From Bacillota bacterium (GTDB taxonomy: Bacteria > Bacillota > JAAYKD01), in the NCBI GenBank assembly GCA_012522585.1, contig JAAYKD010000021.1:1-40427 (forward strand): 40,427 nucleotides of DNA, read 5' to 3'. Below, one piece after another: positions 1 to 40,427 of the stretch. Under the pieces are notes generated by a model, which made no database searches, was not told the DNA's origin, and worked only from the letters and a program-made list of their open reading frames with translations. Each line of letters opens with the position of its first letter. The first letter of the stretch is position 1. The position numbers and the translations under genes are program-made.

Positions 1-102
1 GACAGTCGATTATATTATTTAATAAAATTCTTTGGCAAATCTAAAATGAATCAAAGACCAATTTAAGAAGTTTAAAATCCAATCTTCAGCATAAAACGTT
101 TT

Positions 103-140
103 TAATAAAAAAGGAGCCATGATGAAAATCACAGCTCCTT
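103..140 (-). terminator. Rho-independent terminator of the O-acetylation cassette
   Basis: On the minus strand AAGGAGC and GCTCCTT form a 7-bp stem. A second inner stem (TGAT/ATCA) is separated from it by a 2x2 mismatch, and the hairpin is followed by a T-rich run (TTTTTTATT). It lies about 80 bases past the stop of the DHHW gene, so it most likely ends that operon. Confidence 0.7.
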
Positions 141-217
141 AAGCATCGATTCGATTTTTTAGATATGGAAGTTCATAAAGGGTAAATAAAAATTGATCTG
201 ACCAAGCATTCTCTTGA

Positions 218-1369
218 CTAATCTGACAATTTGAAAATGTGTCCGTCAATGGCAAATTGGCGGGTGCTATATAAAACCAGAACCCGGTCAAACTCTTCCT
301 CAGCGATAAAGTAGTCAATAGGTAGGTTATAATAACGCAAATCTAAAAGTTGGACTTCTTTGAAGTGAGGGGCTAAAAATGGGGCCAAGACATGGGCATA
401 GGAATCCTTGACGACTAAAAGTTTTTCTCCCTCGTCAAGACTCAGGTTGCGCAAAATTGTTAGGGCATGGTTGCCATCCAAATAATAAGTATAATGATCC
501 CTTTCTTCCAATCGTTCCGGGAAGAAAAAGGAATTTCCTTCGTGCTGGCTGTCTGGTATTTCCACTTGGAATTCCATTTCTTGATCCGAAACCAGAGTCC
601 ATTTGTCGATCCTATCGGCTTTGGCATAGCCTGGAGCCTTGGCACTCAAAGTGCCCAAAAAGCCTTCCGCCATCTTTTCTATTTGATAGTCTTCTAGGGT
701 AGCCGGCTCAAATCCCATCTGCTCAATTAAGCTTTGGTAAAAATAAAAAGCACCTAGGGCTGACCAGTGGTGGTCACCACGAAAATAGAGATAATCTTGG
801 TTGTTTTCTTTTAAACTCTGCCAAATTTCGCTGCCCAACCAGCTTTCCTTTGCTTGGGCTCGGGCTAAGATGTAATCGAGATATTCCTCTTGGCTAAAAG
901 GATCAGCCAAAGCAGGCAGTCGTCCCTTATCTATTTCAGCAGCTGTCGGAATAAAACCAATTTGGACAGGTAGATTTGCTCTGGCGACAAACTCATTTAA
1001 ATACCCAATATGGCGCTGTGTTCTAGTCAGATCAGGTTGGTCGAAGCGTTCGATCAAGGTTTGATTCTTGCCAAAATAGACTCCGTTGTTTTCTTTTTTC
1101 TGTAAGAGGTATTCGCTTTTCGCTTTGACTTTGACCCAAAACTCTCGCAAAGGAAATTGATCGGTCACATAAGTTTCAAATTTGTCCCCATATTCACCTG
1201 ACATTAGAGAGTTCCAAGTAAGGGTGGGCTTAGAAGCCAAAAATCTATTTTCTGCTGCAGAGAATTCCTGATAGGGCCAAAATAGATTGATGATGGCTCC
1301 GCCTAAGAAAAACAAAACGCAGATAGAGATCACTGTTATTTGCAATGAATTAATTTTTTTCTTTAACAT
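218..1369 (-). CDS. DHHW-family (AlgX/AlgJ-like) SGNH protein, exopolymer O-acetylation partner
   Basis: This is a 383-residue protein with an N-terminal membrane segment or signal anchor (about residues 8-28) and an extracellular body. The name-giving DHHW motif is at residues 199-202, followed by SALGAFYFYQ. A late VVKDSYAH motif resembles the nucleophile block of AlgJ/AlgX-type acetyltransferases. In that family these proteins act outside the membrane with an MBOAT protein to transfer acetyl groups to a polysaccharide. The MBOAT gene lies 12 bases upstream, so the two are almost certainly co-transcribed. The ATG start follows a GGAGG site. The acceptor polymer cannot be told from sequence. 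Many Firmicutes carry this pair without a known product, so the assignment is firm at family level and inferred at pathway level. Confidence 0.85.
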   Translation of the reverse strand: MLKKKINSLQITVISICVLFFLGGAIINLFWPYQEFSAAENRFLASKPTLTWNSLMSGEYGDKFETYVTDQFPLREFWVKVKAKSEYLLQKKENNGVYFGKNQTLIERFDQPDLTRTQRHIGYLNEFVARANLPVQIGFIPTAAEIDKGRLPALADPFSQEEYLDYILARAQAKESWLGSEIWQSLKENNQDYLYFRGDHHWSALGAFYFYQSLIEQMGFEPATLEDYQIEKMAEGFLGTLSAKAPGYAKADRIDKWTLVSDQEMEFQVEIPDSQHEGNSFFFPERLEERDHYTYYLDGNHALTILRNLSLDEGEKLLVVKDSYAHVLAPFLAPHFKEVQLLDLRYYNLPIDYFIAEEEFDRVLVLYSTRQFAIDGHIFKLSD

Positions 1370-1381
1370 AAATCCTCCAAA

Positions 1382-2788
1382 TTAGAACCTAAAGTAAAGG
1401 AAGGGGTTGTAGGTTGAGTCGACCAAATAAGCTGTGCTCAAGAAAAAGGCAATACTCAAAGAAAGACCGGTGGCTAAAGGCAGCCAAGCGGGGCTATCTT
1501 TTTTAAGCCTTTTGTGTAAGAGAGCAAAGATGGGAGTTGAGGCCAAGGCGCTGATCACTATTTGAGGCAAATAGGCCGTTAAAAGGTATAGGCCTTCTCC
1601 TGAAACAAGGGGAGTATTGTTCAAGCCGAAGAGCATGGTGAAATAACTGCCCATGAAGCTCAAGTCTTCGATGGCGAAAATGACCCAGCCCATTAGTGTA
1701 AAGAAAAGGGTAATACTAACTGAGAAAAAAGCGGGTATCATTTTTAAGAATTTGCCCAAAAAGTATTTTTCTGCAATCAGTAAAACGAAATAATAGAGCC
1801 CCCAGAGGACATAGTTCCAAGCGGCTCCGTGCCATAAGCCGGTCAAAGCCCAAACGGCAAAGATATTGAAAATGTGACGGTGAGGGGCCACTCTATTGCC
1901 ACCTAAAGGTATATAGACATATTCTCTGAACCAAACGCCCAGAGAAATATGCCAGCGCCGCCAAAATTCGGTGATGCTTTGACTTATATAAGGGAAGTTG
2001 AAGTTTTCCGGAAACTTAAAACCCAACATACTGCCCAAGCCGATGGCCATATCGGAATAGCCGGAAAAATCAAAATAGATTTGAAAGGCAAAGGCTACAA
2101 TGCCCAACCAGGCAGCCAGAACTGAATGTTGCCCGGGGGGCAAGGCTTTGATCTTATCCCAAAGCAAGCCGATGTTGTTGGCCAAGAGAACCTTTTTGAC
2201 CAAGCCAACGGTGAAGCGTTCGGCTCCAGTGCTGAAGCCTTCAAAGCTTTCCAGCCGATAATTCAAAGCATCTGCTACATCTTTATAGCGCACTATAGGA
2301 CCTGCTATGAGTTGGGGGAAGAGGGTCACATAAGCACCAAAAGAGAGGATGTTTCTTTGGATGGGTGCTTCTTTGCGATAGATATCAATGCTGTATGACA
2401 TAGTTTGGAAGGTATAGAAGGATACCCCAATCGGCAAAGGAATATTGAGCAAGGGCAAATTTAAACCAAAAACTGCGTTGATATTGGTGATAAAAAAATC
2501 TGCGTATTTAAAAAAGGCCAAGATGGATAAATTGCCCAGAACTGCCAAAGCCACTACAGCTTGTTGCTTCTTTTTTTGTCCTTCAAAATGGCCCAGCATC
2601 AAGCCGTTAAAATAGTCAAAAACCGTTGAGACCAGCATGATGACGATATAGACGGGCTCGCCCCAGGCATAGAAAAAGAGGCTGGCAAAGAAAAGAAAAG
2701 CATTTCTGAATTTTTTGGGCAGCAAAAAATAGACGCTTAAAACCCCGGGTAAAAACATGAACAAAAAGAGTAGGCTGGAAAAGACCAT
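1382..2788 (-). CDS. MBOAT family membrane-bound O-acyltransferase (AlgI-like)
   Basis: A 468-residue polytopic membrane protein that starts MVFSSLLFLFMFLPG and has about ten or more hydrophobic segments. The active-site histidine motif is in LTGLWHGAAWNYVLWG, and the YFDFSGYSDMAIGLG and FNFPYISQSITEFWRRWH blocks are typical of AlgI/DltB-like MBOAT enzymes. Such proteins move an acyl group, usually acetyl from acetyl-CoA, across the membrane to an extracytoplasmic acceptor. Length matches the family (about 460-500). It starts ATG after AAAGGAG. It sits between a secreted SGNH esterase gene and the DHHW partner, forming a three-gene cassette. It differs from DltB in lacking dltACD neighbours, so polysaccharide O-acetylation is more likely than D-alanylation. 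Confidence 0.9.
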   Translation of the reverse strand: MVFSSLLFLFMFLPGVLSVYFLLPKKFRNAFLFFASLFFYAWGEPVYIVIMLVSTVFDYFNGLMLGHFEGQKKKQQAVVALAVLGNLSILAFFKYADFFITNINAVFGLNLPLLNIPLPIGVSFYTFQTMSYSIDIYRKEAPIQRNILSFGAYVTLFPQLIAGPIVRYKDVADALNYRLESFEGFSTGAERFTVGLVKKVLLANNIGLLWDKIKALPPGQHSVLAAWLGIVAFAFQIYFDFSGYSDMAIGLGSMLGFKFPENFNFPYISQSITEFWRRWHISLGVWFREYVYIPLGGNRVAPHRHIFNIFAVWALTGLWHGAAWNYVLWGLYYFVLLIAEKYFLGKFLKMIPAFFSVSITLFFTLMGWVIFAIEDLSFMGSYFTMLFGLNNTPLVSGEGLYLLTAYLPQIVISALASTPIFALLHKRLKKDSPAWLPLATGLSLSIAFFLSTAYLVDSTYNPFLYFRF

Positions 2789-2824
2789 GTTCTATTCTCC
2801 TTTAATTAAAGAGTCTTGCAAAGA

Positions 2825-3592
2825 TTAGGAATATTCGTAGACATATTGTAAATTGCCAAGCCAGGCCCCATAACATTGATAGTAAATATGAAGGCCATCG
2901 AAGGTCAGGTTCGGGTCAAGACTTCCGTCTTCCAAGGCGAATAAGCTGCCGCTATTCAGATAAATTATGTCTCGCTCCTGAGCTAAAGCCTCTAGGGTTG
3001 CATTGAACTCCTTTATTTTGGAGTTATTTATACTCTGATGAGAATAGAGGTTACTGACTGGAAAGATTCCTTGAACAACCACATCCACTTCAGGAAAGTA
3101 TAGATCTAATGCATCCAGCAAGCGTGCATAATGTTCGGCATAGGTAGGAGCATCCATAAAATAATAGGTCATATCATTGATGCCCAAAAGAATATAGACC
3201 ACATCAATATTTCCCGGCTGCCAAGTACTCAGAGCTTCGGTTGCCTTCGCTAAAGAAAGGCCCAGCTCTGCCATGAAAGGAACATTGGCTAAAGCAGGTA
3301 ACATGGTGAGCCCTTGAGTCAAGGAATCACCGATAAAAGCTACTTGGTTAAAAAACTCTCTTCGACTGGTTACATCGCTATCTAGAAGCAAAAAATCACT
3401 TTTGTTCATCTGAGGCACCTTTTTGACAGCCAAAGCAGGTCTTTGGGGTAAATTGTCAAAATCATTTCTTTTGGCGAAGATGTCAAGCTCTTCTGCTCTC
3501 AGACTGAATGGAATCAGTGAATTTAAAAATATTGTCAATAGAAGCAGGTAAATAGAGATTTTTTTAAAATCAAAAATCACTTTTCTTTCCAT
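2825..3592 (-). CDS. Secreted SGNH/GDSL-family esterase
   Basis: A 255-residue protein with an N-terminal hydrophobic segment (about residues 12-30, ending near SLRAEE), consistent with export. The SGNH blocks are visible: FIGDSLTQG with nucleophile Ser90, the GIND block (LLGINDMTYYF), and the C-terminal DGLH block with Asp232 and His235. SGNH enzymes hydrolyse esters, often acetyl groups on carbohydrate. It is the first gene of the cassette with the MBOAT and DHHW genes, so it may remove or transfer acetyl groups on the same polymer. The ATG start follows TAGGAGAG. Weak promoter-like sequences (for example TATACT) lie 40-50 bases upstream on the minus strand, but none is convincing. Substrate unknown. 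Confidence 0.85.
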   Translation of the reverse strand: MERKVIFDFKKISIYLLLLTIFLNSLIPFSLRAEELDIFAKRNDFDNLPQRPALAVKKVPQMNKSDFLLLDSDVTSRREFFNQVAFIGDSLTQGLTMLPALANVPFMAELGLSLAKATEALSTWQPGNIDVVYILLGINDMTYYFMDAPTYAEHYARLLDALDLYFPEVDVVVQGIFPVSNLYSHQSINNSKIKEFNATLEALAQERDIIYLNSGSLFALEDGSLDPNLTFDGLHIYYQCYGAWLGNLQYVYEYS

Positions 3593-3853
3593 TTTAAACT
3601 CTCCTATAATATAGTGGAATTGTTTTTGTCAGTATAGCACAAAAAGAGTAAAGAAGAAACATTGCAAGCTGGAGAGCTGGCTTGCAAAATCAAGTCAGCT
3701 TTGCTTGAAGCCCAAGCTAAAACTGAGTCAAAATTTCTTGGGGATCGCAGACTGATAAATCAAATTAAGCTGGCTGAATTTAGATAAGCACCACTGCAAG
3801 AGCCCAGCTCCTCTAAAAAAGGCCCTGGAAATTTCTTTTTGGATAAAATAACC
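3593..3853. other. Intergenic region between divergent units, no gene seen
   Basis: About 260 bases separate the minus-strand SGNH gene from the tRNA promoter. No ORF with a ribosome binding site, no RNA gene and no strong hairpin was found. It must hold the promoter of the SGNH-MBOAT-DHHW operon close to 3600-3650, but I could not pick one confidently. Confidence 0.5.
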
Positions 3854-3882
3854 TTGACAAAAACCCGTTTTTTAGCTATATT
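3854..3882 (+). promoter_or_regulatory. Sigma-A promoter of the tRNA operon
   Basis: TTGACA (3854-3859) and TATATT (3877-3882) are separated by exactly 17 bases. The predicted transcription start lies about 10 bases before the mature 5' end of tRNA-Thr. Confidence 0.85.
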
Positions 3883-3899
3883 AATCTATGTTAAGGAAA

Positions 3900-3974
3900 G
3901 CCAGTGTAGCGCAACGGCAGCGCAACTGATTTGTAATCAGTAGGTTGTAGGTTCGAATCCTATCACTGGCTCCA
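3900..3974 (+). tRNA. tRNA-Thr (anticodon TGT)
   Basis: The cloverleaf is complete. The acceptor stem is GCCAGTG/CACTGGC with discriminator T and an encoded CCA. The anticodon stem ACTGA/TCAGT carries loop TTTGTAA, giving anticodon TGT (reads ACA). The T arm holds GGTTCGAATCC. It is transcribed with the tRNA-Gly 10 bases downstream. Confidence 0.97.
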
Positions 3975-3984
3975 TTTTTTTTGC

Positions 3985-4059
3985 GCGGAAGTAGTTCAAT
4001 GGCAGAGCGTCAGCTTCCCAAGCTGAATGTTGCGGGTTCGAATCCCGTCTTCCGCTCCA
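3985..4059 (+). tRNA. tRNA-Gly (anticodon CCC)
   Basis: The acceptor stem is GCGGAAG/CTTCCGC with discriminator T and an encoded CCA. The anticodon stem TCAGC/GCTGA carries loop TTCCCAA, giving anticodon CCC (reads GGG). The T arm holds GGGTTCGAATCCC. It is the second and last gene of the tRNA operon. Confidence 0.97.
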
Positions 4060-4067
4060 TCAGGTAA

Positions 4068-4112
4068 ACACTCTTTGGCTTTGGTTAGCGAAAGAGTGGT
4101 TTTGTTTTTTTA
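4068..4112 (+). terminator. Terminator of the tRNA operon
   Basis: CACTCTTT pairs with AAAGAGTG around a 14-base loop and is followed by GTTTTGTTTTTTT. It starts 9 bases after the CCA of tRNA-Gly. Confidence 0.85.
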
Positions 4113-4193
4113 AGGTTGCCTTAATCTGTTTGTAATAATTGAATCTTTTCAAGATCCACCAAGGTGATTTTTTCTTCTATTTTCAAAAAAGTC

Positions 4194-4222
4194 TTGCTTT
4201 TTTATTACAATTAGGTTACAAT
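4194..4222 (+). promoter_or_regulatory. Probable promoter of the M23 peptidase gene
   Basis: TTGCTT (4194-4199) and TACAAT (4217-4222) are separated by 17 bases. Transcription would start near 4229. This lies inside the ORF-track extension of the M23 gene and supports the downstream TTG start at 4295. Confidence 0.55.
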
Positions 4223-4294
4223 TCACTTAAACTGGAACTGTCTTTCCAAAAACAAAACCTAAAGCTTTATGCTGAATTAAAGGAGGCCTTTCTT

Positions 4295-5788
4295 TTGATA
4301 CCACAAATTTTCAAAGAAGGACTCAGACAATTGCGCAGAGGTTTAGATCATCTTCTTTCTCCCGAGCTCATAATCTTTGAGCGCAGGTTGGAGAAAAAAC
4401 GTAATGTGACACCTATCTGGAATCGCCAGAAGCTTAACTGGCAAAAGCTCAGATATTCCTATCATCCCAGTCAAAGAAAGCTGACTAAAACTGGAATCGC
4501 TATTTTACTAACTGCTCTTTTAATGGGAGGAGCGGCTTTCCCGAAAATAGTCTATCAGGTTAGTGTAGATGAGACGATCATCGGAACGGTCAGAAAAGTT
4601 GAGACAGCCAAAGCTATCATCAACGATTACTTGGATGAAATGAGCCAAGACTCACCATATACATTGGTAGTCGATCCGGCGGTGCAAATAGTTCCCATTA
4701 AACAAAAAGAAAGTTTAAGCAAAATCAATGATCTAAAGAAAGACCTTGTGCAATCTCTGAATGTTAAAGCCCAGGCTTCGGTAATCTATGTTGGAGATAA
4801 AGCCAGCATACCTTTAGCCGGTGCCAAAGAAGTAAACCAGGTTTTAGACAATGTTAAACTCTATTATGTAGAAAATAAATCCTGCTTGGAAACATTGCAG
4901 GCCAAATTCTCCGATGACCTCTTGGTCAGAAGGGAAATAGTTGAGATACCACAGATCAGAAATGTAGATGAGGCCACTTCCCTTTTGGTAGCCGGTTCGG
5001 AGCGCCGACAAGTTGTGACCGTTGAAGCCGGAGATACTCTGTGGGATATTGCCCTGTCGCAGTCAATCAGTGTGGATGAAATTTTAGCCAACAATCCGGA
5101 TGCCGAAAGCTTACGCCCCGGCGATCAATTGGTGATCAGTCAGGCCATGCCCTTGGTCGGCGTTGTGACCAACGAGACCACCAGAGAAGAAATAGTGATT
5201 TCTTACGATACAGAAACTCGCTATTCAGATAGCATGTTTGTGACTGAAATCGAGGAGATACAAAAGGGTTCCGATGGTTTAAAAATTGAGGAATTTGCCA
5301 TAACCCGTGAAAATGGTGACGAGGTCAGCAAGGTTTCCTTAGGCATGACCATGGTCAAAGAACCGGTTTCCCGGATTATCGTCAAAGGTACCCAGATGCC
5401 CTATGGTGTCGGCACAGGCGAAATGGCTTGGCCCCTTTGGGGAACAGTCACTGCTTGGTATGGCTGGTACGAATACGGCTATCACCGCGGCATAGATATA
5501 TCATCCGGTTATGGCTATGCAACGGTTACAGCAGCTGATTCAGGTGTTGTTGTCGATATTGGCTACGATTATTTTGGTCTGGGTTACTTTATAACCATCG
5601 ATCATAACAATGGTTTACAGACTCGCTATGGTCACCTCAACAGTTTCCATGTTTCCTATGGTGAAGCAGTTCGCAAAGGAGATCCCATTGGAGTTGAGGG
5701 TAACACAGGTTATAGCTTTGGCAATCACCTGCATTTTGAAGTTTTAGTCAATGGTGTCAGAGTAAATCCTGCTAATTATTTACCGTAA
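4295..5788 (+). CDS. Membrane-anchored LysM-G5-M23 peptidoglycan endopeptidase
   Basis: I place the start at TTG 4295, 8 bases after a perfect AGGAGG. The track start at 4139 is a TTG without a site and lies upstream of the likely promoter. The 497-residue product has a transmembrane segment (about residues 67-88), a LysM domain (about 240-288, VEAGDTLWDIALSQS) that binds peptidoglycan, a G5-like domain (about 297-366) and a C-terminal M23 metallopeptidase domain. Zinc ligands His397 and Asp401 (HRGID) and His480 (HLHF) are present, so it should be active. It would cleave peptide bonds in the wall from the outer face of the membrane. It directly precedes the walRK operon; WalR-type regulators commonly control such hydrolases, so co-regulation is plausible but inferred. 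Confidence 0.93.
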   Translation: MIPQIFKEGLRQLRRGLDHLLSPELIIFERRLEKKRNVTPIWNRQKLNWQKLRYSYHPSQRKLTKTGIAILLTALLMGGAAFPKIVYQVSVDETIIGTVRKVETAKAIINDYLDEMSQDSPYTLVVDPAVQIVPIKQKESLSKINDLKKDLVQSLNVKAQASVIYVGDKASIPLAGAKEVNQVLDNVKLYYVENKSCLETLQAKFSDDLLVRREIVEIPQIRNVDEATSLLVAGSERRQVVTVEAGDTLWDIALSQSISVDEILANNPDAESLRPGDQLVISQAMPLVGVVTNETTREEIVISYDTETRYSDSMFVTEIEEIQKGSDGLKIEEFAITRENGDEVSKVSLGMTMVKEPVSRIIVKGTQMPYGVGTGEMAWPLWGTVTAWYGWYEYGYHRGIDISSGYGYATVTAADSGVVVDIGYDYFGLGYFITIDHNNGLQTRYGHLNSFHVSYGEAVRKGDPIGVEGNTGYSFGNHLHFEVLVNGVRVNPANYLP

Positions 5789-5803
5789 AATTTTAAACTT
5801 TTG

Positions 5804-5837
5804 AAAAGCAACTCTTTTATAAGGGTTGCTTTTTTTG
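5804..5837 (+). terminator. Terminator after the M23 peptidase gene
   Basis: AAAAGCAAC pairs with GTTGCTTTT-type sequence around a loop of about 12 bases, and a run of T follows. It separates the peptidase gene from walR. Confidence 0.8.
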
Positions 5838-5927
5838 TTGATAGCTAAGGAAAGGTCCTTTTTAAGAAGGGAAAAAAGAGATAAATAGCGAATTAAATAA
5901 TTTGCGACAAGAGGAGGTATGAGAGTC

Positions 5928-6641
5928 ATGGCTGAACGAATTTTAGTTGTTGAAGATGAGAAACCTATTGCTGAAATCATTCAATACAATTTAGAAAAAG
6001 ACGGCTATCAAGTTAAAATAGCCTATGATGGAGAAGAAGCCTTAAGGCTTGCAGCCGAGTTTAAACCTGAACTTATCTTACTCGATATCATGTTGCCCAA
6101 GCTGGATGGTATAACTGTTTGTAAACGCTTACGGGAAACGGAAATAATTCCGATTATTATGCTGACCGCCAAAGACAACGAGGCGGATTTGATCAACGGG
6201 CTCAATGCTGGAGCCGATGATTATATTACCAAACCCTTCAGTGTCAGAGAGCTCAATGCCAGGATCAAGGCGTTTTTGCGTCGCAGTAAGGAATTTAACC
6301 GCCTCAACAATATACAAGAAGCGGAACAACCACAAATTCTGAAATATTTGCAATTGGAAATCGATCTGGATTTGGTTGAAGCGCGCCGAGGCGGCCAAAA
6401 ATTGGATTTGACTTTGAGAGAGTTTGAACTTTTAAAATTTTTAGCTCAGAATAAGGGCAGGGTTTTTACCCGCGATGAGCTATTGCAAAAAGTTTGGGGC
6501 TTCGAATTTTTTGGCGATGGCCGAACTGTCGATGTGACGATTCGCCGTCTGCGAGAAAAGGTTGAAGTCAACCCGTCAGAACCGATCTATATAGAAACTC
6601 GTCGAGGTGTCGGATATTTGTTCAATCCACCTAAAGAGTAA
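5928..6641 (+). CDS. walR: Response regulator WalR (YycF), OmpR/PhoB family
   Basis: A 237-residue two-domain regulator. The N-terminal receiver domain (ILVVEDEKPIAEII) has acidic residues near the start, phosphoacceptor Asp53 in LLDIMLPKLDG, and the conserved TAKD and KPF signatures. The C-terminal winged helix (TLREFELLKFLAQNKGRVF) binds DNA. The sequence and the downstream walK-walH-walI order identify the essential WalRK (YycFG) system that controls peptidoglycan hydrolases. The track start at 5919 leaves only 1 base after GAGGAGG. ATG 5928 gives a 10-base spacing and the usual N-terminus, so I prefer it. No clear promoter was found between the upstream terminator and the ribosome binding site. 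Confidence 0.95.
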   Translation: MAERILVVEDEKPIAEIIQYNLEKDGYQVKIAYDGEEALRLAAEFKPELILLDIMLPKLDGITVCKRLRETEIIPIIMLTAKDNEADLINGLNAGADDYITKPFSVRELNARIKAFLRRSKEFNRLNNIQEAEQPQILKYLQLEIDLDLVEARRGGQKLDLTLREFELLKFLAQNKGRVFTRDELLQKVWGFEFFGDGRTVDVTIRRLREKVEVNPSEPIYIETRRGVGYLFNPPKE

Positions 6642-6660
6642 TTTGTAAAAGGAGCAAGGG

Positions 6661-8610
6661 ATGAGCTGGTTTAATTCGATTCGCAGCCGCATGGTTGTGA
6701 TCATGCTTTTGCTCATGATGGCAGCCATGCTGTTCATAGGCTCATATCTTTGGATTAGCCTAGAACGTTTTTATAATGAAACCCATACCCGAACCATGGA
6801 ACAGGCAACCTTTCCGTTGCAGTTCTCGGCTCGGGAATTTTTGCTGCATGATCGTAATTTAAGACAGATTGAAACGGAGTTGCTCCAGCTTAAAACAGAC
6901 CCTCAAGCCGACCAGGCTCAATTGGAATCCTTGCAAAAGCAACAGGCGGATCTTGGGGCAATCATGGCAGAATCGCAAGAGAATTTAAACCTTTTGGTCA
7001 GGGCTTCTGCTCCTTTGGAAAGCGAGATCCACGGAGATAGCTTCCAGTTAGCAGTTTTGGATAATGATTTAAAGCCAATAGTCAAGACTCTGGGAGTCAA
7101 TTTGCTCAGTCAAATCGATCAATCCTTTTTAAACCAAGCCATGCTCAGCGGTAAAGGTCAGGAAAACCGCTTGAAATATCAAAGAAACGATAATACCTCC
7201 TTGGATATGAAGGTCTTGGCCTTTCCGGTTGCTGAACAAGCAGAAGTTTTAGGCCTGATCTATGTAGAAAGTGGGATCAGCACCATTGAGGGCAACCTGA
7301 ATCATGTGCGTTTTCTGGTCGCCATGGCTACCTTTGGTTCCATGGCTATAATAGCGGTAATTGCCTATGTCTTAGCAGGCACCATAACCGGGCCGATCAG
7401 TGTTCTCAATGCTCGAGCTCGCGAATTGGCCATGGGTGATTACAGCAGCCAAATCGACGTTCAGTCTGAAGATGAGATTGGTGAATTGGGCAGAACTTTT
7501 AACACTTTGACCTTGCGTTTGCGTCAGACCCTGGCTCAAATTGCCGACGAAAAGAGCAAGATGGAAGCCATGCTCAATTATATGACTGAAGGTGTGATCG
7601 CCATCGACAACTTCGGACAGATAATTCATATAAATCCATCGGCTGCTAAAATGTTCTCCTTGACGGAAGAAAGCAATGAAAAACTTTTGGATGATGTTTT
7701 ACCCCCTGAAGCCTATGATTTTGCCTGGCGTCAGGCACTTGAAGAAAATGAAACTGTTACTAAAGAAATAATCTCCTATTCTCAGCGAGGAAATCAGTTG
7801 GTTTTACGTTCTCACGCTGCGCCTTTTGCAACCAGCGGAGAAGAATGTGCCGGTGTGGTCATAGTTTTGATGGATATGACCGAAGAGAGCAAGCTAGAAG
7901 AAATGCGCCGAGACTTTGTGGCTAATGTTTCCCATGAGTTGCGCACACCTTTGACCACGGTGCGGACTTATGTTGAAACTCTCAAGGACGGAGCAATTGA
8001 AGAGAAAAACACAGCCGTTCGTTTTTTAAGCGTAATCATCGACGAGACCGACCGCATGACTCGTTTGGTCAATGATTTACTCTTCTTAACCAGATTGGAC
8101 AGCACCGCTCGCGGGGAAAGCTATTATATACATTGCTTAAACGATTTGGTCAGAACAGTCGGAGAATTGATGACCCCTCAATTTGAACAAAAAGCTCAAA
8201 ATTTCAAAGTCATCTTGCCTCAAGAAAGATTGGAAATTTATGCTGACGAAGATAAGATTCAACAGGTTTTATTGAATATTTTAGCCAATGCCTATACCTA
8301 TACTCCCCAAGGGGGCAGCATTACTTTTTCCCTTTCTGCTCTAGAAAGTGGTAGTCGGATCACAGTGGAAGACACTGGTATTGGCATTCCTGAGGAATCC
8401 ATGGATAGAATATTTGAACGTTTTTATCGAGTTGATAAAGCCAGAAGTCGCGATAAAGGCGGCAATGGCTTAGGCCTGGCCATTGCTCGTCAAATTGTCG
8501 AGAGCCATGGTGGAAGAATTTCCTTGAGCAGCGAAGTTGGAGTGGGCACTAAAGTAATTATAGATTTACCTCTGGTTGAGATCGACCAGATGGAACAGGG
8601 GGCAGAATAA
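6661..8610 (+). CDS. walK: Sensor histidine kinase WalK (YycG)
   Basis: A 649-residue membrane kinase. It has transmembrane helices at about residues 11-32 and 220-243, an extracytoplasmic region between them, then HAMP (about 240-292), a PAS domain (about 300-400), HisKA with phosphorylated His425 in NVSHELRTPL, and HATPase with GTGIGIP-like and GNGLGLAI boxes. It phosphorylates WalR. The extracytoplasmic part carries a Gln/Leu-rich stretch (about residues 65-110, LLQLKTDPQADQAQLESLQK) that looks like a coiled coil. The gene starts 19 bases after walR and overlaps walH by one base, so signalling and accessory genes are translationally linked. Confidence 0.95.
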   Translation: MSWFNSIRSRMVVIMLLLMMAAMLFIGSYLWISLERFYNETHTRTMEQATFPLQFSAREFLLHDRNLRQIETELLQLKTDPQADQAQLESLQKQQADLGAIMAESQENLNLLVRASAPLESEIHGDSFQLAVLDNDLKPIVKTLGVNLLSQIDQSFLNQAMLSGKGQENRLKYQRNDNTSLDMKVLAFPVAEQAEVLGLIYVESGISTIEGNLNHVRFLVAMATFGSMAIIAVIAYVLAGTITGPISVLNARARELAMGDYSSQIDVQSEDEIGELGRTFNTLTLRLRQTLAQIADEKSKMEAMLNYMTEGVIAIDNFGQIIHINPSAAKMFSLTEESNEKLLDDVLPPEAYDFAWRQALEENETVTKEIISYSQRGNQLVLRSHAAPFATSGEECAGVVIVLMDMTEESKLEEMRRDFVANVSHELRTPLTTVRTYVETLKDGAIEEKNTAVRFLSVIIDETDRMTRLVNDLLFLTRLDSTARGESYYIHCLNDLVRTVGELMTPQFEQKAQNFKVILPQERLEIYADEDKIQQVLLNILANAYTYTPQGGSITFSLSALESGSRITVEDTGIGIPEESMDRIFERFYRVDKARSRDKGGNGLGLAIARQIVESHGGRISLSSEVGVGTKVIIDLPLVEIDQMEQGAE

Positions 8611-9995
8611 TGAAGCCTCTGTTCAAGCGTTTACAGACCCCTTTGCTCGTCTTCTTGGTCTTGCTCAGTTTGACTCAATTTGCCATCATGATCAGTCATA
8701 GCCAGGAGGTTTCCCGGGTGGTTCGCCAAGAAGTTTTGGAACCTCCGGCAGAATCCACCTTTAACACTACCCATTTAGTCGCACCGCCCAGGATTTACGC
8801 TCTCCTGCCCAATGGGGATACGGCTTTGCTGCGTTCTAGCTCAGCTCACTATCTGACCATCTGGAACACAGTTTTAAAAGGCAGTTTAAATCAGCTGAGA
8901 TTTTTACGCCCCGACCTCCTCCAGCTCGTTGATGAAGATACAGTCTTGGATGAAGAAGTGGGAATCTTCTTGATGTTGCCCTCTCCTCTTCCTTTGGATC
9001 AGTTCTGTACGGCTTTAAATATCGAGTTTGCTTCTTTCGATCATCAGGTGCTGCCTGTGATCAATAGAATCTTCGTCAGTGCGGAAAAAAACGATCGGGT
9101 TTTAATCGAAGATGAGGCCAGCGATAATTTTTACAAATTGCCTATAACCAGCAAAGCAGAGGTCTTTTTCAATCTGTTGGAAATAACTCAAAACGGAGTT
9201 TATTATGGACTCAGGCCAATTGATTTAGCTCCCTATGATTTCTCTGCTGCCAACGAAATTTATACTTATCAGCAAACTCCTTATGTTTCCAGCCGCAGTG
9301 TAGGTCGAGCTCACGAGCAGAATATCGAAGTCATAGCTTCCCGTTATTTTGATGACATAACCATGATCCGAACTTTTCGAGGCGCCAATGATTCTTTAGT
9401 CTATTACGATGGTATCAAAACTCTGCGGCAGCTGGAAAATGTTACTCGCTTTCCAATTTTGGAATTAAAAAGAAGTGCTGATCAAAGTTTAATCGGCGAT
9501 CGACCCCTCCAGGCTTTGGTCAAAGAATTGACCAAACTACAGCTCTGGCCACAAAGAACGGAATATATTTTAGATGGTTTAAATTGTGGTAAAGTCACCC
9601 AAGGCTATTATAATTTAGTCAATAATGGTCGACCCATTTTTATCTCTCAAGGAGATTTTCAAGTGACCAACACTTTGAAAGCTGCCAATCAAGATGATAG
9701 TTTGACTTCCCTCTGGCTGGTTGAACCGGTGGTAGGAACCAGTGGCAAACAGCATTTAGCCTTCAGTGCCGAATACATTCTCTGGAGTTTTTGGAACCAG
9801 CTGGAATGGGTTTGGCCGGAGCTGAAAGCCGAAGAAATTGTTCTCAGAGATGTTTACGAAGGCTATTTGTTCAGTCAAGACCAGAAGAGTGTCGATTTGG
9901 TCTGGATTATCGAGTTTTACAACGGAGCCAAAGTGTTCTATAATATGGTCAATGCAGAATATTTAGGCAGACTCGCTCCCTTGCTCGATCGCTGA
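8610..9995 (+). CDS. walH: WalH (YycH) accessory regulator of WalK
   Basis: A 461-residue protein with one N-terminal transmembrane segment (about residues 12-29) and a large extracytoplasmic domain. Its ATG overlaps the walK stop codon (TAATG). In Bacilli YycH and YycI are membrane-anchored proteins that bind WalK and tune its activity. Identification rests on position between walK and walI, length (YycH is usually about 430-455), topology and family-like segments such as YYLTIWNTVLK in the first third. Sequence conservation in this family is low, so the name is based on both context and pattern. The direction of the effect on WalK varies between species and cannot be read here. Confidence 0.85.
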   Translation: MKPLFKRLQTPLLVFLVLLSLTQFAIMISHSQEVSRVVRQEVLEPPAESTFNTTHLVAPPRIYALLPNGDTALLRSSSAHYLTIWNTVLKGSLNQLRFLRPDLLQLVDEDTVLDEEVGIFLMLPSPLPLDQFCTALNIEFASFDHQVLPVINRIFVSAEKNDRVLIEDEASDNFYKLPITSKAEVFFNLLEITQNGVYYGLRPIDLAPYDFSAANEIYTYQQTPYVSSRSVGRAHEQNIEVIASRYFDDITMIRTFRGANDSLVYYDGIKTLRQLENVTRFPILELKRSADQSLIGDRPLQALVKELTKLQLWPQRTEYILDGLNCGKVTQGYYNLVNNGRPIFISQGDFQVTNTLKAANQDDSLTSLWLVEPVVGTSGKQHLAFSAEYILWSFWNQLEWVWPELKAEEIVLRDVYEGYLFSQDQKSVDLVWIIEFYNGAKVFYNMVNAEYLGRLAPLLDR

Positions 9996-10026
9996 TCAAA
10001 ATCATTATTTAAAGGAGTGAGCCGGT

Positions 10027-10938
10027 TTGAATTGGAGCAGAGCCAAGAGCATACTTTTGCTGATTTTTGTCCTCCTCAATTTAGTGCTGGCTTATTTCAA
10101 CTTTTGGCAGCCTGGGCAAGTTTGGGATAGCCCATTGAGTGGCGATGATATTTATGTTACAATCAGAAATCAGCTTCTGGACGAAAAAATCGCTATTTTA
10201 CAGTCCATACCAAAGAAAGTTCCTCAAGCTTCTCTTTTGAGTTTAAAAAGAGACGATTCATCCCTTCTTTTAGCTGATCATCTCTTTGCCCAAAAGGATG
10301 TGGAAAAAGAGATCAGGATCTCTCATGATCATGAGCAGAACTTTATTTTTAGAAGCGATCAGGAGGAGTTGATTATCTCCTCAGATGAGTTCATGACCTA
10401 TTACAATAGAAGGGAAGAGGATGACGAGGAAGCTTTAATATCCTACGACTTTGCCAAGAGTGCAGCTGAAGATTTTATTAAAAATCGTTTAGGCTTTAGC
10501 AGTTTTAACTATAAATTTGAACCCTTTAGCGGAGTCGAAAATATAGCAGCTCAACAGAATGTTATCTATTGCCCTACCTACAAAGGCGCTCCCATATTTG
10601 ATCTAGGCATAGATCTGGTCATCCAGAATGACGAAGTTTTAATAGGTAATTTTAATATTTACAAGCAGATCAGCTCCGTCGACCGAGTTGAATGGGTGAC
10701 TCCAGCGATTGACATATTGTTGCGTTTGCCCCAAGATGATTTGATCGTGCAATTACGGGATCAGGCTTTAGAACAGGATGAAAACTGGTTGGTTATAACC
10801 GATTTGCGCTTTGGATATTTTAGTTTTTATCAAACCGGGCAAGAAATTCAAGCCCAGCCGGTTTGGCGAGTAGACTTAGATGGTGGTCAAGTTGTTTATT
10901 ACGATGCTTTTACAGCCAAGAGGCTTTTTCATCATTGA
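10027..10938 (+). CDS. walI: WalI (YycI) accessory regulator of WalK
   Basis: A 303-residue protein that starts MNWSRAKSILLLIFVLLNL, the typical YycI opening with a single transmembrane helix at about residues 8-25. The rest is extracytoplasmic. It starts with TTG 9 bases after AAAGGAG, and no better ATG exists nearby. It follows walH by 31 bases, and known WalH and WalI form a complex with WalK. The length is a little above the common 260-280. The C-terminal part has YycI-like blocks such as VWRVDLDGGQVVYYDAFTA. Confidence 0.88.
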   Translation: MNWSRAKSILLLIFVLLNLVLAYFNFWQPGQVWDSPLSGDDIYVTIRNQLLDEKIAILQSIPKKVPQASLLSLKRDDSSLLLADHLFAQKDVEKEIRISHDHEQNFIFRSDQEELIISSDEFMTYYNRREEDDEEALISYDFAKSAAEDFIKNRLGFSSFNYKFEPFSGVENIAAQQNVIYCPTYKGAPIFDLGIDLVIQNDEVLIGNFNIYKQISSVDRVEWVTPAIDILLRLPQDDLIVQLRDQALEQDENWLVITDLRFGYFSFYQTGQEIQAQPVWRVDLDGGQVVYYDAFTAKRLFHH

Positions 10939-10978
10939 ATAAAAGTAATAAGAAAAGATTAGGATGTGAATATCTTTC

Positions 10979-12256
10979 ATGGAAAGAATCATTATCGAAG
11001 GGGGAATCCCTTTAAAAGGCACCCTCAGAGTAAACGGTGCAAAAAACTCGGCAGTAGCGCTTTTGGCTGCAGCCGCTCTCACCGACGAGGAAGTTGTGCT
11101 GGATAATCTGCCGGAAATAGTCGATGTCTTTGTGATGATCGATATTCTTAAAGCGATCGGCATGAAGGTGACCAGAAGAGGGAAATTTGAATGGCATATA
11201 GCCGCCGGCGATCATTTGAATTATCAAACACCGTCGGACATTGCTGTTAAATTGAGGGCCTCCTATTATTTTCTGGGCTCACTTTTGGCAAAAAAGGGTA
11301 AGGTTAATGTTGCTTTGCCGGGAGGTTGCCAAATCGGAGCAAGGCCGATCGATCAGCATTTGAAGGGCTTTACCGCTTTAAATGCAACTCATTTATTGGA
11401 AGATGATCAGGTCAAATTGAATACAGAACATTTAAAAGGTGGTCATGTCTTTTTCGATATGTCAACCGTCGGTGCCACCATCAATGTCATGCTGGCTGCC
11501 AGCATGGCGGAAGGCACTACTATCATGGAAAACGCAGCCCTCGAGCCTGAGGTCATTGATGTAGCTAACTTCATCAACGCCATGGGCGGAAGCGTCAGAG
11601 GTGCCGGAACCGAGACGATTAGAGTTACCGGGGTCAAGCGCTTTGGCAGCTGTGTCTATTCTTGTATCCCTGATCGAATCGAAGCGGGTACCTTCATGTT
11701 TGCTGCCGCTGCCAGCGGTGGCGACGTTACTTTGAGCAATGTCATCCCCGAACATTTGGATGCGGTAGTTGCTAAATTACGGGAATCGGGTCAGGAAATA
11801 GACGTTACCTTAGATACAATTCGGGTGAAAGCTAACCCTAACCCTCAGGCTGTTAATATAAAAACCCTGCCCCATCCTGGCTTTCCTACTGATTTACAAG
11901 CTCCGGCTATGGCGTTTTTAGCTTTGGCGCAAGGGGAAAGTCAATTTCACGAAACAATTTATGAATCTCGCTTTGGCCATGCTGAAGAATTGAATCGTAT
12001 GGGAGCAAATATTACAGTCAATGGTCAACGGGCTGTAGCTCAAGGAGTCGAAGGCTATGTTGGTGCTGAAGTCACGGCAACAAACCTGAGAGCCGGAGCT
12101 TCTTTGGTCATAGCAGGCTTGGCTGCTCAAGGAACCACCTATGTAGCAGGGGTAGAACATATAGATCGAGGCTATGACCGCATAGTCGATCGTTTACAGA
12201 GCTTAGGGGCAAAAATTAGGCGAGAAAGTCGTCCTAATTGGCCTAAAATCGTCTAA
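10979..12256 (+). CDS. murA: UDP-N-acetylglucosamine 1-carboxyvinyltransferase MurA
   Basis: A 425-residue cytoplasmic enzyme. It transfers enolpyruvate from phosphoenolpyruvate to UDP-GlcNAc, the first committed step of peptidoglycan synthesis. The substrate-binding NGAKNSAVALLAAA block is at the N-terminus. The catalytic cysteine is Cys117 in PGGCQIGARPIDQHLKGF, so the enzyme should be of the fosfomycin-sensitive Cys type. Length matches the family (about 420-430). The ATG start gives the normal MurA N-terminus, but the upstream site is weak (AGGATG). It sits 40 bases after walI inside the wal block, where many species have no murA. Which of the two Gram-positive murA paralogues it is cannot be decided from this window. 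Confidence 0.96.
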   Translation: MERIIIEGGIPLKGTLRVNGAKNSAVALLAAAALTDEEVVLDNLPEIVDVFVMIDILKAIGMKVTRRGKFEWHIAAGDHLNYQTPSDIAVKLRASYYFLGSLLAKKGKVNVALPGGCQIGARPIDQHLKGFTALNATHLLEDDQVKLNTEHLKGGHVFFDMSTVGATINVMLAASMAEGTTIMENAALEPEVIDVANFINAMGGSVRGAGTETIRVTGVKRFGSCVYSCIPDRIEAGTFMFAAAASGGDVTLSNVIPEHLDAVVAKLRESGQEIDVTLDTIRVKANPNPQAVNIKTLPHPGFPTDLQAPAMAFLALAQGESQFHETIYESRFGHAEELNRMGANITVNGQRAVAQGVEGYVGAEVTATNLRAGASLVIAGLAAQGTTYVAGVEHIDRGYDRIVDRLQSLGAKIRRESRPNWPKIV

Positions 12257-12267
12257 AGAGGTGCTTC

Positions 12268-12735
12268 ATGGCCGCAATCTGGGCTGAAATTTACCGAGAA
12301 TTGGCTGTTATAGTTTTGGCAGCGATGCCTATTATAGAGTTAAAAGGGGCCATACCCATAGCCATGGCAAAAGGCTATGGTATATGGCCATCTTTTTGGC
12401 TTTCTTTTTTTGGCTCGTCTTTACCTGCAGTTCCGATATTCTTACTTTTGCGACCTGTTCTCAGTTATTTAAAGCGTAAAACATTTTTACAGCCTCTTGG
12501 TATCAGAGTTGAAAGAAAAATAAGTAACAATCGTCAAAACATCGATAAATACGGCTTGTTTGGGCTTTTTTTCTTTGTCGCCATCCCCTTGCCCGGAACA
12601 GGAGTTTGGACAGGCTCGGCTTTGGCTGCGTTTTTGAAGTTGAAGTTTTGGCCTTCAGTTGCCGCTATAATTTTGGGTAATTTTCTAGCTGGGATTATTA
12701 TTACTCTAATCACTTTAGGTTTTATCATTATATAA
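12268..12735 (+). CDS. Small multidrug export family (COG2426) membrane protein
   Basis: A 155-residue integral membrane protein with about four hydrophobic segments. MPIIELKGAIPIAMAKGYG near the N-terminus and FVAIPLPGTGVWTGSALAAF are hallmarks of the family called putative small multidrug export protein. Transport has been proposed for the family, but a real substrate is not established. It lies 11 bases after murA and 18 bases before walJ, so it belongs to the wal operon. It starts with ATG after GAGGTG. Function here is open; a lipid-linked or wall-related role is only suggested by context. Confidence 0.8.
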   Translation: MAAIWAEIYRELAVIVLAAMPIIELKGAIPIAMAKGYGIWPSFWLSFFGSSLPAVPIFLLLRPVLSYLKRKTFLQPLGIRVERKISNNRQNIDKYGLFGLFFFVAIPLPGTGVWTGSALAAFLKLKFWPSVAAIILGNFLAGIIITLITLGFIII

Positions 12736-12753
12736 AAGAAAGAAGGATGTGTT

Positions 12754-13512
12754 ATGAAAATTCTGCCTCTGGCTTCCGGTAGTACTGGCAACGCCCTCTT
12801 GGTCCAAGAAAATGACACGTCCATTTTAATAGATGCAGGCATTGGCCCCAGAATTTTGAAGCAGAGATTGGCCAGCAGCGGTGTCGCTTTAAACGATATC
12901 AGAGCTTGTCTACTGACTCACGAACATAGCGATCATACTCAAGCCTTGGCTCGGGTTACTTTCCCTAAATCTATAAAAATGGTGGCAAACGCCGAGACTT
13001 GGTTGGCAGTAGAGCAGCAGCTGGATACTTCTGTCTATGATTTTTATGAATTGCCCGTAGGCAATTTGATCAACCTAGGTGATTTATCCGTCCAGAGTCT
13101 GCCGATTAGCCATGACGGAGTTAATCCGGTAGCCTATTTAGTTCACGCTAAGTCGGGTAAAAGCTTTCTCTATGCCACCGATTTTGGGATCATGCCAAAA
13201 TGGTTTCCTCATGCTTTAAAACTGGCCGATTATGTTTTTATCGAGGCTAACCACGATAGACAAATGCTGATCACAGGACCCTATCCCAGCCATTTAAAGC
13301 GGCGAGTGGCCAGCCCTTATGGCCATCTCTCCAACGATCAGACTGCTCAGATTTTGAGCAAATATTTAACTCCTAAGACTAAAAAGATATATTTAGGTCA
13401 TCTGAGCCAGACCAACAATACTCCTCAGCTGGCTTTGAGAACAGTCAGCACGGCCTTGTTGAACCAGGGCTTCGATTTGAATCGTTTGGAAATAGAGGCG
13501 GCAGCGCCTTAA
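12754..13512 (+). CDS. walJ: WalJ (YycJ) metallo-beta-lactamase-fold hydrolase
   Basis: A 252-residue cytoplasmic protein of the MBL fold. The metal-binding motif is THEHSDH, with later ligands in YATDFG and YLGHLSQ. The opening MKILPLASGSTGNALLV is characteristic of YycJ. The family includes nucleases, and YycJ is associated with the wal operon in most Gram-positive bacteria and linked to DNA repair and coordination of wall synthesis; its exact reaction is debated. It starts with ATG after GAAGGATG and is the last gene of the wal operon, followed by a terminator. Confidence 0.93.
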   Translation: MKILPLASGSTGNALLVQENDTSILIDAGIGPRILKQRLASSGVALNDIRACLLTHEHSDHTQALARVTFPKSIKMVANAETWLAVEQQLDTSVYDFYELPVGNLINLGDLSVQSLPISHDGVNPVAYLVHAKSGKSFLYATDFGIMPKWFPHALKLADYVFIEANHDRQMLITGPYPSHLKRRVASPYGHLSNDQTAQILSKYLTPKTKKIYLGHLSQTNNTPQLALRTVSTALLNQGFDLNRLEIEAAAP

Positions 13513-13518
13513 AAACTG

Positions 13519-13548
13519 AAAGCTTTGTCTTATTGACAAGGCTTTTTT
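13519..13548 (+). terminator. Terminator of the wal operon
   Basis: AAAGC-TTTGTC pairs with GACAAGGCTTT (one G-T pair) around a TTATT loop, and six T follow. It lies just after walJ and before rlmH. Confidence 0.8.
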
Positions 13549-13572
13549 AATAGAATTATTTGGGGGTGGATC

Positions 13573-14052
13573 ATGAAGATACAAATTTTAGCTGTAGGTA
13601 AAATTAAAGAAAAATGGTTGCTGCAGGGTTTGGCCGAATATTCTAAGCGCTTAAAGTCCATGGCTGATTTTAGCATCTACGAAGGGGCAGAAGAAAAAGC
13701 TCCGGAGGGTCTGTCTTTAAAAAGCATTGAGCAGATAAAAGCCAAAGAAGGCCAGCGCCTGCTCAAACAAGTGAGAAAAGGCGACTATAATATTGCCTTG
13801 GATATTCAAGGCAAGGCTCTTAGTTCGGTTGAGCTAGCTCATTTACTAGAGGACCTGGCTATTCAAGGCAGACCTAAGACAAACTTTTTTATTGGTGGTA
13901 GCTTAGGCTTGAGCTCGGAAGTGCTAGATGCTTGTCAGATCTCTTTGAGCTTCTCCAAACTAACCTTCCCTCATCAGCTGATCCGCCTTGTCTTAGCCGA
14001 ACAAATTTACCGAGCCTTTAGTATTATCAACAAATTGCCCTATCACAAATGA
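13573..14052 (+). CDS. rlmH: 23S rRNA (pseudouridine1915-N3)-methyltransferase RlmH
   Basis: A 159-residue SPOUT-class methyltransferase that acts as a dimer on helix 69 of 23S rRNA in assembled 70S ribosomes. The opening MKIQILAVGKIKEKWL, the SAM-binding FFIGGSLGL block and the C-terminal knot sequence SKLTFPHQLIRLVLAEQIYR followed by NKLPYHK are diagnostic. Length is exactly that of the family. It starts with ATG after GGGGGTGG and follows walJ, as in many Firmicutes, although a terminator lies between them. Confidence 0.97.
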   Translation: MKIQILAVGKIKEKWLLQGLAEYSKRLKSMADFSIYEGAEEKAPEGLSLKSIEQIKAKEGQRLLKQVRKGDYNIALDIQGKALSSVELAHLLEDLAIQGRPKTNFFIGGSLGLSSEVLDACQISLSFSKLTFPHQLIRLVLAEQIYRAFSIINKLPYHK

Positions 14053-14078
14053 GTTTGCTTTGCTTTGTTCAATAATAT

Positions 14079-14108
14079 TTGCTACTTAAGACTGTTATAG
14101 TCTATAAT
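14079..14108 (+). promoter_or_regulatory. Promoter of the dipeptidase gene
   Basis: TTGCTA (14079-14084) and a perfect TATAAT (14103-14108) are separated by 18 bases, 35 bases before the dipeptidase start. Confidence 0.65.
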
Positions 14109-14143
14109 TGTAGATAAGTTAAATTTTATAAAGGAGTGGTCAA

Positions 14144-15544
14144 ATGGAAGATTTAAGACAAAAAGTCAAAGAAAAAGTTTGGTCTTATAAAGAAGATATG
14201 ATCAAAGACATCTTTGAACTGGTGGCCATTGAAAGTGTACAAACAGAAGCCAAACCTGGCATGCCTTTCGGCGAAGGTCCGGCTTTAGCTTTGGACAAAT
14301 CTTTGGAAATTGCCCAGCGCTTAGGTTTTGAAGCCGTAAATTTAGACAATTATGTGGTCTATACTCACAGCGGTCAAGGCAAAGAGAGAATTGGCGTTTT
14401 GGGTCACGTTGACGTTGTGCCTTTAGGCGAAGGCTGGACAAAAAAACCTTTGGGTGGCGACCGCGACGAGGAATTCATCTACGGACGTGGAGTTAGCGAC
14501 AATAAGGGACCATGCATTATGAGTCTTTATGCCTTGAAGATTATCAAAGAGCTGGGCATAGAGTTGAACAAAGAAGTTAGGATTCTAATGGGCGCTAACG
14601 AAGAGAGTGGCATGCAATGTGTCAGATATTACCGAGAAAAAGAAGGCGGTTTCGACTATGCTTTCTCGCCAGACGCATCTTTTCCCGTTACCTTTGGTGA
14701 AAAGGGCGGCTTCTCAGCTAGGTTTTCTGCCAGCAAGGTAGGCCCAGGCCCGGTTAAGCTGATTCATATTAAAGGTGGTACTGCCGGCAACGTTGTTTGC
14801 CCTAAAGTCGATGTTGTTTTAGAGGCTGAACAGCAAGAACACGATGAGGTTTTAGAAAAGTTCACCGCTTATTTGGCTGCCAATGATTTAAAAGGCCAAT
14901 CAATAATCAAAGAAAACGAAATCCAATTGCAATTGGAAGGGGTAGCGGCTCACGCTTCCACGCCGGAGCAGGGAGTCAACGCTATCTCCCATATGATGGG
15001 CTTTTTGCAGACGATTATGCCCCATGTGCCCTTTGTTGCAGGCTATAACCAATGTATCGGCTTGGCCTATAATGGAGAAAATTGTGGCGTCGATTTACAC
15101 GACGAATACGGCCGCTTGACCTTCAACGTTGGTGTTATCAACACAGAAGAAGATCTAATCACCGCTAATATAGATATTCGCTATCCTGTCACCATTGAAG
15201 ATTTTAGCCCTCACAGGGATACCCTCTTGGCCAATCTTGAAAAATGTGGTTTTGAGGTAAAGAATGTACGCATGGGCAAACCCTTGTTTGTGCCACCTGA
15301 GAGCCCCTTGATCAAGACTCTCTCTGCAGTTTATGAAGAGATTACCGGTGACACAGAAAACAAACCCACTACCATGGGCGGAGGCACCTATGCCAAAAAC
15401 TTCGACAATTGCGTAGCCTTTGGAGCGACATTTGTCGGTGAGAACAACAATATCCACAATGTGGACGAGCGTCAAAACATCGAAAACATTCTAAGAGCCA
15501 CTGAAATCATCACTCACGCCATCATTCGTCTTTTATCCCTATAA
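14144..15544 (+). CDS. pepV: M20 family dipeptidase (PepV/Sapep-like)
   Basis: A 466-residue cytosolic metallopeptidase. The metal-binding GHVDVVPLG motif (His88, Asp90), the bridging aspartate in GRGVSDNKGP, the general-base pair in GANEESG, and a C-terminal NIHNVDE histidine block are all present. The lid domain sequence VAAHASTPEQGVNAI is typical of PepV. The family hydrolyses dipeptides with broad specificity, usually with zinc or manganese, and feeds free amino acids to metabolism. It starts with ATG after AAAGGAGTGG, has its own promoter and is followed by the S9 peptidase gene, giving a small peptide-degradation pair. The symbol is by homology; substrate range is unknown. Confidence 0.9.
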   Translation: MEDLRQKVKEKVWSYKEDMIKDIFELVAIESVQTEAKPGMPFGEGPALALDKSLEIAQRLGFEAVNLDNYVVYTHSGQGKERIGVLGHVDVVPLGEGWTKKPLGGDRDEEFIYGRGVSDNKGPCIMSLYALKIIKELGIELNKEVRILMGANEESGMQCVRYYREKEGGFDYAFSPDASFPVTFGEKGGFSARFSASKVGPGPVKLIHIKGGTAGNVVCPKVDVVLEAEQQEHDEVLEKFTAYLAANDLKGQSIIKENEIQLQLEGVAAHASTPEQGVNAISHMMGFLQTIMPHVPFVAGYNQCIGLAYNGENCGVDLHDEYGRLTFNVGVINTEEDLITANIDIRYPVTIEDFSPHRDTLLANLEKCGFEVKNVRMGKPLFVPPESPLIKTLSAVYEEITGDTENKPTTMGGGTYAKNFDNCVAFGATFVGENNNIHNVDERQNIENILRATEIITHAIIRLLSL

Positions 15545-15667
15545 AAAAGAATGAAAAAGCAGGAATAAAGCAGAGATTCTTCGAGTAGGGAAGGAATATT
15601 TCTTCTTAAAAGGGAATACTTATAAGGATACATATCACAATAATTTAATAGGAGGTAGTTTAAGAAT

Positions 15668-17719
15668 ATGGCTGAAAAAAGAGGCATGAAAGTAGATGAT
15701 CTGCTGAGGCTGAAATGGGCCGGTGGTCCGCGTATTTCTCCCGACGGCAAAAAAATCATCTATGTAGGAACCGAAATCAACCCTGAAAGCAAAGCCTATG
15801 AATCAAAACTATGGCAAGTTTCTACCTGCGGCAAGACCAAACCAATACCATTTACCAATGGCAAGAACGATTCAAATCCTCGTTGGTCTCCGGTAGGCGA
15901 CAGCTTAGCCTTTGTTTCCAACCGTAGTGGAGCACCTCAAATCTGGTTGCTCAAAACCGGTGCCGGTGAAGCTCAACAGTTGACCAAAATGCGCTATGGT
16001 GCCAACAACCCAGTCTGGTCACCCGATGGTAAAAAAATCGCCTTCATCGCTCGCATGGATATTAAAGATGAAGACGACATTATGACCACACCAGTTTCTA
16101 AAAAAGAAAAAGATGCTTTAGCCAACCAGTATAAAGATAAAGCCAGAGTTATTGAGAGAATGCGCTACAAGATGAACGGCATGGGCTATTTGGATACTGA
16201 TAAATATGCTCATATTTGGACCATCGATCTAGAAAGCGGCGAACTCAAGAGAATAACCGAAGGCAATTACAACAACATGGGCATCGCCTGGTCTAATGAC
16301 AGCAGCAAAATCGCTTTTGCCAGCAATCGTTCGGAAGACCCGGATATGGACGGCTGGAAAAATGATATCTTCGTCGTTTCAGCTGAAGGCGGCGAACCGG
16401 TAGCTTTGACCAAAGGTGAAGGTTCCTTTATGAATCCGGTCTGGGGCCCCTGTGGCACTCATCTGATTTTTGCCGGAAGCGATCGTAAATTTGCCGGTGC
16501 TACTCACATGAAGATCTATCACGTTAAAGCTGATGGCAGCGAAGAAGCTGTTAACATCTTACCTGAAGATTTTGATGTACCAGTGGGCGATACCGGTGCC
16601 AGCGATAGCCGCTTTGGCAACAGTGGCAATCTTTTTGTTTTTGATAAGGACAAATTGGGAATTTACTTCCAAGCTCATTATCATGGTGCTACTCATATCT
16701 ATTATCTGGATATCGAAGAGAAAAAAGTCAGCCAAGTTACAGAAGGCAATCGTCAAGTCTTTGCCTATGACTTCAGCTACGATCGCAAAATGGTAGCTTT
16801 AGGCTGGGGCGATACTCCTAATATTACAGAAATTTCTGTGCTCAACTTAGAAACCAAAGAAGAAGTAAAATTGACCGACATCAATCGCGAAATTTTAGAT
16901 GAAATTGAAATCGTGTTACCCGAAGAATTCTGGTATAAAGCCGAAGACGGCTGGGATGTGCAAGGTTGGTTGATCAAACCCTTGGGCTGGAAAGAGGGCT
17001 ATAAATATCCCCTAGTTCTACAGATTCACGGTGGGCCTCATACCATGTATGGCTATGGCTTCTTCCATGAGTTCCAAGCTATGGCAGCAGAAGGCTATGC
17101 AATCTTATATGTCAACCCTCGAGGTTCTCATGGTTATAGCCAAGAATTCGTTCACGCTTGCATAGGCCATTACGGCCAGGGTGACTTCACCGATATCATG
17201 TCTGGCGTCGATGCAGCTTTAGCTAAATGGGATTGGATTGACGAAGATCGCATGGTAGTAACCGGCGGCTCCTACGGTGGCTTTATGACCAACTGGATTA
17301 TCGGTCAAAATAACCGCTTTAAAGCAGCAGCTACCCAGCGCTCCATCTCCAACTGGATGAGCTTCTTCGGTGTTTCCGATATCGGCTACACCTTTACCGA
17401 AAACGAGCTGAACGTCAGCCCCTTCGACGATGGTGCCAACGACAAACTCTGGGACTTCAGCCCCTTGAAGTATGTGCAAAATGTAAAAACACCTTTGCTC
17501 ATCATTCACAGCGAACAGGATCATCGCTGCCCCATGGAGCAAGCTGAACAGCTCTTCATTCAATTGAAAAAATTAGGCCAAAAAGTGCGCTTCTGCCGCT
17601 TTGACGGAGCTACCCACGATCTTTCCAGAACCGGCAAACCTAGTTTACGTTTAGACAGATTGAACCACATCATCAACTGGTTCAACGAGCATGTAGATGT
17701 AACTCCGGTCGAGAAATAA
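15668..17719 (+). CDS. S9 family serine peptidase (acylaminoacyl peptidase/DPP-like)
   Basis: A 683-residue protein without a signal peptide. The N-terminal half has repeated WSPDGKKIAF-type blocks of a beta-propeller (PD40-like). The C-terminal alpha/beta-hydrolase domain carries the triad Ser535 (GGSYGGF), Asp618 (SEQDHRCP) and His650 (DGATHDLS), so it looks active. S9 enzymes cut short peptides, the propeller limiting access to the active site. It would work beside the M20 dipeptidase upstream. The ATG start lies about 12 bases after AGGAGG, a long spacing; an alternative ATG eight codons in lies directly after GAGGC and is less likely. A strong terminator follows. Confidence 0.92.
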   Translation: MAEKRGMKVDDLLRLKWAGGPRISPDGKKIIYVGTEINPESKAYESKLWQVSTCGKTKPIPFTNGKNDSNPRWSPVGDSLAFVSNRSGAPQIWLLKTGAGEAQQLTKMRYGANNPVWSPDGKKIAFIARMDIKDEDDIMTTPVSKKEKDALANQYKDKARVIERMRYKMNGMGYLDTDKYAHIWTIDLESGELKRITEGNYNNMGIAWSNDSSKIAFASNRSEDPDMDGWKNDIFVVSAEGGEPVALTKGEGSFMNPVWGPCGTHLIFAGSDRKFAGATHMKIYHVKADGSEEAVNILPEDFDVPVGDTGASDSRFGNSGNLFVFDKDKLGIYFQAHYHGATHIYYLDIEEKKVSQVTEGNRQVFAYDFSYDRKMVALGWGDTPNITEISVLNLETKEEVKLTDINREILDEIEIVLPEEFWYKAEDGWDVQGWLIKPLGWKEGYKYPLVLQIHGGPHTMYGYGFFHEFQAMAAEGYAILYVNPRGSHGYSQEFVHACIGHYGQGDFTDIMSGVDAALAKWDWIDEDRMVVTGGSYGGFMTNWIIGQNNRFKAAATQRSISNWMSFFGVSDIGYTFTENELNVSPFDDGANDKLWDFSPLKYVQNVKTPLLIIHSEQDHRCPMEQAEQLFIQLKKLGQKVRFCRFDGATHDLSRTGKPSLRLDRLNHIINWFNEHVDVTPVEK

Positions 17720-17736
17720 GAAAACTAAATAATCGA

Positions 17737-17790
17737 AGCCCCTTTAAGACTCCGATTTTAAAATCAGAGCCCTTTAAAGGGGCTTTTTGT
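17737..17790 (+). terminator. Terminator after the S9 peptidase gene
   Basis: AGCCCCTTTAA pairs with TTAAAGGGGCT, and an inner palindrome CTCCGATTTTAAAATCAGAG extends the hairpin. TTTTTGTT follows. A very stable two-part stem. Confidence 0.9.
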
Positions 17791-17799
17791 TCTTAAATT

Positions 17800-17823
17800 T
17801 TTCTCTTGTCATTTCTCTTGTCA
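17800..17823 (+). repeat. 12-bp tandem duplication upstream of the GH18 gene
   Basis: TTTCTCTTGTCA occurs twice in direct tandem between the S9 terminator and the GH18 promoter region. No function is evident. Confidence 0.8.
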
Positions 17824-17907
17824 TTTGTTTGTAATTTGACTTTGTAATTGCTTTGTGTCGTAATAGAAAGTGTACTAATAAAATTAAAGCAGAAAGTGAG
17901 TTCTATT

Positions 17908-19635
17908 ATGAGATCAACGAAGTTTAAATCATTTTTAGTCTGGAGCCTGCTAATCAGCCTCGTTCTAACAGGTTTGCCCATGAAGGCCCAAGCAGCAACT
18001 CTTTTAGATGAGTATTTGCGCCTTGGTTTTCTATTCAATGTCTCAGACCCTTTAGGAGAAATCGAAGCTGCCGACGGTGCTTTGAACTATGTTTCTCCCG
18101 ATTGGTTTGGCCTCGACTGGAACGGCCGTCTGGTCGTCTATGAACAAGCCGATTTAGAATTCGTGCGCCAGATGCATTTAAGAGACATTAAAGTTGTTCC
18201 CTTTTTGGCCAACAGCTTTAATGCTAATTTAGCCTCTGTTGCTTTGAACAATTCCGATCAATTGACCGATGACATTGTGGCGGCAGTGGAGAGATTGAAT
18301 TTAGACGGGGTCAATTATGATTTAGAGAATGTTGACGCTACGGAGCGGGATTTACAAACAGAGTTTGTTCGTCTCTTAAAAGAGAAGATGCCCAATAAGC
18401 ATATCAGTGTCTCTTTGGCTGCCAATCCTCACAATTGGCGTGGGGGCTGGCATGATAGTTACGATTACGCCAAACTAGCCCAATATAGCGATCATATAGT
18501 GTTGATGTCTTACGAGTTGATGTACTACACACGCTACAACGGCAACTCCACATCCAATTATGGTGCTGCTGTAGCCGGTGAAGATGCCATGATCGAAGCT
18601 GTGGAAGACCTGATGGAACGAGGCATACCAGCTCGTAAAATCTTGCTGGGTATTCCTTTTTATGCCCGATTGTGGTTTGAACGTCCTCTAGTCAAAGGAG
18701 ATACTTTGAGCTCTTATCAAAAGAGTTTGACCCACAAAGATGGCAAAGCCTTAGGCCATTTGCAGGTTGAGCGAATTTTAAAGCACCCGGAGATCAAGGA
18801 TCTGCAACATGTATTGGAACCTGCCACCAAAAGTGATTTGAGCACCTTTCGAGTCGATGAAACCATCCTCTTACCCTTTATGCGTTTGGAGCCGGGCCAT
18901 TATTCCGTTTATCATGAGAGTCAAGAGTCTTACACTCATAAAATGGCTTTGATGCGTCGCTTCAATTTAGCCGGTTACGCAGCTTGGGCTGTCGGTCAAG
19001 AAAACCCTGAGTTTTGGGTAGCCCTGGGAGGTGGAGGCGCTCCTCCGGAAATTCACTTAATCGAACGTAATTTTGCCGATATAAAAGGCCATTGGGCCGA
19101 AAATCAGATTCTCTACGGTGCTGCCAGAAGCTGGCTCTCCTGGACCAAAGCCACCAGATTCTACCCTAATAACGGGGTCAACAGAGCCGAAACCGCCGCA
19201 ACTTTGCGCAGAACCCTCAATTTAACCTTGATTGACAAGGAAGAAATCAAGGAGTTCATCGATGTCCCCAATACCCACTGGGCTTACACAGATGTCCAGA
19301 CTCTGGCCTACTATGACTTGATGAAGGGGGTCAATGTCACTGCCCCTTATCGTTTTGGTCCTTACGATTACTTGACCAGAGCCCAAATTGCCACAATACT
19401 GGACCGCATCTTCTTTGATGATGGCAGTGGCTTATATGACGAAGAGCTGCTGGCTCGCTTTAGCGACATGGCTGTGGAATACAAAGGCCACTGGGCCGAA
19501 GCTTCCTTGGCACGAGTTGTCGAAGCAGGCTTGCTCAACGGTTTTGAAGACTTTACTTTAAGACCTGAAGAAGTTTTGACCAGAGCTCAGTTGATGACCG
19601 TTCTTTACAGAGTGGATAGGTTGTTGTTGCAATAA
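17908..19635 (+). CDS. Secreted GH18-family glycoside hydrolase with three SLH domains
   Basis: I place the start at ATG 17908 (575 residues). The track start at 17848 is a TTG that overlaps likely promoter sequence. A signal peptide (about residues 1-28, ending QAAT) leads into a GH18 barrel with the active-site motif DGVNYDLE (Asp133, Asp138, catalytic Glu140), like the YaaH/SleL group that cleaves peptidoglycan or chitin-like sugars. Three S-layer homology domains follow, opening FADIKGHWAENQI, FIDVPNTHWAYTDVQ and FSDMAVEYKGHWAEAS. SLH domains bind pyruvylated secondary wall polymer, so the enzyme should be held on the cell surface. The upstream site is weak (AAGTGAG). Substrate not determined. 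Confidence 0.9.
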   Translation: MRSTKFKSFLVWSLLISLVLTGLPMKAQAATLLDEYLRLGFLFNVSDPLGEIEAADGALNYVSPDWFGLDWNGRLVVYEQADLEFVRQMHLRDIKVVPFLANSFNANLASVALNNSDQLTDDIVAAVERLNLDGVNYDLENVDATERDLQTEFVRLLKEKMPNKHISVSLAANPHNWRGGWHDSYDYAKLAQYSDHIVLMSYELMYYTRYNGNSTSNYGAAVAGEDAMIEAVEDLMERGIPARKILLGIPFYARLWFERPLVKGDTLSSYQKSLTHKDGKALGHLQVERILKHPEIKDLQHVLEPATKSDLSTFRVDETILLPFMRLEPGHYSVYHESQESYTHKMALMRRFNLAGYAAWAVGQENPEFWVALGGGGAPPEIHLIERNFADIKGHWAENQILYGAARSWLSWTKATRFYPNNGVNRAETAATLRRTLNLTLIDKEEIKEFIDVPNTHWAYTDVQTLAYYDLMKGVNVTAPYRFGPYDYLTRAQIATILDRIFFDDGSGLYDEELLARFSDMAVEYKGHWAEASLARVVEAGLLNGFEDFTLRPEEVLTRAQLMTVLYRVDRLLLQ

Positions 19636-19743
19636 GGATGATTGGGAAATATAAATATTTATTTCACTTAGCAGGAATTATTCTTAGTTAAGGAGAATAA
19701 CCAATAACCAATATAGCTTATTAAAAAGCTAACTCTGTAATCG

Positions 19744-19763
19744 ACTCTTTTAGAATAAAGAGT
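19744..19763. promoter_or_regulatory. Perfect inverted repeat upstream of katA
   Basis: ACTCTTT and AAAGAGT flank TAGAAT, 31 bases before the preferred katA start. It could be an operator or a leader hairpin. It does not match the PerR box consensus. Confidence 0.4.
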
Positions 19764-19793
19764 TTCAAATTATATGAAAAGGAGCAAATGTTG

Positions 19794-21311
19794 ATGGAAC
19801 ATGATAAGAAGAAACTGACCACGGCAGCCGGTGCGCCGGTAAGTGATAACACGAATTCTCTAACAGCAGGCCCCAGGGGCCCGATGATGTTGCAAGATCT
19901 CTGGTTCTTAGAAAAATTAGCCCATTTTGATCGAGAGGTCATACCGGAAAGACGCATGCATGCTAAAGGCAGCGGCGCTTTTGGTAAATTTACAGTTACC
20001 CACGATATTACAAAGTATACTAAAGCTAAGGTTTTTGCCGAGCTAGGCAAAGAGACGGAAGTCTTCGTTCGCTTCTCGACTGTAGCCGGTGAGCGAGGCG
20101 CCGCCGATGCCGAAAGGGATATTCGCGGATTCGCCGTCAAATTCTATACTGAAGAGGGCAATTGGGATTTAGTTGGTAACAACACCCCCGTCTTCTTCCT
20201 AAGAGACCCTTTGCGCTTCCCCGATTTGAATCATGCTGTCAAACGCGACCCCAAAACCAACTTGCGTTCACCTCAAAACAACTGGGACTTCTGGTCTTCC
20301 TTGCCCGAGGCTTTACATCAGGTGACTATTGTCATGAGCGACCGAGGCATACCTGCAACTTATAGGCATATGCACGGCTTTGGCAGCCATACCTTTAGCT
20401 TGATCAACGAAGAAAACGAAAGAGTTTGGGTAAAATTCCATTGGGTCACCCAACAGGGTATTAAAAACTTAAGTGACCAAGAAGCTGGGGCAGTCGTTGC
20501 CAATGACCGAGAGAGTCACCAAAGAGATCTGTTCGATTCGATTGAGGCCGGCGATTATCCCAAGTGGAATTTGCACATTCAGATTATGACTGAAGAACAG
20601 GCTCAAAAGCATAAGGATAACCCCTTCGATTTGACCAAGGTTTGGAGCAAAAAAGAATATCCATTGATTCCTGTTGGCGTGATGGAGCTGAATAGAAACC
20701 CCGAAAACTATTTTGCCGATGTTGAGCAAGCAGCCTTTAACCCGGCTTCTTTAGTTCCGGGCATTGCTCTCTCGCCGGATAAAATGCTACAAGGGCGTCT
20801 ATTCTCCTACGGCGACGCTCAGCGTTATCGCTTGGGTGTCAATCACCATCAGATTCCTGTCAACCAACCTAAATTTGGTTACCATGCCTATCACAGAGAC
20901 GGCATGATGAGAGTTGATGGTAACTATGGTGGCACCAAAGGCTATTTCCCCAACAGTTACGACACCTGGTTAGACGACCGAGGGACTAATGAACCGGCTC
21001 TGCCTTTAGAGGGAGTCATGGACAGACACGACCCTTACGCTGACCCAACGGATGATTGCTATTATCAGGCCGGTGATTTGTATCGCTTGTTGGAAGAAGA
21101 TAAAAAAGTCTTGCTGATTGAAAACACAGCCAGAGATATTGGCCCGACAACTAAGAATATCAAGTACAGACATGCCGCTCATTGCTACAAAGCAGATGCC
21201 AATTACGGAGAGCGGATAGCCAAAGCTTTGGAACTGGATTTTGACCAAGTCAAAAAGCTGGCAGAAATGACTCTGGAAGAAAGATTGTTGGCTACCAAAG
21301 AAGAAATGTAA
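19794..21311 (+). CDS. katA: Monofunctional heme catalase KatA
   Basis: A 505-residue small-subunit (clade 3-like) catalase that splits hydrogen peroxide into water and oxygen in the cytoplasm. The opening [19 protein letters not shown], the distal histidine His56 in [12 protein letters not shown], the [12 protein letters not shown] block and the proximal heme ligand Tyr339 in [14 protein letters not shown] are all present. ATG 19794 lies 9 bases after AAGGAG; the track ATG at 19788 has only a 3-base spacing, so I prefer the later one, which differs by two residues. It is monocistronic, flanked by an inverted repeat upstream and a strong terminator. Catalase in an otherwise anaerobic-looking gene set suggests exposure to oxygen. 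Confidence 0.96.
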
Positions 21312-21326
21312 TAAAACACTAAAATA

Positions 21327-21363
21327 AAAATCAGCCCTTTTAATTTAAAGGGCTGATTTTTTA
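21327..21363. terminator. Bidirectional terminator between katA and rpoE
   Basis: AAAATCAGCCCTTT pairs perfectly with AAAGGGCTGATTTT around a 6-base loop, with T runs on both strands. It ends katA on the plus strand and can end rpoE on the minus strand. Confidence 0.9.
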
Positions 21364-21466
21364 TTCTTTGGAATTTTCGTTTAAAAGATGTTTTAAGAGT
21401 AAATAAATTTTTGCGAGCAGAAAATACTCTCAATTGAAATTAGAAAAATATTCAAAGCGACTGAGC

Positions 21467-21856
21467 CTATTCAAACTCCGGCGGCTCGATGATTTCTTCT
21501 GTAGTCAGTTCTTCTTCCTCATCTTCGTCTTCTTCATCCTCGTCCCAGATATAATCTTGAGCTTTGGGCTGATAATGTCTTTCCGATGGAAGCAGACTGA
21601 ATTCATTTTGGACGGGCATTTCGCCTTTCCAATCTCTTAAACCCCATTGCCCTTCGCCTTTGAAGGCAAAGCGGGTATCTTTAGTCAGGGCAGTGTGAAC
21701 TCGCGCCATGATTTTGGGTAAATCACCCATGGATAAGGCTTTGGTCGCGATAATTTCCCCTGCTAGTTCCTTAATTGTCATCTTTTGATTGACTAAGAGC
21801 AGTTGATATGCAATTTCTGTTTCTTTTAAATTCTTGGCTTTTATTTTTTCGGCCAT
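21467..21856 (-). CDS. rpoE: DNA-directed RNA polymerase subunit delta
   Basis: A 129-residue protein. The N-terminal HARE-HTH-like domain (about residues 10-75) contains MTIKELAGEIIATKA and ends with the characteristic GEGQWGLRDW. The C-terminal tail is acidic (DEDEEDEDEEEE). In Bacilli, delta binds core RNA polymerase and speeds its recycling and promoter selectivity. The acidic tail here is much shorter than in Bacillus subtilis (total 173 residues), about 25-30 residues. The ATG start follows GAGGTGAT. It has its own promoter and shares a bidirectional terminator with katA. Delta is most common in Bacilli, so its presence helps place the organism. Confidence 0.88.
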   Translation of the reverse strand: MAEKIKAKNLKETEIAYQLLLVNQKMTIKELAGEIIATKALSMGDLPKIMARVHTALTKDTRFAFKGEGQWGLRDWKGEMPVQNEFSLLPSERHYQPKAQDYIWDEDEEDEDEEEELTTEEIIEPPEFE

Positions 21857-21894
21857 CAGATCACCTCTATCTCAAATTGCAGTAATCTAAAAAA

Positions 21895-21923
21895 TTAATA
21901 ACTGTGGCTAGAACAATATACAA
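21895..21923 (-). promoter_or_regulatory. Promoter of rpoE
   Basis: On the minus strand TTGTAT (21923-21918) and TATTAA (21900-21895) are separated by 17 bases, about 40 bases before the rpoE start. Confidence 0.55.
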
Positions 21924-21991
21924 GATTTAGGCTTAAGTGGCAAGGCCTTTTGCTAACAAAGCCGAAATCTTTTTGTAGGTTCTTAAATAAA

Positions 21992-22037
21992 ACAGGCAGT
22001 TTCTATAGATGTCGCGTTTCTATAGTCAACTGCCTGT
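21992..22037. repeat. Hairpin repeat copy A
   Basis: ACAGGCAGTT pairs with AACTGCCTGT, and an inner CTATAG/CTATAG stem stacks on it. The loop contains GCGTTTCTATA, shared with copy B. T-rich tracts flank both sides, so it could also end transcription. It is a diverged duplicate of copy B about 185 bases away. Confidence 0.75.
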
Positions 22038-22176
22038 CTTTGTTTTTTCCTAAAATTCAATAAATCGCGTGATTTTGTCTATTTGTACAAGCCTTTTCAA
22101 ATAAAGCAAAATATATTTATAGATGGTCACTAACAGCTTAGTTTTGTTTTCTCTTTATGCCAGTTCAAAAAATAAA

Positions 22177-22222
22177 ACAGACAGTATCTATAGAGATTAC
22201 GTTTCTATAACCAACTGTCTGT
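22177..22222. repeat. Hairpin repeat copy B, probable terminator of the threonine dehydrogenase gene
   Basis: ACAGACAGT pairs with ACTGTCTGT, and an inner TATAGAGAT/GTTTCTATA stem extends it. Compared with copy A, a G-C pair in the outer stem is replaced by A-T, with both strands changed. On the minus strand the hairpin is followed by TTTTATTTTTT, 67 bases past the stop of the dehydrogenase gene, so it is a good terminator. Confidence 0.75.
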
Positions 22223-22288
22223 GTTCTTTAATTTGAAATTTTGTAATAGCCTTTGTAGCCTGGCTTTCTAGCCGTGACGAACTTTGAC

Positions 22289-23239
22289 TTAGATGCCCTT
22301 CTCCTTGAGCTTGGCTAACATGTCTGTGGTCATGGCGCTTAAATCGTATTTGGGGTTCCAATCCCAATCATCTCGAGCAGCTTGATCGTCTAAGCTGTTG
22401 GGCCAAGAATCGGCGATGGCCTGACGCACCGGATCGACGTCGTAATCGAGTTTAAAATCTGGAATATGTTTTCTGATTTCGGCCGCCAACATTTCCGGCT
22501 CAAAGGACATGGCTGTGACGTTGTAAGCGTTGCGGTGATTTAAACGGCTGGGGTCAGCTTCCATTAGATTTATGATTGCGTCTAGGGCATCGGGCATATA
22601 CATCATGTCCATATAGGTGCCGGCAGCAATATAGCTGGTATAGGCTTTTTGTTTTAAAGCTTCATAATATATGTGGACCGCATAGTCGGTGGTGCCACCA
22701 CCGGGCAGAGCGGCGTAGGATATCAAACCTGGGAAGCGCACTCCGCGAGTATCCACGTTGAATTTGTAATGGTAATAATCGGCTAAAATCTCACCGGCTA
22801 CTTTGGTCACCCCATACATGGTATTGGGGCGTTGGATGGTAGTCTGGGGAGTTTGATCAGCCGGTGTGCTGGGGCCGAAAGCTGCTATGGATGAGGGTGT
22901 AAACACAGAGCACCCAGTTTCTCGGGCCAATTCTAAAATGTTGAATAAGCCTCCTAGGTTGACCTGATAGGCTAAAGCCGGTTTGTCTTCAGCTACTGCC
23001 GAGAGCAAAGCAGCTAAATTCACTATTTTGTTGACGGAATATTTTTTTACCGTTTCGGCCAGTTTAGCTGTGTCCATGACATCTATTCTTTCGTATGGAC
23101 CGTCGCCTAAAACCTCCGGACAGCAATCATGTAGATCGCTTGCTATAACGTTTTGGGTTCCGTAGTGTTTGCGCAGGGCTAAAACTAGCTCTGTTCCTAT
23201 TTGGCCTAAAGAACCGGTGACTAGGACTCTGTCTGCCAT
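22289..23239 (-). CDS. tdh: NAD-dependent L-threonine 3-dehydrogenase, short-chain (epimerase-like) type
   Basis: A 316-residue extended short-chain dehydrogenase. The N-terminal nucleotide-binding motif is GSLGQIG, followed by ASDLHDCC. The active-site serine block is FTPSSIAAFGPSTP and the YxxxK pair is in MYGVTK. RFPGLISYAALPGGGTTDYA and AGTYMDMMYMPDAL are specific to the TDH branch rather than UDP-galactose 4-epimerases. The enzyme oxidises L-threonine to 2-amino-3-ketobutyrate, which is normally cleaved by glycine C-acetyltransferase (kbl), not found in this window. The ATG start follows AAGGGG. Annotation by family; the symbol follows function, since this enzyme is unrelated to the zinc-dependent E. 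coli Tdh. Confidence 0.88.
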   Translation of the reverse strand: MADRVLVTGSLGQIGTELVLALRKHYGTQNVIASDLHDCCPEVLGDGPYERIDVMDTAKLAETVKKYSVNKIVNLAALLSAVAEDKPALAYQVNLGGLFNILELARETGCSVFTPSSIAAFGPSTPADQTPQTTIQRPNTMYGVTKVAGEILADYYHYKFNVDTRGVRFPGLISYAALPGGGTTDYAVHIYYEALKQKAYTSYIAAGTYMDMMYMPDALDAIINLMEADPSRLNHRNAYNVTAMSFEPEMLAAEIRKHIPDFKLDYDVDPVRQAIADSWPNSLDDQAARDDWDWNPKYDLSAMTTDMLAKLKEKGI

Positions 23240-23519
23240 GTAAATTTTCCCCTTTCATCTTTTAAAAGTGGTTTTATTTATTTTTAAGCCTGTGGCTTTT
23301 AAATTTTGTTAGACGGCAAATCTAAAGTTTGAACAAACTCATCATAGCGTATTCATTTTGAATTTGGGTTAACCTCTACTATTAAAATTGAAACTAGCTC
23401 TAATATTCAAGAGGTTATGAATGGGACCGTCTTTTATATCTATCTGTTGTAGCTAAACTGATTACAAAATGTTCCAAACGCTACTACTTAGTTTGTGTTT
23501 TTTAATCAATCACATAAAA
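23240..23519. other. Intergenic region between argS and tdh
   Basis: No gene is seen in these 280 bases. It must hold the end of the argS transcript and the tdh promoter (both minus strand). A short AAGCC-ACA-GGCTT hairpin at 23286-23298 and a CAAAC/GTTTG pairing further upstream are weak. No convincing promoter was found. Confidence 0.4.
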
Positions 23520-25436
23520 CTACATGCGGTTAGGTGCGGGTATGCCCAGCACTGTTAAGGCGTCTTTTAAAGCTGTCTTATATAATTCGACTAGGCTCAA
23601 ACGGAAGGCGCGAATATCTTCTCGTGGGGCATTTAAGACTTGAGTTGTTTCGTAGAAGCTCATAAAAGAAGCAGCTAACTGATAGACATAATCGGTCAGT
23701 TGTGAAGGCGCTAGGGCTTCGGCTGCCTTGGCTACTGCTTCAGGCAACTCGTAGATGCGGCGAATCAAATCTTTTTCTGGCCCTGTTAATTCTAAATCGG
23801 CCGGTAGGCTAGGATTGGCCTTGATATTTTGATCTTTGGCTCTTTGCAAGATATTGTTGGCTCTGGCGTGGGCATATTGTAAATAGGGCCCTGTATTGCC
23901 CTGCATGTTGAGGGCATCGTTAAAGTCGAAGACGATGAGAGAATTCATATTATAGCGAATCATGTAATAGCGAATGGCCCCGATGGCAATTTGGGTGCCT
24001 AGCTTTACATTCTCTTCGTTAGAATGTTCGGGATGACGCTTGGCCACTTCTAAAGTAGCTCTTTCTATGGCCATGTTGACTAAGTCATCGGCTTTGACAC
24101 CGATGCCGCGCCTGCCAGCCATGGCGTAGATACCTTTTTCGTCCTCTTCGTCTACACTGACTCCCAGTTCCTTGGCAGCAGTTGCCGATAAGGCGACGAC
24201 TTCGTAGTCGAAGTGGATGGAGTTTTTCGCTTCTTGGCTGTAGCCTAATTTATCTAAGGAAAGGCGCAGAACATCTTGTAAGTATTTTTGTCTGATGTCG
24301 ATGACATTGATCACTTTGTCTGCTTGGCCATATAAATCGCTTTCTTCACCATTATAGGTGTCGGTTGTCTCTAAGACTTGCCCGTTTTCTTGAGTGATAT
24401 AGGGCCTGTATTGGAAATCCAGACCTAAAATGCCAAACTTCCACATCTGGTAAGCGATGTCTTTGGCCACGTAGGTAGCTGTGCCATTGGAGCGGACTAA
24501 AACTTTATCGGGGTTTTCCAGATGGCTAAAGCCTTCCACATCATCTAATTTGATCACCCAGCAACCGGCGTTAGGGCCTTCGGTTTCAAAGGCCATACCG
24601 TCGTTGTCTTTGAGGTGGTTGAAAGCGTGAGTCCAGAAACCTAGATGGAGTATGTCGCTTTCCCAAGTGAGCAAATCGTAGAAGATGCCAAAGCGAGCCA
24701 TGGTAGCTAAATGACAATTGACTATCTTGGTGGAAATTTCCTTGGCCAAGGTTGCTCGAGGGTTGCCGCCCCTTTCAATATCATGGAGGACTTCTCTTTG
24801 TTTTTCCTTTAGTTCAGGTTCCACTAAATAGCGGTCGTTGATCTCAGTGTACAAATCCCAGCAGAAATAATCGTAGGTTTCTTTCTCTTGATCCCAAACG
24901 GGGTTTAAAAGTTCCATGCCTACAACTATATCTGCGACGGCTGTGCCGGTGTCGTCAATATAATTTTGCACTTCTAGTCGGTAGCCTGTGCTTCTTAAAA
25001 GGCGAGCTAGGGTATCGCCCAAGCAGGCATTGCGCAAATGGCCGATGTGAGCTGCTTTATTGGGGTTGATATTCGTATGCTCGATGACGATTTTGCCTTT
25101 GGAGTCTTTTTCAGCATCGATAGAATAAGGCGCTGCTAAAAGGCCTTCTATAATATGAAGGTAGTTGTAGTGTAAATTGATATAGCCTGGAGCTGTTATA
25201 TTTATGCTTTCAATTGTTTCAGGCAGCAAAGGTTTGAGGGCTTCGCCTAGATCGTTAGCAATATCTAAAGGTCGGCGGCGCAAAACTCGAGCCAGTTTTA
25301 AAGATAAAGGGCTGGATAAATCTCCGAAGTCCTTATTGGGGGGAAGCTCCCAGCTGATTTCATCTATGTCATAATCTAAATCGAAAGCATTTTTTAAAGC
25401 TTTGGCAGTCAGGGTTTTTAAATCTGTAATATTCAT
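23520..25436 (-). CDS. argS: Arginyl-tRNA synthetase
   Basis: A 638-residue class I synthetase that attaches arginine to tRNA-Arg. It has the N-terminal additional domain, the HIGH-type signature AHIGHLRNACLGDTLARLL, the Rossmann core and the C-terminal DALR anticodon-binding domain ending with GIPAPNRM. The usual KMSKS-like motif is degenerate: the matching region reads AMAGRRGIGVKADDL. Loss of a canonical KMSKS is known in many ArgS proteins, where another lysine compensates. It is longer than the E. coli enzyme (577). The ATG start lies after GGTGG and the gene has its own strong promoter; there is no room for a T-box leader. Confidence 0.95.
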   Translation of the reverse strand: MNITDLKTLTAKALKNAFDLDYDIDEISWELPPNKDFGDLSSPLSLKLARVLRRRPLDIANDLGEALKPLLPETIESINITAPGYINLHYNYLHIIEGLLAAPYSIDAEKDSKGKIVIEHTNINPNKAAHIGHLRNACLGDTLARLLRSTGYRLEVQNYIDDTGTAVADIVVGMELLNPVWDQEKETYDYFCWDLYTEINDRYLVEPELKEKQREVLHDIERGGNPRATLAKEISTKIVNCHLATMARFGIFYDLLTWESDILHLGFWTHAFNHLKDNDGMAFETEGPNAGCWVIKLDDVEGFSHLENPDKVLVRSNGTATYVAKDIAYQMWKFGILGLDFQYRPYITQENGQVLETTDTYNGEESDLYGQADKVINVIDIRQKYLQDVLRLSLDKLGYSQEAKNSIHFDYEVVALSATAAKELGVSVDEEDEKGIYAMAGRRGIGVKADDLVNMAIERATLEVAKRHPEHSNEENVKLGTQIAIGAIRYYMIRYNMNSLIVFDFNDALNMQGNTGPYLQYAHARANNILQRAKDQNIKANPSLPADLELTGPEKDLIRRIYELPEAVAKAAEALAPSQLTDYVYQLAASFMSFYETTQVLNAPREDIRAFRLSLVELYKTALKDALTVLGIPAPNRM

Positions 25437-25484
25437 CTCATACCACCCTAAATAAAATTGATTTTTTCAATAATCTCGGTTCGA

Positions 25485-25513
25485 ATTATAACATAAGGAC
25501 ACTTAAATGTCAT
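25485..25513 (-). promoter_or_regulatory. Promoter of argS
   Basis: On the minus strand ATGACA (25513-25508) and TATAAT (25490-25485) are separated by 17 bases, with an extended -10 TGT. The leader would be about 40-45 bases, too short for a T-box. Confidence 0.75.
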
Positions 25514-25608
25514 GCAAAGATAAGAAAGTGCCAAAAGACCTTGTTAAAAAACAAAACTCAAGAAAAGCAATATAAGTTGTAATAATGGTCTGAAGAGTCT
25601 TCTTTTAT

Positions 25609-25668
25609 GTTACAGAAGTGTAACAATAGGGCCAATCAAGCTAATTGTTTTACACTTTAGTTACACTT
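25609..25668. promoter_or_regulatory. Cluster of TTACACTT/AAGTGTAA octamers upstream of the surface-protein promoter
   Basis: AAGTGTAA lies at 25616-25623 within the palindrome GTTACAGAAGTGTAAC. TTACACTT occurs at 25650-25657 and again at 25661-25668, exactly 11 bases apart and just upstream of the -35 box. The spacing, close to whole helical turns, suggests binding sites for a regulator. The protein that would bind is unknown. Confidence 0.5.
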
Positions 25669-25680
25669 AGGCCAAAACCC

Positions 25681-25709
25681 TTGTCAATAAAATAGGCCTT
25701 TGTTATACT
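25681..25709 (+). promoter_or_regulatory. Strong promoter of the large surface-protein gene
   Basis: TTGTCA (25681-25686) and TATACT (25704-25709) are separated by 17 bases, with an extended -10 (TGT before TATACT). Transcription would start near 25716 and leave a leader of about 165 bases. Confidence 0.8.
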
Positions 25710-25717
25710 AGCATTGA

Positions 25718-25850
25718 TATCGGAGTAGGAGGCTTTGTAGCTTGAGGCGATTGCAGACTCTATAAAACATTTATAAAAGTGCAATCAAAGGTCGAGTCTA
25801 AAGACGAAGAAATTCCCCGATGAAGTTCTTGCACATAAGTGTAAGAAGAC
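25718..25850 (+). promoter_or_regulatory. Structured 5' leader with possible pseudoknot
   Basis: Pairings seen by eye: P1 TATCGG (25718-25723) with CCGATG (25817-25822) closes the domain. P2 GATTGCA (25749-25755) pairs with TGCAATC (25780-25786), and P3 TATAAA/TTTATA (25761-25775) caps it. The internal-loop strand GACTC (25756-25760) can pair with GAGTC (25794-25798), forming a pseudoknot. A final hairpin TTCTTGCAC/GTGTAAGAA (about 25826-25846) precedes the AAGGAGG site. It matches no riboswitch consensus I know. It may stabilise the mRNA or regulate translation. Confidence 0.55.
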
Positions 25851-25880
25851 ACACAAGAAATTATGAAGGAGGAAAAAACC

Positions 25881-28800
25881 TTGAAAAAGTTTTTATCCGT
25901 TTTATTAACCATGGCAATAGTCATGACCCTGTTCACCGGAACAGTCTTGGCTGCGCCAACCTTACAAACTGTAACATTATCTAAATCGACTATTGTTGAA
26001 GCGGTCGATACAGAAATTAAAGTAACTGTTACCACTACCGGTACTCCATCTTCCGTTTATTGGGCCATAATTAAAGGTGATACCTATGATGCTAATAATA
26101 TTTTAGAATCTGGCACTGCCGGTTTAGTCAACAATGAGTTTTACTTAAACGTATCCCGCTTGACCGCCGGTACGGGTGAAGTACAACAAGTTTACAGTGT
26201 TTTTGTAGAAGATGATAACACAGGTGTAGTTGCAACTTCTATAAAGGCATTGATTACCGTTCGCCACGCTATGACTGTTAATGGTAGTACTGCTGTACCT
26301 GTAGTAAACCTTAATGAAGCCGTTGCTTTTGAAGGCGTGATTACCAACGGTAAAGATTTGTATGTAGCCTTGTTGCAAGGAACCAATGTTGTGGCTTCCA
26401 TGCAAGCCAACGCAAATGGTGAATTCGTTCTCAACAGAACTTTTACTGATGCTGATCTTTATTCTATCGGTGTAAGAAAAGGCGCTACAGGCCCATTCAC
26501 TAATTATTTAAACATTGATTTCACCCCTAAATCTGATACTAAGATAAATAACACAACTGTTCCGACAGCAACGCGCGATGCTGAAAATGCTAGCTTTACA
26601 GCAGTAGTAACAGTTGCCCCTGTCGCTAATGGAGCAGCTTTGCCTGCGGATGCTAACACATTCGTAGAAATGATCCTTCCCAACGGCGATAAAGTAAAAA
26701 TGAATATTGCTAATATCGGCGCTGAAGATCATAAGTATGCCTATACTTTTGCTCAAGGCACATTAAAAGCAGGTACTTATAACATTACTGCTGTAACATA
26801 TAATGCAGCCGTAAGCGGAAAAGCAAAACTTGCTGACATTAAACGTGTTGATGATTTTGTAACACTTCGCAAAGCAGAAGGCAGTTTTACTGTTGCTGAT
26901 AATGCTAATAGCATGGTAGTAACAGTTAGACCTGGTGAAAAACCAGCTGGTGCATTTATAGCAGGTCAAGGTGTAACAAATGGTGCTTTTGAGCAAGTCG
27001 TCCCAACAGCCGTTGCAAACTCTCAAGGTGTTGAGGTAGTTGTATCTGCTCCTGCAACTAAAGAGATTGCTAAAGTTGTCTATACAGTTAAAGGTCCAAT
27101 CAAATCTTCGATTAATCGTACTTCAGCCGCAGCTAATTTAACAGCAGGCCTTGGCAATACCTACACCAGAGTAGAGACTTTTGACATTACTCATGGCGGT
27201 ACTATTGATATTGCCGGAACTGTAACGTATACTGATAAATCAACCGAAGTATTTGAAAAAACAATTAAAGCTAATGGTTATGTTGTTGAGTTTAACGAAT
27301 ATGAATTGGGTAAAGTCGGTGACGAAATTGAGTTGAAAGCTGTTATTAAAACAACTGCCGGCGTTCCTGTAAATAATAAAGAAGTAATTTGGGAACCTTC
27401 AACTCCTGCTTTCTATTCTTATAATTCTTCTGATAAAGTTTATTCTACCTCTCTAACTACTCTTGGTAATACTAAAGTCAGCGGAACAGCAACTAACATT
27501 CAAGACGGAACCTACAGTCTTAAAGTTAAATTAGGTGCATTTGCTACCGTTACTATGAGAGCTATGAATGGCGGCCTAGTATATGCTGAAGCTGAAGCGG
27601 TAATTTACGGTGATGATGTTTATACAGCTGAAGTTACAGGTCAATTGGTAGCTACTGTTGCTGCCCAAAAACTGACAGTTGCTATGTATAATGCTAACGG
27701 CACAAAAATCACCCCAAACAAAATTCAAATCGATGAGCTTGGAAAAAACATTGTAAATGAAGCTTCCTTCACCGATTTAACCATTTCTGACAGCAAAATC
27801 ACCTTCAATCCGTTAACCACAGGAACTTTTAACTTAATGTTAGGTACCGATAGTGGTAATAAGATGGTTGTCGTCCCTGTTACGGTTGTAGCTCCCGAAT
27901 TAGCTAGTGTAACAATTAACGATGAAGAGTCCTCGACTGTAACCGCAGGTTTGCGCGAAAAAGTTGTTGTTACTTTTGAAAACATCACTGCAGGTACTTT
28001 AACCTTTACCAATACAAATATTTATGATGCTAACTATGTTGTAAACGATATTGGTATTTATACCTCTGCAAATGCAACAACTCCCATTGCACCTGGTGGA
28101 ACCATCGCAATTGCAAATAAAGTAGCTACTTTCTATGTTGATGCTATTGCTAAACGTGGAGAAGAGAGCAAAATTGCTGTTAGAGCTAAAGCTGACCTTG
28201 CGGCAGCTAATGCAGTTACAGTGACTACTTTAAAAGTTGTTCCCATCGTTGTTGATACCGATGATGTCGAAGGTTTAGTAGTTGATGCGAATGTTGATCT
28301 TTACTTGACCGTTACTGATGCTCGTGGTAATGCCCTTGAAGGCTTAACTGTCTCTAGTGCTACAACTGCAGGCAACTTAGCAGGTAACAATACTGCAGTA
28401 ACAGACGAAGATGGTAAAGCGGTTCTTAATGTAAAACCTGTTTCTGTTGGTACTGTTACTTTGGCAGTTGGCGACGGCACAAACACCTATGACGTTGAAT
28501 ACTATGTAGATAAAAACAATGTCACTTGGTTCAGCGATGTTGTAGTATCTTTACCCGTCGGTCGCGATGTTACAGGGCCTGTTATCCATCTTGAAGATGT
28601 CTATACAACAAGCAGTTCCTCTTATACCGTTTCTTTCCAAGTTACCGATACCAGCAAAATTGCTGAAGTGTGGGTTAACGATGAGAAAGCCTTAGTTCGT
28701 CCTGATAATACAGTTCGCTTTGCAATAACCGGTTTAGCTACTGGAATTAATGAGTTTGAAGTATTAGCATATGACGTTGAAGGTAATGGTACAATAGCAA

Positions 28801-29213
28801 CGTTAGTTATCGAATATCTCAAACCTTCCAAAGTTGAATTGACAATCGGTTCAACCGAAGCTACCAAAGACGGCGCACCTATCGATGGGATGGATCAAGC
28901 TCCTGTTATCAAAAATGGTCGCACCTTCTTGCCTGTCCGCTTTGTATTACAAAACTTGATGGGCGGCTCCATGGAATGGGATGCAGAAACTCAAACAGTT
29001 ACTTCTGTAGTTAACGGCAATACCATTAAAATGGTAATCGGTTCTAAAGTTGCATTCGTAAATGGCGACGAAGTTGCTCTGTTGGAAGCTCCTTATATTG
29101 AGCCTGCCACCGGTCGCACCTTAGTTCCCCTCCGTGAAATCATGGAAGCCATCGGAATCCAACTGGATTGGAACGATGTAACTCGCACAGTAACCATCAT
29201 TATTCCTCAATAA
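25881..29213 (+). CDS. Large secreted surface protein with Ig-like domains and C-terminal stalk domain
   Basis: I place the start at TTG 25881, 8 bases after AAGGAGG. The track ATG at 25863 lies upstream of that site and overlaps it as a false start. The 1,110-residue product begins MKKFLSVLLTMAIVMTLFTG, a clear signal peptide with cleavage near VLAA. The middle is Thr/Val/Ala-rich beta-sandwich-like sequence; one part (about residues 790-876, YLTVTDARGNALEGL) resembles Big_1-type Ig domains. The C-terminus (about 983-1110) is a copper-amine-oxidase-N-like stalk domain with NGRTFLPVRFVLQNL and TGRTLVPLREIMEAIG. No SLH domain, LPXTG or transmembrane tail is seen. The strong promoter, long leader and T-ending codon choice suggest an abundant S-layer or wall protein; this is inference. 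Confidence 0.8.
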   Translation: MKKFLSVLLTMAIVMTLFTGTVLAAPTLQTVTLSKSTIVEAVDTEIKVTVTTTGTPSSVYWAIIKGDTYDANNILESGTAGLVNNEFYLNVSRLTAGTGEVQQVYSVFVEDDNTGVVATSIKALITVRHAMTVNGSTAVPVVNLNEAVAFEGVITNGKDLYVALLQGTNVVASMQANANGEFVLNRTFTDADLYSIGVRKGATGPFTNYLNIDFTPKSDTKINNTTVPTATRDAENASFTAVVTVAPVANGAALPADANTFVEMILPNGDKVKMNIANIGAEDHKYAYTFAQGTLKAGTYNITAVTYNAAVSGKAKLADIKRVDDFVTLRKAEGSFTVADNANSMVVTVRPGEKPAGAFIAGQGVTNGAFEQVVPTAVANSQGVEVVVSAPATKEIAKVVYTVKGPIKSSINRTSAAANLTAGLGNTYTRVETFDITHGGTIDIAGTVTYTDKSTEVFEKTIKANGYVVEFNEYELGKVGDEIELKAVIKTTAGVPVNNKEVIWEPSTPAFYSYNSSDKVYSTSLTTLGNTKVSGTATNIQDGTYSLKVKLGAFATVTMRAMNGGLVYAEAEAVIYGDDVYTAEVTGQLVATVAAQKLTVAMYNANGTKITPNKIQIDELGKNIVNEASFTDLTISDSKITFNPLTTGTFNLMLGTDSGNKMVVVPVTVVAPELASVTINDEESSTVTAGLREKVVVTFENITAGTLTFTNTNIYDANYVVNDIGIYTSANATTPIAPGGTIAIANKVATFYVDAIAKRGEESKIAVRAKADLAAANAVTVTTLKVVPIVVDTDDVEGLVVDANVDLYLTVTDARGNALEGLTVSSATTAGNLAGNNTAVTDEDGKAVLNVKPVSVGTVTLAVGDGTNTYDVEYYVDKNNVTWFSDVVVSLPVGRDVTGPVIHLEDVYTTSSSSYTVSFQVTDTSKIAEVWVNDEKALVRPDNTVRFAITGLATGINEFEVLAYDVEGNGTIATLVIEYLKPSKVELTIGSTEATKDGAPIDGMDQAPVIKNGRTFLPVRFVLQNLMGGSMEWDAETQTVTSVVNGNTIKMVIGSKVAFVNGDEVALLEAPYIEPATGRTLVPLREIMEAIGIQLDWNDVTRTVTIIIPQ

Positions 29214-29233
29214 TTCAAGGTTTTTCCTTCATT

Positions 29234-29265
29234 ACCCGGGTGCCTTTAAGGCACTCGGGTTTTTT
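29234..29265 (+). terminator. Terminator of the large surface-protein gene
   Basis: An 11-bp stem (ACCCGGGTGCC/GGCACTCGGGT, one G-T pair) with a TTTAA loop is followed by a T run, 20 bases after the stop codon. Confidence 0.92.
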
Positions 29266-29290
29266 AGTGTACAGGCTTACCTTAAGTTCG

Positions 29291-29319
29291 TGGACAGAAG
29301 CTTTTCTAGGTGTTATAAT
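29291..29319 (+). promoter_or_regulatory. Promoter of ispD
   Basis: TGGACA (29291-29296) and TATAAT (29314-29319) are separated by 17 bases, with an extended -10 TGT. It overlaps the N-terminal extension of the ORF-track version of ispD and rules that start out. Confidence 0.75.
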
Positions 29320-29352
29320 ATTTTAAAGTTGATTGTTTTAAGGGGTGGTTAT

Positions 29353-30042
29353 ATGGCTGTAGCAGTAATTTTGGCGGCAGGTGCCGGCACGCGTATGGGT
29401 GGAAGCATGCCCAAACAATTTTGGCCTGTGGAAGGGAAAACGATTTTACAACACACTGCTGAAGCCTTTACCAGTCACCCAGGTATCTTTGAGGTCGCTT
29501 TAGTCGTGCCTCAAGCTAATTTGGCGTGGGTGAAGAGACTGTTTGCTCACGAGCCGAAGGTTAAGAAGATTTTACCCGGAGGTGCTAATCGTAGCCAATC
29601 CAGTTATAATGCAGTCAAAGCATACGCAGATAGCCCAGAAGCATGGTTGATCTTTCACGACGCAGCAAGGCCTTTAGTCAGCCCTCAGATCATAAGTGGT
29701 GCTATTGATGCAGCAGCTAGCTATAAAGCCGCCACAGCCGCAATAGTCAGCTCTGACACCATTCTATTCAGTGATTTAGATGGTAAAACTGTGGAGGCCA
29801 TTCCTGATAGAAACTTGATGTGGCGCTGCCAGACCCCACAAGCCTTCAAGCAGGAAATTATCGCCAGGGCCTACGAGCTGTCTTTTCAGGATAAAGATTT
29901 TGTTGCCACCGACGATTGTGGTGTGATCAAAGCCTTTTTGCCGGAGGTCGCGATTGGTATTTTCTCTGGCAGTGAAGAGAATATAAAAATTACCTTTGCC
30001 AGGGATATGGAATTTGCAGCCGAGCAATTGAAGAAACTTTAG
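29353..30042 (+). CDS. ispD: 2-C-methyl-D-erythritol 4-phosphate cytidylyltransferase
   Basis: A 229-residue cytoplasmic enzyme of the non-mevalonate isoprenoid pathway. It joins MEP and CTP to CDP-methylerythritol. The N-terminal nucleotide-binding signature LAAGAGTRMGGSMPKQFWP and the later FHDAARPLV and TPQAFK motifs are diagnostic. ATG 29353 follows AGGGGTGG and gives the normal N-terminus; the GTG at 29290 in the ORF track sits at the -35 box. ispF, often adjacent, is not here. The gene stands alone between two terminators. Its product pathway supplies undecaprenyl phosphate, which fits the next gene, uppP. Confidence 0.95.
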   Translation: MAVAVILAAGAGTRMGGSMPKQFWPVEGKTILQHTAEAFTSHPGIFEVALVVPQANLAWVKRLFAHEPKVKKILPGGANRSQSSYNAVKAYADSPEAWLIFHDAARPLVSPQIISGAIDAAASYKAATAAIVSSDTILFSDLDGKTVEAIPDRNLMWRCQTPQAFKQEIIARAYELSFQDKDFVATDDCGVIKAFLPEVAIGIFSGSEENIKITFARDMEFAAEQLKKL

Positions 30043-30098
30043 ACTTTAATTTGGAATCTTAGGTAAATGGACTGCCAAAATTTAAAATAACAAAAACT

Positions 30099-30147
30099 AA
30101 AAGAGCTTTTCTTAACAGTTTATGATTGTTAAAGATAGCTCTTTTTT
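30099..30147 (+). terminator. Terminator of ispD
   Basis: AAAGAGCT pairs with AGCTCTTT, and an inner TTAACA/TGTTAA stem extends the hairpin. Four further T follow. Confidence 0.85.
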
Positions 30148-30222
30148 GTGCAAATAATTTTGCTTATAGGATAATTTACCTTCTTTATAGAATAAAGAAA
30201 AAAACAACAGGCGGTGGCAGAG

Positions 30223-31053
30223 ATGATTATAGATATAATAGAAATTTTAAAAGCAGCCTTACTTGGCTTGGTCCAGGGTATAACAGAATGGCTGCCAATT
30301 AGCTCGACCGGGCATATGCTTTTGCTGGATGAGTTTTTAATGCTCCAGGTCAGCGATGCCTTTATGGCTATGTTTGTGGTGGTTATCCAGCTGGGTTCTG
30401 CCTTGGCTTTGCTACTTTATTTTTTCAGGATGTTAAACCCTTTCGTTCCTTTAAAAAGCGTGAGAGAAAAAAGACAGACTATAGAACTCTGGTTTAAAAT
30501 AATAATCGCTTCTTTTCCAGCTGGTATAATCGGCTTGTTGCTCAACGACACCATTGAAGCATACCTTGGCGGCTTTGTCGTCATTGCCGTCATGCTGATT
30601 CTTTATGGCATATTCTTTATCATCGTGGAAAACTTAAACAAGAACAGGAGACCGAGCACAAACAGCACCGAGGCCATTAGCTATAAAACTGCGGCTTTGA
30701 TGGGGGCCTTTCAGGTTCTGGCTTTGATCCCCGGGACGTCTCGCTCCGGTTCTACTATTTTGGGTGGTATGATTTTGGGCTGTTCCAGGGCAGTGGCAGC
30801 TGAGTTTTCTTTTCTGATGGCCATACCTGTTTTGTTTGGCGCATCATTTTTAAAGCTTCTAAAATTTGGGCTCAAGTTTTCCTTAAACGAATGGCTCATT
30901 CTGATTACCGGCATGGTTGTAGCTTTCATAGCTTCCCTGCTTACTATTAAATCTTTGCTGGACTTTATCAAGAAAAACAGCTTCAAAATTTTCGGTTATT
31001 ATCGGATTGTTCTCGGGCTAATTGTCTTAGCCTTTTTTATCTTTAAGAAATAG
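30223..31053 (+). CDS. uppP: Undecaprenyl-diphosphatase UppP (BacA)
   Basis: A 276-residue integral membrane phosphatase. It recycles undecaprenyl diphosphate to the monophosphate lipid carrier for wall synthesis and confers bacitracin tolerance when abundant. Both signature blocks are present: GITEWLPISSTGHM near the N-terminus and the phosphate-binding PGTSRSGSTILGG in the second half. About seven or eight membrane segments are visible. I prefer ATG 30223, 5 bases after GGCGGTGG; the track GTG at 30214 lies inside that site. The citD start is only 9 bases after its stop, so uppP heads the citrate lyase gene group. Confidence 0.95.
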   Translation: MIIDIIEILKAALLGLVQGITEWLPISSTGHMLLLDEFLMLQVSDAFMAMFVVVIQLGSALALLLYFFRMLNPFVPLKSVREKRQTIELWFKIIIASFPAGIIGLLLNDTIEAYLGGFVVIAVMLILYGIFFIIVENLNKNRRPSTNSTEAISYKTAALMGAFQVLALIPGTSRSGSTILGGMILGCSRAVAAEFSFLMAIPVLFGASFLKLLKFGLKFSLNEWLILITGMVVAFIASLLTIKSLLDFIKKNSFKIFGYYRIVLGLIVLAFFIFKK

Positions 31054-31062
31054 GGTGGAATT

Positions 31063-31335
31063 ATGAAGGAGTTAAAAGAGGCTAGAGCCGGTTCTTTGGA
31101 GTCGGGTGATGTTTTGGTTGAAATAGTGCCTTTGCCCGGTGATCTCCAAATCGTGATAGATAGCACCGTTTTGGCCCTCTATGGCAAGCAGATAGAGAAA
31201 GTGGTTAAATCTCTTTTGCTTAAACATCAGGTTGAAGATGTGGCTGTTTATGTGCAAGACAGGGGTGCTTTTGATTTTGTCATTGAAGCCAGGCTTGTTA
31301 CGGCTTTAAAGAGGGCCGGATTTAATCTATTGTAA
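31063..31335 (+). CDS. citD: Citrate lyase acyl carrier protein (gamma subunit)
   Basis: A 90-residue carrier protein. Ser14 in RAGSLESGDV is the expected attachment site of the 2'-(5''-triphosphoribosyl)-3'-dephospho-CoA group that carries acetyl and citryl groups during the citrate lyase cycle. The length and the block DRGAFDFVIEARLVTAL match CitD. ATG follows GGGTGG. It is 9 bases downstream of uppP, and 140 bases without a clear terminator lead to citE. Citrate lyase is a complex of CitD, CitE and CitF, all encoded here. Confidence 0.95.
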   Translation: MKELKEARAGSLESGDVLVEIVPLPGDLQIVIDSTVLALYGKQIEKVVKSLLLKHQVEDVAVYVQDRGAFDFVIEARLVTALKRAGFNLL

Positions 31336-31475
31336 AGTTCCTTTTTCCTGGATAGCCCAAATAGAAATAGTTTATAAGTTTGTATTTTTTTGCTAAGAAT
31401 ACTTAGTTTCCTCATATAGATAAATTCAATTTCAATTTTGTAAGGCAATTTGAATCTAGAAAAGCGGGTGATATT

Positions 31476-32360
31476 ATGCACTTAAGGCGCACTATGATGT
31501 TTGTACCGGGCAATCAGCCGGGGCTCTTAAACGACGCTTCTTTATATGGGGCTGATGTTTTGATTTTTGATTTAGAAGACTCGGTAGCTTTAACAGAAAA
31601 GGACGCTGCCAGAACCCTGCTAGCTTATGCTTTGCCTAAGTTAGATTGGGGCCAGGCTGAGCTGATGGTCAGAGTCAACGATCTTGATGGCCCCTTTGGC
31701 TTAGAAGATTTAGAAGCTGTTATAAAAGCCGGGGCTAAAATTATCCGCCTGCCTAAAGCAGATAATGCTGAGCAGGTAAAAAACTATGATCAAATCATCG
31801 GTAAGATTGAAGCCGAGTTAAATCTGCCTATAAATAGCATTGAGATGCTGGCGGCCATTGAGAGCGCCCAGGGCGTTTTAAACGCCAAAGAAATCGCTGC
31901 AGCCAGCCCTCGCTTGATGGGCTTAGCCTTGGGAGCAGAGGACTTTACCGCTGATTTAGGTGTAAGTCGAAGTAAGAGCGGTGAAGAATTGCTTTTGGCC
32001 AGGCAAATGATAGTTTTGGCAGCTAAAGCTCAGGGAATAGATGCCTACGATACAGTTTACAGTCAAATCGACGATTTAGAAGGTTTAGCTGAAGAGACTA
32101 AAAGAGCAAAAGCCCTAGGATTTAGAGGAAAATCCGTTTTACATCCCAACCAAATTGAAGTTGTTCACCAGGTCTTTGCCCCTAGTCAAGAGGAAATAGC
32201 ACAGGCTCAGCGACTTTTGGCGGCTGTAGAAGAAGCAAAAGTAAGAGGCAGTGGTGTTATTTCTCTAGATGGGGCTATGGTAGACCGACCGGTCATCTTG
32301 AGAGCCGAGAGGATAATTCATATGGCGAAAAGTTTAAATATCTTGAAAGGGGAAGCTTGA
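31476..32360 (+). CDS. citE: Citrate lyase beta subunit (citryl-ACP lyase)
   Basis: A 294-residue TIM-barrel protein of the HpcH/HpaI-CitE group. RRTMMFVPGNQPGLL at the start, FDLEDSVALTEKDAAR with metal-binding acidic residues, and IEMLAAIESAQGVLN are typical. It cleaves citryl-ACP to oxaloacetate and acetyl-ACP in a Mg-dependent step. Stand-alone CitE-like proteins exist, but the flanking citD and citF make the true subunit assignment secure. ATG follows GCGGGTG; citF starts one base after the stop codon. Confidence 0.95.
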   Translation: MHLRRTMMFVPGNQPGLLNDASLYGADVLIFDLEDSVALTEKDAARTLLAYALPKLDWGQAELMVRVNDLDGPFGLEDLEAVIKAGAKIIRLPKADNAEQVKNYDQIIGKIEAELNLPINSIEMLAAIESAQGVLNAKEIAAASPRLMGLALGAEDFTADLGVSRSKSGEELLLARQMIVLAAKAQGIDAYDTVYSQIDDLEGLAEETKRAKALGFRGKSVLHPNQIEVVHQVFAPSQEEIAQAQRLLAAVEEAKVRGSGVISLDGAMVDRPVILRAERIIHMAKSLNILKGEA

Positions 32361-32361
32361 A

Positions 32362-33834
32362 ATGAAAGAAATAGCGACATTTAAAAATAAAGAGAGCTCT
32401 TCCCCTAAACTATTAAAGAGCTTGGAAGAAGCAATAGCTAAATGCAATTTAAAAGATGGAGCCACCATCTCCTTTCATCACCATTTTCGTGAGGGTGATC
32501 TGATTATAAATGCAGTCATGGATGTCTTGGCGGCTATGGGTTATAAGGGTTTAACCGTAGCCTCTTCTTCTTTTAGTGAAATCAATGCTCCTTTGCTCAA
32601 ACATATCAAGAGTGGAGTTATAACAGGGCTAGAAGGCTCGGGCTGCCGAGGGGAATTAGCCAAGGGCATCTCAGCGGGGCTTTTGGCCAAGCCCATGATC
32701 TTTCGCAGTCATGGTGGCAGAGCCGCTGCTTTAGCTGAGGGCACTTTAAAAATAGATTTGGCTTTTATTGCGGCTTCGGTTTCCGATAGCTTTGGCAATG
32801 CAGCTGGTGTTTATCAGGGGCAATTGCCTCAAGGAGTTTCTCCTTCCTATTGTGGTAGTTTAGGTTATGCTAAGGTAGATGCCCGTTATGCTAAAAAAAC
32901 AATCGTTTTGACCAATACAATTGTGCCTTACCCCAATGTGGGCTTGGGTATAGCAGAAAACGATGTAGACTATGTGGTCTTGGTCGATCAGGTAGGGAAT
33001 CCGGATAAAATTTCCGCCGGAGCCACCAGAACCACCCAAAACCCCAAAGATTTGTTTATAGCCAAAAAGGCTGCAGCGGTGATTGCTCATTCCGGCTTTT
33101 TCTACAACGGATTTTCTTTACAAACAGGAACAGGAGGCGCCGCCTTAGCTGTAACCAGGTTTTTAAGGGACATGATGAAGGCAGGGGAAGTCAAAGCTCG
33201 CTTTGCCTTAGGTGGAATAACTGCTGCTATGGTGCAATTGCACGAAGAGGGTTATATAGAAAAACTGATGGATGTCCAAGATTTTGATACCACTGCCATT
33301 GCTTCTTTAGCCAAAAACAGCAATCATTTCGAGATTGATGCCAACCAATACGCTAATCCTTTTGATAGCGGTGCTTTAATTCATCAGTTAGATGTGGTAG
33401 TCTTATCGGCTTTAGAAGTCGACGAGGAGTTCAATGTCAATGTTTTAACCGGCTCAGACGGCATTATTCGCGGAGCCATTGGCGGTCACCCAGATACTGC
33501 GGCAGGTGCAGCTCTGACCGTCGTGGTCACGCCTCTTTTACGGGGACGTATACCGGCAGTGGTGGAGCGAGTCACTACTCTGTGCACCTTGGGCGATTAT
33601 GTTGATATAGTCGTGACCGATCGGGGTATTGCTGTTAACCCCAGGCGACCTGAACTGGCAGCGCGTTTAGAGCGGGTAGGTATAGAGGCTGTTCCACTGC
33701 AATACTTGCGTCACCTAGCCGAGAAAATAGCCGGTGAGCCTGAGCCTCTGCCCTTTGGGCCTAGAGTTATCGCTCAAGTCATGGCTCCCGATGGCAATCT
33801 TTTAGACGATATTTTTGAAATTGATTATGAATGA
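32362..33834 (+). CDS. citF: Citrate lyase alpha subunit (citrate:acetyl-ACP transferase)
   Basis: A 490-residue CoA-transferase-family protein. It exchanges acetyl on CitD for citrate, forming citryl-ACP. Conserved CitF segments include ISFHHHFREGDLIINAVMD near residues 33-55, IRGAIGGHPDTAAGA in the last third and VVTDRGIAVNPRRPEL close to the C-terminus. Length is close to the usual 500-515. ATG follows AAAGGGGAAG and is one base past the citE stop. Its last codons overlap citX by 8 bases, so translation is coupled. Confidence 0.96.
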   Translation: MKEIATFKNKESSSPKLLKSLEEAIAKCNLKDGATISFHHHFREGDLIINAVMDVLAAMGYKGLTVASSSFSEINAPLLKHIKSGVITGLEGSGCRGELAKGISAGLLAKPMIFRSHGGRAAALAEGTLKIDLAFIAASVSDSFGNAAGVYQGQLPQGVSPSYCGSLGYAKVDARYAKKTIVLTNTIVPYPNVGLGIAENDVDYVVLVDQVGNPDKISAGATRTTQNPKDLFIAKKAAAVIAHSGFFYNGFSLQTGTGGAALAVTRFLRDMMKAGEVKARFALGGITAAMVQLHEEGYIEKLMDVQDFDTTAIASLAKNSNHFEIDANQYANPFDSGALIHQLDVVVLSALEVDEEFNVNVLTGSDGIIRGAIGGHPDTAAGAALTVVVTPLLRGRIPAVVERVTTLCTLGDYVDIVVTDRGIAVNPRRPELAARLERVGIEAVPLQYLRHLAEKIAGEPEPLPFGPRVIAQVMAPDGNLLDDIFEIDYE

Positions 33835-34333
33835 GCAAGATTTATTGGTAATAGAAAGCATAATGCTAGCTAGAGAAGAGCGTTATTTTCGGCAAAGGTC
33901 TTTGCTTAAAACGTTTAAATTAAGCCTCATAACATACAGCGTCAATTTTCCTGGCAGCAATAAAAACACAGAATTAGCTCATTTTATATTTTCTTCTGGT
34001 TTAGCTGACTTTGAAAAAGCTGGAATCATCTATGTTTACAGAGAAATCAGATTTTCGCCTGCTGGCCCCGGGGCATATTTTATTGTCGATGCTGAGCCTC
34101 TTCAGTTGAAGCAAAAACTCATAGCCTTGGAAGAGAGTTGCGCTTACGGTCGGCTCTATGATTTTGATCTATTTAAACCCGACGGAAGTTTGATCAGTCG
34201 CAGAGATTTGAGCTTGCCGCCAAGAAAATGTCTGATTTGCAATGGAGACTGGGTGGTCTGTCGTAAGGAGAATAGGCATAGTACAAAAGAATTGCTCGCT
34301 GCTATAGAGGCAATTCATGAAAAACCAAGCTAA
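33827..34333 (+). CDS. citX: Apo-citrate lyase phosphoribosyl-dephospho-CoA transferase
   Basis: A 168-residue enzyme that loads the prosthetic group onto Ser14 of CitD. Typical CitX blocks are AREERYFRQRSLL at the start, GRLYDFDLFKPDGSLISR in the middle and PPRKCLICNGDWVVCRKEN with cysteines, followed by RHSTKELLAAI. The ATG at 33827 overlaps the end of citF; the track TTG at 33815 is further inside citF and less likely. There is no strong ribosome binding site, so coupling to citF probably drives translation. Confidence 0.92.
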   Translation: MNEQDLLVIESIMLAREERYFRQRSLLKTFKLSLITYSVNFPGSNKNTELAHFIFSSGLADFEKAGIIYVYREIRFSPAGPGAYFIVDAEPLQLKQKLIALEESCAYGRLYDFDLFKPDGSLISRRDLSLPPRKCLICNGDWVVCRKENRHSTKELLAAIEAIHEKPS

Positions 34334-34569
34334 TACACGTTAGTTTCAACCTAGCTGAAGACAAGCAGCCCTTTGTATTGCTCTTTGCCCGTGAAAGTTT
34401 TGTGAAAATAAATTTGCTGGTTCTAATAAAATTAAAACTTAAAGGACAAGCTATTTTAGGTTGAATGAAAAAATCTAGCTTTAGCTCTTCAATTCTTAAA
34501 AATTTGATTAGCAAAACCTTCAAACACCCTGATGGAAGTGGTGCATAAGTTTAGATAAGGGGGTTAAAT
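34334..34569. other. Gap inside the citrate lyase gene group
   Basis: These 236 bases between citX and citC hold no credible gene. A possible promoter, TTGTGA (34400-34405), 18 bases, TAATAA (34424-34429), could give citC and citG their own transcription. No terminator is evident, so read-through from citX is also possible. Confidence 0.35.
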
Positions 34570-35598
34570 ATGGAATATCCGGATCCGTGGCAAAATAGGC
34601 AAAAATGGCAGATCAAAACCCTCCCTCTTAGTTCGGAAACCGTATATAAACAAGTAGAAGAATTTTTGCTCGAGCATACCAATTTGAAATTGACGGCTCT
34701 AGATTATTGTGCCGGTTTGTTTATCGATGAAGAACTGCTAGCCATAGGTGGTTTTTTAGACAACACAATAATGAATTTAGCAGTAGCCAAAAGTGCTCGC
34801 GGCAAGGGTTTAATGCAATTTCTTCTGGAGCATTTGCAAGCAGAGCTCAAAATTCGAGGCTTTGCTCATCTTTTTATCTACACAACCCCTGAAAATGAAA
34901 AGATAATCAAGAGTTTAGGCTTCCACCTACTCTATGGCAACCGGCAATATATATTTGCTGAAAATCGTTTCTGGGGCATCTCTTCCTTTGGTCGTAATTT
35001 AGCACAACAGACGGCTGAGGCTGAAGGTGTGGCTTTAGTTGTCAATGCTAATCCTTTTACCTACGGCCACTTGCATTTAGTTGAGCAAGCTTTAAAAATA
35101 AAAGATAGAGTCAGAATTTTATTGGTAGAAACAGACAAATCTTATTTTCCCTTTTCAGAAAGGCTGCAGATGCTCAAAGAAGGTGTCAAACACTTGAAAG
35201 GCGTTTCTGTTTTTGCCGGGGGCCCTTACACTTTGGCTGCTGGTGTTTTTCCTGATTATTTTTTAAAACAATCAGGTGAACAAACCAAATTGCAAGCAGA
35301 GTTAGACTGTCACCTCTTTGGGCGCTATTTAGGACCTGCTCTAAATTGCAGCATTCGTCTGTTTGGTCAAGAGCCTTTAGATGTCACGACTGCTCAATAT
35401 GTGCAAGCTGCTCAAAACATTTTGCCCCAATATGATATTGAGGTCAGAATTATTCCACGCCTTGCCTACCGAGACCAGATTATTTCCGCCTCAAGAGTCA
35501 GGGCTTTATACAAAGAAGGAAATTTTCTCCAGCTTGAAAATTTGGTTCCGCCTTCCACTTTTAAGTTTTTACAAGAAAAACATGGAGGTGCTTGCTAA
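34570..35598 (+). CDS. citC: Citrate lyase ligase (acetate:SH-citrate lyase ligase)
   Basis: A 342-residue enzyme that acetylates the thiol of the prosthetic group with acetate and ATP, switching citrate lyase on. It has an N-terminal GNAT-like domain (about residues 1-135, with AKSARGKGLMQFLLEHL) and a C-terminal nucleotidyltransferase domain opening VVNANPFTYGHLHLVEQAL, whose GHLH block binds ATP. ISASRVRALYKEGNF near the end corresponds to the second nucleotidyltransferase motif. ATG follows AGGGGG. It overlaps citG by one base. Confidence 0.95.
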   Translation: MEYPDPWQNRQKWQIKTLPLSSETVYKQVEEFLLEHTNLKLTALDYCAGLFIDEELLAIGGFLDNTIMNLAVAKSARGKGLMQFLLEHLQAELKIRGFAHLFIYTTPENEKIIKSLGFHLLYGNRQYIFAENRFWGISSFGRNLAQQTAEAEGVALVVNANPFTYGHLHLVEQALKIKDRVRILLVETDKSYFPFSERLQMLKEGVKHLKGVSVFAGGPYTLAAGVFPDYFLKQSGEQTKLQAELDCHLFGRYLGPALNCSIRLFGQEPLDVTTAQYVQAAQNILPQYDIEVRIIPRLAYRDQIISASRVRALYKEGNFLQLENLVPPSTFKFLQEKHGGAC

Positions 35599-36647
35599 TG
35601 GCTATCTATGGCTCGATCACCTTAGCAAATTTTGCCTCGAGAGCTTTGCAAAAAGAAGCTGCACTAACACCAAAGCCAGGCTTGGTGGATAAAAACAATC
35701 CAGGTGCCCATAAAGACATGGATTATGAGCTGCTGGTCAAAAGTGCGAAAGCTCTGTTCGCCGGATTTTTAAATTTAGCTGAACAAGCGGCTAAGTACAC
35801 TTATGATGAGGCAAGGCAGCTTTTTGTTAAGAACAAGTCTTTTCTTACACTTCGAGCAACAAATATTCCTATTTATCCAGCTAAAGCTTTTGGTCTCGAC
35901 CCTAATCTCAGCCTTTCTATAGACTATAGCGAAGATAATTTTGAGGAAGAACTTTCAGCTAAAGACTTTTTTGCTATGCTGCGGCCCATCGGTGTTGATG
36001 CAGAAGCCGCCATGCTGGAGGCAACTCAAGGCGTAAACACTCACAAGGGGGCCTTTTTTGGTTTAGGCCTGATGATCAGTTGTGCTGCTGCTTTAAAGAA
36101 CGAGACCAGTGTCGACAATATCTGCTTTTTATCTGCTCAATTGGCCCAAGGCATTGCTGAAGAGGAAAGCGCCAACCTAATGCATTTAAATGATCATGAA
36201 CGTTTAAGCTTGTCGGAATACAATCAGCAAAGATTGCAGCGTCTATTAGTTTTTTTAGCAGAGCGAGGCAGAAAACATGACCCTTCAACAATTTCAGCAG
36301 AAGCCATGGGAGCTCGTGGCTTAGCCCTTCAAGGATATTTTTATGTTAGAGAGTTGGCCTTGCCCTTTTACAACGAGTTATTGCAGCAAGGTAGTAGTCA
36401 GCAAGAGGCCTCTTTAAAGACTTTGCTTTTGCTCATGGCCTATTTGCCTGACACCAATATTATAAAAAGAGGCGGTTTAGCAGCCTTGAAGAAATTGCAA
36501 ACCAGAGCAGCTGAGGTCTTAGCAGAGTTTTCCATAGCTGCTCTGGAAGAATTTGACGAAGAGCTCATCCAACAGAACTTAAGCCCCGGAGGCAGTGCCG
36601 ATTGCTTGGCCTTCGTTTACTTCTTAGACAATTTTTGTGGTTTTTAA
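35598..36647 (+). CDS. citG: Triphosphoribosyl-dephospho-CoA synthase
   Basis: A 349-residue enzyme that makes the citrate lyase prosthetic-group precursor from ATP and dephospho-CoA. Conserved blocks are EAALTPKPGLVDKNNPGAHK near the N-terminus, MLEATQGVNTHKGA in the middle and IQQNLSPGGSADCLAF at the C-terminus. ATG 35598 overlaps the citC stop (TAATG) and lies 7 bases after GGAGGTG; the track TTG at 35592 is too close to that site. It is about 55 residues longer than E. coli CitG, mainly from an insertion at about residues 85-130 between the N-terminal block and LRPIGVDAEAAM. Last gene of the citrate lyase group. Confidence 0.93.
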   Translation: MAIYGSITLANFASRALQKEAALTPKPGLVDKNNPGAHKDMDYELLVKSAKALFAGFLNLAEQAAKYTYDEARQLFVKNKSFLTLRATNIPIYPAKAFGLDPNLSLSIDYSEDNFEEELSAKDFFAMLRPIGVDAEAAMLEATQGVNTHKGAFFGLGLMISCAAALKNETSVDNICFLSAQLAQGIAEEESANLMHLNDHERLSLSEYNQQRLQRLLVFLAERGRKHDPSTISAEAMGARGLALQGYFYVRELALPFYNELLQQGSSQQEASLKTLLLLMAYLPDTNIIKRGGLAALKKLQTRAAEVLAEFSIAALEEFDEELIQQNLSPGGSADCLAFVYFLDNFCGF

Positions 36648-37039
36648 TTCTTTCAAGCTAAGTTAGTGATTTCAATGTTATTAAAAATTACTGACTTGGT
36701 CCGAGAAATCTTGGCTTCGGCTATTTTTGAATCCTCTTGCTACTAGTTTAAATTTGAAATTTGAGAAACTGCAATATGCTATGAGATTCACCTGCCTTTT
36801 TTTATTTCGGCTTGGACAGGCTAACTGGACGAAAAAATATAGCAACTAAAAAGGCATAAAAGTTATAAAAAGCATAGGCAAAGGCATTTGTCAGGGGATA
36901 TTTTTAAAGTTGACCAGTCGTTTTGGGTCCGTGGCTAGCTAACTTAAAAGTTTATTTTTTGAACTTAGTTTAACAAAAACATTAATTCTATCAAACAAAG
37001 CCCCGATTTTATTGAATAATCGGGGCTTTGTTGTCTGTA
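36648..37039. other. Gene-free region after citG
   Basis: No ORF with a ribosome binding site was found. A 12-bp imperfect stem (36660-36671 with 36686-36697, two G-T pairs) lies just after citG without a T run. A longer perfect hairpin near the right end is listed separately. The middle part is AT-rich and shows nothing recognisable. Confidence 0.5.
36994..37032 (+). terminator. Perfect 15-bp hairpin, probable terminator
   Basis: AACAAAGCCCCGATT pairs perfectly with AATCGGGGCTTTGTT around a 9-base loop. Only a short T-rich end (CTTTGTTGT) follows, so termination may be imperfect. It separates the citrate lyase group from the Crp/Fnr operon. Confidence 0.6.
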
Positions 37040-37090
37040 CAAGAGGTCCATATTCAATATACTACGCTATCCGTATTGAATTACCTCTTG
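37040..37090. promoter_or_regulatory. Two-part dyad (possible operator) at the Crp/Fnr promoter
   Basis: CAAGAGGT (37040-37047) mirrors ACCTCTTG (37083-37090), and inside it ATTCAATA (37052-37059) mirrors TATTGAAT (37074-37081). The right arm overlaps the -35 box. It fits a regulator-binding site, perhaps for autoregulation by the Crp/Fnr protein, but it does not match the classic CRP or FNR half sites. Confidence 0.55.
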
Positions 37091-37116
37091 ACGTTGTGAA
37101 ATATTTCTCTTATAAT
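37088..37116 (+). promoter_or_regulatory. Promoter of the Crp/Fnr-ABC transporter operon
   Basis: TTGACG (37088-37093) and perfect TATAAT (37111-37116) are separated by 17 bases. Transcription would start near 37123, downstream of the track start of the regulator, which supports the later TTG. Confidence 0.85.
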
Positions 37117-37168
37117 ATAAGTGAAAAAAAGAACGATTGTTCTTTTTGAAACAAAAGGAGGGTTGAGC

Positions 37169-37840
37169 TTGGCGGATTTCTTAAAAAAGCAGGATTTAGA
37201 GTTGTTGAGTAAAACTCCTTTGTTCTCGGGCTATAGTTCCGACGAGCTGGCCAGCTTATTGGCAAATCGCGGACGTATCCTAGCCTATCGAGATGACGAA
37301 GTAATCTACGATTGCAGCAAATATTATAAGGCAGCTGGTTGTCTTTTAACCGGCAGGCTAAAAATTTGCACCGAAAACGGAATCTTGCTGAATATTCTGC
37401 AACCTGGTTCCCTTTTTGGTGTAGCCGGTCTCTTTTCTCAAGAAGAAACATTTGTAACTACCATTACAAGTGTCAAGGATGTGCGAATTTATTTTTTGAC
37501 CGACAGTGAACTGGAAGCTTTGTTTAAAGAAGATTTTAAAATCTGCCACAAGTATTTGGTTTTTTTGAGTAAGCGGATTGTTTTTCTCAATCAACGGATC
37601 AGCAGTTTTGTGGCTGACACCCCCGCTGACGCCCTCTATGCTTTTCTAGCAAGACAGGCAGCAGAAAGAGAAGAAAACTCCTTTCATTTAAAAATTTCCA
37701 AACAAGAAATCTGTCGTCAACTCAATATAAGCCGCACAACTTTGTATCGAGCCTGGAATATCTTGATTAAAGAAGGCTCAATCAAAGAAAACAGCGATAC
37801 TTCTCTCAGTGTTTTCCCCCGCCTGGTAGCGGATCACTAA
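37169..37840 (+). CDS. Crp/Fnr family transcriptional regulator
   Basis: A 223-residue regulator. I place the start at TTG 37169, 7 bases after AGGAGG; the GTG at 37121 lies before the predicted transcript start. The N-terminal cyclic-nucleotide-binding-like barrel (about residues 15-125, with GSLFGVAGLFSQEETF) is followed by a dimerisation helix and a C-terminal winged helix with KISKQEICRQLNISRTTLYR. No N-terminal cysteine cluster for an Fe-S centre is visible, so it is not a classic FNR oxygen sensor. The ligand is unknown. It lies 29 bases before the ABC substrate-binding gene and probably controls that operon and itself through the dyad at its promoter. Confidence 0.9.
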   Translation: MADFLKKQDLELLSKTPLFSGYSSDELASLLANRGRILAYRDDEVIYDCSKYYKAAGCLLTGRLKICTENGILLNILQPGSLFGVAGLFSQEETFVTTITSVKDVRIYFLTDSELEALFKEDFKICHKYLVFLSKRIVFLNQRISSFVADTPADALYAFLARQAAEREENSFHLKISKQEICRQLNISRTTLYRAWNILIKEGSIKENSDTSLSVFPRLVADH

Positions 37841-37869
37841 TAAAGCAAAATTTTAGGAGGTCTTTCAAA

Positions 37870-38868
37870 TTGAATGGCAAAATCTCTAAACTACTAATTC
37901 TTTTCCTAGGCTTAAGTCTCATTTTTGCAGGTTGCACGCCTACTGCGCCCAAAGGCGAAGAGGATCCTGTTGGTGAGCCAAAGGTGACTATCAATATTGG
38001 GGCTTTAAAAGGGCCAACAGCCTTAGGCATGCTTAAATTAATGCAAGATGCCCAGGATGGCGAAACTAAAGGGGAATATAATTTCACTTTAGCTGGAGCT
38101 CCCGATGAAATTAGCGCTAAACTCATTTCAGGTGAGTTAAATATGGCGGCTGTCCCTGCTAATTTGGCTTCCGTCCTTTTCCACAAGACTAAGGGCCAAA
38201 TACGTTTGTTGGCAATTAACACCCTAGGGGTTTTATATGTTTTAGAAACCGGCGAAGAAATTGAAACTGTAGCTGATTTGGCCGGTAAAACTATTTATGC
38301 AACTGGCATGGGCTCAACTCCTGAATTTGCTTTAAACTATATCTTGAGAGAAAACGGCTTGGAGCCCAATCAGGATGTAGAAATTGTCTATAAGAACGAA
38401 CATGCTGAAGTGGCTGCTTTAATGGCCGAAGGCAAAGTCGATATAGCTTTATTGCCCCAGCCCTTTGTAACAACTGTTTTAAATAAGGATATTGCCAGAG
38501 TTGCCTTGGATATGACAGAAGAATGGCAAAAAATCGCACCTGAAGGCAGCAATTTGGTCATGGGAGCCTTGGCCATCAACGATGAGTTTTATCAGGAAAA
38601 TCAGGACGCAGTCAATGATTTCTTGACAGAATATGCTGCTTCAGTTAAATTTACCAATGAAAATGTTGATGAGGCAGCTGCTTTAAGCGGAGCCTTCGAT
38701 GTTATAGCTGAGCCGGTGGCTCAAAAAGCTATTCCTGCTTGCAACATCGTTTATTATGATGGCGAAGAAATGATGGAGATGTTAGAGCCTTTCTTCCAAG
38801 TGCTCTATGAAGCAGACCCCAAATCCATTGGCGGAGAATTACCAGATTTAGAAATATATATTAGATAA
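37870..38868 (+). CDS. ABC transporter substrate-binding lipoprotein (TauA/NMT1-like)
   Basis: A 332-residue lipoprotein that starts with TTG 9 bases after AGGAGG. The signal peptide ends with a lipobox-like LIFAGC, so it should be anchored at Cys21 to the outer face of the membrane. The mature part belongs to the NMT1/SsuA/TauA-like periplasmic-binding group, with IGALKGPTALGMLKLM at the start and a mid-protein GKTIYATGMGSTPEFALNY block. This group binds small molecules such as sulfonates, nitrate or thiamine precursors; the substrate here is not evident. It is the first of three transporter genes behind the Crp/Fnr gene. Confidence 0.88.
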   Translation: MNGKISKLLILFLGLSLIFAGCTPTAPKGEEDPVGEPKVTINIGALKGPTALGMLKLMQDAQDGETKGEYNFTLAGAPDEISAKLISGELNMAAVPANLASVLFHKTKGQIRLLAINTLGVLYVLETGEEIETVADLAGKTIYATGMGSTPEFALNYILRENGLEPNQDVEIVYKNEHAEVAALMAEGKVDIALLPQPFVTTVLNKDIARVALDMTEEWQKIAPEGSNLVMGALAINDEFYQENQDAVNDFLTEYAASVKFTNENVDEAAALSGAFDVIAEPVAQKAIPACNIVYYDGEEMMEMLEPFFQVLYEADPKSIGGELPDLEIYIR

Positions 38869-38886
38869 CTCTTACAGGAGGACCTT

Positions 38887-39669
38887 ATGAGAAGATGGCA
38901 AAGCAGGCCCGGTCGATTGAATAAAAGAGCAACAAATGTTTTATCTGTAGCTGCTCTTCTATTTTGGCTGCTCTTTTGGCTCTTTTTAGCTAAGAAAATA
39001 GATCTGTCTTTGCTCCTTCCGTATCCTCAAGAAGCTCTGAAAACACTGTTTAGATTGGCTACTACCAGCCAGTTTTGGTTGGTAGTTTTAGCCAGTATGA
39101 TGCGTATAATTTCTGGGTTTACCTTGGCGGTTGTTTTAGGCATTCTCTTGGGAAGCCTGACCGCCTTCTTCCCGTTTTTCCGTCCTTTTGTCGCTTTGCC
39201 TATGAATATCATCAAGGCGACTCCAGTTGCTTCCTTTGTTATATTGGCTTTGGTCTGGCTTTCTTCTCAAAGCTTGAGCATTTTTATCTGCTTTTTAATG
39301 GTCTTGCCTTTGGTCTGGATGAATATCGAAGCGGGGCTTTTACAGGTAGATGAAGATCTCTTGGAAATGGCTAGAGCTTATCGCTTTTCTGCCGGTAAAA
39401 CAATTAGAACTATTTATTTACCAGCAGTCAGACCCTTTTTTGCCAATGCAATTATTTTAGGCTTTGGCTATGCTTGGAAGTCTGGAGTCGCAGCAGAAGT
39501 GCTTGGCTTAACCGATAAAAGTATTGGTGCTAAACTCTATGAGGCCAAGATATATTTAGAAACTCCCGAACTGTTTGCCTGGACCATTGTTGTCATCATC
39601 ATTTCACTTTTGGCAGAAAATGCCATGTCTTATCTTTTGAGACAAGAGAGGAGGAGAATGAAAAAATGA
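38887..39669 (+). CDS. ABC transporter permease (TauC/SsuC-like)
   Basis: A 260-residue membrane protein with about six hydrophobic segments. The EAA-like cytoplasmic loop, which contacts the ATPase, is in EMARAYRFSAGKTIRTIYLP followed by AVRPFFANAIILGFG. It belongs to the binding-protein-dependent permease family near TauC/SsuC. ATG follows a good AGGAGG. Its end overlaps the ATPase gene by 4 bases (ATGA), indicating coupled translation. It would form the channel for the upstream lipoprotein's substrate. Confidence 0.92.
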   Translation: MRRWQSRPGRLNKRATNVLSVAALLFWLLFWLFLAKKIDLSLLLPYPQEALKTLFRLATTSQFWLVVLASMMRIISGFTLAVVLGILLGSLTAFFPFFRPFVALPMNIIKATPVASFVILALVWLSSQSLSIFICFLMVLPLVWMNIEAGLLQVDEDLLEMARAYRFSAGKTIRTIYLPAVRPFFANAIILGFGYAWKSGVAAEVLGLTDKSIGAKLYEAKIYLETPELFAWTIVVIIISLLAENAMSYLLRQERRRMKK

Positions 39670-40346
39670 AATTGAAAAACATCGATTTTGCTTATGAGAA
39701 TAAGCAGATTATGAAGGACTTCAATTTGGAATTACCCGATTTAGGTGTTGTCATCATCATGGGTACCTCAGGCTGTGGCAAGACTACATTGCTTCGTTTA
39801 ATCGCCGGCTTGGAAGAACTTCAAGGGGGCGAAATAGAGAGTGATAAAACAAAACCTTCCTTCTTATTTCAGGAAGATCGGCTTTTGCCCCAGCTGACTG
39901 TAGAAGAAAACATCCTCCTGGTCCAGCCTCAAGGAGGAATTGACGAAGTTAAATTGAGGTTAGAACAGCTGGGCTTGGCCGATGAATCAGACTCCTATCC
40001 AGATTCTCTCTCCGGTGGCATGAAGAGAAGAGTAGCTTTGGCAAGAGCTCTTTGTTATGACGGAGATGTTCTTATTTTAGACGAGCCTCTCAAAGGGTTA
40101 AGCCCTGAACACAGGCGCGAGCTCTGGCCTTTGTTGATTGCTGAAGGTAAAAAGCGATTGGTCCTTTGGGTTTGCCACGACGATGAAGAGGCTTGTGTGG
40201 TGGGAGATCGAATCATCAAATTCAATGGTCCGCCCATGAAAATCGAATTCGATGTTTCATATCTTGATACGGGAGATTATTTTGAAGAAATAGCCATAGC
40301 CAACATGCCAATCATGAAAGAAATCAAAGGAGCTTCAATATTTTGA
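39666..40346 (+). CDS. ABC transporter ATP-binding protein (TauB/SsuB-like)
   Basis: A 226-residue ATPase. The Walker A motif GTSGCGKTT (residues 33-41, Lys39), Q-loop LFQEDRLLPQLTV, signature LSGGMKRRVALARAL, Walker B VLILDEPLKGLS and the switch histidine in WVCHDDEEA are all present, so it should be active. It drives import through the permease encoded upstream. It is shorter than typical TauB/SsuB (about 250). Its ATG overlaps the permease stop codon. The operon terminator overlaps its last codons. Confidence 0.93.
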   Translation: MKLKNIDFAYENKQIMKDFNLELPDLGVVIIMGTSGCGKTTLLRLIAGLEELQGGEIESDKTKPSFLFQEDRLLPQLTVEENILLVQPQGGIDEVKLRLEQLGLADESDSYPDSLSGGMKRRVALARALCYDGDVLILDEPLKGLSPEHRRELWPLLIAEGKKRLVLWVCHDDEEACVVGDRIIKFNGPPMKIEFDVSYLDTGDYFEEIAIANMPIMKEIKGASIF

Positions 40347-40358
40347 GGCTTCTTTTTT
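40329..40358 (+). terminator. Terminator of the ABC operon, overlapping the ATPase stop codon
   Basis: GGAGCTTCAA pairs with TTGAGGCTTC (two G-T pairs) around TATT and is followed by six T. The stop codon TGA is inside the right arm. Confidence 0.8.
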
Positions 40359-40382
40359 GTGTACCCAGTTTGGTTTGATTCT

Positions 40383-40427
40383 ATGCAAATCGGCGCACGG
40401 ATGCAAATCGGGGATGCAAATCGGGGA
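40383..40427. repeat. Direct repeats ATGCAAATCGG at the window edge
   Basis: ATGCAAATCGG occurs at 40383-40393, 40401-40411 and 40414-40424. The last two are in tandem with a 13-base period (ATGCAAATCGGGG). The window stops at what could be the start of another unit, so the array may continue. Confidence 0.75.

Follow-up and report, generated by a model that had tools for sequence, protein, structure and literature searches.

What might a long, structured 5′ leader be doing in front of a single large surface-protein gene? We addressed this question at a locus from a bacterium of the Bacillota (lineage JAAYKD01), in a window of 40,427 nucleotides that comprises the whole stretch of DNA analyzed; positions are those of the window, and features lie on the forward (+) strand unless stated. 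The gene (25881-29213) encodes 1,110 amino acids from a TTG codon, with a signal peptide, Ig-like stretches and a C-terminal Cu_amine_oxidN1 (stalk) domain; no SLH domain was found in the protein. Its codon adaptation (0.701) is the highest of the 32 genes of the window, the ribosomal range being 0.62-0.79, and the product is probably a large, abundant, S-layer-type protein. The comparative sample contains four genomes of the class and only one close relative, G001, which belongs to a different genus within the family. G001 encodes a full-length ortholog, 37% identical (41% in a second comparison), and shares the neighborhood: upstream lie a divergent argS and then an epimerase gene, and ispD follows downstream. 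A second genome of the sample, G002, has argS without the surface gene and ispD neighborhood. The argS gene of the window (23520-25436, − strand) has its own promoter, ATGACA-17-TATAAT (25513-25485), in the upstream region 25437-25680; elsewhere in the window, two adjacent tRNA genes occupy 3900-4056.

The limits of the leader can be placed from its flanking signals. A sigma-A promoter lies at 25681-25709 (TTGTCA, 17 nt, extended TATACT; 10 of 12 matches, with TG before the −10 hexamer), and the G001 leader is preceded by a promoter of the same layout, TTGCGA-17-TATACT. In both genomes, the promoter spacing points to the first base of the element as the transcript start, in the window at about 25716, 7 nt after the −10 hexamer. 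The conserved GATATCGG begins at this very position and opens the G001 leader too. The earlier note on this DNA had named a transcript start beyond 25760 as evidence that would speak against its structural proposal; the promoter consensus instead puts the start at about 25716. At the other end, the ATG at 25863 chosen by the ORF finder stands directly before the Shine-Dalgarno sequence AAGGAGG (25866-25872) and is probably not the start: both the Shine-Dalgarno spacing and the ortholog, whose GTG start falls at the same MKKFLS residues, favor TTG 25881 as the start codon. The predicted leader is therefore about 165 nt long, as the earlier note had it, and that of G001, also 165 nt, sits in the same place within the same gene order. 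An upstream ORF (ATG 25820) was set aside as well, its counterpart being absent from the ortholog sequence when read by eye.

The mRNA would open with a folded RNA domain of 107 bases, whose closed part spans 25718-25822. In both leaders, two unpaired nucleotides (GA in the window, 25716-25717) precede the outer stem P1, so that the 5′ end, as placed by the promoter, lies close to a stem. P1 pairs TATCGG (25718-25723) with CCGATG (25817-25822), the outermost pair being U-G. Within it, a conserved Shine-Dalgarno-like GGAGG (25728-25732) contributes its GGAG (25728-25731) to P1b by pairing with TTCC (25813-25816); the 3′ strands of P1b and P1 (TTCCCCGATG, 25813-25822) are both engaged in the minimum-free-energy (MFE) fold. 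P2 is irregular: much of its 5′ side (25733-25745) pairs with 25792-25809 in the MFE folds of both leaders, in a register that differs between the two. P3 is a 7-bp stem (25749-25786) formed by GATTGCA (25749-25755) and TGCAATC (25780-25786), and it is capped by P4, a 6-bp apical hairpin of TATAAA (25761-25766) and TTTATA (25770-25775). After the closed domain come a second hairpin of 9 bp (25826-25847; arms 25826-25834 and 25839-25847), an A-rich, unstructured stretch of about 20 nt, the Shine-Dalgarno sequence and the TTG. The Shine-Dalgarno sequence lies outside the structured domain and, across the predicted ensemble, does not pair with the leader; it is open in the leader-only fold and pairs weakly with the coding start once the coding region is included. 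The strands of every nested helix named in the earlier note (outer stem, 7-bp stem, 6-bp apical hairpin and 9-bp hairpin) are present, and all these helices appear in the MFE fold of the window. Its view that the layout is more organized than a random leader is likewise borne out: only 2 of 200 dinucleotide shuffles fold as well (z −3.03), and the whole leader gives z −2.98 (p 0.004).

Comparison with the sister genus indicates that this fold is under selection. The G001 leader folds at z −4.46, with 0 of 500 shuffles as good, and a covariance model built from the window only finds it in a whole-genome search at E 2.7e-8. Over the 110-nt domain the two sequences share 56 letters (51%), yet all 23 nested pairs derived from the window are kept in G001, five of them with both letters replaced and another five with one. 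P1 keeps 6/6 pairs, two with one-sided changes; P3 keeps 7/7, one of them compensatory; and P4 keeps 6/6 with four changed on both sides, an apical stem almost wholly rewritten. Compensatory changes of the kind that the earlier note had proposed to seek in homologous leaders are thus found in P3 and P4. When the 3′ partners are shifted by 1-3 columns, pairing falls to 33-51% of cells. With only two sequences the covariation statistics are weak: 14 of 500 shuffles do as well as the real alignment. Because the 23-pair alignment, taken from the window-model search, is fitted to the structure, two independent checks were made. Among 3,000 simulated relatives, in which conserved columns were held and other letters permuted, 10 recover the core pairs of the window as well as G001 does at 1-nt tolerance and 21 do so exactly. 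A consensus fold of the unfitted, ungapped alignment gives z −2.4 against column shuffles (8/500); the structure-fitted alignment gives z −6.4, and no conserved fold was detected in the upstream and coding-start control regions (z 0.45 and 0.20). In G001 the second hairpin is rewritten (GACCCTC-N7-GAGGGTC) but keeps its position some 20 nt ahead of the Shine-Dalgarno sequence; since a MAFFT alignment yielded no consensus fold for it, its conservation rests on position and separate folds. At the level of sequence comparison, these results confirm that the leader fold is real, conserved between two genera and previously unclassified.

Two blocks inside this drifting fold do not drift: GATATCGGA-NNN-GGAGG and TCAAAGGTCGAGT are identical in the window and G001, and are unpaired or partly paired. 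The second (25785-25797, 13 nt) is the domain's longest run of letters identical to the ortholog. Such blocks exceed the needs of a generic stabilizing hairpin, which hints at a specific binder or a tertiary contact and may give these identical unpaired letters a role in leader function. The earlier note had further proposed a 5-bp pseudoknot between GACTC (25756-25760) and GAGTC (25794-25798). Both candidate strands are present, and the P2 pairing of 25733-25745 with 25792-25809 competes with the pseudoknot in the nested fold. In the window the pseudoknot would be marginal, as freeing the strands costs 2.6 kcal/mol against a duplex worth 5.0, before any pseudoknot penalty. In G001 it is energetically poor (7.1 kcal/mol against 1.4, again before the penalty), the best nested fold uses the bases otherwise, and the register (AAC.A.C against GAGTT) retains 4/5 pairs, one compensatory (G-C to A-U), with one A-A mismatch; an alternative five-pair register (AACTT) lies three bases on in G001's own numbering. 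We regard the pseudoknot as possible but unproven in these predicted folds.

The element appears confined to this family. The window leader has no match in Rfam at the gathering score, and a search of both leaders at a relaxed E-value returned no relevant match, in agreement with the earlier note, which could assign it to no known class. A DNA search of 100 relatives returned nothing beyond short matches outside the window, among them the ortholog leader of G001. The window-only model (R1) and a two-sequence model (R2), run with strict filters over 399 genomes of the phylum, in which the class is poorly sampled, recovered only the two family members, with one copy per genome. A weaker R1 match (E 5e-4 for one genome), in front of a methyltransferase gene in G023, was judged to be chance; seven of its pairs are broken and the conserved core is missing. 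R2 found nothing in the small classes of G021 and G092. An exact-core pattern scan of the GTDB genome collection, covering records other than those near the window's genome, gave 19 matches in unrelated phyla, about the number estimated for chance, none of them matched by R1. In G002 and G021, more distant genes for stalk proteins have leaders that fold no better than expected (z −0.88 and −0.01) and contain no recognizable element. Such a gene in G021 (G021:C44; L055:1055-1238) has a long leader of its own, about 180 nt, that matches no Rfam family and has ordinary folding energy.

On balance, we lean toward a lineage-specific structured leader whose role is to stabilize the mRNA of an abundant S-layer-type protein and to support efficient translation. 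Decay that depends on the 5′ end proceeds in the Firmicutes through RppH and then RNase J. Transcription would begin with the element's first base and P1 would draw in the 5′ end after two nucleotides, so that this decay would be denied a single-stranded entry point. The rod-like domain and the second hairpin would fold on themselves and leave the A-rich stretch of some 20 nt open before a strong, accessible Shine-Dalgarno sequence. A constitutive, stabilized and strongly translated mRNA fits the top codon adaptation of the gene and its surface-protein architecture. Among the suggestions of the earlier note, an mRNA-stabilizing element appears to fit best, with its sealed 5′ end, open ribosome site and codon usage, and sealing of the 5′ end would be the most economical mechanism and one of a known kind. 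With only two sequences, stabilization and high expression are functions that we infer for the leader. Two features sit less easily with a plain stabilizer: the strictly conserved 13-nt block, and the masking of the Shine-Dalgarno sequence when P1 is blocked in G001, which a regulator could exploit.

These features bear on the other readings. The identical blocks within a drifting fold keep binding-based explanations, the main rivals, in play, and one is a ligand-responsive leader, in which the blocks form a pocket and the ligand alters P1/P1b or the pseudoknot, and then translation or stability; we consider this unlikely. A closed domain of several helices, where loop blocks that are strictly conserved separate covarying stems, is what a riboswitch might look like, the competition between P2 and the pseudoknot for GAGTC recalls a switch, and S-layer-homology genes have been reported to carry a riboswitch candidate, the SLH motif, upstream (PMC6429828). 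However, no terminator was seen in the leader and no U-run follows the second hairpin. With P1 blocked, the G001 leader masks the Shine-Dalgarno sequence and the window leader does not; the two thus show no on/off platform in common, and a shared masking switch was rejected. Riboswitch aptamers tend to be found ahead of multiple genes and in multiple taxa, whereas this element occurs once per genome, before one structural gene, with no other example among the 399 phylum genomes. With neither a known class nor a conserved expression platform found, the resemblance to riboswitches suggested in the earlier note gained no positive support.

Protein binding, to which we give similarly little credence, would have the surface protein (by autoregulation) or an RNA-binding protein recognize the TCAAAGGTCGAGT/GGAGG rod, or, on the STAB-SD model, the 30S subunit bind the 5′ GGAGG. 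It would explain two strictly conserved blocks among drifting stems, and the Shine-Dalgarno-like GGAGG lies 13 nt from the transcript start, as in STAB-SD leaders (PMC4113751). Yet in both leaders most of this GGAGG is predicted to be base-paired (its paired positions have an unpaired probability ≤0.31), which disfavors 30S binding, and there is no known candidate protein. A broader version is also doubtful in our view: an undescribed, family-confined class of cis-regulatory RNA whose pseudoknotted domain would set S-layer protein synthesis through a ligand or protein bound to its TCAAAGGTCGAGT/GGAGG core. As for an ordinary leader whose similarity reflects shared ancestry and whose fold is incidental, with no further function, only two related genomes are compared and their promoter and coding flanks are alike too. 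The flat controls, set against the domain in both fitted and unfitted alignments, and an apical stem that still pairs 6/6 after being almost wholly rewritten already disfavor this reading, and we judge it very improbable.

The stabilizer reading has precedents. Stem-loops at the 5′ end are established mRNA stabilizers in B. subtilis aprE and E. coli ompA, according to references given in PMC3997798 and PMC7509114. As in the window, the 5′ end of these leaders lies ≤2 nt from a stem, the strong ribosome-binding site is open and the product is an exported or envelope protein that is highly expressed, as our gene would be; the window domain differs in being larger and carrying strictly conserved internal blocks, and its stabilizing role is predicted. 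A large leader stem-loop has been proposed to protect the L. acidophilus slpA mRNA (PMC6482533), a likeness by description, in a different phylogeny and protein family. The SLH motif (Stav et al., 2019; PMC6429828) is, by description, likewise a candidate cis-regulatory RNA before S-layer-type genes, some in Clostridia, whereas the protein studied here has a stalk domain in place of a detectable SLH domain. STAB-SD, known from B. thuringiensis cry3A, shares a Shine-Dalgarno-like GGAGG near the leader 5′ end of a highly expressed gene (here presumed so) but has it unpaired, whereas ours is, by prediction, largely taken up by P1b pairing.

If our reading is right, this class of four sampled genomes contains an evolution-supported structured leader on a surface-layer-type gene, forming a compact 5′ stabilizer cassette with conserved positions open to mutation. 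S-layer-type genes far from the lactobacilli would then carry specialized leaders too and, if the conserved core binds something, the element would be a new regulatory RNA.
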